Shown piece by piece: positions 1-50,460 of a DNA stretch of 50,460 nucleotides. A model generated the notes under the pieces. That model saw only the letters and a program-made list of their open reading frames with translations. It had not been told where the DNA came from and made no database searches. How positions within the stretch are numbered: the stretch's first letter is position 1; each line of letters starts with the position of its first letter. The DNA is from a virus: the IMG/VR virus record IMGVR_UViG_3300028114_000019, positions 1 to 50,460 of that record. One strand, given 5' to 3'. A program made the position numbers and the translations under genes.

Positions 1-971
1 TCACGACTAAAGGTAGGGGTGGTGTCTTAAGTTACAAAACACCAAAAGTTCCCACGACGACATACACAAGTGAGTTCTCACTCATACCTGAGAGAAAAGA
101 AGCTGCACCTGCTGGACCAACTGGACCAACCACAAAAAGCTACAACTGGAACGCATACGGTAACCTCGGGGGACCTGGTTACGGTGCTAAAGATTTAGAA
201 AAAGCTTTAGCTGAAGGTTTTAGTGAGCAAGACGTTAAAAATTACCTACAACAAAACAAACAACTTTTTGGTGCTGGTCGATTAAACCTGGCTGAAGATC
301 TTCAAAAGAAATTTGGCTTTGATTACTCTTATGTAAACCCTGAGGTTCAGTCAGACGTTGTAGCTGGTAAGTATGGCTCACCTGCTTCATTGATCCGAAT
401 GGCGGACCCGCAGAAATTTGCAGACTCAAGGCAGAATCAAGAGTTTATGAAGGCTGAAAATGTATCCCCAATAACAGCAGGAATCTCTACAAAATATGGG
501 ATGAACTCTCAGTACTTTGGTGCCGAAGATCTTAAAGCTGCTCGTGATCAAGGTTTTACTAACCTACAGATTAAAGATTATTTAGACAAAAATCCTTCCT
601 TGTTAAGGGAACAAAATATCAAAGGAGGAGGTGGTCTGTATGACGAATTAGCAAAATCACTCTCTCCTACCACCGCAACGGCAACAACAACAACAGCAGC
701 AGCAATACCAACACCAGAACCAGCTAGGCCTGTAATTACTCCAACTCAAGAATTTAGAGTAGCCCCAGAGAAATTTGAAGAAACACGGGGGATAACAACT
801 GACTACGGTATGGATGCTTCTTATTTTGGTGCCGAAGATCTTAAGGCTGCTCGTAATCAAGGTTTTACTGATAGAGAAATTAAATCCTTCTTAGATAAAA
901 ATATTGCCGGTCTTCTTCGCGAAGGTAACTTACCAGGGAAGGGTGGTGTATATGATCAGCTCATACTTTAA
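1..971 (+). CDS. Repeat-containing phage protein, 5'-truncated
   Basis: The frame is open from the window edge (frame starting at base 3) to the TAA at 969-971, so the N-terminus lies outside. About 322 residues are visible. Three copies of a module of about 55 residues can be read: one around bases 150-350, one around 490-650 and one around 800-965. The last two share YFGAEDLKAARxQGFT, then IKxxLDKN, LLREGN-like and GGVYDxL-like blocks. The visible start (TTKGRGGV) looks like the end of a fourth copy. A Thr/Ala/Pro-rich linker at about 661-740 separates the last two modules. No enzyme motif is seen. A virion or adhesion role is a guess from the modular repeats; function is unknown. Confidence 0.8.
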   Translation, partial: TTKGRGGVLSYKTPKVPTTTYTSEFSLIPERKEAAPAGPTGPTTKSYNWNAYGNLGGPGYGAKDLEKALAEGFSEQDVKNYLQQNKQLFGAGRLNLAEDLQKKFGFDYSYVNPEVQSDVVAGKYGSPASLIRMADPQKFADSRQNQEFMKAENVSPITAGISTKYGMNSQYFGAEDLKAARDQGFTNLQIKDYLDKNPSLLREQNIKGGGGLYDELAKSLSPTTATATTTTAAAIPTPEPARPVITPTQEFRVAPEKFEETRGITTDYGMDASYFGAEDLKAARNQGFTDREIKSFLDKNIAGLLREGNLPGKGGVYDQLIL

Positions 972-990
972 AGCACCACACGGAAACTAA

Positions 991-1515
991 ATGAATGAAT
1001 ACTGTTTACTTATAGAGAAAAATAAAAAAGAATTACAACTCTGTGTATCAGCTAATGATAACAACCACGCTAAAGCACAAGCGGTAGACATTGCACGAGG
1101 ACTTCAAGCAGACGCATTTACACTCGTATACGGACAGATCAAACCTTGTGAACTAAGCGAGTTCTTTAACAAGTTAGCTCTTAGTGACTTTAGCCACACA
1201 GAATGCTTTACTTGGCAAGGAAAATATTGCAACAACACTCCAGTAATATACGCACTAGGAACTAAGTATTACGTGCGTCCTTTAATACTTACGTACCTAG
1301 ACATACCTAAAGATTCTTTTGTACTACCCAAATGCAAAAGGAAAAACTGCATAAACCCTTTCCACAATACTTACAAAAATATGAAAGCCTCAAAGCTTAC
1401 TAGCGCAGATAGGCAATTGGCGCTAGCCTTCGCAAGCCAAGGCACTCCTGTTAAGGACATCGCTAAGGCATTTAAAGTTCACCGCTCTTCGATCTATCGC
1501 TTGTTTAACCAATGA
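991..1515 (+). CDS. HNH-fold zinc-loop protein with C-terminal helix-turn-helix
   Basis: This is a 174-residue protein. The middle (about residues 67-130) has the layout of His-Me finger (HNH) proteins: a W-Q-G block, VRPLILTYL, then a zinc loop KCKRKNCINPFH. In active relatives the zinc loop usually begins with xCHxC, where the His is catalytic. Here that position reads LPKC, so the His is absent. The C-terminus (residues about 136-174) is a resolvase/Hin-type HTH (VKDIAKAFKVHRSSIYRLF). I read it as a DNA-binding protein, possibly a regulator, derived from an HNH endonuclease. It resembles the gene at 26853-27545. It overlaps the next gene by ATGA. Confidence 0.75.
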   Translation: MNEYCLLIEKNKKELQLCVSANDNNHAKAQAVDIARGLQADAFTLVYGQIKPCELSEFFNKLALSDFSHTECFTWQGKYCNNTPVIYALGTKYYVRPLILTYLDIPKDSFVLPKCKRKNCINPFHNTYKNMKASKLTSADRQLALAFASQGTPVKDIAKAFKVHRSSIYRLFNQ

Positions 1516-2156
1516 ACATCCTCCTTTTAGGTCTCCGCGTCACCGACGAACCAATAGAAAGTGAAGGCAACTGCAATTTAAACGCAGAAGCTTTACCTTC
1601 AACCGAAAAGAAAATTCCGACAAAAGTAGTTTTAAGTCAGAAAGCAGATCACTATGTAGGAAAACTACTAAAGAAACTTAAAGATAAGGAAGTTTTCCTT
1701 GCTATCGGACCAACCAAAGCGGACCCGGATGGTTTGCTAAAGATGCAACCAATGCTAATTGCCAGAAAAGACAATTGGGATGATCTACTTGCTATCAATC
1801 TTTATATAGCCACGGGGGGCCTTGGTCCAAAAGCTGAAGAAAATCAACTTGGCGACAACACAGTCACCAACAGATCTTTGGCTTGGCAGGATGAAAACCA
1901 AGAAACAAACTGGATGAAGATATCTTGCTGGAACGAACTGTCAGCTCAACTGGCAGAGCTACCTGCAGGAACCCCCACTATTGCTGTTGGAAGGGTAAGC
2001 ACATCCGAAAAAGACGAAAGAGTATTCTTGAACTACGGCGTGGATAAGATTCTTTATCTGCCTCGCACACAAAAAGCAGCCCCTACAAAGGCTGCAGACC
2101 CTGAAAAGGGTCGAGTTTCTACTGCTGCTCTCGGTTCTCTCGATTTTTCGCTTTAA
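1512..2156 (+). CDS. ssb: Single-stranded DNA-binding protein (SSB-like, OB fold)
   Basis: 214 residues. The second half carries the SSB pattern: a strand with INLYIATGGLG, then VTNRSLAW, then W-MKISCWNE, then TIAVGRVS, matching the core strands of bacterial SSB OB folds. The first half (about 1-85) could be a divergent second OB-like region but this is uncertain. The C-terminus ends SLDFSL, an acidic/hydrophobic tip comparable to the protein-docking tail of SSBs. It would coat single-stranded DNA at the replication fork. The start ATG overlaps the upstream stop (ATGA), and the next gene follows within 7 bases, so these genes form one operon with the replication proteins. Confidence 0.75.
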   Translation: MNILLLGLRVTDEPIESEGNCNLNAEALPSTEKKIPTKVVLSQKADHYVGKLLKKLKDKEVFLAIGPTKADPDGLLKMQPMLIARKDNWDDLLAINLYIATGGLGPKAEENQLGDNTVTNRSLAWQDENQETNWMKISCWNELSAQLAELPAGTPTIAVGRVSTSEKDERVFLNYGVDKILYLPRTQKAAPTKAADPEKGRVSTAALGSLDFSL

Positions 2157-2162
2157 CTAACC

Positions 2163-2996
2163 ATGGTATTTATCGCAGGCAAATTCTCAGCTGATGAAAT
2201 CCTTTGTCAGATTCCCCCTCACACACTACGAATTGATTTGCAGGCTCGTCGTTGGAAATCCGACAGTGATCCTGAGGCGGCCATCGTTGACACCAACGAC
2301 AATGGCATACCCATCGAGTTTATCTTGCTTGGTTTCACACCATTCTTTGGTAACCTCGGCATGCGGGCGCACGAAGAATTTATACGAATTAGTTTTATCG
2401 GTGTTTCACCGAATCATCGTCTACTACCTCCACGGTGTGTCTGCACGAGCATCATCAGCGGTAAGTCAAGCCAAAAAAACTTTATCACGTACTTCCAGAC
2501 GTTGTATAACAATCGTATAAATGTAGGTGAAGTAGTAACGAGTACGAAGTTTGTGCAGAAATCTTTTAATGAACGCGATGCTTTTACAGGAGCTGATGGT
2601 CCAAAAATAAACTACAACGCATTAGAGTTTAAGGATCGGCCTTCACAGAATGACGAGGAGAAAAAGCTCATACAGGATGTATCTTCCTGGCTTGAGACTT
2701 CTGGAACAGAGCTGGTATCAGCTGCATTACGTTCTTCTATCCCCGGTTCTAATCTGGTTGAATTACCTCTGGGTGAAGACCACGGTGGTATTAAGGAAGC
2801 TTTTATGGAGGCTCACCCCAAAAGATTAGAGAGTTCTTTCGAAACGCCAAAGGCTTCTTTGCCTCCGGCTGCTGAAGCTCCAAAAAAAGCTGAGGCTGAA
2901 GTACCTCAAGCAACGCCAGCTCAAAAACCAGCTAAGGGACGAGAGCTGAATGAAGAACAGAAAGCTGCTCTAAAAGCGGCTGGTCTGGATTTTTGA
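2163..2996 (+). CDS. Conserved phage protein next to SSB, function unknown
   Basis: 277 residues. I do not recognise the family. The first ~190 residues look globular. Residues about 225-265 are rich in Ala, Pro, Lys and Glu and look like a flexible linker. The last residues, LNEEQKAALKAAGLDF, form a short charged helix ending in an acidic-hydrophobic tip like those of ssDNA-binding proteins. Its place directly after ssb in the same operon suggests a DNA-binding or recombination role, but this is inference. A clear terminator follows at 3025-3050. Confidence 0.6.
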   Translation: MVFIAGKFSADEILCQIPPHTLRIDLQARRWKSDSDPEAAIVDTNDNGIPIEFILLGFTPFFGNLGMRAHEEFIRISFIGVSPNHRLLPPRCVCTSIISGKSSQKNFITYFQTLYNNRINVGEVVTSTKFVQKSFNERDAFTGADGPKINYNALEFKDRPSQNDEEKKLIQDVSSWLETSGTELVSAALRSSIPGSNLVELPLGEDHGGIKEAFMEAHPKRLESSFETPKASLPPAAEAPKKAEAEVPQATPAQKPAKGRELNEEQKAALKAAGLDF

Positions 2997-3024
2997 CGTA
3001 AACTGTCTAAGGACATGGGGAACG

Positions 3025-3050
3025 CGCCTTCGTTTGAAGGCGTTTTTTTT
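3025..3050 (+). terminator. Rho-independent terminator after the ssb operon
   Basis: A perfect 7-bp stem, CGCCTTC (3025-3031) with GAAGGCG (3036-3042), closes a 4-base loop and is followed by eight T residues. It lies 28 bases after the stop at 2996 and closes the first plus-strand operon. Confidence 0.9.
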
Positions 3051-3077
3051 CTACATTTTTAGAACGATTTGGTGTCA

Positions 3078-3611
3078 ATGGCGTTTTACCACGTGCCGAA
3101 ATTCATTTTTGGCCCTATTGCCGATTCAAAATTGTGCTCTGGCACCGTCCTCTTACCAGCAGATTTTGACGGCCAACTCTTTGAACAAGTTAAAGACTCT
3201 AACGTAACAGACATTATTACGAACACATTAGAACAAAACATCCAAGATAAAAACTGGTGGGAAACCCAGAGGGGTAAGGTTGACTGGGTGATTGCGATAA
3301 CACAAGGACTAGGTGAATACACGCCGTGGGTCATTGAATACGGTTTAGACGTGGCAAAACAAGGAATATGCATACTGGATCGCATCACTTTTTTGGAACC
3401 TGTACGGAGTCGCGAAATCTTTCTTAAATCAGCTTCCTTAGTAAATCTAAAGATTCTAAGCCCTAGACCATCATTTCGTGCAGATGGTAAGCAACTAAAG
3501 GACTCAGTAACCTCAGCGTGGTTTGTTTTCAAAAAAGATGGACAAAAATTTACGAGTACAGTTATCGAGTACGAAGTAGGCTGGCTGCGCCCAAAGACCC
3601 CTCAACCATGA
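3078..3611 (+). CDS. Methyltransferase-like protein with degenerate catalytic motif
   Basis: 177 residues from the ATG at 3078; upstream in-frame TTG/GTG codons are less likely. The pattern from about residue 69 on (DWVIAITQ, then WVIEYGLDVAKQGICIL, FLEPVRSREIF, and later DSVTSAWFVF) follows the second half of phage class I N6-adenine methyltransferases. There, a motif IV of [DN]PP[YF] would follow the DWVIA-like strand. Here the motif is replaced by ITQG, and no N-terminal SAM-binding glycine motif precedes it. The protein is therefore probably catalytically inactive and may act as a DNA- or protein-binding factor. Family assignment is by pattern only. Confidence 0.55.
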   Translation: MAFYHVPKFIFGPIADSKLCSGTVLLPADFDGQLFEQVKDSNVTDIITNTLEQNIQDKNWWETQRGKVDWVIAITQGLGEYTPWVIEYGLDVAKQGICILDRITFLEPVRSREIFLKSASLVNLKILSPRPSFRADGKQLKDSVTSAWFVFKKDGQKFTSTVIEYEVGWLRPKTPQP

Positions 3612-3919
3612 GTAAACAACTCTATAAGGCCTTGGACCAACTTATTGCTCTACAAAAGGAGCAGTGTCTAAAGCTGGACAAAATAGCGGCAGTGTTGATA
3701 AGTACACAACTACTCACTGAGTGCGTGGATTACCACGGGGAAGCAAGATCAGCTGAGGATTGTGCATCAATCACATTAGATGGTTTCTCGTCCGCGCTGT
3801 GTCTAATGAATGATTTAGATCAGCGTAACCGTGACTATCAATATCAAGCTAGTGAGTTCTTTGTAGACGATGACGAAGAAGACGAAGAAGAAAATGATGT
3901 TATCTCGGATTCCTTCTAG
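3608..3919 (+). CDS. Small acidic phage protein, unknown function
   Basis: 103 residues, starting at the ATG that overlaps the previous stop (ATGA at 3608-3611). A longer frame opens upstream but this coupled start is preferred. The first 40 residues look helical (LYKALDQLIALQKEQCLKLD). The C-terminus is a strongly acidic run of Asp and Glu. No family is recognised. Translational coupling puts it in the same operon as the methyltransferase-like gene. Confidence 0.6.
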   Translation: MSKQLYKALDQLIALQKEQCLKLDKIAAVLISTQLLTECVDYHGEARSAEDCASITLDGFSSALCLMNDLDQRNRDYQYQASEFFVDDDEEDEEENDVISDSF

Positions 3920-3944
3920 AATTACATAAGTTGACACGCACATT

Positions 3945-4724
3945 GTGTCCCAAACAAGGGTAACTTTAAACGGACTAAGGCATTACGTTTGTAATGGTGT
4001 TCCTAAACCACTTCCTTCTGTCACGTCGATCTTAAGCACAGCTCAAACAGAAAAAACGCGACAAAAACTCGCGACTTGGAATCTGTTAAACCCAGGTGTT
4101 GCCGACCAAGCAGCCGAAAGAGGAACGTGGATTCACGGTAGTGCAGAAAACTACCTAAAGGGATTGAGAGTCGTTCCGCCTGAAAAATATAAACCTTATT
4201 GGGATGGTGTGCCTGAGTTACTTGATAACTTACTTAAAGGGGGACGAGTGTTATGGTCAGAAAAACCATTCAACCAACCCAAGTGGAGTAAGTATGTTGG
4301 AGACGACGGAGTCGGAAGAATTCACTACTACGATCCAGTAACGGGTCACGGATACGCTGGCTGTTGTGACCTAATCTACATGAACGAAAATGCCGAGATC
4401 ATCTTGGCTGACTTCAAAACCAGTAACGGACCTTACGCAGCAAAGTTTCCTAGAAAAGAACAAGCAATGAGCGAAGAAATACGAAAAGCTTTAGTCTCCG
4501 GTGTTTTTAAAGTTAAGAAAACACGACTGCAGTTAGCAGCTTATAAAGCAGCAGCTGAAAGTTGTTTAGGTATTAAGATAAACAAAACGCAAATAATTGT
4601 CGCCACAGCGATTAAAGAATTCAACACTCAAATATTTACGTTCGGCCCTGAAGAAATTGAAAGAGACGAAGAAAGTTGGTTTGAAGTTGTGAAACAATAT
4701 TACGATATGCAACAAGTAACTTAA
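3945..4724 (+). CDS. PD-(D/E)XK nuclease (RecB/Cas4-like exonuclease)
   Basis: 259 residues with a GTG start. The motifs of the RecB/Cas4/AddB nuclease family are in order: RGTWIHGSAENYL (His64, Glu68), then GCCDLIY (Asp142), then ILADFKTS (Asp156-x-Lys158), then QLAAY (Gln196, Tyr200). These are the metal-binding and catalytic positions of the PD-(D/E)XK fold with the QxxxY helix. Such proteins act as phage 5'-3' exonucleases in recombination or end processing. It lies between the methyltransferase-like genes and the primase-helicase, which fits replication/recombination. There is no iron-sulfur cysteine cluster of the Cas4 kind. Confidence 0.85.
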   Translation: MSQTRVTLNGLRHYVCNGVPKPLPSVTSILSTAQTEKTRQKLATWNLLNPGVADQAAERGTWIHGSAENYLKGLRVVPPEKYKPYWDGVPELLDNLLKGGRVLWSEKPFNQPKWSKYVGDDGVGRIHYYDPVTGHGYAGCCDLIYMNENAEIILADFKTSNGPYAAKFPRKEQAMSEEIRKALVSGVFKVKKTRLQLAAYKAAAESCLGIKINKTQIIVATAIKEFNTQIFTFGPEEIERDEESWFEVVKQYYDMQQVT

Positions 4725-4821
4725 TGATCCGATCGAGCATAGGGAAACACACGATGTCTAAAGAATTTATTTCGGGTGCACAACCCCTTTTGTTGGCAGA
4801 CTAAGCTATCCAAGGCACGTC

Positions 4822-7599
4822 ATGAAGTTCATTTGTTCTGTAAACGAAGTAGTCGCTCAGCACGTCCATCCAAAAACTGGAAAGATACCTGTAGGCGGAA
4901 ACTTTGCAGCATTCAACCTTAATTGGGTAGCAAAGGAGCTGACTGCGTCAGATCTAGCAACCGAGTTATCACAGGGTTATGGTCTATGCGCGTGGCACCT
5001 ACTTGAAGGCAAGAGACAATCCGAATCGACCGGCGTAATTAAAGCCGGAATGATCATAGTTGATATAGATAACCAGGAAGATCGGAAAGATTCCGATGGA
5101 AACAAGGTACAGAGACAAGAACTTACTTTTGACCAAGCACTCGAACTAGATATTTGCAAAAAATATCTAACGCTTGCCTATTACTCTCCCTCAACAACAT
5201 CAGAGTGGCCACGGTTCAGATTAGTTTTTGGTTTAGAGAAACCGATAATTGACCCAGGGTTTTATAAATTTTTTACACAGAAAATATACGCACAGATTCC
5301 TGGTTCAGATATAAGAGCTACAACAGTACCCAACCTTTTTTATGGCCCCAAAAAAGGTGAGAAAGTTTTTGAAATATCTGGGAACTACATCCCAGCTTCA
5401 AAACAAGATGAAGCTCACAAAGTATATTTAGCTACACCAAAAGAAGAAAGCCGGGACGATAAGACTGCCGAAGACATAATGAATACATTAACAATCAGTG
5501 AAGAAGGACTAGATCTTAAAAAATTGGTGTCAACTACTGTACGCTCAGTTTTAGATGGCGAGGCAGTAGAGGACCGAAGCTCAACAATGGCAGCGGTTTT
5601 TAAGGAGCTCATAGGCTGGAGTAATTGGTTGACAACACATGGTATGCCTGTGTGCGCATCAGCGTTGACAGTAGCACACCAAGCGTTCTATAATATCTAT
5701 GCCTACCCTCACGACCTGGACAGCAAATTTGACCGAATCTTAAACTCGATAAAAGACGCGACTGACATCCAGCCTGCGATCGCTCTGGCTTCAGACTTAG
5801 GTTCTTTGGCCATATGGAAAAAAATTAAGAACATCGACTACAAGCTCTATCAACAACATGCGACTGAAGAGATCAAAGAACAACTCAAACAACTCAAAAA
5901 AGCACAAGTAAACGCTGTCCTAGATTTTTCTTCCTTTCTACTCGACAGCCCGATTGAAACCAAACCAGACACGGCTATCTCAAAAACTACACAAGAAAAT
6001 CAAATGCAAGTCCCATCAACACCCACACAGCTGATCAACCTTCAAAACGCAGGGAATAGTCAAAACCGTCAGTTCTCTGAGAACGATGTCGCAGACATAA
6101 TCGTCACTAATCAAGGCGACGACTTTCTGTACGACAGTAGCCTAGATCAGTTTTATCACTACGACTTTGATTACGATCTGTGGTATCAACAAGACGAACA
6201 ACATATCAAACGAAGGATTGTTAAAGCACTCGACTCATTTGTTTTAGCTGGTGTATTGCCTAAATACACTTCAGCAACAATAAACAGTGTGTACTTAATA
6301 CTGAAAGCCAAGCTTTTGCGCTCCGATGACGGAGGTAGAAAGAGTATTTGGAGTAAGTCAAAAGGTCTTATTGCTTTCCAGAACGGTGTACTAGACACGC
6401 GCACATTTGAATTCTTGGAGGGAAAACATAAAAATTTATTCTTAAGACATAAACTGCAATACGCTTACAACGGTAAGGCAAAGTGCCCGGAGTTTAAAGC
6501 CTGGTTAAAGAGCTCTCTTAATGCGGGCCAGGAGCTTCTGATTCAAGCTTTTGCCCGAGCAATACTAACGGGTTATACAGCAGGAGAACGGTTTTTACAC
6601 TTAGTCGGTCCTGGCGGAACAGGAAAGTCAACCATGCAACAAATCATGGTTGCGTTAGCAGGCTTTCACGGAACACATACGTCTAGCCTTGAGATTATTG
6701 AGACTAACAAATTTGAAACGTACAACCTAATCAGCAAGCGCTTGCTGTTGCTTACAGACGAAAGCAACTACAACAAACGTATGGACATACTTAAAAAGCT
6801 CACCTCCGCCTCAGATACACTACGTGCCGAGCGAAAGTACGGCAAAGAGATTATCAGTTTTAAACCTGAGTGCTTGGTCTGTATAGCTAGTAACGAACAC
6901 ATAACGTCTAACGATTCTAGTAGTGGACTCGAAAGGAGACGACTTACGATTCTTATGGACAAGGTTGTACCTCCTAGTTCCAGAAAAGAACTAATCAGTG
7001 TCCACGATGATCACATCGAAGGGTCGTTTGAACCTGAAATGAGTGGCATCGTCACATGGGCGCTGTCTATGTCTTACGACCAAATGAAGGATGTTTTAGC
7101 TAACCCAACTAAGCATGTGCCTTCACTCAACAAGACAAATATAGATGCGCTCTTGTTCAATAACCAATTTGTTTCGTGGCTTAACGACTGTTGTCTGTAT
7201 GCACCAAATACGCACACACCTATTGGTCAAGGAGCACGAAAGCCCTCGGTGGATGAATCCGAAAAAGGTATGTACGTATCAAACTCATATGGTGCTCTGT
7301 ATCCTAGCTATGCAAACTTCTGCAAGGCCTGTGGCTATAAGCCAGCAGCTAAACACAGATTCATTGAGCGAACCAAAGAAGCTCTAATCAACATCCTTAA
7401 ACTGGACGGCATTGAGCTTCTGTTAAAAGATGGTATTCCTTCTATGAAGGGTTTGCGTTTGAAAGGATATGATCTAAAGTCGGACCGGGCTGCAACCGGG
7501 CCTGATCGACTGCCCTCACCAGTTGAGTTTGCTCAAGATCCCACGACATCCATCTGGAACTCTGCCTTTCAAAAACATGACACGCCTACCGAAACTTGA
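4822..7599 (+). CDS. Primase-helicase: AEP-like primase fused to SF3 (D5-type) helicase
   Basis: 925 residues. The N-terminal part carries archaeo-eukaryotic primase features: a strand ending IIVDIDN (Asp81, Asp83), then YSPSTTSEWPRFRLVFGL at about 121-138 and a downstream NLFYG. The C-terminal part is a superfamily 3 / D5-like helicase: Walker A GPGGTGKST at about 595-603, Walker B LLLLTDES at about 640-647, and the motif C region CLVCIASNEH. A linker lies at about 370-420. Such fusions prime and unwind the viral genome. It is the only replicative ATPase in the window. The start ATG at 4822 follows a 97-base gap. The downstream membrane-protein gene starts inside its 3' end. Confidence 0.9.
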   Translation: MKFICSVNEVVAQHVHPKTGKIPVGGNFAAFNLNWVAKELTASDLATELSQGYGLCAWHLLEGKRQSESTGVIKAGMIIVDIDNQEDRKDSDGNKVQRQELTFDQALELDICKKYLTLAYYSPSTTSEWPRFRLVFGLEKPIIDPGFYKFFTQKIYAQIPGSDIRATTVPNLFYGPKKGEKVFEISGNYIPASKQDEAHKVYLATPKEESRDDKTAEDIMNTLTISEEGLDLKKLVSTTVRSVLDGEAVEDRSSTMAAVFKELIGWSNWLTTHGMPVCASALTVAHQAFYNIYAYPHDLDSKFDRILNSIKDATDIQPAIALASDLGSLAIWKKIKNIDYKLYQQHATEEIKEQLKQLKKAQVNAVLDFSSFLLDSPIETKPDTAISKTTQENQMQVPSTPTQLINLQNAGNSQNRQFSENDVADIIVTNQGDDFLYDSSLDQFYHYDFDYDLWYQQDEQHIKRRIVKALDSFVLAGVLPKYTSATINSVYLILKAKLLRSDDGGRKSIWSKSKGLIAFQNGVLDTRTFEFLEGKHKNLFLRHKLQYAYNGKAKCPEFKAWLKSSLNAGQELLIQAFARAILTGYTAGERFLHLVGPGGTGKSTMQQIMVALAGFHGTHTSSLEIIETNKFETYNLISKRLLLLTDESNYNKRMDILKKLTSASDTLRAERKYGKEIISFKPECLVCIASNEHITSNDSSSGLERRRLTILMDKVVPPSSRKELISVHDDHIEGSFEPEMSGIVTWALSMSYDQMKDVLANPTKHVPSLNKTNIDALLFNNQFVSWLNDCCLYAPNTHTPIGQGARKPSVDESEKGMYVSNSYGALYPSYANFCKACGYKPAAKHRFIERTKEALINILKLDGIELLLKDGIPSMKGLRLKGYDLKSDRAATGPDRLPSPVEFAQDPTTSIWNSAFQKHDTPTET

Positions 7600-8158
7600 T
7601 CTAACACTAGTAATCGCCGGAGTCCTAGGGATCGGTGCCTACACAGCAGTGGCTTCTCCTGAAAACCTTGGAGCAGCTCTTGCTTTTGGAGGAGGTTTAC
7701 TAGGAGGTGCCAGTATTGTGCGCGAACGTTCGTGGGCTGCCAAGAGTCAAGAGGAGACTTCAATAAAAGTCACGTCAACTTTTACAGCTCTTTACGAAAA
7801 TAATGGTGGTCTTGTTGATCCTTTTCAACTCGCGTACCTTGCAAACATCGAGCCTGAACGTGCCTACGCATTCTTATCTTCCCTTGCTCAGAACACAGGT
7901 GGAAAAACAATAAACGTTAAAAATGAAGGCCACGTGGTCTTTGAGTTTCCGCATACAAAAAGTACGCTTGAAGAACTCACTCTCAATGCACAAAACTGGG
8001 TTAAAGCTCAGAATCAAGAACTGGTGTTAGAGCTCCAGAAACACAAACAGTTTATTAGTCTTCTTCAAGCTCAACAGGCTCAGCAAGCACAACAAGCTAG
8101 AACAAATGCTTTAGCCTCTTCTGAGACTCAGTCAGATATAGACCCTTGGACTAGGTAG
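7577..8158 (+). CDS. Membrane-anchored protein with Gln-rich C-terminus
   Basis: 193 residues from the ATG at 7577, which overlaps the helicase gene by 23 bases; a longer upstream start (7523) is less likely. Two hydrophobic stretches at about residues 9-26 and 30-48, with an intervening SPEN turn, form an N-terminal hairpin anchor. The rest is soluble, with a helical region (about 145-175) ending in repeated Gln-Ala. No family is recognised. It ends convergently with thyX, overlapping its end by 8 bases. A role at the membrane during replication is a guess. Confidence 0.65.
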   Translation: MTRLPKLDLTLVIAGVLGIGAYTAVASPENLGAALAFGGGLLGGASIVRERSWAAKSQEETSIKVTSTFTALYENNGGLVDPFQLAYLANIEPERAYAFLSSLAQNTGGKTINVKNEGHVVFEFPHTKSTLEELTLNAQNWVKAQNQELVLELQKHKQFISLLQAQQAQQAQQARTNALASSETQSDIDPWTR

Positions 8159-8843
8159 GCTCACCAAAGTCCCAACCAGCTAAAGAGGGATCGTCAACGG
8201 TTTTAATTGCTTTGTAAACAATAGGAAGCTCTTTCTTTAAAATACGTCCAATGCTGTGGGCTATATTCCGATGCTCTAGTTGAGTGTTCTCTTTGCCACG
8301 CAGGCCAACGTAATGAATAAAAGATCTTATTGTGCCACTCATATGCACTCTTGTTGTTGTGTACTCTGGTAAAACATTTCGTGCACACTCTTTTGCTATT
8401 CCAAGCTCAAGCATCTCGCGGTATACACTTTTAATATCTTGATCAATAAACTTAAGTTTCTCCCAAAAGTAGTTTCGTAGATCTCCTGATATCTCTTCTG
8501 CGCTGCTCTGTCGGTTAGTCTCCGCTTGTAGTCGCAGATCAAATTTGAACTCGTCTTTTACATCAGGTAAAACTTCACTTGGGTCTGAATACCTTTGCGA
8601 CAACTCTTGAAAGGTAAAACTACGGTGCCTTAGTAGTTGCGGCGAAATAGCCCGAGTTGTAGCTATCTCAAAGGATGCCGAAGCTTGTTCAAAGACACTC
8701 CAGTGCCCATGCCGAACACAAAAACTTAAGAGTCTAGTAAATTCTTCTCTATCTGGATCTTTGGTTGATACTCGTGCGTGACGAGCAATAGTTTTTTCAG
8801 ATTTTGGTGTGATCCAATTGAGCTCAGCCGAATGAAGCTTCAC
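8151..8843 (-). CDS. thyX: Flavin-dependent thymidylate synthase ThyX
   Basis: 230 residues. The ThyX signature RHRx7S is present as RHRSFTFQELS (residues 72-82), followed by QRYSDP. The early RHARVSTKDP and the HWSVFEQASASFEI block also fit. ThyX makes dTMP from dUMP using FAD, NADPH and methylene-THF. Phage copies supply nucleotides for replication and are common in cyanophages. The start is a GTG at 8843 that shares its first base with the stop of the preceding 46-residue gene (TAGTG), so translation is probably coupled. Length is normal for the family. Confidence 0.95.
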   Translation of the reverse strand: MKLHSAELNWITPKSEKTIARHARVSTKDPDREEFTRLLSFCVRHGHWSVFEQASASFEIATTRAISPQLLRHRSFTFQELSQRYSDPSEVLPDVKDEFKFDLRLQAETNRQSSAEEISGDLRNYFWEKLKFIDQDIKSVYREMLELGIAKECARNVLPEYTTTRVHMSGTIRSFIHYVGLRGKENTQLEHRNIAHSIGRILKKELPIVYKAIKTVDDPSLAGWDFGEPT

Positions 8844-8983
8844 TAGCTACGGGGGAACGCTTGTTGGTACCTTAATCTAGCAGTGAGTTCAGTTGGATTT
8901 GACACCAACCTAGCAACGTCAGCCGGACCCATTCCGAGACGCATCCCCGCCATACGAATAGGTTCACCGCCGTTAGTCATCAT
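8843..8983 (-). CDS. Small coupled ORF upstream of thyX
   Basis: 46 residues, starting MMTNGGEPIRMAGMRLG and ending YQQAFPRS. The start shares a base with the stop of the upstream gene (TAATG at 8983), and its stop shares a base with the thyX GTG (TAGTG). This head-to-tail arrangement is strong evidence that it is translated. No family is recognised. The short, Met/Gly-rich sequence shows no signal peptide or membrane segment. Confidence 0.65.
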   Translation of the reverse strand: MMTNGGEPIRMAGMRLGMGPADVARLVSNPTELTARLRYQQAFPRS

Positions 8984-9507
8984 TATTTTTTAACCCTGGG
9001 CATATTTAAAGGCATTTGCATAGGCAAAGACCCAGCCGTTCTGTAGCTTTGAGGATACGAAGCGTACGCTTTATCAGGTACATTTAAGAACGTTTGGTCA
9101 GGCGACGCAGTCAGGATTTGTAACTTTGCTCTCATATCAGGGGTCATAGTGTTTTGTGTATCAACTAGGTACTGAGCTTTACTCATATCAAGCGCCCGCA
9201 TAGGCATCTTTAAAGAATCCTTATGGTTATACCCGGCTGGCCCAGTTAACTCTGCACTCTCAACAATATTTCCCTCGCCATATTGAATAGGACCAATAGG
9301 TTCGCGAGCATACTCACCACGGTCGCGACGATACTGGGTATAGATCCGATTCATGTCATCAATTGTTATAGCCCGTCGAGCTTCAATTGCTTCAGCCGTA
9401 TTGGCATACATCGAAGGCTTTTCAGTCGCAAGCGTACCAATTGGCTTAACTCGCTCAGCCATCGGGCCGAGACCGCCCGGACGTTGCATGAAGTTGTGCT
9501 TTTCCAT
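8983..9507 (-). CDS. Hypothetical protein in thyX operon
   Basis: 174 residues, hydrophilic, rich in Met, Pro and Ala, with little predicted secondary structure at the start (MEKHNFMQRPGGLGPMAERV). A helical stretch (about 36-66, AEAIEARRAITIDDMNRIYTQ) is the most ordered part. I do not recognise it. Composition resembles minor virion proteins more than enzymes. It is coupled to the next small ORF by TAATG and follows the HNH gene by 9 bases. Confidence 0.6.
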   Translation of the reverse strand: MEKHNFMQRPGGLGPMAERVKPIGTLATEKPSMYANTAEAIEARRAITIDDMNRIYTQYRRDRGEYAREPIGPIQYGEGNIVESAELTGPAGYNHKDSLKMPMRALDMSKAQYLVDTQNTMTPDMRAKLQILTASPDQTFLNVPDKAYASYPQSYRTAGSLPMQMPLNMPRVKK

Positions 9508-9516
9508 TTTTCTAGT

Positions 9517-9750
9517 CTAACTCCGTTTGGGCTGTTTCTCGCGGTTAGTTTTTTCAGACACTACACGAAGATTTGAAGGGCTGTTGTCCTCGGGGTTGAA
9601 GTTTTTATGATCTACCTCCTTACCATCACCTTTATGTACGCGACCATTTTTTTCCATGTATCGACGAGCTTTATTTCGTGCGGCACGACGTTTCTTCTGC
9701 TCCTCCGTACCTCCGTGCTCTCTATACTCCTTGGCGTAATCTCTAGCCAT
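9517..9750 (-). CDS. Small HNH endonuclease-like protein
   Basis: 77 residues from the ATG at 9750, which overlaps the endolysin stop (TAATG). A longer in-frame start exists but would run into the endolysin gene. The N-terminal half is a basic helix (EEQKKRRAARNKARRYM). The C-terminal half has the HNH pattern GKEVDHKNFNPEDNSPSNLR, with the catalytic-type DH and the NxxNLR loop. It may be a free-standing homing or packaging-associated HNH nuclease. It is small and lacks an obvious separate DNA-binding domain. Confidence 0.75.
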   Translation of the reverse strand: MARDYAKEYREHGGTEEQKKRRAARNKARRYMEKNGRVHKGDGKEVDHKNFNPEDNSPSNLRVVSEKTNREKQPKRS

Positions 9751-10985
9751 TATTTGGACCCCTTGATATACCAACCACTCTTATCACCAGTAACCATCCA
9801 CCGGGGGCCAAGATTCTTCTTGGAGTACAACTTACTCTTGCCGTCACTGGAGATATAGCCTCCCGAGACAAGATCTAAATCCCCGAACGGATCGTGAACA
9901 ATAAGATTTTTTCTATCGGCAGTTACGCCTATACAACAAATCCAGTGACCCCCTCCCGTTGGTGCGGTGACAGGACCTTTATGAAGAATACCTATGGGAA
10001 CCGGAATGCCTTTTTGCAACAAAGATTCGATATCACTCCACGTCCCAGTTTGAACAAAAGAGGCCGAAATTCCAAAATCTTTAAGAGCTTTAAGCTGCGA
10101 CGAAGCTTCTGTGGTGTCCCCATAGCTATATACAACTTTTATATACTCGTCATCTATGTTTATAGCTTCAGGATCTAAACCACTCAACATCATGGCGCAG
10201 CTACTTGAATAACATGTGCGCATAGGGTCTTTATAATTGTCACGCTGCGAGTAGTAAGGCACCGCTAACCTAATTTCAGCAGTCGGTTTCTTTACAACAT
10301 CTTTTTCTACATCGTTAATAATTTTCCAGTGGTCGGGAAAAATCCACCAATCACCTGCGGGCTCGGCTGTAAGAAAGACTTTTTGATGGTTTTCACCTGC
10401 ATACATCCTTAGTTCGGTCCACTGCCACGCTGAATCTTTCGGTACAAACAGTTTTTCTTCAGGTTTTAGCTCATTGCTCGCTACCGGACGACGTTTTAGC
10501 CAAGTATCTTGTCTGGCTAAAATTGATTTTGACAACAAAGGATGTTTAACTTTTTCTAAAAACAGTTTACGCTCGGCCTCACGACGACGTACTAATCCGG
10601 GAGACGCCTCTTCGCCACCGGCTTTTACCCAGCGTAAAAATTCAGCAGAGACAACTACTCGAGTCACTCCTTCGTTCAGTAATTTTAATAAAGTTGAGTT
10701 TATAAATGCTGTCGGACCTACATTAAAAGTGAACGAAACAAGAGCGTCATACTCATTCTGATTGAGTTTTGCTACAACAAAAGAACTTACACACTGCTGA
10801 GCACTCTCAGTATCACTCGCTAAGTAACGGTTAGCCTGCTCTTCAGTAATGGTAAGGCCTTCTTTAACGTCAGAACCCGTATGCCCATAACCAATTGTTA
10901 ATATATTTGCGGGGCATCGGTAAGCAGTCAGCTCTAAGCCTTCAAACTCTTTAATTAAATCGAGTCCTTTTGAAGATAACCGCAT
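9750..10985 (-). CDS. Bifunctional endolysin: GH24 lysozyme plus C39-like peptidase
   Basis: 411 residues from the ATG at 10985 (a TTG two codons upstream is possible). Residues 1-147 are a GH24 phage lysozyme with the E-x8-[DC]-x5-T signature: Glu15, Cys24, Thr30 (EFEG, YRC, TIGYGHT). Residues about 155-225 have an SH3-like, Trp-rich layout (WTELRMY, GDWWIFPDHW). Residues about 240-400 match the peptidase C39-like fold, with Cys258 in RTCYSSSCAMML, His347 in GGGHWICC and Asp365 in VHDPFGD. It should cut glycan strands and perhaps peptide bridges of the host wall at lysis. The peptidase half is unusual in a phage lysozyme. No signal peptide, so it would need a holin. Confidence 0.9.
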   Translation of the reverse strand: MRLSSKGLDLIKEFEGLELTAYRCPANILTIGYGHTGSDVKEGLTITEEQANRYLASDTESAQQCVSSFVVAKLNQNEYDALVSFTFNVGPTAFINSTLLKLLNEGVTRVVVSAEFLRWVKAGGEEASPGLVRRREAERKLFLEKVKHPLLSKSILARQDTWLKRRPVASNELKPEEKLFVPKDSAWQWTELRMYAGENHQKVFLTAEPAGDWWIFPDHWKIINDVEKDVVKKPTAEIRLAVPYYSQRDNYKDPMRTCYSSSCAMMLSGLDPEAINIDDEYIKVVYSYGDTTEASSQLKALKDFGISASFVQTGTWSDIESLLQKGIPVPIGILHKGPVTAPTGGGHWICCIGVTADRKNLIVHDPFGDLDLVSGGYISSDGKSKLYSKKNLGPRWMVTGDKSGWYIKGSK

Positions 10986-11015
10986 GGCCAACGAACAAGC
11001 TTTAGGTACTCTTGC

Positions 11016-11044
11016 AAAGAACCAACAAAAAAGAAAGGTTCTTT
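11016..11044. repeat. Inverted repeat upstream of endolysin
   Basis: AAAGAACC (11016-11023) and GGTTCTTT (11037-11044) form a perfect 8-bp inverted repeat around a 13-base A-rich centre. It lies between the stop of the 11079-11477 gene and the endolysin start. It could be a weak terminator or a regulatory hairpin; there is no clean T tract on either strand. Confidence 0.45.
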
Positions 11045-11078
11045 TGGTTAACTACAGATAAAAAACAGAAAATAAATG

Positions 11079-11477
11079 TTACGCGGCAGTTATAGTCACC
11101 CGATACTCTGTAGCACTACGATCACTGCGGTCTACATACACAGTAGCTGTATCGTTGTTGGTTACTGAATAAGTAAAGCTTGAGTCAGCTCGACGAGTAA
11201 TTTTAGGCGCTTCAGCTTCACCAGCTACAGTTCCATCTGCTTTAAGAACGCGCACACCACGCACAGCAAAAGCTTCAGCTGTCAAAGTAACGGTAGCTGT
11301 TCCTGTGGTTCCGTAAGTAATCTCGTAAACATCAGCTAAAGGAAAGGAACCATCCCCCGCAAACGAACGATAATTGTTTATAGTGACGTTAGATCCGTTA
11401 CTAGTTCGGACCTGACCAAAACGGGTAATACCTTCGGGAGCAGCTCCAATCTCACGGTTGAACGTTACTTCAGCCAT
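11079..11477 (-). CDS. Small beta-rich protein, possible virion component
   Basis: 132 residues, starting MAEVTFNREIG. Rich in Thr, Val and Ala with alternating strands (TATVTLTAEAFAVRGVRVL, ATVYVDRSDRSATEYRVTI), typical of an all-beta fold. Many small capsid decoration or head-fibre proteins look like this, but no family is recognised and the role is inference. The gene diverges from the 11513 plus-strand gene across only 35 bases, so both promoters must lie in or near that gap. Confidence 0.6.
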   Translation of the reverse strand: MAEVTFNREIGAAPEGITRFGQVRTSNGSNVTINNYRSFAGDGSFPLADVYEITYGTTGTATVTLTAEAFAVRGVRVLKADGTVAGEAEAPKITRRADSSFTYSVTNNDTATVYVDRSDRSATEYRVTITAA

Positions 11478-11512
11478 TTTAAAAACCCACCTGTTTAGTA
11501 AGATTCTAAACC

Positions 11513-11848
11513 ATGGAAAACAAAAAGAACTACAACAGAGTGAATGCCTTAATTTATGAACTTATTATCTTCTTAGAACAGATTTTTTCAGGTTTAACCA
11601 GAAATAAACTTATACAAAGGATTAAGGACAATTGTCAAGACGATTGGACAGAGTTTAGAGTTTTGCTTTTTTTGGAGGAGCTAGATAAAGAGACAGCAGA
11701 AGTGCAAAAAAAATGGAAAGAGGAAGAACAAAAACTTATGAAACCTATATACACTGAATTACCTCCAGATGGTTCCAACGCTCAGGATCTGTTAGGAGGC
11801 GAGATGAGACTTACTTCCCCTTGGATGCACGATAAGCCCGAGCCTTAG
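11513..11848 (+). CDS. Hypothetical helical protein, plus-strand singleton
   Basis: 111 residues. Predicted mostly helical, with a hydrophobic N-terminal helix (ALIYELIIFLEQIF) and a charged helix (LDKETAEVQKKWKEEEQKL). It is read opposite to its neighbours and ends convergently, overlapping the 11811-12023 gene by 38 bases. No family is recognised. It has the look of an early accessory protein, but this is only context. Confidence 0.55.
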   Translation: MENKKNYNRVNALIYELIIFLEQIFSGLTRNKLIQRIKDNCQDDWTEFRVLLFLEELDKETAEVQKKWKEEEQKLMKPIYTELPPDGSNAQDLLGGEMRLTSPWMHDKPEP

Positions 11849-12023
11849 CACTTGCTCTTTTAGCAGTTTCAGTATTCTCTATATGAGTGTTAACTGGTTT
11901 ACCACGCGTGGCAGCTTTCTTTTTTTCATCTGTTGCACGACGTTCTTCAGGAGACATATTTGCCCAAGCAGCCCTAGGTAAATACCTTTCAGTGCGACCT
12001 TTTTCGCGAGCTAAATCAGCCAT
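11811..12023 (-). CDS. Small basic protein, unknown
   Basis: 70 residues, strongly basic and Ala/Arg/Lys-rich (TKRASAK-like C-terminus, ARAYRASKGK). It contains MSPEERRATDEKKKAATRGK, a composition seen in small phage nucleic-acid-binding proteins. No domain is recognised. It lies 33 bases downstream of a second small basic gene on the same strand. Confidence 0.5.
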   Translation of the reverse strand: MADLAREKGRTERYLPRAAWANMSPEERRATDEKKKAATRGKPVNTHIENTETAKRASAKARAYRASKGK

Positions 12024-12056
12024 GAGCTAAGGATTTCTTTGTCCTATTATCGTGCA

Positions 12057-12281
12057 CTATTTCTTTTTTTCGTACTCTTCTCGTGTGCCCCAGTCTTCCT
12101 TGCCCCATTTACTTAAACGATTTTCAGATGATTTCTTTCCTTCGTAGCTTCCACCCATTTCTTTGTAGTACTTTGTAGCTAACTGCATTGCCCTAGCGCT
12201 GTGGCCACCCATACGCTTCCTTGCCTTAGCCTTTGCTCGGGCCCACTTTTCAGGGTCTCTCTTTTTTGCAATTTCAGCCAT
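12057..12281 (-). CDS. Small basic protein, DUF5872-like
   Basis: 74 residues. The block GKKSSENRLSKWGKEDWGT at the C-terminal half is the pattern I associate with the DUF5872 family found in phages and large viruses; this is from memory and not searched. The N-terminus is basic and helical (PEKWARAKAKARKRMGG). Function of the family is unknown. It is followed on the same strand by another small basic gene. Confidence 0.6.
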   Translation of the reverse strand: MAEIAKKRDPEKWARAKAKARKRMGGHSARAMQLATKYYKEMGGSYEGKKSSENRLSKWGKEDWGTREEYEKKK

Positions 12282-12325
12282 GTAAAATATTTCCGTGTGT
12301 TCTAGCGTAATTTAGCAAGTGCTAC

Positions 12326-12331
12326 TATAAT
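12326..12331 (+). promoter_or_regulatory. Possible -10 element for the holin-like gene
   Basis: TATAAT lies 22 bases upstream of the ATG at 12354 in an AT-rich stretch. No convincing -35 hexamer sits at the right spacing, so this is a candidate only. Confidence 0.4.
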
Positions 12332-12353
12332 TTTAATAGATCTTGCCAAGAAA

Positions 12354-12533
12354 ATGTTAAACCACCTCACACAAAATTGGACTGAAATCGTAGGCGTTGC
12401 TGCTGCCGTCCACGTGCTGGCTCTGGCTGTTGTTAACTTGACACCTACACCAAAAGACGACGCAGTGTACGGTAAAGTTTACAGGGCTGTTGAACTTTTG
12501 GCTGGAATCTTCACAAAGTTGGTTAAGAAATAG
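12354..12533 (+). CDS. Small single-span membrane protein, candidate holin
   Basis: 59 residues. One membrane segment (about residues 10-28, IVGVAAAVHVLALAVVNL) is followed by TPTPKDD and an amphipathic, basic C-terminal helix ending TKLVKK. This layout, with an NLTPTPKDD-like turn and a GKVYxxVExLAGI helix, recurs in small phage membrane proteins next to lysis genes. It is read towards the HNH gene and ends directly at that gene's stop (12533/12534). A role as holin with the nearby endolysin is inferred from topology and position. Confidence 0.65.
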   Translation: MLNHLTQNWTEIVGVAAAVHVLALAVVNLTPTPKDDAVYGKVYRAVELLAGIFTKLVKK

Positions 12534-12902
12534 TTAGGCAGCTTCAATTAAAATAGGAACAGTAGAAGCTAGTGTTAACTCACTAGAGTTGAATTCATCT
12601 TGGTGTAACCAGTGAAGAATTAAAGTTTCTTTTTCTTCCGTCCAAAAGGATTGAGATCTAAACCATATATACCAATTTTCAGAACCTTTAAGAATATTAC
12701 AGTCGCCACAGGCGGCTATCAGGTTGTTTTTAGTGGTCGGTCCTCCTGCAGACCTTGGAATGACATGATCTAGAGTAGCTGGATTTAATTTGCCGCAATA
12801 GGCACAGCATCCCCATTCATCAAGTATTTGTTTTCTAAATGTTTTTCGCGCACATTTCTTTTGAAGACAGGATAGGTTGAAAATCAAATCCCGTTCGCTC
12901 AC
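12534..12902 (-). CDS. HNH endonuclease
   Basis: 122 residues, GTG start. It has the classical zinc-binding HNH core: CAYCGK, then TLDHVIPRSAGG, then NNLIAACGDCN. The catalytic His is in the DHV motif and two CxxC pairs frame it. Such free-standing genes move as homing endonucleases or help packaging in phages. It lacks terminase genes next to it, so homing is more likely here. The upstream region contains two inverted repeats (12916-12932 and 12934-12965). Confidence 0.9.
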   Translation of the reverse strand: MSERDLIFNLSCLQKKCARKTFRKQILDEWGCCAYCGKLNPATLDHVIPRSAGGPTTKNNLIAACGDCNILKGSENWYIWFRSQSFWTEEKETLILHWLHQDEFNSSELTLASTVPILIEAA

Positions 12903-12915
12903 AAGTGTGAGTGCG

Positions 12916-12965
12916 GCTAAATATATTTTAGCAAGAAATGTAACTCAAAATTATCTTACATTTCT
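12916..12965. repeat. Two adjacent inverted repeats in the HNH upstream region
   Basis: GCTAAA...TTTAGC (12916-12932, 5-base centre) is followed at once by AGAAATGTAA (12934-12943) and TTACATTTCT (12956-12965), a perfect 10-bp inverted repeat around 12 bases. The stretch 12903-13034 has no gene. The repeats may be a regulatory hairpin or operator for the HNH gene. Confidence 0.55.
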
Positions 12966-13034
12966 GTAAAAAATTAGTGAATGTTCTTTAAAAGCGCAGT
13001 TAATTAATGCTTTAACTCTGCCTTAAAGTTAAAA

Positions 13035-15959
13035 TCAACGACCAAACAATAATTCAGACAAACCAAACTCGCCGCGGGGGGGGTTAAACCTCTCTCCAGC
13101 TAACTCTATGCGTCTTTGTAACTCATTACGGTTTTGTCTACGATTCATCTCGGCTTTACCTTGAGCAGATAATGGTTTTATTTCAGCTGTTAAGGGTGCC
13201 GCAGCCATGCGTGGTTTACCTGCAACGTTAGTTCTGGGTGCTGTTCCAATAAACTGACGCACTTTAGGCACTATACCTTCGCCCGTTTCTTGACGAACAA
13301 CTTCATTTGCAGCTCTGGCAGCAGCCGACCCAATAAATCCTAAGCCCACGCCGGGTGCCACTGGTGCTAATACAGGAGTGGATAGAGCCGCAGCAAACGC
13401 TGCTCCCGCAGGTAAACTTTCAATAAATTCACGACCCATCTGTCGACCCATCGCAGCAGGTCCCTGCTTATACCCTGTCTGAATTGCTTCTGGACTTGGA
13501 ATTAGATCCGCAGCTCCTGGTAGTAGAGAGGCTGGTGTTTTTTTAAGGGCACGTCCAAGTTCAAGCGCTCCCGCAGCAGCTCCAGTTACTGGATCAACTG
13601 CATAATAAGTCTTGTTACTCGGTAAACTACTTTGGTTGACTTCTGCTTGACCCCCACTAAAGCTCAATTGTCCTCGAATTGGTGTCTCAGCAGATTTCAG
13701 CTGTAGTGGAATTACTTTTCCTTCTTTATTTATATATGCATATTGGGCTTGCTCAATACCTTGCACTGGTCCAAAACCGCCACGCTGGTAAGCTACTCCT
13801 CTTTTATTTGCTGGTTCTCCAATAACTTCTTGTTGCTTACGAAATGTCGAACTGGCGCGTCCTTTTCTTTCGGCAGCCTCCTCTAGATCAAACTCCCGTA
13901 ATGGATTATTCACTACTAAAGTTCCGGGAGGCATTCCAGCCAACGCATTTTTAGAAACAAATTCTGTGAATGCTTTAGAAACAGCTGGTGGTAAATCTTT
14001 GGCATCGTAAGTAAATCTATCTTCGTCAGGAGAAAGCGTTTTAAAACTTATTGAGGACGTCCCTAAAATAGGATTTTTTGCGAGAAACTTTAAAGCGTTT
14101 TCTGAAATATCGCCGCCGGATAACTTAGTAGAGTCAGCTATTGAAGGCAGCATAGGCGGAGAATTAGTCATACTTAGTCCATATATTTCACCAATATCAT
14201 CTATTTTTGCTGGAGTGACTTCATCCGTATCTGGATTGTACCTCACATATAGTTCCGTAGGGTTATTTACACTTTGGGTATACTTATCGAAAAGCCTGGT
14301 CCTAGCTTGAGGCGATAAATCGTCAACGGCTTTTTTAAAAACGCGAGCGCGGTCGTCAATCCGACTCATTAATTCTCTTGCTTCTGGATCATCCCTCCCC
14401 ACATATTTACCTCCTCCAATCAAAGGTCTGACAGTGGATGCAGCTTGTGATGAAACATCGCTTAATTTTTCAGCAGCTTCAGGATTTAACTGACCTAAGC
14501 GTTCAATAGCTCTTCGCTGACGCTCCGTATTTCCGCTGGTGTAGTCAAACTCTATTCCGGCTAGTTCATACTGAGGTATCCCACCTTCTTTCATCAAACT
14601 GTTATAAATAGCAGCGCGATCTTTTGGATCTGATATTTGTTGAACTGAATCTATAAAATTTGAATATCTTAAAATTTCTTCTTTGCCTCCCACGGGGGCT
14701 TCTCCTTTAGGTGCTCTAGATAATAAAGGAATCATTTCAGGGTATTGTTTTAGCACTCCTGCAAATCGATTGATTGCTTCTTCATCGAAGCTCCGCATCA
14801 CATCTTCTCTTAACTCAGGTATAACCAACTGTCCTGTTCTGCGAGAACGTTCTTCTAAGGCGGCAAGTGTATTACGCATTTCTTGCGGAGAATACTCCAA
14901 TGATCTTCGCATTCGTTCGGCATCATCAGGTGTTCTCCATTGCCGCAGAAAGTTTAACCTAGTAGGTCCTTCATTAAAGTTTGGTTGATCAACATCCGGC
15001 GGTGTGGTAATACCTGTACCAAAAAGTGTTGACCGTTGATTTTCTCCAACTGCACCACTCCTGATCGCATTAATAATCTCATCACCACGAGGGGATTCTC
15101 TAATTGCTGGAAGTACTTGATTGTATTGTTGCTCAAGGCGCTTAGAATTAGCGTTGCGTACTATTGCATTTAGGTCCCTAGCCAAAGTAACTAATCTATT
15201 ATTATTCGCTACATAATCCTCAAACGAAGCTGGTGGGCGATTTATTATTCCCGCTGCCTCTGCCACCAAGTTCTCTCGGGGGTCGATTTCATCAACAAAA
15301 TTTAATCTTTGTTGTGTAATCCCCGGAGAAAAAGGTATATTTAAGGAAGCAGCCGAACTAGCTACATCACGACTCCTTCTTTGGAAGTCCCTTTGCTGCT
15401 GCTCAATGAAGTCGACTTCGTCTCTTAGCTCACGGCTTATTTGATTTACAGGTTCATATAAATTTGCAATCGAAGGGGCACTAGGTTGCCCGCGCCCGCT
15501 TCGGTTTACCTCGTCAAGGATTTGTCCTCTTTCCCCTTCTTCAAAATCCTCGTAAATATCTGAAATAGCGGCACCTCTTTCAAGAGCCGTTCTAATCGCA
15601 TTGCGTTCATCGGCAGAAGCACGGGAAAACCCTTCATATATACTTTGAGTAGTTTCAGGTGATACTATGCGGCTATTTAAAAAATCAAGAGCTTGCTGCT
15701 GTTGTGCTGCGGCAATGTTTGCGAGCTCAAATTCATTAAAATCTGGATCTATATCTTGACCTCGAAACGGAATACGGTCACGAAAATCCTCTATGTCAGC
15801 ATCTTGATCTAAATCGCCTGCATTAAGCGCTTCATTAAAAATATATCTTCTTGCTCTAGTCTGATCATATCTGTTTGAACTTTGCCTTTCCTCTTCAACT
15901 TTACCTTGAACCCTTTGCAAATCCTCAAAAGTTACAGGTCTTATAGGTAGGGGAGACAC
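13035..15959 (-). CDS. Large probable virion protein (974 residues)
   Basis: 974 residues, GTG start at 15959 with no strong ribosome site. The first two thirds are hydrophilic, rich in Arg, Glu, Gln and Asn, and mostly helical. The region around residues 800-890 is Ala/Gly/Pro-rich and moderately hydrophobic (ESLPAGAAFAAALSTPVLAP), possibly membrane-active. No enzyme motif is seen. Size and composition resemble internal virion or ejection proteins of podoviruses. A tape-measure role is possible but the long-helix periodicity expected for one is not obvious. It is flanked by intergenic regions on both sides, so it is probably a single-gene unit. Confidence 0.65.
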   Translation of the reverse strand: MSPLPIRPVTFEDLQRVQGKVEEERQSSNRYDQTRARRYIFNEALNAGDLDQDADIEDFRDRIPFRGQDIDPDFNEFELANIAAAQQQQALDFLNSRIVSPETTQSIYEGFSRASADERNAIRTALERGAAISDIYEDFEEGERGQILDEVNRSGRGQPSAPSIANLYEPVNQISRELRDEVDFIEQQQRDFQRRSRDVASSAASLNIPFSPGITQQRLNFVDEIDPRENLVAEAAGIINRPPASFEDYVANNNRLVTLARDLNAIVRNANSKRLEQQYNQVLPAIRESPRGDEIINAIRSGAVGENQRSTLFGTGITTPPDVDQPNFNEGPTRLNFLRQWRTPDDAERMRRSLEYSPQEMRNTLAALEERSRRTGQLVIPELREDVMRSFDEEAINRFAGVLKQYPEMIPLLSRAPKGEAPVGGKEEILRYSNFIDSVQQISDPKDRAAIYNSLMKEGGIPQYELAGIEFDYTSGNTERQRRAIERLGQLNPEAAEKLSDVSSQAASTVRPLIGGGKYVGRDDPEARELMSRIDDRARVFKKAVDDLSPQARTRLFDKYTQSVNNPTELYVRYNPDTDEVTPAKIDDIGEIYGLSMTNSPPMLPSIADSTKLSGGDISENALKFLAKNPILGTSSISFKTLSPDEDRFTYDAKDLPPAVSKAFTEFVSKNALAGMPPGTLVVNNPLREFDLEEAAERKGRASSTFRKQQEVIGEPANKRGVAYQRGGFGPVQGIEQAQYAYINKEGKVIPLQLKSAETPIRGQLSFSGGQAEVNQSSLPSNKTYYAVDPVTGAAAGALELGRALKKTPASLLPGAADLIPSPEAIQTGYKQGPAAMGRQMGREFIESLPAGAAFAAALSTPVLAPVAPGVGLGFIGSAAARAANEVVRQETGEGIVPKVRQFIGTAPRTNVAGKPRMAAAPLTAEIKPLSAQGKAEMNRRQNRNELQRRIELAGERFNPPRGEFGLSELLFGR

Positions 15960-16001
15960 GAATATCGTTACGCTAACTAAATAATAGCAGTAATTGCCGG
16001 T

Positions 16002-16011
16002 CGGTTAACCG
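16002..16011. promoter_or_regulatory. 10-bp palindrome in a divergent promoter region
   Basis: CGGTTAACCG is a perfect palindrome in the 109-base gap between the divergent genes starting at 15959 and 16069. It may be an operator controlling one or both. No clear -10/-35 pair was found beside it. Confidence 0.35.
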
Positions 16012-16068
16012 CACTTGCTTTTTTGACCCTGTTAGCTCTACTGTGCTTCTGCATTACTTTTTAATCAC

Positions 16069-16440
16069 ATGAACAACTCCATGCTCACCATTCAACTTTA
16101 TAGATTTGCAGGAACCTGGGCTTTTACAGACGAAGCTCGTAAACTGACACACGAACCTTTTGTATTAGGCATCCCTGAAATTATTGACAAAGTTTTAAAA
16201 GATAATGATATTGTCTCAGATCAACCTAAAATTTTATTTTCAGCTAAACCCTTTCCTAAACATCAAGGCTATCTTCATTATAAAAAATTTGAAGATGGCG
16301 GGGTTTGGTATACCTTATTTTCCACGACTAACAAAGAAGAAAAGTATGTAAACGAAAATTTGACTGGTTGGCTTTGTCCTGCAACTTTAAAATACTTTCC
16401 AGTACATCCCGAGTATATCTATTTTAAACTTGATAAATAG
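16069..16440 (+). CDS. DUF6717-like small protein
   Basis: 123 residues. The layout YRFAGTWAFTDEARxL, EPFVLGIPEIID, ILFSAKPFP, WYTL and LTGWLCPATLKYFP fits a conserved family of about 100 residues that I recall as DUF6717, found in bacteria and phages; not searched. Function unknown. The start ATG at 16069 is used, with a second ATG five codons in. It is on the plus strand between minus-strand genes, so it has its own promoter in the gap at 15960-16068. Confidence 0.6.
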   Translation: MNNSMLTIQLYRFAGTWAFTDEARKLTHEPFVLGIPEIIDKVLKDNDIVSDQPKILFSAKPFPKHQGYLHYKKFEDGGVWYTLFSTTNKEEKYVNENLTGWLCPATLKYFPVHPEYIYFKLDK

Positions 16441-16460
16441 CCCGTAGTGGTTTTAACTAC

Positions 16461-16682
16461 TTAGTGTTCTTGGTTACTGGGTTCTTCTTTAAAATCCATG
16501 AGGTTTTTACCTGCAAGGTAACTATGAAGACGCTCAGCAAAAAGTGCATACGGAGCTTCCCCTGTTTCTAGTGCGGACGTAACAGCAACGCGCCACATTA
16601 TTTCTTGCCTTTCAAGATCAGGTAACGGTTTTAATAGATTGTCCTTGTTCTCTACAGAATCAGGTGGAATTAATGGCGTCAT
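16461..16682 (-). CDS. Small hypothetical protein
   Basis: 73 residues. A predicted helix, LERQEIMWRVAVTSALETG, is followed by APYALFAERLHSYLAG. No family is recognised. It follows the 85-residue gene by 4 bases, so the two are probably co-transcribed from the repeat-rich promoter region at 16945-17152. Confidence 0.55.
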   Translation of the reverse strand: MTPLIPPDSVENKDNLLKPLPDLERQEIMWRVAVTSALETGEAPYALFAERLHSYLAGKNLMDFKEEPSNQEH

Positions 16683-16686
16683 GTTA

Positions 16687-16944
16687 CTAAATCAAATCCT
16701 TACAAGGAAGCAGTGTTTTCTGAGCGAGAAGCTTTTTAGCTTCGTGAAAAACCAAATCTAGTTCATCAGCGTCTATGCATACGTAATGATCTAGATCATC
16801 GCCTAATTCACAAATCTTTACAAAACCTCCTGCACCATCGTCGTCAATAGAAATTTGTAAAACCCCACGGCCATGAACAGGGTTCGTATCTGTTCGATGA
16901 ATAGAAACTGTGAGAATAGTTGCTACTGGAGTAGGGTCAGTCAT
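16687..16944 (-). CDS. Small hypothetical protein
   Basis: 85 residues, acidic, with a beta-strand-rich middle (GRGVLQISIDDDGAGGFVKI) and a C-terminal helix (DELDLVFHEAKKLLAQK). Not recognised. It is the first gene after the 200-base non-coding stretch with operator-like repeats, which probably controls it and the next gene. Confidence 0.55.
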   Translation of the reverse strand: MTDPTPVATILTVSIHRTDTNPVHGRGVLQISIDDDGAGGFVKICELGDDLDHYVCIDADELDLVFHEAKKLLAQKTLLPCKDLI

Positions 16945-17034
16945 GGTTTGGGGTAAGGAGCCTTATCTTACCGCACCCCCTAAAATTTGAAACGAACTAG
17001 AAGTTGACCGGACTAGGGGTGTTGACTAATGATT

Positions 17035-17076
17035 TTTGTGGATCACGGATTAACACCTAGCAAGTTTGTGGATCAC
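17035..17076. promoter_or_regulatory. Direct repeats / operator-like sites in a 208-base non-coding region
   Basis: The 12-mer TTTGTGGATCAC occurs at 17035-17046 and 17065-17076, start to start 30 bases, about three helical turns. The second copy extends to TTTGTG-GAT-CACAAA, a perfect 6-bp inverted repeat. Related sites follow: TTAACAC at 17050 and 17091, and CACAAA near 17122. On the minus strand this precedes the 16944 gene. It could be a repressor operator or, less likely, an origin iteron set. Confidence 0.55.
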
Positions 17077-17152
17077 AAAGCACCAATCCGTTAACACAAA
17101 ATATAAACGTGTTAGTAAAATCACAAAATCTTAACTTGTAGTGTGACTGAAA

Positions 17153-17368
17153 CTACTGCTGAGCTTCAAGTTCATCAGCAATAGCAAGGAGTTGGGACCG
17201 ATGATCATTCCCTACAAACTCGCAACACGATCGGGCGTAGAGAGCATCCTCCGCTACCACGTGATCGGCAGCAGCACGAAGGGCAGCGGCAAGCTTAACT
17301 TCTGCACATATTGGCGCCCCACAAAAAGCATCCCAAACTAATTGCGCGGCAGGGGAAAGGTCAGTCAT
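17153..17368 (-). CDS. Small protein of picocyanobacterial/cyanophage type
   Basis: 71 residues: starts MTDLSPAAQLVWDAFCG and ends RSQLLAIADELEAQQ, with an Ala-rich helix between (KLAAALRAAADHVV). I recognise this layout (SPAAQxVxDA, AALRAAAD, QLLAIAxELE) from small uncharacterised proteins in Synechococcus-type genomes and phages; no function is known to me. Its base composition is richer in GC than the neighbours. The start overlaps the upstream gene by 8 bases. Confidence 0.65.
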   Translation of the reverse strand: MTDLSPAAQLVWDAFCGAPICAEVKLAAALRAAADHVVAEDALYARSCCEFVGNDHRSQLLAIADELEAQQ

Positions 17369-17696
17369 TGGGCAATGCCTCCAGTGCGCGGCGGATGGTG
17401 TTCAAGTCAGTGATGTCGAGCGTTACTTGCCCGGCAGGTGTGGGCAACACTTTCAGCGCCTTTAGCGCCTGCTCTTTTAATGTTGGAGGTTCTGGTCGGC
17501 GGGCTGTGCGGAGAGGATGGTTTGACCGTGTGTAATTGTAATTGAGCTCCAACCACTCACAACACGCCTCCAGCTCCTGATCGGCACCCCACTGGGTAGC
17601 AAAAATAAGCACATCTTCCTCCGAACGTGAAGCAAGCAGGTCTCTCCACATAGACACTAGCTCAGTAGGTGGCGTGATTGGGTGTTGGTTAATCAT
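17361..17696 (-). CDS. Conserved picocyanobacterial/cyanophage protein, unknown function
   Basis: 111 residues. Key blocks: PPTELVSMWRDLL at the start, ATQWGADQELEACCEWLEL, PLRTARRPEPPTLKEQALKAL, and NTIRRALEAL at the end. The same block order occurs in many small uncharacterised proteins of picocyanobacteria and their phages, which supports the host assignment. No catalytic motif. GC content is visibly higher than in surrounding genes, which suggests a separate origin. It is the upstream member of a two-gene unit with the 71-residue gene. Confidence 0.7.
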   Translation of the reverse strand: MINQHPITPPTELVSMWRDLLASRSEEDVLIFATQWGADQELEACCEWLELNYNYTRSNHPLRTARRPEPPTLKEQALKALKVLPTPAGQVTLDITDLNTIRRALEALPND

Positions 17697-17803
17697 GTGA
17701 TTAGTGTGCGGGACTAAGAAGCTTCAGCAGCATAGATCATCCAGGAAGGGCGACAACGCTGTGATCTTAAAGCTTTTTCACGATGTTGCAAATTTGTGAA
17801 TCC

Positions 17804-17998
17804 ATGAAAAAGTACCTGACTGTTCGCTATTTGCGAATAGCAAACCCGTCGATTTCCACGGGGTTAGAAGTGGGGCGTTCTCAAACTTTCGGGCGAGAAA
17901 CGTTTAATGCAGTTAACCTAGCTGCACCCCAGCATCGTATCCGTGTTCTCTACCAGGGCGAGTTAACTAAGAAAGCCACCCAGTACAGACGTACTTAG
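17804..17998 (+). CDS. Small basic hypothetical protein
   Basis: 64 residues from the ATG at 17804; an ATG at 17783 would add seven residues. The sequence (MKKYLTVRYLRIANPSI... RIRVLYQGELTKKATQ) is basic with several likely beta strands. No family is recognised and no clear ribosome site is seen, so it is uncertain. Isolated on the plus strand. Confidence 0.4.
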   Translation: MKKYLTVRYLRIANPSISTGLEVGRSQTFGRETFNAVNLAAPQHRIRVLYQGELTKKATQYRRT

Positions 17999-18082
17999 TG
18001 GTTTTAGTTGGGGTTCCTTGATGCACATAAGGCCATGTAGAGGAAAAAACAAAAAGCATTAATGTATAGTTTTAAAAACAAT

Positions 18083-18601
18083 TTAAGTAGCAGCTATATA
18101 ATAAAATAATTTTGTAACACCGAGACAAACTGACTGTTCAGTTGTTCCGCTGACTAGTACATTACTAATACCAGTTCCAAATCCACTGGCTATGGTGCTT
18201 ATAGTAGTGGTTGTTACCCCAAGAGCCCCAGTAAATTCAAAATCGTTATTAGTAGTTACAAAATTGTCTAAATGAGTATGAGAAGCCATACTAGCAAACT
18301 GGAATGTGCCTGATTTACTAAATATAGGTAAAGCACCTGAAGGTGAAAGTCTAGTAAAAAAACCAGGATCATACGAAATATTATTTGCGGGAAATCCTCT
18401 CACACATAAATTATTCATATTTATTAAATTAAAAGTTCCGCTAGCACTTCCATAAGTTTCTTGAGGAAAAAATTGTGACAACCCTGGATAAGACGTTCTC
18501 AAATAACTAGCTCCGTTTAAATATAACCAAGTAACATTAAAATCATCTGTAAAAGAAGATCCTTTATAAAAACTTAATGTTTTTACGGTTCCGATAGACA
18601 T
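18083..18601 (-). CDS. Tail-collar domain protein
   Basis: 172 residues. It has the phage tail-collar layout: WLYLNGASY, YPGLSQFF, GSASGTFNL, then a SHTHLDNF block. The HTH triplet is the metal-binding type motif of short-tail-fibre receptor tips. The strict GxGxTTFxLPD motif is weaker than in the next gene. It probably forms part of the adsorption apparatus. It starts at 18601 with a TAATG overlap to the upstream collar gene. Confidence 0.75.
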   Translation of the reverse strand: MSIGTVKTLSFYKGSSFTDDFNVTWLYLNGASYLRTSYPGLSQFFPQETYGSASGTFNLINMNNLCVRGFPANNISYDPGFFTRLSPSGALPIFSKSGTFQFASMASHTHLDNFVTTNNDFEFTGALGVTTTTISTIASGFGTGISNVLVSGTTEQSVCLGVTKLFYYIAAT

Positions 18602-19698
18602 TAGTTAGCTCCACTAGCAACTATATAATACATCATATTTATGTTATTAGGTCTTGTTTCAAAACTTCCAATACTTGACGTAGAAGAAGATACATTTCGC
18701 GGGGAATTTAGTGGACTTCTAGGCGAAGAAACTTCAAAAAATTCAGTGGTAGAGGCAGTTAATACAGCATTACTTACCGTATGTACATGTTCGGCTAAAG
18801 AATCACTAATAAAACCCGAGGAACCTACATTGTTACCTGATATAGTTATATAGTTAGAAGCTGATGAACCGCGTAGAAAGAGTCCAGCAAAGTCAGGTAG
18901 ATTAAAAGTTGTAGTTCCGTTACCCGACCCATACGTAGTTCCAATTCGATTAAATAAAATAGAATATGTATTTCTACTAACTGCTTGACCGCTGGGTACT
19001 AAATAAGTTTCTGGTACATAACTGTTATTTGTCGAATAGTCTAAGCCAGGAAGTCCGTTCAATACAATTGTACCAACAGGCGTTGTCTCTATATTTTTTA
19101 TTACAACACAATATATAATTTGTTGGTGTTTACCTTCATTTATTTTTTTACCACTAGAATTACTATTACTTTTAGTAGCGCGTACTACATACTGTGCTAT
19201 ACCATTGCCATTACTTCCGTCAGTAGTAAATGCAGAAACAGCACCCGAAGCGGTTTGCACAGTATGAGTATGACTTGGAATAACACCGGAGGCTTGAAAT
19301 CCTTGAGGAAATGCAGGTGTACTAGTTGCTGTTTGCCCAGCTAAATAACTAAAATTAGGAGGTATATCAATTACTTTAAACGTAGTTGAACCATCTCCTG
19401 AACCAAAAATTCCAGAAACTGCACTAAATAAACCGGAAGCTGTAGTACGATTAAGAAGACCCCCAGAAGCAATAACTAAAGTTCCTGCACTAGCTTGATT
19501 TACTGCACCAACCACACCAGTTGCGGCCACCATTATTATTTCACCTGGAATACATCCTGTTTTTAGTCGAGCGTCTACCTTAGGCCATTGATTAAGCAGA
19601 TTTAAAGAGTATATCTCAGTTGGACTTACAAACACTCCGTTTGCATTAAAAAAAGTTGGTTCACTATAGGGTCCAGTATAGCCTGCAGGTTTTTTCAT
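18601..19698 (-). CDS. Tail fibre with two tail-collar domains
   Basis: 365 residues with two collar modules in tandem. The first (about 45-190) has GEIIMVAATG, GSGDGSTTFKVIDIPP and IPSHTHTVQ. The second (about 208-360) has VGTIVLNG, GSGNGTTTFNLPDFAGLFLRG and EHVHTVS. Both follow the phage tail-collar family (Pfam Phage_collar), which trimerises at the tips of short fibres and binds receptors. The N-terminus (GYTGPYSEPTFFNANGVF) is probably the attachment part. It overlaps the upstream gene by ATGA. Confidence 0.85.
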   Translation of the reverse strand: MKKPAGYTGPYSEPTFFNANGVFVSPTEIYSLNLLNQWPKVDARLKTGCIPGEIIMVAATGVVGAVNQASAGTLVIASGGLLNRTTASGLFSAVSGIFGSGDGSTTFKVIDIPPNFSYLAGQTATSTPAFPQGFQASGVIPSHTHTVQTASGAVSAFTTDGSNGNGIAQYVVRATKSNSNSSGKKINEGKHQQIIYCVVIKNIETTPVGTIVLNGLPGLDYSTNNSYVPETYLVPSGQAVSRNTYSILFNRIGTTYGSGNGTTTFNLPDFAGLFLRGSSASNYITISGNNVGSSGFISDSLAEHVHTVSNAVLTASTTEFFEVSSPRSPLNSPRNVSSSTSSIGSFETRPNNINMMYYIVASGAN

Positions 19699-20315
19699 AA
19701 TGCTTTTTTTTCTATCCCTATGATAACAGATTCATAGATACTTTCAGGAAGAGTTTCTTTACTTGGAATCCAATCTGGATAGAGTTCATGTTTTTTTATA
19801 TACTTTGCTATAGTTCTTTCTTCTCTTAGTTTTTTCTGTTCTTCATACTCTTTTTTAACTCCGCCATAAATTATAGGAATCGAAGGAATATCTTGACATG
19901 TTATAGAGTCAAGCTCACGTTTGCAAATCAAATCTAACAATTTACCTTTATAAATACTATATTCGTTTATGTACTCATCAGTCATGTGTAAAAGTAACGT
20001 ATCTGTTGTTTTAACCTCTAAAATACGATCACTTAAAATATCTCTAGCTTTTTTATTTTCTTTTGGGCATACTTTTTTATTTAAACATACACCAGATACG
20101 ACAATGTAACAACAACCACACGAATCCCACTCTAAGTGTTCATTATCCGCGTGTTCAGGTAACTCAATAGGTCCTATGTAACCTAAAGTATTTAATTCTT
20201 CTAGAGTAACGTCATAAGAATAACGTGTTAAATTATTACAAAGCCGAAAACGAGTTGGTAATAAAGTTGGTTCTTGGCTTTCGATAGAAAATAACTTAGT
20301 TGAAAAATCCGGCAT
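19695..20315 (-). CDS. Possible tail-fibre assembly or attachment protein
   Basis: 206 residues. It has a Cys-rich part around residues 66-84 (CGCCYIVV, CLNKKVCPK) and a charged C-terminal half rich in Lys and Glu. The N-terminal part (YDVTLEELNTLGYIGPIELP) resembles sequences in fibre-associated chaperones and phage proteins that read YxGPxE. Position between fibre genes supports an assembly role; this is inference. The stop overlaps the collar gene by ATGA. Confidence 0.5.
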   Translation of the reverse strand: MPDFSTKLFSIESQEPTLLPTRFRLCNNLTRYSYDVTLEELNTLGYIGPIELPEHADNEHLEWDSCGCCYIVVSGVCLNKKVCPKENKKARDILSDRILEVKTTDTLLLHMTDEYINEYSIYKGKLLDLICKRELDSITCQDIPSIPIIYGGVKKEYEEQKKLREERTIAKYIKKHELYPDWIPSKETLPESIYESVIIGIEKKAL

Positions 20316-20316
20316 A

Positions 20317-20634
20317 TTAAACCTCCACTAAACTTATAGTAGCATCAAGGAAACCGCTACTGCTACTTGTTAATCTGATGTTTTTACCGCTTGGTAAAAT
20401 ATATTTATTTGATAAAATCTCAACGTTAGTGTCTGCAGGCACTGGAATAGTAAACGCTAGATAACTTTCTAGAGACGCACCAGTATTTTGAGAAACAGTT
20501 ATGTCAGAAGATGAAGTTCCGTTAGTATTTGCAATCAAGATACTTAAAATAATCGTCGAATCTGACGATGAAGTGTATGCAACAGTTTCAACGTTGCTAA
20601 TAGCCTTAAGTTTAGTATTTTTAAAAGTAGCCAT
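20317..20634 (-). CDS. Small beta-sandwich virion protein
   Basis: 105 residues, rich in Ser, Thr and Ile, with strands such as STIILSILIANTNG and LAFTIPVPADTNVEIL. This composition is typical of small phage structural beta-sandwich proteins that sit in head or fibre clusters. No specific family is recognised. It lies between fibre genes, 1 base upstream of the next. Confidence 0.6.
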   Translation of the reverse strand: MATFKNTKLKAISNVETVAYTSSSDSTIILSILIANTNGTSSSDITVSQNTGASLESYLAFTIPVPADTNVEILSNKYILPSGKNIRLTSSSSGFLDATISLVEV

Positions 20635-20690
20635 AGAGAACTAAACTACAGGAAGTAACTAAATTATAGCCTATAACTGCTTGTAAAAAA

Positions 20691-22205
20691 CTAACTTAAA
20701 GCAAATATCAACCCAACTAAAGACTCAGCGTTAACAGGCAGGTTATTTCCAATAACTTCTAGAGCCGCATTACCAGAAGCCAGAGCTTTAACACTGTCAG
20801 CTAAAGCACTATTGCCCGAAACAACAGCATACAAACCAGACGAAATAGAATTATTAGAAACTTGTTGGTTAGTAACGGCTGTCGAAACTGCAGCGTTACC
20901 AGAAGCCAAAGCTACAGCTGAAGCCGAAATAGAGGCCACGCCAGAGCTAAAAGCAGTAGAAGCTAAAGTTAAACTGGCGTTTCCAGAAGCTTGAGCCGTA
21001 GCTGTCAAGACTAAGGCCGCATTACCAGAAGATAAAGTTGTTAAAGCTGTGGCAATAGCAGCGTTTCCAGACGCCACGGCGGTAGGCGCGTTAGCTAAGG
21101 CCGCATTACCAGAGGCTTGAGCAAGAGCAGAAGGTGCAAAAGCAGCTTGTCCAGAAGCAATTGCTCGAGTAGCTATAGGTAAAGCAGCACTACCAGACGC
21201 AATGGCTGGAATACTGTTCTCAACCGCATCATCACTAATAAGAAAAGTAAATAAATTAGTTGTAAGCGAGTCACTAACGTCATCTAGAGCATTAATAGAA
21301 TTTATTATTGCGGCGTTACCCGAAGCTAAAGCCTGAGTAGTTAGTACTCCGGCAGCAACACCGGAGGCCAAAGCTGTTGTGGACTCGATAACCGCAGCAT
21401 TACCCGAAGCAAAAGCTAAATTTGCATCAGCTAAGGCAGCATTACCAGAAGCTAAAGATAAAGCAGAAGATAAAATAGCAGCACTACCGGAAGCTATACC
21501 AAAAACACTAACTTGATCCGCCTCAAATCCAGAAGCAACAGCAGTATCGGAAACAAGTACAGCTTGAGTTCCAGATAAAACTGTTGAGTTAAAGTTAAAT
21601 AAAGCTGCATTACCGGAACTTAAGGCAGAACCTGCAATAAAAGCAGCAGAAGCGCCGGAAGCAAATGCTTGAGTAGAAGCAGTTGTACTAGCTAGCCCAG
21701 ATGCAAGAGCCTCAGAACTATTAATTAAAGCTAAATTACCTGACAACAACGCTGAAACAGAGACACCTAAAGCTGCGTTAGACGCCGAAACAGCAGATAA
21801 ACCTGAACTAATTGCGTTATTTGAAGCAACTAACGCATTATTCGCAACTACAGAAGCAGCGTTACCCGACAAAGTTGCCGTAATTGCACCAGATAAAGCA
21901 ACAATTCCAGACGCCAGAGCAACGGCAGCAAAAGAACTAGCTGCCACGCCGGAATTTAACGCCGTTGTAGAAAGTGTTAAATCAACACCGTCCGCGCCTA
22001 ATTTGCCTTCATTTGTTATTAATAAACCGCTGGAGTTTGCTAAAGAGGCTGTAAAAACTCTAGCTGTGTTGCTCACACCTAAAGGTAGTACAACACCGCC
22101 TAAACCACTACCTGCTACTAAGTCACCTAAAGCTGAAATTTGATCGGTACTGTCAATTTCAGAAATCAGACCATCAGAATATATAAGGGGGCGAAAAGTT
22201 GCCAT
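20691..22205 (-). CDS. Long repeat fibre protein with ASGN repeats (degenerate)
   Basis: 504 residues. The N-terminus (MATFRPLIYSDGLISEID, GAGSG-like turns, LGADGVDL) is the attachment type seen in tail fibres. From about residue 85 to 490 the chain is a degenerate array of about 14-residue units with the core (A/S)SGNAAL. It ends in ESLVGLIFALS. It is paralogous to the next gene but its repeats are less regular, with an insert of about 40 residues near the middle (DDVSDSLTTNLF). Expected to form a thin trimeric shaft; Ala/Ser/Gly content is very high. The three fibre genes 20691, 22207 and 24851 share the C-terminal motif. Confidence 0.75.
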   Translation of the reverse strand: MATFRPLIYSDGLISEIDSTDQISALGDLVAGSGLGGVVLPLGVSNTARVFTASLANSSGLLITNEGKLGADGVDLTLSTTALNSGVAASSFAAVALASGIVALSGAITATLSGNAASVVANNALVASNNAISSGLSAVSASNAALGVSVSALLSGNLALINSSEALASGLASTTASTQAFASGASAAFIAGSALSSGNAALFNFNSTVLSGTQAVLVSDTAVASGFEADQVSVFGIASGSAAILSSALSLASGNAALADANLAFASGNAAVIESTTALASGVAAGVLTTQALASGNAAIINSINALDDVSDSLTTNLFTFLISDDAVENSIPAIASGSAALPIATRAIASGQAAFAPSALAQASGNAALANAPTAVASGNAAIATALTTLSSGNAALVLTATAQASGNASLTLASTAFSSGVASISASAVALASGNAAVSTAVTNQQVSNNSISSGLYAVVSGNSALADSVKALASGNAALEVIGNNLPVNAESLVGLIFALS

Positions 22206-22206
22206 A

Positions 22207-23718
22207 TTAAGAAAGGGCGATAATTAAACCAATTGCTTCTCCCTGAGAGATCCCAGGGTTAGCAAAATAAAGTGCTAAAGCTGCGTTACCAGAAGCCTGA
22301 GCAGCGGGAACAATAGTTAAAGCTGCATTACCAGACGCCAATGCAGTATTTGACACACTTATAGCTGCATTACCAGAACTTAAAGCAACACCAGCAACGA
22401 CAAGACCTGCGTTACCAGAAGCCAGAGCAACCGCAGCATTAACAAGACCTGCGTTACCAGAAGCTAAAGCCGTACCAGCAAGTGAAGTTCCAGCATTTCC
22501 AGAAGCTAAAGCAACAGCTGCAGCACTTAAAGCCGCATTACCAGACGCAAGACCTGTTAAAGCTAAAGAAATACCTGCATTACCAGACGCTAAAGCAGTG
22601 TTTACAGCTGCTAAGGCTGCATTACCAGACGCTAAAGCAGTTGAAGCAACAGATAAACCAGCATTACCGGAAGCTAAAGCATTAACAGAAACGGTTAAAG
22701 CTGCATTACCAGAAGCTAAGGCGGCCACAGATATATTTTGGGCCGAAATTCCTGAAGCTAGTGCAATGTTTGCTTGTTGGACAGCGTACTGTCCTGAAGT
22801 AACAGCAATATTTGAGAGTACAACAGCAGCGTTACCAGAGGCAATTGCAGTTACTGACTCTACGAGAGCTGCATTACCAGACGCCAAAGCACGATCTGCT
22901 AAAGAAAGTGCGGCATTACCAGATGCAAGTGCAGAAACAGATACAGTAACTGCAGCGTTACCAGACGCAAGTGCAACAACAGAGTCAGCTAAACCCGCAT
23001 TACCGGAAGCTAACGCCATAACTGAAGTTGTTAAAGCAGCGTTCCCTGAGGTACGTGCAACAACAGCAACGGATAGCGCAGCGTTACCAGAAGATAAAGC
23101 AGTGTTGCTAAGACTTAAAGCAGCATTACCAGATGCAAGTGCAGTAACAGCGTTAGTTAGACCCGCGTTGCCAGAAGCTAAAGCAGTTGAGGAGAGAACT
23201 AACGCTGCATTACCAGATGCAAGCGCAACAGCTGAATCTGTAACGGCAGCGTTACCAGAAGCAAAAGCAGTGTTTGCAACAGATAAGGCAGCATTACCAG
23301 AAGCTAAAGCTGTGTTGGCAACACTTAGGGCAGCATTACCAGAAGACAGTGCTGTAGAAGCTATGCTTAAACCAGCATTACCAGACGCCAGAGCAGTTAA
23401 CGATAAAGATATACCTGCGTTACCTGAAGCTAAAGCCGTATTTGCATCAGATAAACCAAGATTACCTGATGCAAGAGCATCTTGAGAACGTTTTAATGCA
23501 ACACCGTCAACACCGATATTGCCACCGGCAAAAACTAACCCGCTAGGTTGGGCAGTTAGTGCAACATCTAACCTTATAGTCTGTGTGGTGTCACCACCGC
23601 CGACTAAACCACTACCGGCAGTTAACGTACCACCTGATGCAAGCGCAATAACGCTGTCGCCTAGGGGTAGCTGAGCTAGGCTACCACTGACTAAAACAAC
23701 AGGTCTACGGATTGCCAT
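22207..23718 (-). CDS. Long repeat fibre protein with 29 ASGNAAL-type repeats
   Basis: 503 residues. Residues 1-79 are an N-terminal fibre-attachment domain (RRPVVLVSG, LPLGDSV, GSGLVGGGDTTQTIRL, GVDGVAL). Residues 80-485 are 29 uninterrupted units of exactly 14 residues, consensus TALASGNAALSxxx. Residues 486-503 end NPGISQGEAIGLIIALS. The N-terminal GLxGGGD motif is typical of tail-fibre proteins. The gene ends one base before its paralogue starts. I infer a trimeric, repetitive shaft presenting a conserved tip; the exact fold is not known. Confidence 0.8.
   Translation of the reverse strand: MAIRRPVVLVSGSLAQLPLGDSVIALASGGTLTAGSGLVGGGDTTQTIRLDVALTAQPSGLVFAGGNIGVDGVALKRSQDALASGNLGLSDANTALASGNAGISLSLTALASGNAGLSIASTALSSGNAALSVANTALASGNAALSVANTAFASGNAAVTDSAVALASGNAALVLSSTALASGNAGLTNAVTALASGNAALSLSNTALSSGNAALSVAVVARTSGNAALTTSVMALASGNAGLADSVVALASGNAAVTVSVSALASGNAALSLADRALASGNAALVESVTAIASGNAAVVLSNIAVTSGQYAVQQANIALASGISAQNISVAALASGNAALTVSVNALASGNAGLSVASTALASGNAALAAVNTALASGNAGISLALTGLASGNAALSAAAVALASGNAGTSLAGTALASGNAGLVNAAVALASGNAGLVVAGVALSSGNAAISVSNTALASGNAALTIVPAAQASGNAALALYFANPGISQGEAIGLIIALS
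22264..23481 (-). repeat. 42-bp tandem repeat array (29 units) inside fibre gene
   Basis: The 14-residue units correspond to a 42-bp period; each copy keeps a core that reads on the plus strand like GCATTACCAGAAGCTAAAGC. Copies differ at many third positions and in the last four residues. The divergence argues for selection at protein level after old duplications, not recent expansion. Confidence 0.85.
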
Positions 23719-23729
23719 AATCTTAGTAT

Positions 23730-24245
23730 TTAACTCCCAGTATACAGAAGAACGGGTGGATTAATTTCAACGCTTAGCTGCGTACTTGTTAAAGCCAGCC
23801 CAACGGGTGACGAGGCAGCGTATGCATTTGCACCTGAACCAGAAATTATTCCAGAAGCTGTTGAGAATCTAACAACTTCACCTTGAAACTTGGATAAATA
23901 ATAGTACTCACCGGGTATCAGTGCGGATTCGGCAGTTATGTTGGCATCCGACAATGTAACAACACCATCCAGATTGACAATAACGGGACTACCTTGAGCT
24001 GCAGCAGCAGAAGCGAATCCAATCGGCGAATACTGAGCAGCGGAAACTCCGCTTAGAGCCGTTGCAGGAACTACAAAGCTGCCACTTGCCGACAAACAAG
24101 AACCAGCAATTAAATTACCACCGGCAGTCAAAGTTATTTCTGGAGCCGGGTTTGTTACAACCCCTTGGCCATTTGCCAGGTATACAGTCGTGCCATCAGA
24201 CTGATAACTGGTGTAGTTTCGGTTAAAAATCGACCTGTTTGTCAC
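23730..24245 (-). CDS. Small virion/fibre protein, beta-rich
   Basis: 171 residues, GTG start. Strand-rich, with ITLTAGGNLIAGSCL, then GEYYYLSKFQGEVV, then VGLALTSTQLSVEI and ending PPVLLYTGS. The second half matches the neighbour gene at 24283 in layout (Y[YF]LS...G, then LGxA.s..L.V.., P.L..xG), so the two are paralogues of one beta-domain family. This type is common in phage structural clusters, perhaps head or fibre fittings. Specific role unknown. Confidence 0.6.
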   Translation of the reverse strand: MTNRSIFNRNYTSYQSDGTTVYLANGQGVVTNPAPEITLTAGGNLIAGSCLSASGSFVVPATALSGVSAAQYSPIGFASAAAAQGSPVIVNLDGVVTLSDANITAESALIPGEYYYLSKFQGEVVRFSTASGIISGSGANAYAASSPVGLALTSTQLSVEINPPVLLYTGS

Positions 24246-24282
24246 CGATAATAACCATATTTAAGTTCTATTCTACAACGTC

Positions 24283-24675
24283 TTAAAGAAAACCACTAAC
24301 GACTAATATGGGTTCGGTAGCATTAACCCGTAAAGAAGTTGGACTAACAGCTACACCTAATTGTGTTAAGTAACTACTAGCATAACCAAGTTGATTCAGT
24401 TCAACTACATACGTAGGATAATCTACAACATACCCGCCACTATGGCTTAAAAAATAAGTTGTACCTGGTGTTAAACCGGAATAAACAGAGGCTGCGCCGT
24501 CTGTAACAACACGGCAAAGAGCGCCGGATGTTACGGTGTCAACCGAAAGACCAACAACGCTTGCGTTTGTAAATCCAGAAGGATTTGCTGGAATAATCTG
24601 ACCAGAAGTTGTAGGACTGATCCTTACAGCAGTGCCTAAAGTTATAGATTCTTTGGCAACAAAAGATAGAAGCAC
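24283..24675 (-). CDS. Small virion/fibre protein, paralogue of the preceding type
   Basis: 130 residues, GTG start at 24675. It has ITLGTAVRIS at the N-terminus, TTYFLSHSGGYVV in the middle, then QLGVAVSPTSLRV and ends EPILVVSGFL. The layout parallels the C-terminal domain of the 23730 gene. Probably a structural protein. The small gene at 24703 lies just upstream. Confidence 0.6.
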   Translation of the reverse strand: MLLSFVAKESITLGTAVRISPTTSGQIIPANPSGFTNASVVGLSVDTVTSGALCRVVTDGAASVYSGLTPGTTYFLSHSGGYVVDYPTYVVELNQLGYASSYLTQLGVAVSPTSLRVNATEPILVVSGFL

Positions 24676-24702
24676 AATAAATTTTGTAGTTATCTACTAA
24701 CT

Positions 24703-24825
24703 TTAGCGTCCTTGTCCACGGTGGAGCTTACGCCCGTGCGAAGCTTTACTGTATTTACCTTGGCCCTGCCGAGTTCGTTTAATTTTTTTGACAATTAGTG
24801 TTCCTTCAGCTTTCGGTTTGGACAC
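24703..24825 (-). CDS. 40-residue basic protein (GRKLHRGQGR C-terminus)
   Basis: 40 residues from a GTG at 24825. It begins VSKPKAEGTLIVKKIKR and ends GRKLHRGQGR. Very basic, with the Arg/Gly tail (RGQGR) I recall from tiny uncharacterised cyanophage proteins. It is short, but the strongly biased, protein-like composition and its location between structural genes argue for a real gene. Function unknown. Confidence 0.55.
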   Translation of the reverse strand: MSKPKAEGTLIVKKIKRTRQGQGKYSKASHGRKLHRGQGR

Positions 24826-24850
24826 AGAGAAGAATAAAAGGCACTCAAGC

Positions 24851-26239
24851 TTAGCTTAGACCCATGATCAAGCCAATAACTTCACCCTCAGCCTGGTTAT
24901 CCAAACCAGAAGCAGGCGGTGAAGGCGGATTACCACTTGCAATTACATCCGCCCATAGCGAACCATCCCAAACACGAATAAGATTGTTAGTCGAATCAGT
25001 CCACAAAGTACCATCAACAGCAGCAACTGGTGCAGTGTCTCCGTAAACAGGAGTTCTCGTTGCAGCAGATTCGTACCAACCATTTGTAGCTTCGTCATAT
25101 ACAAACAACGAACCCATCAAAGTGTTGAACCAAATGGTGCCGTCAAGTGGTGGTGCATTTAGGCCAGCACCCGATGGTGGTACTTCACTCTTAATTGCTA
25201 GAGCATCTGCGTTAGCTAGATACCAGTCAGGACTACCGACTCCGTTACCAGAAGCATATATAAACAAACGACCCTGATCAGTGTCGAACCAAAGAGAACC
25301 GCCGATGTAGTCATTACCAGGTTCGCCCGAAACTGTAACCACAGCGGCTCCGGCACTTGCCGTGCTAGCAAAAGATATAAACTGACCAGAGTAAATAATT
25401 GTTGTGTTTGCACCTTCTATAGCCCCAACATCAATAATTTGATAATCTCCACTAGACCTGACACTTGTACCAGAACCTGCCGCAATAGGTGATCCATCTA
25501 CAGTGATAAAGGAACCTGAGTAAGAAACATCTGCAAAAGGACCAGCAAGGACACCAGCATCAACAATCTGGAAATCTCCGCTGGAGCGTACGCTAGTTCC
25601 AGATCCTCCAAGTAATAACTGTTGAGCTTGCCCAGAAATTACACCAACACCAGCTCCGTTGTAAGCAAAGTTAACAGAACCTTGGCCTACTAAATCAGTT
25701 GAAATAACTGCAGTATTACCACTTGCCAGAACTGTAATACCTTCACCGCCCACCAAACCACTAACAACAGCAACAGCTTGGTCTTTGGTCCCAGAAATGG
25801 TTATAAATGTGCCGCTGTAAACAACTGAAACACCTTGTAGTCCAATAACATCAACATCAAATATGGTGCCTTGACCACTAGGAACAGGAGTGACACCAGA
25901 TCCAGGAAATACTTGAGTTATTTGACTTTGAATTATGCCGTAACCGCCACTAACTGATACAAAAATACCAGAACCTGCAACTAATCCACTACCAATCGGG
26001 TCGACAGAACCAATACTTATGCCACTTATAGTCGTATTTAAATCTTCAAGTATACGAACGACTCCTTCAAAATTTGAAGGATAACCATAAGGACACCGAG
26101 AATAGCTTGAGGTTCCCACTCCGCTTACCGTTTCGATGAGTTCTGAAATAACAGTAACGATACCCTCAAAATTCTCCGAATGGAGTGAACGGGGTAACGA
26201 ACCGTGAGTAGGGCATGAAGGGACGTTTAATTCGGTCAT
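24851..26239 (-). CDS. Fibre protein with IWF-D-type modules and GLIxxLS tail
   Basis: 462 residues. The N-terminus has two related segments (NFEGIVTVISELIETVSG and NFEGVVRILEDLNTTISG). The middle is Ser/Gly-rich with VSG and SSGD motifs. The C-terminal third has three modules: GSLWFDTDQGRLFIY, GTIWFNTLMGSLFVY and GTLWTDSTNNLIRVW, a layout seen in phage fibre tips. It ends EGEVIGLIMGLS, matching the two repeat-fibre genes. A ribosome-like AAGGAGGGG lies farther than usual upstream of the ATG. Confidence 0.75.
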   Translation of the reverse strand: MTELNVPSCPTHGSLPRSLHSENFEGIVTVISELIETVSGVGTSSYSRCPYGYPSNFEGVVRILEDLNTTISGISIGSVDPIGSGLVAGSGIFVSVSGGYGIIQSQITQVFPGSGVTPVPSGQGTIFDVDVIGLQGVSVVYSGTFITISGTKDQAVAVVSGLVGGEGITVLASGNTAVISTDLVGQGSVNFAYNGAGVGVISGQAQQLLLGGSGTSVRSSGDFQIVDAGVLAGPFADVSYSGSFITVDGSPIAAGSGTSVRSSGDYQIIDVGAIEGANTTIIYSGQFISFASTASAGAAVVTVSGEPGNDYIGGSLWFDTDQGRLFIYASGNGVGSPDWYLANADALAIKSEVPPSGAGLNAPPLDGTIWFNTLMGSLFVYDEATNGWYESAATRTPVYGDTAPVAAVDGTLWTDSTNNLIRVWDGSLWADVIASGNPPSPPASGLDNQAEGEVIGLIMGLS

Positions 26240-26313
26240 TTACAAACAAACGTAACCCCTCCTTAGCTCCCAGTTTAACTGAGTTCGACCGAAAAACAAA
26301 AGATCTTAGTAAT

Positions 26314-26484
26314 TTAAACTCTAACCTTGACTGGAGAAGAAGAACTTAGAACTAGTGTTCCGTCTTTTTGGTGGAAAGCTAGATCTTCAGCTAAGCGCCA
26401 GGCGGGCACACCGAGCAGCGTAGACCTGATCTTCAACTCTGTCCAAGAAGGATTGTCCAGAGGCTTGTCGATGATCTTGGACAT
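26314..26484 (-). CDS. Small hypothetical protein upstream of fibre genes
   Basis: 56 residues, from ATG 26484 (MSKIIDKPLDNPSWTELK) to TAA 26314. An in-frame TGA lies just before the start, so the start is fixed. The sequence has Trp-rich, helix-forming blocks (LLGVPAWRLAEDLAF) and looks like a real small protein. A competing minus-strand frame starts at TTG after GGAGGT, and a plus-strand frame also overlaps it; this one is preferred by composition. Confidence 0.5.
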   Translation of the reverse strand: MSKIIDKPLDNPSWTELKIRSTLLGVPAWRLAEDLAFHQKDGTLVLSSSSPVKVRV

Positions 26485-26852
26485 AGATCAATGTAGTGTT
26501 ATCCAAATTGTAACACCTCCGTTAAGGTTTGGTAGTCCACACTGGTTCTTCGGTAAACTAAAACCCAAAAAGTTTTTCTACGCAGCTTACTGACACTCAA
26601 GTTTCACGCAGTAAGATACTTTAAATTAACTAAATTCGAGACTTATAAAGTAACTTAATACTTATCAGGTAAATAACAAGTACCAATTTTCGTTGCTTCG
26701 GAACTTTTTAAATACAGTTAAAGCCGCGCATATCAGTTGTCGACTCTTTTTAGTAATAGAAGATTAGATTTAATAGAATATTTGAACTTACCCTTAGACT
26801 ATGAGCTTCAGAGCGTTCTGTGTGCTATACTCTACCCAAACACGTCTAACCT
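26485..26852. promoter_or_regulatory. Non-coding divergent region between fibre and regulator genes
   Basis: About 370 bases, AT-rich, with no convincing gene. On the plus strand an extended -10 (TG-C-TATACT) lies at 26823-26831, upstream of the ATG at 26853. The stretch separates the late minus-strand genes from a plus-strand regulator island. Confidence 0.5.
26823..26831 (+). promoter_or_regulatory. Extended -10 promoter of the plus-strand regulator island
   Basis: TG, one base, then TATACT, 21 bases upstream of the ATG at 26853. No strong -35 is visible, as expected for an extended -10 promoter. It would drive the genes 26853 to 28169, up to the terminator at 28200-28224. Confidence 0.55.
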
Positions 26853-27545
26853 ATGGCGTTCTCTCAACGAGCCCTACTGCTTCTAGGTTTACTAGAACTC
26901 TCAGACGATCACCTACTAACGATCCCTTCAGGAAAACCAAACCGCACCGAACACCAAGATCACTGGCTAATCCAGCACTATGACCACGTCGCTGTCTGGG
27001 GTTGCCTCTGCGGTCGTTCTGACCCTCTGGTTATCCCTCAAAAGGACATGAAAAAAGTTCGACTTCCAAACGACTTGATCCGTGCCTGCGAGGTCTGCCG
27101 TCAGGAGTTTGAGTTTGCACGGGGTAAAACAGCACACCTTATGGCTTGGATCGAGCGGCACCGCTTTGTCTTAGACAAAAAAGAGCACCTGTACTTACCA
27201 GCTGATCTAGGCTATTGTCGCGACCGGGACAACGAACGTTCTACAAGGACAAAACGATTTGTTTATGAAATCTTCTGGAAGAAAAAATTAAAGGCTACAA
27301 ACTTTGTTCGTTCGACTTGTTCCGATCCCAACTGCATAAATCCTTATCATCTATGCGTAGCCGAAAGTCCAGCGGCAAAAATCACGAAACCAGTGCGGTT
27401 CTACATTCAGAAACTAGCTGTCCAGGGGATCTCGGCAAAAACCACACAGCGTCTATTGCACGATCAGCTCTCGCTCGAGCTGTCTCTGAGAGTAATACAG
27501 TTAATAAGATCAGACGCCGAGAAATCCAAAAGCTTAGTTGCTTGA
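26853..27545 (+). CDS. HNH-fold zinc-finger protein, likely DNA-binding
   Basis: 230 residues. It has two zinc pairs (CLCG and CEVCRQE) in residues about 50-90, then an HNH-like core at about 125-170 with RFVYEIFW and the zinc loop CSDPNCINPYHL. The position that is the catalytic His in VCHxC-type homing endonucleases is Ser-Thr here (VRSTC), so cleavage activity is doubtful. The C-terminal part (YIQKLAVQGISAKTTQRLL) may form an HTH. It resembles the gene at 991-1515 in zinc-loop and C-terminal layout. As first gene of the island, it may be a regulator. Confidence 0.7.
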   Translation: MAFSQRALLLLGLLELSDDHLLTIPSGKPNRTEHQDHWLIQHYDHVAVWGCLCGRSDPLVIPQKDMKKVRLPNDLIRACEVCRQEFEFARGKTAHLMAWIERHRFVLDKKEHLYLPADLGYCRDRDNERSTRTKRFVYEIFWKKKLKATNFVRSTCSDPNCINPYHLCVAESPAAKITKPVRFYIQKLAVQGISAKTTQRLLHDQLSLELSLRVIQLIRSDAEKSKSLVA

Positions 27546-27760
27546 TTGAGGAGCTACAGTATTTGCAACCCGCAAATACTACGGAACTATCAACAGCACT
27601 AGGGCAGTCTATAAATACGACTAGATCCCAGCTTAAAAAGCTCCACAGGCTTGAGCTCGTCATCAAAACGAGTTTTGAACAACATTCTTTGTATTGTTTA
27701 AATGGCAACTTCAACTTATTTATCGGCCAAGTCCTCCAATTTCTCAACTACAGCGGATAG
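27542..27760 (+). CDS. Small winged-helix DNA-binding protein
   Basis: 72 residues from a TTG that overlaps the previous TGA (TTGA at 27542-27545). The sequence IEELQYLQPANTTELSTALG, then INTTRSQLKKLHRLELV fits a winged-HTH with recognition helix. A longer frame opens upstream but would overlap the previous gene by over 200 bases, so the coupled TTG start is preferred. It overlaps the next gene by 59 bases. Probably a transcription factor. Confidence 0.55.
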   Translation: MIEELQYLQPANTTELSTALGQSINTTRSQLKKLHRLELVIKTSFEQHSLYCLNGNFNLFIGQVLQFLNYSG

Positions 27761-28169
27761 CCCGCAGCCGCCAAAACCTTTTCTTTGGCCCGAAGAACAA
27801 CGAGTTCTAAGTTTACCGTTTTGGATTTATACGGATAACGAACCGCCAAAATCAATCCAAGACTGTAAGGCAACTATTAGTTCACTCGAATTTATAGTTA
27901 AGGATATAGATCTGCAAATTGAAATCAGAGAACTAGAGTTGCGCGGAGGTAATTCACGACACAACAGTAGCTTTGATTTTGAAAAATGGAAAACACAGGC
28001 TTTAAGAGCAAAACAAACACACTATTATCTTCTAAACGCGCATAACTATTGGTTAATAAAGAACACACCAGAAAAACTTGACATGGATCAGAAACTGCAT
28101 AAACTGATTAGGCTCTTAGCTGATGAACCAAAGGACTTCGTGACACAACTTGAATTACTTCTAGACTAA
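27702..28169 (+). CDS. Hypothetical helical protein
   Basis: 155 residues. The N-terminus is Ser/Pro-rich. The middle has a coiled-coil-like helix (ISSLEFIVKDIDLQIEIRELELRG) and the end is also helical (KLHKLIRLLADEPKDF). No family recognised. It is the last gene before a terminator at 28200-28224. Confidence 0.6.
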   Translation: MATSTYLSAKSSNFSTTADSPQPPKPFLWPEEQRVLSLPFWIYTDNEPPKSIQDCKATISSLEFIVKDIDLQIEIRELELRGGNSRHNSSFDFEKWKTQALRAKQTHYYLLNAHNYWLIKNTPEKLDMDQKLHKLIRLLADEPKDFVTQLELLLD

Positions 28170-28199
28170 AACAGTCAGCGTGAAACAAGGGCCACGTTG

Positions 28200-28224
28200 A
28201 CACGAGGGGTGCGGCTCGTGTTTT
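28200..28224 (+). terminator. Rho-independent terminator
   Basis: A perfect 7-bp stem, ACACGAG (28200-28206) with CTCGTGT (28215-28221), with 8-base loop, followed by TTT. It closes the first part of the island. Confidence 0.75.
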
Positions 28225-28259
28225 CGTCCTTTCCACACCGCAGCAATTCGCTTAAATTG

Positions 28260-28271
28260 CCTGGTACCAGG
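28260..28271. promoter_or_regulatory. 12-bp perfect palindrome, candidate operator
   Basis: CCTGGTACCAGG is a perfect palindrome 35 bases upstream of the HTH gene start at 28306 and just after the terminator. It may be the binding site of one of the DNA-binding proteins encoded alongside. Confidence 0.45.
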
Positions 28272-28305
28272 TGGTTTGAGGAGCCCCTCCATCTTTCTTT
28301 ATCAC

Positions 28306-28635
28306 ATGGACTCTGCACTTCGAGAAATCAAACAGATACGAGACGCAATAATTAGTATTGATACGTCTCTGCAACTAATTGCGTTAAGTAAAAGCAGCGA
28401 CAAAAGAACAACAGTTTTTGTTTCAAAAAAAGTTATTTGCCAACGTCTTAACGTACCGACAGTTACTCTTGATAAACTAATTTATCAAGGCATAACATCA
28501 GGAGGCAAATCTGGTTTAGTGCAGGGTATTCACTACTGCAAAACTGACCCAGCCGAACAAAACAGTTCAAAGTTCCTGTACGATCCACACACCATTATCC
28601 AATCAGCCTGGAGCAACTTTCAAAACAATGGCTAA
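28306..28635 (+). CDS. HTH (excisionase/MerR-like) DNA-binding protein
   Basis: 109 residues from the ATG at 28306 (a TTG at 28276 would add ten). After a helical start (ALREIKQIRDAIISID), the part KKVICQRLNVPTVTLDKLI looks like a helix-turn-helix of excisionase type. The C-terminus (FLYDPHTIIQSAWSNF) is compatible with the second half of such domains. It overlaps the next gene by 8 bases. Probably a regulator; the palindrome at 28260 is a candidate target. Confidence 0.55.
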   Translation: MDSALREIKQIRDAIISIDTSLQLIALSKSSDKRTTVFVSKKVICQRLNVPTVTLDKLIYQGITSGGKSGLVQGIHYCKTDPAEQNSSKFLYDPHTIIQSAWSNFQNNG

Positions 28636-29047
28636 TCTTTCAAAGAGCGCAGCAATGTTGGTTAAACAACTGTTTCACGGAAACGAAACAGAAACAATGA
28701 TTGCTGCGGGGGTGATGCGAACAATCCTGGCTGACATCACAAAAATTTATTTTGACAACAAGAAGTCTTTAGGCAAAGGCATTTTAGTTTTTAACCCTGA
28801 AGATCCGCAAAAGAGTAAGTACCTAACGACAAAAGATCTATATAGGGATTTGGCGTTAGCTGAAGAAATGATGCACAAAGAAGTTTGCCGAATGTTGAAG
28901 AAGGTAGATAAATTTATCGAAGAACACGAGGATGAAAACTTAGCACTCGTTGCAATGATTCAACCTGAAGGAGTATCTCTACACCTTATAGATCCGCAAC
29001 AAGTGAATAAACGTATAGACGAATTTTCTCGTGGTCTTATCCTCTAA
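28628..29047 (+). CDS. Hypothetical helical protein
   Basis: 139 residues, helix-rich (EMMHKEVCRMLKKVDKFIEE). The first 45 residues may form a helical bundle (AMLVKQLFHGNETETMIAAG). No family is recognised. Translationally coupled on both sides: 8 bases overlap upstream, 17 bases downstream. Confidence 0.6.
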   Translation: MANLSKSAAMLVKQLFHGNETETMIAAGVMRTILADITKIYFDNKKSLGKGILVFNPEDPQKSKYLTTKDLYRDLALAEEMMHKEVCRMLKKVDKFIEEHEDENLALVAMIQPEGVSLHLIDPQQVNKRIDEFSRGLIL

Positions 29048-29609
29048 AGATTTTGTTTCGCCACCGGAATTAATCGCGCTGACAGCCGCGTTTTATGGTG
29101 GATCAATTGACTTAGATCCAGCCTCCAGTGAATACGCAAACCAAGTTGTACAGGCTGAGAGATATTTTAACTGGCAAAATAACGGTTTAATTCAGACTTG
29201 GAAGGCTAAAAATATTTATCTTTACCCTCCCAGAGCTGTTGCGCTGAAGCACGAGCAACCAAAACCAACTAAGTTATTTACAAAAAACACTCAATTTAAA
29301 AAATCAAACCAACGTATCTGGTTAGAACAAGCATATAGAAAATGGCTTCATAAAGAATTTGAACAGGGAATTTTATTTATAACTTCTGCTGAGGTTGCTT
29401 TTATCTCGACGCAACGAATTAATTTTGACTTTCCTCTGTGTATCCTGAAAGATAAACCAAAATTGTTAATTGATGACGAAACTTTAAAACCTTTAAAAAA
29501 CTGCAGGGTGTTTGGTTTTATTTACTACTTACCTCCTGTGACGCAGTACGAATCAAGCGTTAATAAGTTTCGTGAGATGTATAGTAGTCTGGGACGGGTT
29601 TATACGTAA
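29031..29609 (+). CDS. Dam-type phage DNA adenine methyltransferase, catalytic motif altered
   Basis: 192 residues, GTG start. The phage Dam layout is clear: DFVSPPELIALTAAFYGG, then SIDLDPASSEYANQ, then YFNWQNNGLIQTW, then IYLYPPRA, and later GILFITSAEVAF and PLCILKD. In active enzymes the motif after the W is NPP[YF] or DPPY. Here it is YPPR (residues 65-68), losing both the Asn/Asp and the aromatic residue. Substrate methylation is therefore unlikely, although the rest of the fold is intact. Overlaps the convergent 29560 gene by 50 bases. Confidence 0.7.
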   Translation: MVLSSKDFVSPPELIALTAAFYGGSIDLDPASSEYANQVVQAERYFNWQNNGLIQTWKAKNIYLYPPRAVALKHEQPKPTKLFTKNTQFKKSNQRIWLEQAYRKWLHKEFEQGILFITSAEVAFISTQRINFDFPLCILKDKPKLLIDDETLKPLKNCRVFGFIYYLPPVTQYESSVNKFREMYSSLGRVYT

Positions 29610-29832
29610 TAGGTTCTTTAGTCGCCCACGAATCATCAGGGCCAAAAGAATCTCGATTACCAAAATTTAAACCGGAAGGTTTGCCTGTGTAGGTTGGTTC
29701 TCGCCTAGGTTTTAAGTTAAACAATTGTCCAGCAAATCTTAAAAAACGAGGTTCTTTGTCGACGTGCGATTCTCTTCGCGAACCAAAACTATCAGCACGT
29801 CTTTCTGTTCCTGTTTTACCTATAGCTCTCAT
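29560..29832 (-). CDS. Small hypothetical virion-type protein
   Basis: 90 residues, charged, with little hydrophobic core and frequent Arg/Ser/Gly/Pro, ending DYYTSHETY. Typical of disordered minor virion proteins. Its last 50 bases overlap the convergent methyltransferase gene on the other strand. It starts at TAATG with the stop shared by the upstream gene. Confidence 0.5.
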   Translation of the reverse strand: MRAIGKTGTERRADSFGSRRESHVDKEPRFLRFAGQLFNLKPRREPTYTGKPSGLNFGNRDSFGPDDSWATKEPITYKPVPDYYTSHETY

Positions 29833-30626
29833 TACCCGTAACTCATTAGATCATTAACGGCTTGGTTCCCAGCATAAAATTGTGCAAGATTAGCACTAGC
29901 ATCAGGTCGATCATAAATTTTTCTCTGACTTTGAGGATCGCTGTAATTGTACAGTTCACGATTAGCTGGACTAAAACTCATAACACCTTTAATACCGTCA
30001 GTATCAATAGAGGCAATCGCATCAGGAGCATTATAAGCAGCTTTATACCGTGGGTTTGACAAAATACTGTATTGTGTATTACTTTGATCTATAGTATTTT
30101 TTAAACGTTCAGTGTCGATTCTGGGTGCTTCTGCTATTTGCCCCAAACCTTTAGCCTCAGCTTCAGGCATGTATTTGTTAAACGCGGCAACGTATTCGTT
30201 GACGGCATCGGGTATATTTTTTCCGGTTAAACCAGCAATCCTTTCAAAAGTTGCAGCTATCTGCTTCGTAGTATTTTCGCGTTCCGTGTTTATTTTATCT
30301 AAAGATTTTTGTGTTAATTGTTCGTTAAAAATACCTGGAGATTGTTGAGCCCCGACACCAGCTATGTCTTGATAAGCCTTAGCAATATTAGTTACGCTTG
30401 GTATAAGCCTACCGAGACCGTCTACAAACTGACCAGCTTGATTAAAAAACCCACCGCCGCTTTGTGCCTTAGCAAAAGGATTATTGACATTGTAATCTCC
30501 ATAGTTAACCCCTAAGTCACCCATGGAAAACCCACCTGAAAAGTCTCCAGTTGGATACGTAAACCCACCTGGGTTAACGCTATAGTCACCGTAATTAAAC
30601 CCTAAGTCACCTACAGAAAAACTCAT
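29832..30626 (-). CDS. Probable virion protein with internal GDYxVN duplication
   Basis: 264 residues. The N-terminus contains two near-identical blocks (GDLGFNYGDYSVNPGGF and GDLGVNYGDYNVN) about 36 residues apart. The middle is helical (KSLDKINTERENTTKQIAATF). No enzyme motif. The gene lies in the structural cluster next to the transglycosylase. Role unknown; minor virion protein is the likely class. Confidence 0.55.
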   Translation of the reverse strand: MSFSVGDLGFNYGDYSVNPGGFTYPTGDFSGGFSMGDLGVNYGDYNVNNPFAKAQSGGGFFNQAGQFVDGLGRLIPSVTNIAKAYQDIAGVGAQQSPGIFNEQLTQKSLDKINTERENTTKQIAATFERIAGLTGKNIPDAVNEYVAAFNKYMPEAEAKGLGQIAEAPRIDTERLKNTIDQSNTQYSILSNPRYKAAYNAPDAIASIDTDGIKGVMSFSPANRELYNYSDPQSQRKIYDRPDASANLAQFYAGNQAVNDLMSYG

Positions 30627-30664
30627 CTTACTTTGCTGCGAGAGACAGTCATTTAAGTTTAACC

Positions 30665-31540
30665 CTAAATTACAGGTGTAGGAGTAGTAAAAGCTTGTTG
30701 TGCTTGAAGCATAAGTCTATTTAGTTTGTCTTGAGTTGCCGCTTGAGCACTTTCAGCAGACGCAATTGCTTGGTTTCGCGCTCGAAATGCAGCCTTAGCC
30801 TCCTCATCTTCTTTAGCCTCCATAAGATAAGCTAAAACTTTATCGGAGGAAGCATCACCGTCCTCCTCTTCTTTAAACTCAACAAGCGGCGGACTAGAAA
30901 GTGTTGACCTTTCTAAATCTTTATCACCCTCTCCTGCTTTTTTTAAAAGTCCAGTAATTACACTTGCGACAACTGGGTCATAGGCTCTATTTGTTGGTTG
31001 ACCTTGAGTGCCGCCAGGTTCACCGGTACCTTCAGGAGCTGCATACTGGACTGAAGGGTCGTAAGAGACTGAAGCACGATCGCCACGGTTCTGTACAAAA
31101 CGTTGAATATCTTTAAAGGATCTAACTGGCTGATTCCAATAACTTTTTCCTTGCAACGTAGGTAAGGATGCCCACTCAGGAGCAAGGCGAGCAATAGTTT
31201 GGGGTGAGATTGGATCGCGATCGGGATTAACTCCGCGCATGCGAATTAACTGCAACGCCGCTAAATCTTGAGATCGAGGCCCAAAATCTCTGGCTTTTAC
31301 CATAGGAGCTACCCGATCCCACGTCGTTGACAAAAATTGATACGCACCCGCAGCATCACTTGTATAGTCTCCACTAGTATATAAACGTCTGGGGTGGTCT
31401 ACGAAGTTATTAGTTATAGGTTTATACCCAAACGTAATGTTGTACCGAGGTCTACCTTGAGGACCGAGGGTACCCTCAGTAAAAGAAATAACGTCTAGAT
31501 AACGACGAGCATTCGGCGATATAAAATCCTTATTAGTCAT
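30665..31540 (-). CDS. Lambda R-like lytic transglycosylase (GH104 type)
   Basis: 291 residues from the ATG at 31540, which overlaps the previous gene's stop by 8 bases and has AGAGGA upstream. Residues 1-140 match the lambda endolysin R family: ARRYLDVISFTEGT (Glu22 as the catalytic candidate), FGYKPI, DHPRRLY, AAGAYQFLSTTWDR, QDLAALQLIRMRGV and WASLP. A C-terminal extension of about 150 residues is Gln/Glu/Ala-rich. It probably degrades peptidoglycan during entry and is part of the virion, as the separate endolysin at 9750 serves lysis. Confidence 0.85.
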   Translation of the reverse strand: MTNKDFISPNARRYLDVISFTEGTLGPQGRPRYNITFGYKPITNNFVDHPRRLYTSGDYTSDAAGAYQFLSTTWDRVAPMVKARDFGPRSQDLAALQLIRMRGVNPDRDPISPQTIARLAPEWASLPTLQGKSYWNQPVRSFKDIQRFVQNRGDRASVSYDPSVQYAAPEGTGEPGGTQGQPTNRAYDPVVASVITGLLKKAGEGDKDLERSTLSSPPLVEFKEEEDGDASSDKVLAYLMEAKEDEEAKAAFRARNQAIASAESAQAATQDKLNRLMLQAQQAFTTPTPVI

Positions 31541-31784
31541 TAGGTTCCTCTTGGAATATATCAATATTAGTATCTATAGCCACGTCGAGCTCTTCTAAAA
31601 CAGATTTATACGCACGTTCTCTACACACAAAATTATAAATAACTTTCCACATATACTGGTCCCTCGCTTTTCCTTCCAAACTGATCGCCCTGTTCTTGAG
31701 TCTGGTCAGAACAAAATCGTCTTCGATTGTTAGACCAACAACCAACTGACTTCCGTGGTTTTTCATTGTGTCCTCGAAGCTCAT
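31533..31784 (-). CDS. Hypothetical small protein
   Basis: 83 residues, with predicted helices (DFVLTRLKNRAISLEG, AYKSVLEELDVAI). Not recognised. It overlaps the transglycosylase start by 8 bases, which suggests coupled expression. Confidence 0.55.
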   Translation of the reverse strand: MSFEDTMKNHGSQLVVGLTIEDDFVLTRLKNRAISLEGKARDQYMWKVIYNFVCRERAYKSVLEELDVAIDTNIDIFQEEPND

Positions 31785-31803
31785 TTAAGTTTAGCTCCAA
31801 TCG

Positions 31804-32052
31804 TCACCACGCTCGGCAACTCCAGAAACCGGGAGTTAGTTTGCTCTTTTTTTCGTCACAATTATGACGTGCTCTGAAGTTAGCTCTTCGTTCTGGAATG
31901 TGTTTTTTGATAGTCATATTAGGATCACCAAAACGCACTAAACGCACAGTATCTCCTTCCTTTGCGGCCACGGCGAATTTTTTACCTCCATCAGAATCTC
32001 GACGAGGTTGATTATATCCTTTGAAGATTTCGCCAGCAAGACGAATCGTCAT
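31804..32052 (-). CDS. DUF5754-like phage protein
   Basis: 82 residues. Blocks FKGYNQPRR, TVRLVRFGDPNMTIKKH, PERRANFRARHNCD and KLTPGFWSCRAW match a family that I recall as DUF5754, widespread in phages; not searched. Conserved Cys, His and Trp residues hint at metal binding or a tight fold. Function unknown; often near head genes. It starts at 32052, facing the HTH-Dps cassette. Confidence 0.65.
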   Translation of the reverse strand: MTIRLAGEIFKGYNQPRRDSDGGKKFAVAAKEGDTVRLVRFGDPNMTIKKHIPERRANFRARHNCDEKKSKLTPGFWSCRAW

Positions 32053-32185
32053 GCGCCGTATTTCGACTACAGTTTAGTCTACCGTAACGATTATGAAATT
32101 AAGATTAAAAGCATAATCATGGTTTGACTTACAGCTAATCCCTGCTAACGTCGTTACGTCCACGACATTTACTTTCTGAACTCCA
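32053..32185. promoter_or_regulatory. Divergent promoter region with an inverted repeat
   Basis: Between the divergent genes at 32052 and 32186 lie GATTATG (32089-32095) and CATAATC (32112-32118), a perfect 7-bp inverted repeat. A TTGACT at about 32124 with a TAACGT 16 bases later could be the promoter of the HTH-Dps cassette. The repeat is a plausible operator for the HTH protein. Confidence 0.45.
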
Positions 32186-32449
32186 ATGGAGACTGCACGG
32201 CTCCTGACTATCGCTCAGACCGCAGAGCTGCTCAACTGCTCTGCTGGTTTTGTACGTAAACGTATCTCTCTCACCGAATCTAATCAGCCCGGTGGTTGGC
32301 CTAAGGGCATCTTCGTTAATCTTCAGCCAAACGGCGCGAAGTCTCTGTACCGTATTCATCAAGATTCTCTTCAAGAATATTTGAAAAGCGGAGCAGAAGT
32401 TGATAACGAAGAGGTTAATATAGAGGAAAGCGCCGCCTGCGCTCTTTGA
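32186..32449 (+). CDS. MerR/excisionase-type HTH protein, partner of Dps
   Basis: 87 residues. LLTIAQTAELLNCSAGFVRKRI is cut here to its key parts: TIAQTAELL, then CSAGFVRKRI, the helix-turn-helix of excisionase-type proteins. The rest (PKGIFVNLQPNGAKSLYRI, DSLQEYLKSG) completes the winged form. The C-terminus is acidic. It ends with TTGA overlapping the longer possible start of the Dps gene, so the two are co-transcribed. Probably controls this cassette. Confidence 0.7.
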   Translation: METARLLTIAQTAELLNCSAGFVRKRISLTESNQPGGWPKGIFVNLQPNGAKSLYRIHQDSLQEYLKSGAEVDNEEVNIEESAACAL

Positions 32450-32460
32450 GCTTAAACCTA

Positions 32461-32997
32461 ATGACCTCCTCGATCACGGATATACTTCAGGCTGCCGTCG
32501 AGGCACCTAAGAAAGAAATGATCACCCAGGAGGTCATTATACAAAAAGATAACTGTGTAGACAATTTGATCTACAACATGGTTGCTTTAGCTTCTTACCT
32601 ATACCAGCTAAACACGCAAGCGCATCTACTTCATCTAAATATTGAATGTCCCCAGTTTCTAGCGTTGCACAAGTTTTTAAAAAAACAATACGAACAACAC
32701 ACCACGGACTTTGATACAGTCTCTGAACTGGTCAGAAGCATGGATTACTTAATGCCTATGTGCCAGAACGGACTACTAAACGCCTATAAAAAGTTTCCTA
32801 ACACCAAAACGTACGAAGCAAACGACAGCCTAGTAACTTATTTAAAAAATCTAGAGCAAGGCGGAATGTTAGGTAAATCCGTCGTTGAAATGGCTAAAGA
32901 AGTTGAAGCTCCAGATGTAGAAAACTTTGTAGCTGAAATTGTTAACAACATGTTCAAGAGCGCGTGGATGCTCAAAGCAACTTTAAGAAACAGTTAA
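32461..32997 (+). CDS. dps: Dps-like ferritin (DNA-binding / iron-storing protein)
   Basis: 178 residues from the ATG at 32461. It has the Dps four-helix pattern with all ferroxidase positions: His58 in AHLLHLN, His70 in LALHKF 12 residues later, Asp85 and Glu89 in FDTVSE. The spacing (12, 15 and 4 residues) equals that of Listeria and E. coli Dps. Dps stores iron, quenches peroxide damage and can bind DNA. N-terminus is short and only weakly basic. Coupled to the HTH gene upstream; overlaps the convergent fibre gene by 4 bases. An alternative TTG start lies at 32446. Confidence 0.8.
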   Translation: MTSSITDILQAAVEAPKKEMITQEVIIQKDNCVDNLIYNMVALASYLYQLNTQAHLLHLNIECPQFLALHKFLKKQYEQHTTDFDTVSELVRSMDYLMPMCQNGLLNAYKKFPNTKTYEANDSLVTYLKNLEQGGMLGKSVVEMAKEVEAPDVENFVAEIVNNMFKSAWMLKATLRNS

Positions 32998-33671
32998 ACT
33001 AGAGCCCACCCGCCAGCAAAGGCTACGTACAAACCACTGGGGGTTCCAGTGTTGTCAATTTTGTATCGAAGGGAACCAGAGGGCCCAGTTCCAGTCAAAG
33101 AGCCTGTATAAATATCGGAACAGGAAACACCAGTTGCCGTAACAACTCCAGAAGCAAGGATTGCACCTAAAGCACCTGAGGCAACCACCGAGCCGAGGGA
33201 CCCGGAGGCTAATAACGCACCGCGAGAACCAGAAGCAAGAATTGCACCTAAGGCACCTGAGGCAAGAATTGAACCAAACGAACCTGACGCTACAAGAGCC
33301 GAATTTGCAAAAATAGCACCGGAAGCAATGGTGACGTTTGCACTTCCAGCTACATCAGCAAAAGCTGCACCAACTTTTTGCCAAGCTGTACCGTTCCATA
33401 CTTTTAAATAATATGTAGTTGTGTTGGAGTCTGTCCACAACTCTCCTAAAGAGTTACCTGCCAAACCCACGGGTACAGCGTTAGGAGCTACGGTGCCATA
33501 AGCGGTGGGACCGATTTTTCGTATGCTGCCAGCAGAATCTTCGAAATAAACTCCAGGGTCTGCCGCACCAAAACTCATAACAAGCTCACCATTAACAATG
33601 ATGTTGCCACTCGGTCTATCGGATGCGTTACCGGTTCTTTTAAGTAAAGAAGTAACTGGTGTTGAAGTCAT
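32994..33671 (-). CDS. Fibre/virion protein with 9-residue ASG repeats
   Basis: 225 residues. The N-terminus has VTSLLKRTGNASDRPSG and FGAADPGVYFEDSAGSIRKI; the middle has GELWTDSNTTTYYLKVWNGTAWQKV-type modules similar to the 24851 gene, here only cut segments. Then come about six copies of a 9-residue ASG unit (ASGALGAIL, ASGSRGALL, ASGSLGSVV). It is probably a fibre or spike component. Confidence 0.65.
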   Translation of the reverse strand: MTSTPVTSLLKRTGNASDRPSGNIIVNGELVMSFGAADPGVYFEDSAGSIRKIGPTAYGTVAPNAVPVGLAGNSLGELWTDSNTTTYYLKVWNGTAWQKVGAAFADVAGSANVTIASGAIFANSALVASGSFGSILASGALGAILASGSRGALLASGSLGSVVASGALGAILASGVVTATGVSCSDIYTGSLTGTGPSGSLRYKIDNTGTPSGLYVAFAGGWALV

Positions 33672-33672
33672 G

Positions 33673-35211
33673 TTAGTAGGTTCCTCCGTTTATAAATGTA
33701 GGGGGATAGCTCGGAGGCACAAGTTCACCATTAGTATACTGACCTCCGTCTAAAATATTAGAAGAGCTTGTGATAACAACACCATCAGAGTAAGTTCCAC
33801 CATCATAAATTTCTTGAGGCAAAGCAGCAGGATTTAAAGGATTGAAATCATTTATTGTAAACAGTTGAAAGTTTGTATCTTGAAGTTCTGTTAAGTCGTC
33901 TAGCTGTCCAAAATTTAGTGTTTTTGCAATCATATTATACTTATCAGCATAAAGTAGATGCTTAGGTAACCCTCCAAGAGAAGGACTGTAACGAGACCAC
34001 CAGACAAGATCTTCCTCTCGTCTTAGAAAACTATTTTGTTTTGCTAAATCAACTTCAAATTTTTCACGATAATATTCATCTAAAGGCTCATCATTTGGCT
34101 GAGGTAACCTTGAAGTTGTGACATTAAACAATCTAAACTTACGTTGCATGTCCCAAAAAGCAGCATAAATATGTTTACACCATTTAGGTTGAAAATAAAA
34201 TAAAGAGGGATCTGAATAGACGGCTGTGTCTTCGTAAGAAGGTATAGTGTAGATTTTGTTTAGATAAATAAAACCAAAGGTTCTAGCGTACCCAGGATAG
34301 TCATTAGATGGACTTACTCGACCAGAAGCATTAGGACCGCCATCGAAAAAACCAGGATCGACGTTTAATATACTTGTATAGGGATACCGTTGTTTAACTG
34401 AGAGATTATAAAAATTAAAACCTTCTCTGTTTAAAAAATCTTGACAAGAGCACTGAACTCTTATTTCTGTTGTAAGAAATTCACCAACTAATGGAGGACC
34501 TGTAGCGGGTACAACAATCGTCGTGGAATTAACCACAGACCAACTTTTATCAGCTGCAAACGATAAAAATAATGTATTGAAGTCTGGGTTTATTGATGGT
34601 TCTAAAATAACACCGTTGAAACCTACAGCTGTAACTGTGTAGTTACTGTATCCAAATTGTTTTTCCGTACCGTCAGAATTAAACCTGTTCGACAACACCT
34701 CTCCGGTAAAATACGAAATAGGAGAACCAAATCGTTGACTTAGGACTACGGCGTAAGTCGTTTCATCATATTGAGTTACAGATTGAATTGAAATACCAAA
34801 GTCCAAGAAGTTAAAAGTATCTCGTGGACGAATACCGACCATGTGCATACGCATATCGCTTCTGAGTGTCGGATATACAAAGAACAAGCCAGGTATATAC
34901 CCACCTACACCGGCAGTGCCTGAGACGTAATATTTAAAAGACGAATAAATTAAACCACTGTACGCTCCTTGTGCATACATGCTAAGTTCATAACCACGGC
35001 GCCAACGTGACCATAAAGAAGCATAGTTGTACTCACTTACGACACTAAAATCTTTCGTGTTAATTGCTGGTCTAAATCTACGCTTAAAAGGTAACGGACG
35101 TAAGAGCTGAGATTTTTTATCAGATCCAATAATATTTGAAATAGGTTTAAAAGAACCAAGTGGTCTCGGACCATTAGGCAAAAAATCATCAGAGCCCTTT
35201 TTACGAGCCAC
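33673..35211 (-). CDS. Virion protein with SWIM-type zinc motif
   Basis: 512 residues, GTG start. Tyr/Phe/Trp-rich and globular. A SWIM-like zinc pattern, CxC...CxH, is visible: CSCQDF (about residue 256) and WCKHIYAAFW (about 345). The C-terminus carries repeated DGGxY units (YDGGTYSDG, LDGGQYTNG) and ends INGGTY. Proteins with CSCxDF...WCKHIYA occur in structural clusters of cyanophages as I recall, with unknown role. Starts 3 bases after the next upstream gene's stop. Confidence 0.65.
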   Translation of the reverse strand: MARKKGSDDFLPNGPRPLGSFKPISNIIGSDKKSQLLRPLPFKRRFRPAINTKDFSVVSEYNYASLWSRWRRGYELSMYAQGAYSGLIYSSFKYYVSGTAGVGGYIPGLFFVYPTLRSDMRMHMVGIRPRDTFNFLDFGISIQSVTQYDETTYAVVLSQRFGSPISYFTGEVLSNRFNSDGTEKQFGYSNYTVTAVGFNGVILEPSINPDFNTLFLSFAADKSWSVVNSTTIVVPATGPPLVGEFLTTEIRVQCSCQDFLNREGFNFYNLSVKQRYPYTSILNVDPGFFDGGPNASGRVSPSNDYPGYARTFGFIYLNKIYTIPSYEDTAVYSDPSLFYFQPKWCKHIYAAFWDMQRKFRLFNVTTSRLPQPNDEPLDEYYREKFEVDLAKQNSFLRREEDLVWWSRYSPSLGGLPKHLLYADKYNMIAKTLNFGQLDDLTELQDTNFQLFTINDFNPLNPAALPQEIYDGGTYSDGVVITSSSNILDGGQYTNGELVPPSYPPTFINGGTY

Positions 35212-35214
35212 GGA

Positions 35215-35772
35215 TCAATAAAAACCGCCTTGCGCAAAAATCGAGAGACCTGACGCACTTAAGCCACCGGAGACAGCGGCGGGTCCGTTACCTAAGTAAC
35301 CTACACACAAAATATATCCTTTCTCTAAATACAAAGCTTCAGACTTACCAATTTCAATCGGGCGAACTAAGTTAGTGTCCCCAGTTTGAGGCGTGGGAGC
35401 AACGGTTGCTGGGAGTTCTACACGTTGAATCAAACCTTCTGTGTCACCGGATAAACCAACTTCGAACTTACTTATCAAAAGAGAAGCTGAGGTAGAAGGA
35501 GCAGCTTGGTTAGGTGCATAGATATAAACACCAAAAGCTGCAGAACGGACACCACCATTATTCGGATATCCTTCGTTAGCTACGACAAAGATATCCTCTA
35601 CAAGAGCTCCGTCCTCTGAAGGAAGATCTCCAACGCGAACCAATTGAATTAAGTCACCAAAATCAGGACTACTTGTATTAGTTACAACAGTAGTTCCGTT
35701 ATTAACTTTAGCGCCTCTAAGAAAAGGCCTATCAACCATTAAAGGTTGTTTGTTGGTGCTTGTAGAGCTCAT
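35215..35772 (-). CDS. Virion protein, beta-rich
   Basis: 185 residues, Ser/Thr/Gly-rich with strands (LIQLVRVGDLPSEDGALVED, YLEKGYILCVGYLG). It ends QGGFY, like the INGGTY end of the neighbouring gene. No family recognised. Its position in the structural cluster suggests a head or tail component. Confidence 0.6.
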   Translation of the reverse strand: MSSTSTNKQPLMVDRPFLRGAKVNNGTTVVTNTSSPDFGDLIQLVRVGDLPSEDGALVEDIFVVANEGYPNNGGVRSAAFGVYIYAPNQAAPSTSASLLISKFEVGLSGDTEGLIQRVELPATVAPTPQTGDTNLVRPIEIGKSEALYLEKGYILCVGYLGNGPAAVSGGLSASGLSIFAQGGFY

Positions 35773-35782
35773 GATTTAGATC

Positions 35783-36391
35783 CTAGGAAACAAGGGAAGA
35801 GTAGTAATCAGCCGGAAGTGCAGCGGTTTGAGACAGGTCTTCTGACTCAACTAAAGCCACACTGGTGCGAGCTGGATCTATTGTAGAGGTAACCCCACCA
35901 GTAAACAGCCGTTGCAAAGCAGTGGGTGATGCAATTGCCTCACGAAGAATAGCAGTGTTAAAGGGAGAAAAATCTGACTCCGCCACGGCCTGTGCTACGT
36001 CTCTTGCTCCTGGTCGTTCTCGCATAGGTTGATTTTGACGGCGATTTCTACGTTCAGCTAATTCACGACCTAATCGATCCCCTGCATAACGAGTGCCTCG
36101 TGGTTCAAAAGCAGGATTAGCAGGAAAACCCCTAATAGCCCTGTAAGCATTTGCTACACCTGGAGCTATATCACCAACTTGTTTTACAAGATTAAATAAA
36201 CCAGATTCATCACGTCTAGCAACTCCAAATTCCGAGCCAGGAACCGGAAGCTCTACGTCTCGGAAAACGTCAGGTGTATAGCCAAGAGGAGGATTGACAA
36301 AACGTTTGCCGGTATAGTCATTTATATTGCCCTGCGAAGGTCTGTTATAAGCAGTATCAAAACCATAACTAGGGGAGAAAGAGTAGCTCAT
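35783..36391 (-). CDS. Probable virion protein
   Basis: 202 residues. The N-terminus (MSYSFSPSYGFDTAYNRPS) is Tyr/Ser-rich; the rest is Arg/Gln/Pro-rich with a helix (GRELAERRNRRQNQ). Not recognised. Lies between structural genes, 10 bases before the next. Confidence 0.55.
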   Translation of the reverse strand: MSYSFSPSYGFDTAYNRPSQGNINDYTGKRFVNPPLGYTPDVFRDVELPVPGSEFGVARRDESGLFNLVKQVGDIAPGVANAYRAIRGFPANPAFEPRGTRYAGDRLGRELAERRNRRQNQPMRERPGARDVAQAVAESDFSPFNTAILREAIASPTALQRLFTGGVTSTIDPARTSVALVESEDLSQTAALPADYYSSLVS

Positions 36392-36426
36392 TAGATAACC
36401 TCCGAGAACAACATTTTAACTCGTTA

Positions 36427-38349
36427 TCAGTAATACATCATCTGATCACGCTGAGGAACACTTAAGCGCTGCAAGAACTCTTCAGCAGGAGTAAGTACAG
36501 GTTGTTCCATAGGTGTGGTGGCACTACGTAAGTCGAAACTTCCTTGAGTTGGAGCTACTGCACTTTGAGCCGTGGCGTTTGCGTTTCCAATGGCGTTAGC
36601 CTGATTGTTTGTCCCCATTGGAGTTGTAAAGGTCGTAGTCGTTACGGACTGTTGAGTTTGTTGGTTAGCTTCAGGGTTAACCATGCTGCGACGATGCATT
36701 TCGTAAGCTAGAGCAGGGTAGCTTTGAGCCCACGTCCGCAAGGCAGTTGACTCAGCAGGACTAGAACCTGTTCCTTCTGCATACTTCATCAACGATTGCC
36801 TTACAGGAGCTTGATTTGCATAGGCAGCTCTCGCAGCGTAATAATCCTCTGCACTTTTATACCTCTCAGGGCTACGGGGTTCCATAGCTCTATCTACAGC
36901 GGCGGCGCGAGGTGAATACTGAGCTAACTGCTCACGCATCTCACTTGCGCGATCTCCACCTCGAGTAATTACAGGTGCTGGGGCAGTTGGATCTGACCGA
37001 CGAGGCATAGGTTGACTTTGTTCAGGAGAACCTACGGAACCTAAGGGAGTGCCGTCATCATCAGCAAATATCACAGGGGGTTGTTCTGGTTGATTAATTC
37101 CGTTAGGAGTAACCAAGGGTTCTCCAGGAACAGTCCTTGTCCCACCTTGTGGATCAAGAGGAGCAGAGCCTTCATCTCCGCGCATCATGTTTCCTATGGT
37201 ACTACTTAACCCAAAGCCAGCTAGACCAGCGCCTCCAAGAGCGCCGACACTTCTAATAGGATTATTACGTAATACGTCTATAAGTATGTTTAAATCACCA
37301 ATTTGAATGCCCCCGGTGGCATTACGTGTAGCTTTTGTAACAGGATCAACGACTTTACCAACCGGGAATGGACCCATTAGACTGTTAGGGCTGTAGCTAG
37401 CCGGCGGTATAGCAGCTAAAGGTGATATATCTTCAACGACATTATCAGCCGGGAATGGACCCATTTGACTTTTAGGGTAAGACTTAACGATATCGAGCTG
37501 AGGCCTTGACGGTCTAGCAGCTAAAGATGATATATCTTCAACAACATTACCAGCCGTGTCTAAGACAACTCGACTTGTAGGGTAAGGATTGATACGTGGA
37601 TCTATTTCAATGCGACCGGTAAACGGATCAGGTTCACTAAAAAAAGATCGCCCGCGAACTTCACCACCAGGTGCTCGGGGAGTAAGAGGAATACCCTGTT
37701 CAATGGCCTCCATGACATTAAGTCTATTTGGAGGAGGAACAGGACCTAGAAAAGCACCAATATTAGCTTCAACGCCCTCACCGTATGTAGTGTTACCAAG
37801 CTTTCTTCCTCCAACAGCTTGAGTACCTGGAGGGTACCTTAAAGACATTCCAGGACCTTTTATCTCACCCGGACCTGGTCTAAGAAATGTGCCTTGTAAA
37901 TATTCGGGAACAGAAGCAGGAATATCTCTAGCTGGAGGAGCCTGTCCACGCAGCCTATCAAAAAGAGCTGCCGCATCCTCGGGAGGAACTGAAATTTCCC
38001 CTCGCCTTAACCTATCTGCAAGTTCTCGATCTGCTGATGTTACACCTTGACGTGGACCTAAAATATTTGGTAAAGCCTCTCGAGCTCTAACTGTAGGCGC
38101 GATTTGTCGTATTTGATCCGCGCGTTGAATATCTGCAGGAGTTACTGTCGGTGACCGACGTGGCACATCCGGCAAAAGACGGCGAGGGTTTGGAGTCGGA
38201 GTAGCCAAAGGTAGAGGACCACCCATTATTACGTTTTCTGCATTTCTACCTAGGTTCTGAGCACCACCACTTAGTTGTTTCAGCAACCGCTGAGCACCAG
38301 CAGTACCCTGTTTTCTTATTTCATTATAAATAAAATTACCGAGGCCCAT
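36427..38349 (-). CDS. Large probable virion protein with internal duplication
   Basis: 640 residues. Pro-, Arg-, Ala-, Gln-rich and mostly disordered, with PG- and APAP-rich runs. A 28-residue block is repeated: VVEDISSLAARP...MGPFPADN and VVEDISPLAAIP...MGPFPVG. A hydrophobic segment near residues 365-385 (SVGALGGAGLAGFGLSS) could interact with membranes. This suits an internal virion or ejection-type protein. No enzyme motif is visible. Confidence 0.6.
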   Translation of the reverse strand: MGLGNFIYNEIRKQGTAGAQRLLKQLSGGAQNLGRNAENVIMGGPLPLATPTPNPRRLLPDVPRRSPTVTPADIQRADQIRQIAPTVRAREALPNILGPRQGVTSADRELADRLRRGEISVPPEDAAALFDRLRGQAPPARDIPASVPEYLQGTFLRPGPGEIKGPGMSLRYPPGTQAVGGRKLGNTTYGEGVEANIGAFLGPVPPPNRLNVMEAIEQGIPLTPRAPGGEVRGRSFFSEPDPFTGRIEIDPRINPYPTSRVVLDTAGNVVEDISSLAARPSRPQLDIVKSYPKSQMGPFPADNVVEDISPLAAIPPASYSPNSLMGPFPVGKVVDPVTKATRNATGGIQIGDLNILIDVLRNNPIRSVGALGGAGLAGFGLSSTIGNMMRGDEGSAPLDPQGGTRTVPGEPLVTPNGINQPEQPPVIFADDDGTPLGSVGSPEQSQPMPRRSDPTAPAPVITRGGDRASEMREQLAQYSPRAAAVDRAMEPRSPERYKSAEDYYAARAAYANQAPVRQSLMKYAEGTGSSPAESTALRTWAQSYPALAYEMHRRSMVNPEANQQTQQSVTTTTFTTPMGTNNQANAIGNANATAQSAVAPTQGSFDLRSATTPMEQPVLTPAEEFLQRLSVPQRDQMMYY

Positions 38350-38379
38350 GTGCTGAAACCGATCACTAATAAAGTAAGT

Positions 38380-39000
38380 CTACCGCCAATTTGCGTAAAA
38401 ATAGAGTCTGTCTGCTCGTGAAATATCAGGTGGTCCAGGTATTGCTTGAATAAATTCTCCACCTGATCGTTCAAAGCGATATCTCGCGGCCACGGGGTCT
38501 CGATAGTTAGGTACATAAAGCTGTTGCGCTAACCTATCGCACTCATACAAATAGTTTTCCCTCCATATGCGAGCTGTTTCACGTTTATCCTGAATATTAA
38601 TGGAACGTGAAACGTCACCAAGAATTGTTTCTTGACGACTCGTAGCTCTACCGGTAGCAAGCTCAGTAAGACGCTCAGCTTCCTCACAGCGCTCAATTTG
38701 CTGAATTATCTTGTCGTAATAAAACTCACTAGGGATACTATTACAAGCTTCGAGCAAACGAGCATAGTCACCCGCCGGAACAGTTGCGATGTTAAAGGCT
38801 AAGTGATAAGCAACACGGCTAAAGTTAAAATCGTCAAGGGCATAACCAAAAACCTGAGCAGGATTTCTAGTTAATTGATTAACTGTCGCATAAATTACTT
38901 CGCGCTTAGTGGCGTCAGTCGTTGTTGGCTGAAATACAACCCCTTGCTGAGCTAAATACGATTGAATTTGCTCAAGTTCAAAAGTAGTTAGTTGGGCCAC
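38380..39000 (-). CDS. Head-tail adaptor-like helical protein (unassigned)
   Basis: 206 residues, GTG start, mostly helical (FELEQIQSYLAQQG, NPAQVFGYALDDFNFSRVAYHLAFNI, EETARIWRENYLYEC-like). Helix-rich with many Arg and Gln. Size and location between the head genes and the virion-protein run fit a connector or ejection protein, but I see no decisive motif. Confidence 0.55.
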   Translation of the reverse strand: MAQLTTFELEQIQSYLAQQGVVFQPTTTDATKREVIYATVNQLTRNPAQVFGYALDDFNFSRVAYHLAFNIATVPAGDYARLLEACNSIPSEFYYDKIIQQIERCEEAERLTELATGRATSRQETILGDVSRSINIQDKRETARIWRENYLYECDRLAQQLYVPNYRDPVAARYRFERSGGEFIQAIPGPPDISRADRLYFYANWR

Positions 39001-39022
39001 GGAGACGAAAACTTATGTTCTT

Positions 39023-39493
39023 CTATTCTACGTATACACTCCCGGTAGCAAACACTTCATCCCAATCAACTCGTTTAATTGAGTTAAGTTGATCTAGTTT
39101 TATGAACTTTTCACCAGGTAAAGATTGACGTAACTCAACAATTTCTTTAGCTGTTTTTAGCCCCACGCCTGGTAAGCACTGCGTAAGACCTTCGGGTGTC
39201 AGAGTATTTAAATTTATCCGAGTGTCCGCAGGTGGTAGAGGTTTAATTATCGGAGTTTTTTCAATCTCTGACTTCACATTTCGCCTGCTGCGCCTGGTAC
39301 CTACATGGTTAGCACTTGGAGTTGGTTCATTTTCATCAAGAAGTTCTCCAACTTGGTCTTTATGAGCAAAAAAGACTTTACCTGTGGTATTTGAACGCAC
39401 CATAAAGTAATCACCTTCGTCATACGTCGAAAGTATCTCAATTTTTACGCCACTAGGTCTATAAACACTGGCTGTCATGGGCTGAGTCAACAT
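39023..39493 (-). CDS. Helix-hairpin-helix protein (ComEA-like domain)
   Basis: 156 residues. The C-terminal 50 residues have the HhH motif of ComEA-type DNA-binding proteins: INLNTLTPEGLTQCLPGVG and LKTAKEIVELR, then FIKLDQLNSIKRV. The N-terminal half is a small beta-domain followed by a Lys/Arg linker (RRSRRNVKSEIEK). It may contact DNA in the capsid or during ejection. Start is ATG at 39493, or the ATG five codons downstream. Confidence 0.75.
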   Translation of the reverse strand: MLTQPMTASVYRPSGVKIEILSTYDEGDYFMVRSNTTGKVFFAHKDQVGELLDENEPTPSANHVGTRRSRRNVKSEIEKTPIIKPLPPADTRINLNTLTPEGLTQCLPGVGLKTAKEIVELRQSLPGEKFIKLDQLNSIKRVDWDEVFATGSVYVE

Positions 39494-39533
39494 GTGTACA
39501 GTAGTTTAGGCTAAACAACCGCAAAAACAAAGC

Positions 39534-39794
39534 TTATTGATCACAAGTTTTTAGTTTTGGCGCAGATTTTTCAATAAATTCAGCTCGTTTCTCCCAAGTA
39601 TCGCCTCCAACACGTCCTTTAGCTGGATTTATGCACTCAGAGGAGTCAGTTTGGTTACAAACCAAGCCCGCAAGGTCTAGTTCACTACCTTTTGCCCCCG
39701 TACGCCAATAATGAACATTATTTAACCAAGTAGCGCCGCATTTTTGGCACTCTTTTCGTTTAATTCCAAACTCTGAAAGCTTCCGGTCAGTCAT
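39534..39794 (-). CDS. Small zinc-ribbon-like protein
   Basis: 86 residues from the ATG at 39794; a GTG three codons upstream is possible. It has a CxxC (CQKCGATW), then a later Cys pair (VCNQTDSSECINPAKG). This looks like a small zinc ribbon with the CINP element seen in HNH zinc loops. Function unknown. It lies downstream of the strong terminator at 39890-39907, so it needs its own promoter. Confidence 0.55.
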   Translation of the reverse strand: MTDRKLSEFGIKRKECQKCGATWLNNVHYWRTGAKGSELDLAGLVCNQTDSSECINPAKGRVGGDTWEKRAEFIEKSAPKLKTCDQ

Positions 39795-39889
39795 AAAGAC
39801 CACGCAAGAAACATATGCTTGATACTTTGCCAGTTAACGATTTAAAAAACGCTAAAAATTTTATTAATAATTTGATTCCAAAACAAAAA

Positions 39890-39907
39890 CCCCTCCCGAA
39901 GGAGGGG
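39890..39907 (-). terminator. Strong rho-independent terminator after the capsid-region gene
   Basis: On the minus strand, CCCCTCC-TTCG-GGAGGGG (7-bp stem with a stable UUCG loop) is followed by TTTTTGTTTT. It sits 29 bases after the stop of the 39936 gene and closes the highly expressed capsid unit. Confidence 0.95.
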
Positions 39908-39935
39908 TAGATGTAAGAACCCGTTACTGATTAGA

Positions 39936-40814
39936 TCAGGAAGGTGAAGTCGAAGTAAATATACTTGACTCGATAACACCACCGGGCTGCAGAGCAAGAT
40001 CTGAACGCTCGGGGGGTTGGTCAGGAAGAATCCAGCAAACTTCGCAGATTGCCAGAGCCTTGTTTGCACCTGAAAGTCTTCCAGTACCAGCGCGAGGATC
40101 GTAAATACCCGAACCTTGAGCAAGACCAGAAGCAGCAGCACCACCAAGATTAGTAGTGGTGAAGAGTTTCCAGGTAGTAGCGTTAGCCAGAGCGGACAAG
40201 CTGCTGCTGTTGAAGATGTTAGTAGAAGCAATGCTTCCGTTAACAATCCGGCTAGAGGCGCCCGTAATGGAACAACCAAATTGACCGGAAACAACAGTGC
40301 CGTTGTCACGCAGACCTTGAGCTACAGCAGGAATCAGAGAAACCTGTGGGGTAGCACTTCCACCGGCAACGCCGGAGCTAACAACATCACCACCGTCAAT
40401 GCGCAAGGAGGCACGATAAACGTAGCCAGACGCAGGAACGATGATGCCATTCGTGATATCAGCCCGAATATCCTTATGGAAATCAGGAGAAGGAATGATA
40501 ACGTTAGCGTTTAGGAAGGGTTGCTGAGCAGCGTTTTGACCCGAACCATAAGGTAGGGTGTAGTACTCAAGTTGATTGTTTGTACCAAGAGCTTGGTAGC
40601 TCAGGTCAACATAACCAACTGCTTGCTGAGCAATCCAACCAGGACGGAATACAACACCAACAGGACCACCCACGGGTTGGTTGGTTAAGTTGGTGGAAAC
40701 ACCGTTAGCGTTGTTGTACTGAACGGTTTTTTCTTCGTGCCAGTAACGAAGAACGTTTGTGTAGTTACCAGGATAAATCTTGGCAACTGAGAGCTGGTTA
40801 GTAGCGATCGCCAT
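39936..40814 (-). CDS. Abundant virion protein downstream of the major capsid protein
   Basis: 292 residues. Beta-rich, Gly/Ser/Asn-rich, no enzyme motif. It has an ideal ribosome site (GAGGAGGT at 40823-40830, overlapping the capsid stop), and its own strong terminator follows, which means high expression. It may be a capsid decoration or second head protein. A HIP1 octamer GCGATCGC lies in its first codons. Shadow frames in this gene were not counted. Confidence 0.75.
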   Translation of the reverse strand: MAIATNQLSVAKIYPGNYTNVLRYWHEEKTVQYNNANGVSTNLTNQPVGGPVGVVFRPGWIAQQAVGYVDLSYQALGTNNQLEYYTLPYGSGQNAAQQPFLNANVIIPSPDFHKDIRADITNGIIVPASGYVYRASLRIDGGDVVSSGVAGGSATPQVSLIPAVAQGLRDNGTVVSGQFGCSITGASSRIVNGSIASTNIFNSSSLSALANATTWKLFTTTNLGGAAASGLAQGSGIYDPRAGTGRLSGANKALAICEVCWILPDQPPERSDLALQPGGVIESSIFTSTSPS

Positions 40815-40822
40815 TTTTAGTT

Positions 40823-40830
40823 ACCTCCTC
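40823..40830 (-). promoter_or_regulatory. Strong Shine-Dalgarno site for the 292-residue virion protein
   Basis: GAGGAGGT, 8 bases upstream of the ATG, partly overlapping the capsid-protein stop codon. It fixes the start and couples translation to the capsid gene. Confidence 0.8.
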
Positions 40831-41835
40831 AAGCGTCGAAAGAGTAGGCAACGGTGACGAAGTCAGCGTTCAGAAGTTCGAAACCTGCGTACAGGCTCCA
40901 AATCATCATGATGAAACGGCTGAAGTCATCGTTGTTGTTGAGTAGCACTTGGGCGTTGTTACCGCCAATGCCAACTCCAGTGGACTGCGGACCAAAGAAG
41001 ATACCGATCGCAGAGTTGTAGCTCTGTGAACTGGATGCAATGGTCGCAGCCTGTGTTTGTGTAGGCATGTTGGTGCTTTCGAAGAAGCGCACACCTTCAA
41101 ACACAAAGCCCGTGGGCATAATCGGTTCGCCAGCCACGAAGGTAGCTTGACCGAAGCCCTGACCCATGTACAGAGCAGCGTTAGGCTGCATGCCGGACAT
41201 AAGTGGGTTGATTTGACCGTTGCCAGGGTAACGAGCAACTTCACGGAAGTCACTGTTCTGACGCAGGTGCATCAAGAAGGTAGGATCGCAAACACAGCGA
41301 TAGAAACCGTCTTGGAAGGTAGGAGTGTTCCTCTTACGCAGGCTCTTCACCACGCGCAAAAGGTCATCCTTAACGTCGAATTTGGCTTGTTCGGCGTTGG
41401 TATAGCTAAGACTTCCAACGGCTAGATCGCCAGGGAAGTAGTAACCACCTTGGGTGTCAGAAGACTGACCCTTTGATACTGCTTTAAGGAGTTCATTGAT
41501 GAACACCCGATCACGCCAACGACGATAGTCGTCGAGCAAAGTCAGGCTACCAATGGATTGGTGGAAAGTTGTGAGGCTGCCGGTATCCAGCAAAAGACGC
41601 TGGGCAGTGATCAGAGTCTCGCGAGCAATTTTGAAAGTGCTTGGCTGAGTTGGATCACTAGGGTCAGCAGGGCCGGTGTACTCCTTAAGAGTCACCTGAA
41701 CCTTGTCCTTCACAATGTTGCGGCTGTTTGCAGTACCGATTGTTTGCTCGGCAGTGCGCTCGCGAGATTCTTTGGAGCCAGGGTTACCGAAGAAACGGTA
41801 ACGATCAAGCTGAACCGTCTGGCCGGGTTGTTTTG
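40829..41835 (-). CDS. Major capsid protein, exon 2
   Basis: The second exon of the split capsid gene. The joined product (42833-42941 plus 40829-41835) has 371 residues, with 109 + 1007 = 1116 bases. The exon begins at HDF|SKQPGQTVQLDRYRFF if the proposed junction is right. It runs through a long core with repeated helices and ends FVTVAYSFDA. Other open codons upstream of 41835 belong to intron hairpins. The protein resembles cyanophage-type HK97-fold capsid proteins by the RPHPAYIVEM...PGQTVQLDRYRF layout (from memory). Adjacent genes (scaffold, portal) support the assignment. Confidence 0.8.
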
Positions 41836-42832
41836 CCTGAAATGCTTCGATGAGCACCGTGAGGTTCTTTATCCTCACGTAACATCAACTTAAGGACGTT
41901 GATGAGTAGACTATATCATCACCCACAGCAAGAATTATCTTCTGTTTGGGTGTTCCGCGCTCGTGTCACCTTATCGGCTTCTACAACAAATTTGTTGCGG
42001 TCAGCCTCGCTCCACTTTGACTTACCTCGATTAGTTCGAGTGTCGTAGCGAAGGTCGAACTTGTAGCTCATGGCTTTACATCCGTATGGTTTTAAAGCCT
42101 CTACGAACAAACGAGCTTGAGTGCCGTTACCACGAAGATTCCATTTATTTGGACTCTTCGTTTTCATCGGCTCTCTCGGAGTTAATGAGGCTCCGGTTAA
42201 GCTCTCGATCCAATCGGACACAAATAAAGCTGTGTCATAAGGAACGTATAAAGCCAGCTCTACAATACGCTCCCGTACATAAGGTTCTCCTGTTTGCGTG
42301 GATTGACCACGCTTGCGAAGATGAAGGTTTCCGTCGTCCATATAAAGAACGGCTAATCCCTCTAAGCCAATATCCCGTAGAAAAGAAGGTGTGAGCACCT
42401 TTATTCCTTGTGGGTATAGCTCCTTATATAAAGGAAGCAGTAGCTCTTGTTGATTAGACCACCACTGACAACCAGGAAAACTTCCTGATTGGTTTGTGCA
42501 TACTCTATCCTTAACTGGCTGTTTTATTCCAAAAATTCTGTTTAAGCGTCCCACTTTCCAGCGGAGATACTCAAACTGTTTTTTGGAGTGCGTGAGCACG
42601 AGATTCGGATAAGTAACTTGATGCCTTAGACATCCGTCACCTATACAAACACCTTTAAGGAACGAGCGGTCGCTTCGAGAGAGCATTCGAGCAGTGTTAG
42701 TCGTTGAACCTTCCAACCATTTCGGGTTGGCTTGGCTGCTGATTGACCTCCCTTACGGGTCCGGCTTTCCAGCAATTCACGGAATTGTTCGACCGAGCTT
42801 TCACTCGGAAGTTCCCAGACCTTAGCAGGTCA
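41836..42832 (-). ncRNA. Group I intron interrupting the major capsid protein gene
   Basis: A 997-base insert separates the two capsid exons. On the minus strand, the 5' exon end TTCT pairs with GGAA and the adjoining GACCT-GCTA-AGGTC hairpin forms P1 with a U-G pair at the splice site. The P7 strands can be seen as AACGACTA (42698-42705) and ATAGTCT (41908-41914). P9 hairpins CATCAAC...GTTGATG and CGTGAGG...CCTCACG follow, and the intron would end in G. The open frame 41919-42686 sits between the P7 strands. Splice sites are my best fit, not verified. Confidence 0.75.
41919..42686 (-). CDS. LAGLIDADG homing endonuclease inside the group I intron
   Basis: 255 residues from the ATG at 42686; a TTG at 42716 would run into the intron core. 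Two LAGLIDADG-type motifs are visible: FLKGVCIGDGCL near residue 10 and GLAVLYMDDGNL near 112. The second half has WNLRGNGTQARLFVEALKPYGC, typical of these enzymes. It would cut the intron-less capsid allele and so spread the intron. The stop lies just before the P7 3' strand, a normal place for such an ORF. Confidence 0.9.
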   Translation of the reverse strand: MLSRSDRSFLKGVCIGDGCLRHQVTYPNLVLTHSKKQFEYLRWKVGRLNRIFGIKQPVKDRVCTNQSGSFPGCQWWSNQQELLLPLYKELYPQGIKVLTPSFLRDIGLEGLAVLYMDDGNLHLRKRGQSTQTGEPYVRERIVELALYVPYDTALFVSDWIESLTGASLTPREPMKTKSPNKWNLRGNGTQARLFVEALKPYGCKAMSYKFDLRYDTRTNRGKSKWSEADRNKFVVEADKVTRARNTQTEDNSCCG

Positions 42833-42941
42833 AGAAGTCATGAACAACCACAGGTTCCGCAGCCATCTCGACGATGTATGCGGGGTGAGGACGGTAAAGT
42901 TCTGCACCAAGAATCTTCGGAAAATCGTTATCGATAAACAT
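42833..42941 (-). CDS. Major capsid protein, exon 1
   Basis: Codes for the N-terminal 36 residues, starting MFIDNDFPKILGAELYRPHP and ending with HDF at the splice site. ATG at 42941 has AGGA 8 bases upstream; an in-frame TAA lies farther upstream. Without splicing, the frame stops at TAA (42822-42824) soon after the intron start. The short exon explains why the capsid gene looks N-terminally truncated in simple ORF calls. Confidence 0.8.
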
Positions 42942-43023
42942 CGATAATCCTGAAGAAACTACAAGAGTTATATTAACCTTTTATTTTGCTGATGTAACTA
43001 AAACGTGTCGCAATCTTAGTGGT

Positions 43024-43839
43024 TTAACCAGCTACTTTACGGATCATATTTCTGACACCTTCACCTAACACACCGTACACAGATCCGTAGTTAGGCACGT
43101 ATCTTGTCGATTTACCTCGATAGCTAGTACGAGACACAACACTCATTTGACCCGGCAAATCACTACGAATTGCTTCCGTAAACACTTGACAATATACAGG
43201 AGGACTATAAACCCACGCAGCGCGAGAACCTGATGTGTCGTTCGTTGGGTTTGTTAAAGCAGGATAACGAACGCGTTGAAAAGATCCGGGACCGCCTGTG
43301 ATCCCGTTACCTACAAAAGCACCTAAATCTGAATCGTATTCGTACGGAGTATTACTGTTCGGCGTTTTAAAAGGATCATAATTTTGGTTGTCAGGAACAC
43401 TAGCTCCAAACCACGTATAGGTACCAAAATCTTTTAGCCCAGGTTGAGGACCTAAAGCTGTTTGGACAGTGCGACCAGCAACGCTGTACCTACCTTGAGC
43501 CCTAAAGCCAACATAGGTGTCTAATAAACCGGAAGCGTGAGGCAGTGTATTTTCATAATTAGTCCAGTAACCAGAAATAGCAGGTGGTACTGCCCTCCAC
43601 TCCGTATTCAAGTACCCACTTATGTTTGGTGGCCCCACGGGGATTAAACCAAAGTCAGCGCCTTCAAGATCTACACCAAACCATGTCTGCTGAACCCCAC
43701 TAGGCAGCATGTAACCACTTGATAGTACTTTATATGTATCAGTTAAGTTTAAGTTATCCCCTGTACGCTGTGGTCCCGATTGTATTCGGTGATAAAGACT
43801 ATTATCATAACGCCAGTTTGTTAAAGGAGTGTAAACCAT
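43024..43839 (-). CDS. Virion protein upstream of the capsid gene
   Basis: 271 residues. Gly/Tyr/Pro/Ser-rich, beta-type (YTWFGASVPDNQNYDPF, SGYMLPSGVQQTWFG). The C-terminus is basic (TRYVPNYGSVYGVLGEG, MIRKVAG). No family is recognised. Between holin-like gene and the capsid protein; probably a structural protein. Confidence 0.6.
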   Translation of the reverse strand: MVYTPLTNWRYDNSLYHRIQSGPQRTGDNLNLTDTYKVLSSGYMLPSGVQQTWFGVDLEGADFGLIPVGPPNISGYLNTEWRAVPPAISGYWTNYENTLPHASGLLDTYVGFRAQGRYSVAGRTVQTALGPQPGLKDFGTYTWFGASVPDNQNYDPFKTPNSNTPYEYDSDLGAFVGNGITGGPGSFQRVRYPALTNPTNDTSGSRAAWVYSPPVYCQVFTEAIRSDLPGQMSVVSRTSYRGKSTRYVPNYGSVYGVLGEGVRNMIRKVAG

Positions 43840-43901
43840 GTTGTTTTAGCGTATAAATTAATTCTACTCCTCTACAATCTGTAAAGAAGTTATCTCTCCC
43901 A

Positions 43902-44264
43902 ATGGTCAATGCAGAAAAATTTCTAACAATATTTTTTGAAGACCCAGAAGCTTCGATAGCCTGTTTTTCGGGTTCTTTAACGGATTCTCTCGTGCACCCA
44001 CAAAAGCGATCCAAACTTGTTGTGTACCTTGTTAAAACAACTGTTGTCGGATTATTTCTAGCTACATTTATTAGTCCAGTTTTTCACGATAAATTTAAAT
44101 TAACAAAAAATGAAGCCATCGCGGCCTCTTTTATCTGCGGTTATGCCGGAATTCGTATGCTTAACGCAGCTGAAAAATACTTTGAATACGAAATCCAAAA
44201 AAGATTACGTAAGCTTCAGCTAAGCTCCACGGAGCCTTCAAAATCAGACGACAGCTCAACTTGA
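43902..44264 (+). CDS. Two-span membrane protein, candidate holin
   Basis: 120 residues. Membrane segments at about residues 39-60 (VVYLVKTTVVGLFLATFISP) and 70-88 (NEAIAASFICGYAGIRML), followed by a charged helix (LNAAEKYFEYEIQKRLRKL). This matches the two-span holin topology of phage. The GYAGIRxLNxAE motif is typical of a phage holin group in my recollection. Read opposite to the surrounding late genes. The small minus-strand gene 44216-44380 overlaps its 3' end by 49 bases. Confidence 0.65.
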   Translation: MVNAEKFLTIFFEDPEASIACFSGSLTDSLVHPQKRSKLVVYLVKTTVVGLFLATFISPVFHDKFKLTKNEAIAASFICGYAGIRMLNAAEKYFEYEIQKRLRKLQLSSTEPSKSDDSST

Positions 44265-44380
44265 GCTTGGGGTGCAGGAGGAAGCACAGGAGTGACAACC
44301 TCAAGGGGTTGATTAACAACAACCTCTTGAACTTCTTTTTCTAAACTTGGCTTACGACGCAAGGTTCCTAGAGCTCTCAT
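44216..44380 (-). CDS. Small acidic/basic hypothetical protein
   Basis: 54 residues, from MRALGTLRRKPSLEKEVQEV to FEGSVELS. Basic start, Pro/Val-rich middle and acidic end. It lies directly after the scaffold terminator (44411-44438), with no clear ribosome site, and overlaps the holin-like gene antisense. Low certainty. Confidence 0.4.
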   Translation of the reverse strand: MRALGTLRRKPSLEKEVQEVVVNQPLEVVTPVLPPAPQAQVELSSDFEGSVELS

Positions 44381-44410
44381 AATTAATCAGTTGGTACTTG
44401 TACATTAGCA

Positions 44411-44438
44411 AAAAAAAGCTCCCCCGTTTCCGAGGGAG
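44411..44438 (-). terminator. Rho-independent terminator after the scaffold gene
   Basis: On the minus strand CTCCCTCG-GAAA-CGGGGGAG (8 pairs including one G-U, GNRA loop) is followed by C and eight T. It lies 24 bases after the stop at 44462. Confidence 0.9.
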
Positions 44439-44461
44439 ACAATTTCGACCATCTAACGTTA

Positions 44462-45379
44462 CTAAGAAGCATCCATGAACAGGAGCTTGCTGCGAAGAGC
44501 TTCGGGCCCAATCTGACTGAGATAACGCCAGGCGTTCTCTGGGCTGCGATTCATCACGTCACCAAAAGTCTCCCACTGTTGTTGAGGAGCTGGTGCCTGA
44601 GTAGACCCACCGGCATTAGCAGGGGGTGCGGGCATATCGTACCTGGGCTGATAAGCCTGGGGAGCTTGTTGACCTTGTCCGGGAGAGTCAATGTCCACAG
44701 GATAGACTTCAGTGAAGAAGCGGTCAGTATAGTTGGCTAAGTGATCGGGATTGGTCAAGATAGTCTCCATAGCGTCGTGACGCAGTGCGAGATTATCCAT
44801 ACGACCCGCCTGATCCATCAGCATGTCCTCAAGAGCACAAGAGTACTGATTGAGAATGCCTGGAGCCTCGATACCGAAGTGGTTAACTACGGCGTGAGTT
44901 GCGGGGCTTAGACCGTGTGGGCCGCTTTGTGGGGCCGTAGAAGTCTGCGAGGAAACCTGGGTCGGTGAGACGCTGGTAGGCAAGGTCTGCGCTACCTGCT
45001 GTGCCTGGTAAGCCCAAGGTTGGACCTGTGAAGCCAGATTGCTCTGTTGAGTAACCTGCGGCTGTGCCACCTGGTAAGGCGACGGTTGAGCCTGGCTGGG
45101 GTACGGCGGGTTGATCTGCGTAAGCACCCGCTCCAGTGAACCCATCGCTGCTTCCCACGGATTGTTGGGGGAGGACGGCGACGTTAACTGGTTGTACTGG
45201 CTGTTGGTAGTAGGCCCCGTAGTCGGTATTCCCGGCGACGGCAATTGGGCTGTAGCTGCCGAAGCTACCGCCGGGGTAGGCGTTTGGGTTACCCACTGGG
45301 GGTAAGCGGTTGAGCCCTGGTCCGAGGCTACTGCCTGGGAGACCGGGCTCGGGGTCGAAGCTTGGATCTGCTGGCTCAT
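44462..45379 (-). CDS. Scaffold-like capsid assembly protein, overlapping the portal gene
   Basis: 305 residues. The first 155 are Pro/Gln/Ser/Thr-rich (disordered). The C-terminal half has HAVVNHFGIEAPGILNQYSCALEDML, given here in parts: HAVVNHFG, EAPGILNQY, CALEDMLMD, plus NAWRYLSQIGPEALRSKLL. This block order is typical of cyanophage head-assembly (scaffold) proteins in my recollection. The first 497 bases overlap, in another reading frame, with the portal gene 3' end. Terminator follows at 44411-44438. Confidence 0.75.
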   Translation of the reverse strand: MSQQIQASTPSPVSQAVASDQGSTAYPQWVTQTPTPAVASAATAQLPSPGIPTTGPTTNSQYNQLTSPSSPNNPWEAAMGSLERVLTQINPPYPSQAQPSPYQVAQPQVTQQSNLASQVQPWAYQAQQVAQTLPTSVSPTQVSSQTSTAPQSGPHGLSPATHAVVNHFGIEAPGILNQYSCALEDMLMDQAGRMDNLALRHDAMETILTNPDHLANYTDRFFTEVYPVDIDSPGQGQQAPQAYQPRYDMPAPPANAGGSTQAPAPQQQWETFGDVMNRSPENAWRYLSQIGPEALRSKLLFMDAS

Positions 45380-47108
45380 AGCTACCCGAGTAGGTTAGTT
45401 CTTCCGCGAGATGGTCGAAAGTTCTATAGATTAGCGGAGTGATATTCAATCTCGGATCAGCTGCAAGCGGTTGGTTAGGCGCAAGCGGATGAGGAGATTG
45501 CAACATCTGTTGTAATAATACCAGAAATTGTTGCATAGCTGACTGAGTTTGTTGAACCATACGGAAAGGGAAACCCCTCAACATTTCAGCCCGCTCAGCA
45601 TCAGTTTTTTCTGGAAATAAGAACTTCAACGCTTCTATACTATCAACTCCCAGCTCTTGTAGGTTACGAACAACAATAGATTTTTGGTTTACATCGTAAG
45701 CCGTATCTTCATAAACATCACCTTGATACCTATAAGTAACTGTACGATCACCATCTTCTGGTAACCCAATAACCCCACGAGGTACTTTATTCTCTGCCAG
45801 GGCCACCTTCATCACCTGATTTAGCTTCCCTTCAAACTTTACATTTGCAATTTGATACTTTTCAATTGCTTCAGGTGTTTGTTCTGTCGGAGGCTTTGGT
45901 TCTTTTAAACCCGAAGCAGCTATAAATGACTCTCGAAAAATTAATTCTTGGTGATAAATCATCATCTCAAGGAGACGATTAAATCCATACGCAAGAAATG
46001 ATTTATTTTTTCTTAATGCTGTGGCCTGAGCTCGACCCATCAAACCTTTAATTTCAGTCGCAGTGGCACCGGCTGAAATTGAAATCTCATCAACACCACC
46101 TAATGCAGTACGTATCTCTTCTCTTAACAACAAAAGATATCTGCTCATGTCCCCGTTAACGGGGTCAGGTGTCATATAGCCCACACGGTCGGAAGGTTCT
46201 ACGTTCGCAATAATTCGCGGAACACGCAGGCCACCACCCATCGAGGCGCCGAAAGGTTCACTTACTCTTGTCGACGGGCTATCGACTCCAGAAAAACCAC
46301 TCTGACTGCTGATCGTAGGTCTAAAAGTTGACTGACTATCTGACGCTTCGACAAGATCACTACGTGGACGCGAACTAATTAGTGTTGGATTACCAAAAAA
46401 TTCAATGTTCTTAGAAATGTTCCGTGCAAGTTGGTCGTGGAGAACAATTTGCTCCATAAAAGGATCAAATTCGCCTTCTCCCTCTGTTCCACTTGCATTT
46501 GGTTTGTTTAATACCTCGACAGCTGGTATAAAACCAAGCATGTTAGGCCTTTTTTTACTTGGAGTTAAAATTGCACCTGGTTCAAGCTCAAAACTTAATT
46601 CACTATCAGTTTCGACCTCACTAATCTCTTCAGCTGTAATAGAAAGTCGAACGTACCGTTTATTTTGCCCGTACGCATTACTAGGTAGACCTAAAGTACT
46701 GTTTTTAACTTTATAGCTGTAGATAATGATTACTTCTTCTACTTCACCGTTTACATCGTGATAAACGCGATATTGATTTTTGTTAAAAAAGTAAATCTGG
46801 TATTTTAACTTTGGGTCAGGGCGAAAATAAAAAAGACCAGCACCATCAATTAAGAAATTCCTGATAATCGAAGGAAATCGAATATCAATCTTATTCAGCT
46901 TTATGACGTTGTCTAAAAACTTTGAACGACTTTTATACGTATCCTGATCACAGTAGAATGTTACACCCTTCTTAATCATAAGAAGAGTCATCTGCTGTAA
47001 ATGGCTTAAAACAACCATCGTGGCCGATTGGTTGCTTCGATCCTGGGTGCGTGAGGCCTCCAGGATCTCATTAAACCGTTTTCTGGTCTCAGTTGAGCTC
47101 GCAGACAT
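44883..47108 (-). CDS. Portal protein with a disordered C-terminal tail
   Basis: 741 residues. The first about 550 have the portal layout: helix-rich start (RKRFNEILEASRTQ), NKQYRVYHD-like strands, LIxxRPRSDLV, then LREEIRTALGGVDEISISAGATATEI, typical of portals around the stem/crown region. Residues about 575-741 are Pro/Gly/Gln/Tyr-rich and overlap the scaffold gene in another frame; the end SADLAYQRLTDPGFLADFYG, then TKRPTRSKPRNSRRS, still reads like a conserved tip. It forms the DNA entry ring. No terminase gene sits next to it in this window. Confidence 0.85.
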   Translation of the reverse strand: MSASSTETRKRFNEILEASRTQDRSNQSATMVVLSHLQQMTLLMIKKGVTFYCDQDTYKSRSKFLDNVIKLNKIDIRFPSIIRNFLIDGAGLFYFRPDPKLKYQIYFFNKNQYRVYHDVNGEVEEVIIIYSYKVKNSTLGLPSNAYGQNKRYVRLSITAEEISEVETDSELSFELEPGAILTPSKKRPNMLGFIPAVEVLNKPNASGTEGEGEFDPFMEQIVLHDQLARNISKNIEFFGNPTLISSRPRSDLVEASDSQSTFRPTISSQSGFSGVDSPSTRVSEPFGASMGGGLRVPRIIANVEPSDRVGYMTPDPVNGDMSRYLLLLREEIRTALGGVDEISISAGATATEIKGLMGRAQATALRKNKSFLAYGFNRLLEMMIYHQELIFRESFIAASGLKEPKPPTEQTPEAIEKYQIANVKFEGKLNQVMKVALAENKVPRGVIGLPEDGDRTVTYRYQGDVYEDTAYDVNQKSIVVRNLQELGVDSIEALKFLFPEKTDAERAEMLRGFPFRMVQQTQSAMQQFLVLLQQMLQSPHPLAPNQPLAADPRLNITPLIYRTFDHLAEELTYSGSYEPADPSFDPEPGLPGSSLGPGLNRLPPVGNPNAYPGGSFGSYSPIAVAGNTDYGAYYQQPVQPVNVAVLPQQSVGSSDGFTGAGAYADQPAVPQPGSTVALPGGTAAGYSTEQSGFTGPTLGLPGTAGSADLAYQRLTDPGFLADFYGPTKRPTRSKPRNSRRS

Positions 47109-47135
47109 TCAAGTTAAGGACAAAACGATTAAAGA

Positions 47136-47282
47136 TTACTTCTTGGCTGCCATCTGTTTGGCCTTACGGGCTTTTGCTAAAGCCCTTTTACGTGATTCTT
47201 CTTTGCCACGGGGTTCACCACCCTTTGATTCTTTGTCCCCTTGATTTTTCTCTTGAAACTTTTTCAAGAGCTCAGCGGGCAT
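47136..47282 (-). CDS. 48-residue charged protein upstream of the portal gene
   Basis: 48 residues, MPAELLKKFQEKNQGDKESK to RKRALAKARKAKQMAAKK. Strongly charged with a Lys/Arg-rich tail, a type common next to head genes in cyanophages in my recollection. It lies between the GT17 gene and the portal start, with 27 bases to the latter. Too short to be certain. Confidence 0.6.
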   Translation of the reverse strand: MPAELLKKFQEKNQGDKESKGGEPRGKEESRKRALAKARKAKQMAAKK

Positions 47283-47286
47283 TTTA

Positions 47287-48096
47287 TTAGTCATCTGGAA
47301 GAAGATACTTTCTGACTCTTTCCAGTGTAACCGCTTCTAGCGGTAAATTCTCCATTGGAAACGCAGTAAGCATATGATCTTCTCGACCCAACATATCTAT
47401 ATTGCCGGGTACTGCTTCAAATGTCTTACAGGTCTCGACAACAGTAGGCATATCGGTCTCCCAATGTGCGTAAGATTTAAGTTTTTTAAGTCTCCTTTCA
47501 GAGTCACCCATCCAACTTAAATGCCACCCAGCATCACGGTCTCCTATTACCTTACGTGTAGTCTGACGACGAACATTTGTTATAGATCCTAATGAAGCAA
47601 GTCTTCCTGCAGTGCAGATCGTTGCACAATGCCAGTGAAAAAGCTCACCAAGGGGAGTACAGAGCTGTAAATCTGCCCTCCCGTAGTGCATGGACATATC
47701 CAAACCTAAAATTGCATCAGGATTTGCCTCAAGTTCAGTTTTTATCTGTTCAAATTTTGCTGGGTTAGGGAGTTCGTCACAGTCAGAACAAATAAAAACA
47801 GCATTTTTTGGCATTTCCGAGAGATAAACACCAAGAGCATCGCGTTGTCCACGCTCACGGACCCAATGATCCGGTTCCTCGTCAACAGGCGGAAGTTTGA
47901 CGTGGATAACCTCGATCAAATCAGCGGGTAAACCTAACTCCTTAATGGTTTCGGCACAAGTAAAAGCCTTCGGCTCTCCTCTATGAGTTCGATCCGCATC
48001 TGCAATTAAAAAACCATCGACATGATCCTTTAATAAGGAAATGCGTAATTCAAGTAACTCGCGTTCGTTAAAATAAGGAAAACAATCAATTAACAT
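47287..48096 (-). CDS. GT17-like glycosyltransferase, copy B
   Basis: 269 residues. The family GT17 (beta-1,4-mannosyl-glycoprotein N-acetylglucosaminyltransferase-like) pattern is clear: MLIDCFPYFNERELLELRI, then DRTHRG, WVRERGQRDAL, and the metal-binding DCDEL at 105-109 (FICSDCDEL). The later GWHLSWMGD block is also typical. It would move a sugar onto a glycan, protein or surface structure. It overlaps its paralogue by 11 bases, so it arose by tandem duplication. Confidence 0.85.
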   Translation of the reverse strand: MLIDCFPYFNERELLELRISLLKDHVDGFLIADADRTHRGEPKAFTCAETIKELGLPADLIEVIHVKLPPVDEEPDHWVRERGQRDALGVYLSEMPKNAVFICSDCDELPNPAKFEQIKTELEANPDAILGLDMSMHYGRADLQLCTPLGELFHWHCATICTAGRLASLGSITNVRRQTTRKVIGDRDAGWHLSWMGDSERRLKKLKSYAHWETDMPTVVETCKTFEAVPGNIDMLGREDHMLTAFPMENLPLEAVTLERVRKYLLPDD

Positions 48097-48901
48097 TTTC
48101 AGGAAGGAGATAGGTTTTGACGCGCTCTAACTCAAATAATTTTGAGGGCAGAGCGCTTAAAGGATAAGTGGTAATTAAGTGATCGTCACGCCCAAGCATA
48201 TCGAGGTTTCCCTCTTGGGGTTCAAACAGCTCACATCTGCGCTGTACGTCTGGTGTGTCCCACATATAGTACTCAGCAATAGATCTGAGTTTATTCTTTC
48301 GTCGTACACCGTCACCCATCCAACTTAGATGCCAACCAAAATCTCTTTCACCCAGATACAGATTATCTTGGCTCTCCCTCATTACGGAGAGTGTGCTGTG
48401 TTTCTTTAAAAAACCAACCGTAGAAACAAAAGCTCGTTGCCACTCATGCAGAACACCATCAGGAGTTATTAACTGCCGATCAGCGCGTCCATAGTGCATA
48501 GACATGCTAGCCCGCACTACTTGCTTTGAAGTTTCAGCTGCGGTTTTTAGCTTATCTAATTTAAGAGGATTGACTAGCTCATCACAGTCGGAGCAAATAA
48601 AGAACGTTTCGTCTGAACACATATGAAGCCCAACACCTAAAGCATCGCGCTGGGCTCGTTCACGCAACCACGGATCTGGTGCTTCCTCAATAGAAGGTAA
48701 CTCAACGTGTAAGACTTGAACTTTACTGTCGTCGATACCAAGTTCTTTAAGAGTATCGACGCAGGTAAAAGGCTTTTCGTCACCTCGATGCGTTCTGTTG
48801 GCATCTGTTATCAGAAATCCGTCAACGTAATCTTCGAGAGTCCTAATACGGAGTTCTAGTAGTTCTTTCTCGTTAAAGTACGGAAAGCAATCGATAAGCA
48901 T
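48086..48901 (-). CDS. GT17-like glycosyltransferase, copy A
   Basis: 271 residues, with the same blocks as copy B: MLIDCFPYFNEKELLELRI, DANRTHRG, WLRERAQRDAL, FICSDCDEL (metal site at 105-109) and GWHLSWMGDGVRR. Identity with copy B is roughly half by eye. Both look intact. Two GT17 copies next to a third glycosyltransferase at the window end suggest a glycan-modifying module, perhaps acting on virion fibres or the host surface. Confidence 0.85.
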   Translation of the reverse strand: MLIDCFPYFNEKELLELRIRTLEDYVDGFLITDANRTHRGDEKPFTCVDTLKELGIDDSKVQVLHVELPSIEEAPDPWLRERAQRDALGVGLHMCSDETFFICSDCDELVNPLKLDKLKTAAETSKQVVRASMSMHYGRADRQLITPDGVLHEWQRAFVSTVGFLKKHSTLSVMRESQDNLYLGERDFGWHLSWMGDGVRRKNKLRSIAEYYMWDTPDVQRRCELFEPQEGNLDMLGRDDHLITTYPLSALPSKLFELERVKTYLLPENVN

Positions 48902-48932
48902 AGATCGCCTGAGCGGGTGCCACTATAGTAGC

Positions 48933-49217
48933 TTAGCTCTGTCCTAGATATTTAGCTGCACGACGCTTAGCTCTTGTCAAAAGATTTACATCTGCGTTTG
49001 TATTTTGATCAAATTCTGAAGAATTTGTATCGGCAGAATATCCACCGGGATTCAGAGATGGCTGTGGCTGACCTGTTAGTGACGTTTCATCTTCCGCCGA
49101 CATTTCAGCAAATGCTGAATCAGCCGATTGATTGGCTCGACGCTGCGCATCAGCGGCGTTCATTTGCTCTTGATAGTTTTTTGAAAACCCAAAAGCAGCA
49201 TTGTTAAAAGAGTTCAT
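48933..49217 (-). CDS. Small hypothetical protein
   Basis: 94 residues, Asn/Gln/Ser/Ala-rich and hydrophilic (AADAQRRANQSADSAFAEM), ending with a basic helix (LLTRAKRRAAKYLG). Looks like a small virion-associated protein. Shares a base at TAATG-type boundary with the next gene (49217). Confidence 0.55.
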   Translation of the reverse strand: MNSFNNAAFGFSKNYQEQMNAADAQRRANQSADSAFAEMSAEDETSLTGQPQPSLNPGGYSADTNSSEFDQNTNADVNLLTRAKRRAAKYLGQS

Positions 49218-49537
49218 CAGTAGAAAACGATAACATTGTGAACAGTACCACTATGAATAGCTGTTATAGACATAGGTACAATTGAGTCAGCATTCAAACG
49301 CACTAATGGGATCTGCTGGCCGGGTGTATCAGTCATCTCAACTGTTAGGTAATGATCTTGACCAGCATCAGTCATAAAATAAAATCCACGAGCGGCAGAA
49401 AAACGTTTTAGCCCACTTGCAGGCACATAATGAAAACCACTTGCATAAGGTAAGGTCGAAGATTGCCCATATACAGATCCAAAAGCTCTAACGTCCATAA
49501 CAACAAAAGTTTTTCTAAGTTTAACCGTATTTTTCAC
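49217..49537 (-). CDS. Small beta-rich protein, possible head/fibre decoration
   Basis: 106 residues, GTG start at 49537; a later ATG (MDVRAFGS) is possible. Strand-rich, with ASGFHYVPASGLKRFSAARG and HYLTVEMTDTPGQ. It shares the YASG/ASG turns of the virion proteins in this window. It overlaps the DUF3310 gene by 17 bases. Role unknown. Confidence 0.55.
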   Translation of the reverse strand: MKNTVKLRKTFVVMDVRAFGSVYGQSSTLPYASGFHYVPASGLKRFSAARGFYFMTDAGQDHYLTVEMTDTPGQQIPLVRLNADSIVPMSITAIHSGTVHNVIVFY

Positions 49538-49802
49538 AAATAATTATTAAACGTCTCAAATACCACGCGCATTTTTTTAAGTCCTCAACACCGTTTTTAT
49601 GCTCAGTTCTCCACAAGTACTTTAAACAGGCTCCGCGACAGTACGCTTTAAACCCTTCAACACCTAAAGCAGACTCAATGGCATCAATACACTCGACAGC
49701 ACCTTGTGTGTAGTGCGATGGACTGTTGACTGGATCTTCTGAAGTTTTTAGAGGTTCCATAGAATCAAATTCATTGAATAAGAAGGCATCGGATTGGGTC
49801 AC
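49521..49802 (-). CDS. DUF3310 family protein
   Basis: 93 residues, GTG start at 49802. The DUF3310 pattern is clear: DPVNSPSHYTQGAVECID, then GFKAYCRGACLKYLWR, then HKNGVEDLKKCAWYLRRLI. The family is widespread in phages and related to nucleotide kinase-like gene neighbourhoods, but its activity is unproven. It is 3 bases from the glycosyltransferase stop. Confidence 0.85.
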   Translation of the reverse strand: MTQSDAFLFNEFDSMEPLKTSEDPVNSPSHYTQGAVECIDAIESALGVEGFKAYCRGACLKYLWRTEHKNGVEDLKKCAWYLRRLIIICEKYG

Positions 49803-49805
49803 AAA

Positions 49806-50460
49806 CTACACGCTGAACATCTGAGTTATATCTAACAAAGATAAATTTTCTGCAGACAAAACTTTACTGTATTTTGTATCTAGGTGCTCAAGCAGCCCGC
49901 AGGGGGCTATGCAGAGTTTACCTCGTTCTTTAATCAACGGCACAACACGGCGGTGCTCCTGTTCAAAAGCAAGTTTTTCAAAAGCAAGTCCCATAGAACT
50001 TCTATCAGCAATCGGCCAACAACGAAATTTCGTCAAGTTAAAACTTTTTATAGGATCGCAACTGTCAGAAACGATGTATTCATCAGCCATATCCTGATCT
50101 AGTATCATCATTCCCATATAAGGATTACCTAGAGACACAAAACAAACAAAATCATCGTAAGGCGTTATGAAAGTTTGAGCTTTATACGGTCTTTCGCCCC
50201 ACACGGATTTTGTAGGTCCGTTTAACTCCCATCTTCGGTAGTTATCAAAGGGTATGGATCGTTCATTAAAACGCTCAAATCGACAAAAACCAGGTTCTAG
50301 GTTTAACTCCTTTAACTTATCTTTCCAGGATATCCAATAGTCAAAATGTTTATGCGTGAAAAGCATATCATTTTCTGTATATACATAAAAATCATGCGTT
50401 TTTGCTTGAACGGCTTGTATCAAAAGAGGTTTGTGCGCCCAAGTTAAACTAAAACCTGTG
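49806..50460 (-). CDS. Glycosyltransferase-like protein, 5'-truncated by the window end
   Basis: At least 217 residues; the frame stays open to base 50460 (T-GFSLTWAHKPLLIQAVQAK and onward). The run THDFYVYTENDMLFTHKHFDYW has the Asp/Glu-rich metal motif expected of a GT-A type transferase (YTENDM), followed by WKDKLKELNLEPGFCRFE. This resembles virus-encoded glycosyltransferases that act on glycan chains. N-terminus is outside the window. Together with the GT17 pair it forms a three-transferase cluster. Confidence 0.65.
   Translation of the reverse strand, partial: TGFSLTWAHKPLLIQAVQAKTHDFYVYTENDMLFTHKHFDYWISWKDKLKELNLEPGFCRFERFNERSIPFDNYRRWELNGPTKSVWGERPYKAQTFITPYDDFVCFVSLGNPYMGMMILDQDMADEYIVSDSCDPIKSFNLTKFRCWPIADRSSMGLAFEKLAFEQEHRRVVPLIKERGKLCIAPCGLLEHLDTKYSKVLSAENLSLLDITQMFSV

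Follow-up and report, generated by a model that had tools for sequence, protein, structure and literature searches.

A viral DNA stretch of 50,460 nt (IMG/VR record IMGVR_UViG_3300028114_000019, analysed over its whole length and hereafter termed the window) carries on its minus strand a portal gene whose last 497 nt also form, in a different frame, the beginning of the following gene. The explanation preferred here, at a probability of about 0.88, is an ancient dual-coding overlap of two disordered segments, the downstream product being likely a scaffolding protein that is initiated internally. About 500 nt would thereby encode the disordered tail of the portal protein as well as the disordered first half of the downstream protein, and ribosomes initiating at a start codon within the portal gene would yield a separate second protein with a dosage of its own. 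We infer that both frames are translated and that the tail of the portal reaches into the interior of the head. The genes and their shared segment are as follows.

44883..47108, minus strand: portal CDS, 741 aa (ORF; phrog_20475, phrog_64 and AF2 fold).
44462..45379, minus strand: second CDS, 305 aa, ATG start, probable scaffolding protein (ORF; no family match).
44883..45379, minus strand: dual-coding overlap, 497 nt (purifying selection in both frames).

The upstream ORF matches phrog_20475 (virion structural protein, E=5.5e-164) and, weakly, phrog_64 (portal, E=7e-7). Its AF2 model retrieved many phage portals of the PDB with Foldseek (best E=7.7e-11), the matches listed being portals of phages, next to those of SaPI and haloviruses, at E of about 1e-10 to 2e-6. 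Designation of this ORF as portal in an earlier note on the same DNA is borne out by these fold matches and is thus supported at the level of the predicted structure. Four features were distinguished in the C-terminal part.

44886..45398, minus strand: disordered C-terminal tail of the portal, residues 571-741 (AF2 pLDDT <50 throughout).
45087..45110, minus strand: P-x-P-G motif of the portal, residues 667-674, in the overlap (conserved in relatives).
44982..44996, minus strand: GSADL motif of the portal, residues 705-709, in the overlap (conserved in relatives).
44886..44930, minus strand: basic C-terminus of the portal, last 15 residues, Arg/Lys-rich, in the overlap.

The overlap begins at portal codon 576-577, adjoining the onset of disorder at residue 571. 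P670 and G673 as well as G705 and D708 are invariant in 16 diverse portals; the patterns [LIV]P.[PA]G and G.[AP]D[LI] occur in 268 and 241 of 281 relatives, respectively, and at least four Arg or Lys residues are present among the last 15 portal residues in 277 of them.

The second CDS is conserved in all relatives and is located between the portal and MCP genes in the window and in two relatives (L165 and L168). The N-terminal half of its product is rich in Pro, Gln, Ala and Ser, and the AF2 model, of low confidence overall, has pLDDT <50 over most of residues 1-158 and is predicted to be helical in the C-terminal half thereafter. A single helix was predicted in the N-terminal half:

45113..45160, minus strand: residues 74-89 of the second protein, conserved PWE helix (NNPWEAAM motif), in the overlap.

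The pattern [NS]P[WY] was found in 277 of 281 overlaps. The recognisable scaffold domain claimed in the earlier note found no counterpart, since the second protein matches no family in PHROGs, Pfam, NCBIfam or PDB sequences, and Foldseek detected no fold match for the low-confidence model. Capsid scaffolds are very divergent and often undetectable by family and fold searches; the gene position, the size, a P/Q-rich disordered N-terminus and a helical C-terminal half are usual for them. From position, composition and predicted helices, the second protein is most likely a capsid scaffold. A genuine dual-coded pair in which the second protein serves the head in some role other than scaffolding, such as that of an internal or minor structural protein, is unlikely but has to be reckoned with: scaffold families and folds were unmatched, against which stand the location between portal and MCP, the size, the P/Q-rich disordered N-terminus and the helical C-terminal half.

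For the distribution of the overlap, viral contigs were queried with portal sequences from several lineages, and an alignment of two clades served as query for genome contigs, yielding >330 loci, and counting was restricted to the 282 loci with a complete portal end. A +1-frame ORF that begins inside the portal gene and runs beyond the portal stop is present in 281 of these 282, with an overlap length of 446-683 nt (median 524; 229 distinct sequences). The remaining locus (L107) was considered as a relative devoid of the overlap and rejected, its premature portal stop lying in the last bases of the contig and being judged an assembly-end error; apart from this artefact, no relative with a stop in one of the frames was found, an observation that would have counted against the earlier note. 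Lineages whose portals are only 35-38 % identical still possess the overlap, including Nodosilinea nodulosa PCC 7104 (683-nt overlap, portal identity 38 %), and a second cyanobacterial genome, retrieved by the family search, harbours a 344-nt overlap in the same frame. Only two carriers of the portal family were detected among 386 genomes of the cyanobacterial phylum. Several loci originate from MAGs labelled as unrelated organisms, labels that are probably binning errors and uninformative on hosts. Overall, the overlap is fixed across a broad environmental lineage of cyanobacterial viruses, a widespread group.

In the window, the second CDS is read in the +1 frame relative to the portal CDS and stays open past the portal stop. 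With portal codons synonymously re-chosen, the +1 frame was open at P<=0.0005; conversely, the portal frame was open at P<0.0005 with second-gene codons re-chosen according to the usage of the downstream part, and at P=0.046 with these codons permuted within the overlap. In L168 and L171, simulation indicated that, with the portal sequence held constant, chance would often leave the +1 frame open (P 0.33-0.5), and open frames alone are therefore less telling in some lineages. Permutation within the overlap led to an expectation of 2-5 stops in the portal frame, which is open in all relatives.

Selection was assessed with an approximate, self-written estimator modelled on OLGenie; dSS was saturated and left out. 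In the window clade, the overlap showed ratios of 0.30 [0.22-0.40] for the portal frame (dNN/dSN) and 0.38 [0.28-0.49] for the +1 frame (dNN/dNS). The corresponding values were 0.59 and 0.26 in the S-EIV1 clade, 0.62 and 0.44 in the marine clade, and 0.47 and 0.29 in the L168 clade, with bootstrap limits of both ratios <1 in all four clades. Frames not in use served as controls, with values of 0.57-0.94 for +1 in the upstream portal region and of 1.2-1.5 for the portal-like frame in the downstream part of the second gene; the +1-frame controls below 1 imply some bias, and the overlap values are clearly lower. Third-position divergence in the window clade decreased from 0.43-0.49 in the upstream portal to 0.23 in the overlap, and amounted for the second gene to 0.20 in the overlap versus 0.49 downstream, synonymous change being suppressed most strongly over the initial third of the overlap; the divergence pattern of the S-EIV1 clade is alike. 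Additionally, lineage pairs were compared by keeping one protein, permuting synonymous codons and scoring similarity in the other frame. Similarity exceeded the forced level in 14/15 pairs for the +1 frame (P<=0.03) and in 11/15 pairs for the portal frame (P<=0.033), similarity of the portal tail between the window and distant lineages being weak (z 0.8-2.4). A codon-usage polarity test for the older frame gave correlations near 0 for both frames.

Both frames are hence under purifying selection in the four clades, which was the synonymous-constraint check proposed in the earlier note, and its suggestion of overprinted low-complexity disordered tails is supported by selection on both frames and by pLDDT <50 throughout the portal segment and over most of the other. 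Long open frames together with selection on both amino acid sequences place the overlap in the dual-coding class. It is very unlikely that the second frame alone is functional and the portal tail a product of passive translation. Such a situation would agree with the predicted disorder of the tail and with the S-EIV1 clade, where portal position 1 is most variable and the second frame dominates in the overlap (portal dNN/dSN 0.59); it is opposed by portal limits below 1 in four clades as compared to 1.2-1.5 in the control, by a portal frame open in all relatives despite the expected stops, and by the P..G and G.xD motifs and the basic end conserved in the tail.

The start region of the second gene comprises two features.

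45377..45379, minus strand: second-gene start codon, within the portal CDS (ATG in 63/63 loci of the window clade).
45381..45389, minus strand: pre-start codons TCG GGT AGC, portal Ser-Gly-Ser (near-invariant in the window clade).

The portal Tyr codon over the ATG is TAT in 50/50 aligned window-clade sequences, although in the rest of the gene only 57 % of Tyr residues are encoded by TAT. The three preceding codons are identical in 48/50 (TCG), 50/50 (GGT) and 50/50 (AGC) sequences, with background codon frequencies of 0.14, 0.52 and 0.23, respectively, and may possibly constitute an initiation element of the window clade. No good SD match was detected upstream of the start in this clade, nor in L163 and L164. 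In the S-EIV1 clade, AAG GAG ATG AGT TAT is invariant in 56/56 sequences, placing AAGGAG seven bases 5' of an ATG formed by TAT-GCA, and the invariance of the SD region holds at synonymous sites (Ser AGT in 56/56 versus 8 % background). The marine clade displays AAG GAG in 76/76 sequences ahead of an invariant GTG start. Synonymous variation ceases at the start codon of the second frame. A start further downstream, which would have spoken against the earlier note, was not encountered; all starts coincide with the upstream ATG, or GTG in the marine clade.

The invariant start and the SD found in several clades argue for independent internal initiation of the second protein. Termination-reinitiation is excluded because ~500 nt separate the second start from the portal stop downstream of it, and RNA folds around the start were no better than those of shuffles (z 0.07, 1.87, -1.08, 0.09, -1.43); the co-translational coupling of portal and scaffold contemplated in the earlier note thus remains unsupported. 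A portal-scaffold fusion, with the second frame reached mainly by +1 ribosomal frameshifting, could be formed since this frame is open beyond the portal stop, but is most unlikely to be the main route in view of the separate initiation implied by the start and SD and of the copy numbers, scaffolds being required in far more copies than the portal.

Synechococcus phage S-EIV1 (KJ410740) was the only isolate genome found, and the overlap is unannotated there. Its portal is 46.8 % identical to that of the window over 99 %, its overlap is in the same frame and spans 554 nt, and its second protein shares 32.9 % identity with that of the window in the C-terminal half. The window virus thus possesses a head module homologous to that of S-EIV1-like cyanophages. 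The overlap was missed in S-EIV1 because the second gene of the GenBank record begins only beyond the portal stop (59863-60264, 133 aa, versus 325 aa when the overlap is included), so that the N-terminal 192 residues, located in the overlap, are missing from it. No description of an out-of-frame portal-scaffold overlap was found in the literature searched, the main S-EIV1 paper being outside it. The reading embodied in this record, i.e., that only the portal frame is functional, the second gene is confined to the 133 codons beyond the portal stop and the +1 ORF is a compositional by-product, can draw on the capacity of Pro/Ser/Gly-rich low-complexity tails to keep the +1 frame open (as in L168 and L171), but is dismissed as barely tenable given purifying selection on the +1 frame in four clades, a start and SD invariant at synonymous sites, the NPW motif in 277/281 and the window-clade peak of synonymous suppression over the initial third of the overlap.

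In large dsDNA phages, long overlaps between different frames are considered rare, and gene callers filter them out. In-frame nested scaffold genes of the lambda C/Nu3 type resemble the present dual-coding arrangement in that the scaffold start lies within an upstream head gene, but there frame and sequence are shared, whereas the present pair uses different frames and involves the portal. A known precedent for out-of-frame overlap in phages is provided by the spanin genes, which gene callers often miss (PMC6139136). The Rz/Rz1 spanins (embedded in lambda, overlapped in P2) likewise overlap out of frame on the same strand, +1 in lambda, T7 and P2 (PMC6139136); the likeness is one of architecture only, as Rz/Rz1 are lysis genes with membrane signals, while head-assembly genes with a terminal overlap of ~500 nt are concerned here. 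Gene overlaps of dsDNA viruses are mostly very short. Among those beyond 1 and 4 nt, +1 same-strand is the commonest class (median 14 nt; PMC8903798), as compared to the 446-683 nt retained here across deep lineages.

The overlap joins two core head genes, corrects a structural-gene start in the S-EIV1 lineage and offers a natural system for the evolution of two disordered segments on shared DNA; other portal-scaffold junctions merit re-examination. A rather doubtful, though conceivable, extension is that the portal tail and the disordered segment of the second protein bind each other, such that the tail would dock the scaffold, the portal would nucleate procapsid assembly and the shared DNA would tie together changes in the two halves of the interface. 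If true, the two partners of an assembly contact would be specified by a single DNA stretch.

Further features of the window were observed outside the overlap. Directly upstream of the portal gene, 47287-48901 (minus strand) harbours a pair of neighbouring paralogous ORFs of 269 and 271 aa, each beginning with MLIDCFPYFNE, the first of which has no PHROG match. Two ORFs of ~500 aa at 20691-23718 (minus strand) consist of ALASGNAAL-type repeats, and a long mirror ORF lies opposite to them at 22598-23485, for which the repeats are probably the cause. The major capsid gene (40829-42941, minus strand) is split into a 36-aa 5' exon (42834-42941) and the rest from ~41857 to 40829 (phrog_1357). The two parts are separated by ~1 kb without in-frame read-through, within which a 265-aa LAGLIDADG homing-endonuclease ORF (41919-42716) is located. 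This interruption looks like a self-splicing intron; it has no Rfam match at gathering level. A near-identical LAGLIDADG ORF is present in a few close relatives (L002, L034, L039, L044 and L003). Most other relatives yielded none, and L165 and L168 have a continuous capsid gene. Within the minus-strand head cluster, a holin-like ORF (phrog_2359, E 9e-4) is encoded on the plus strand at 43902-44264.
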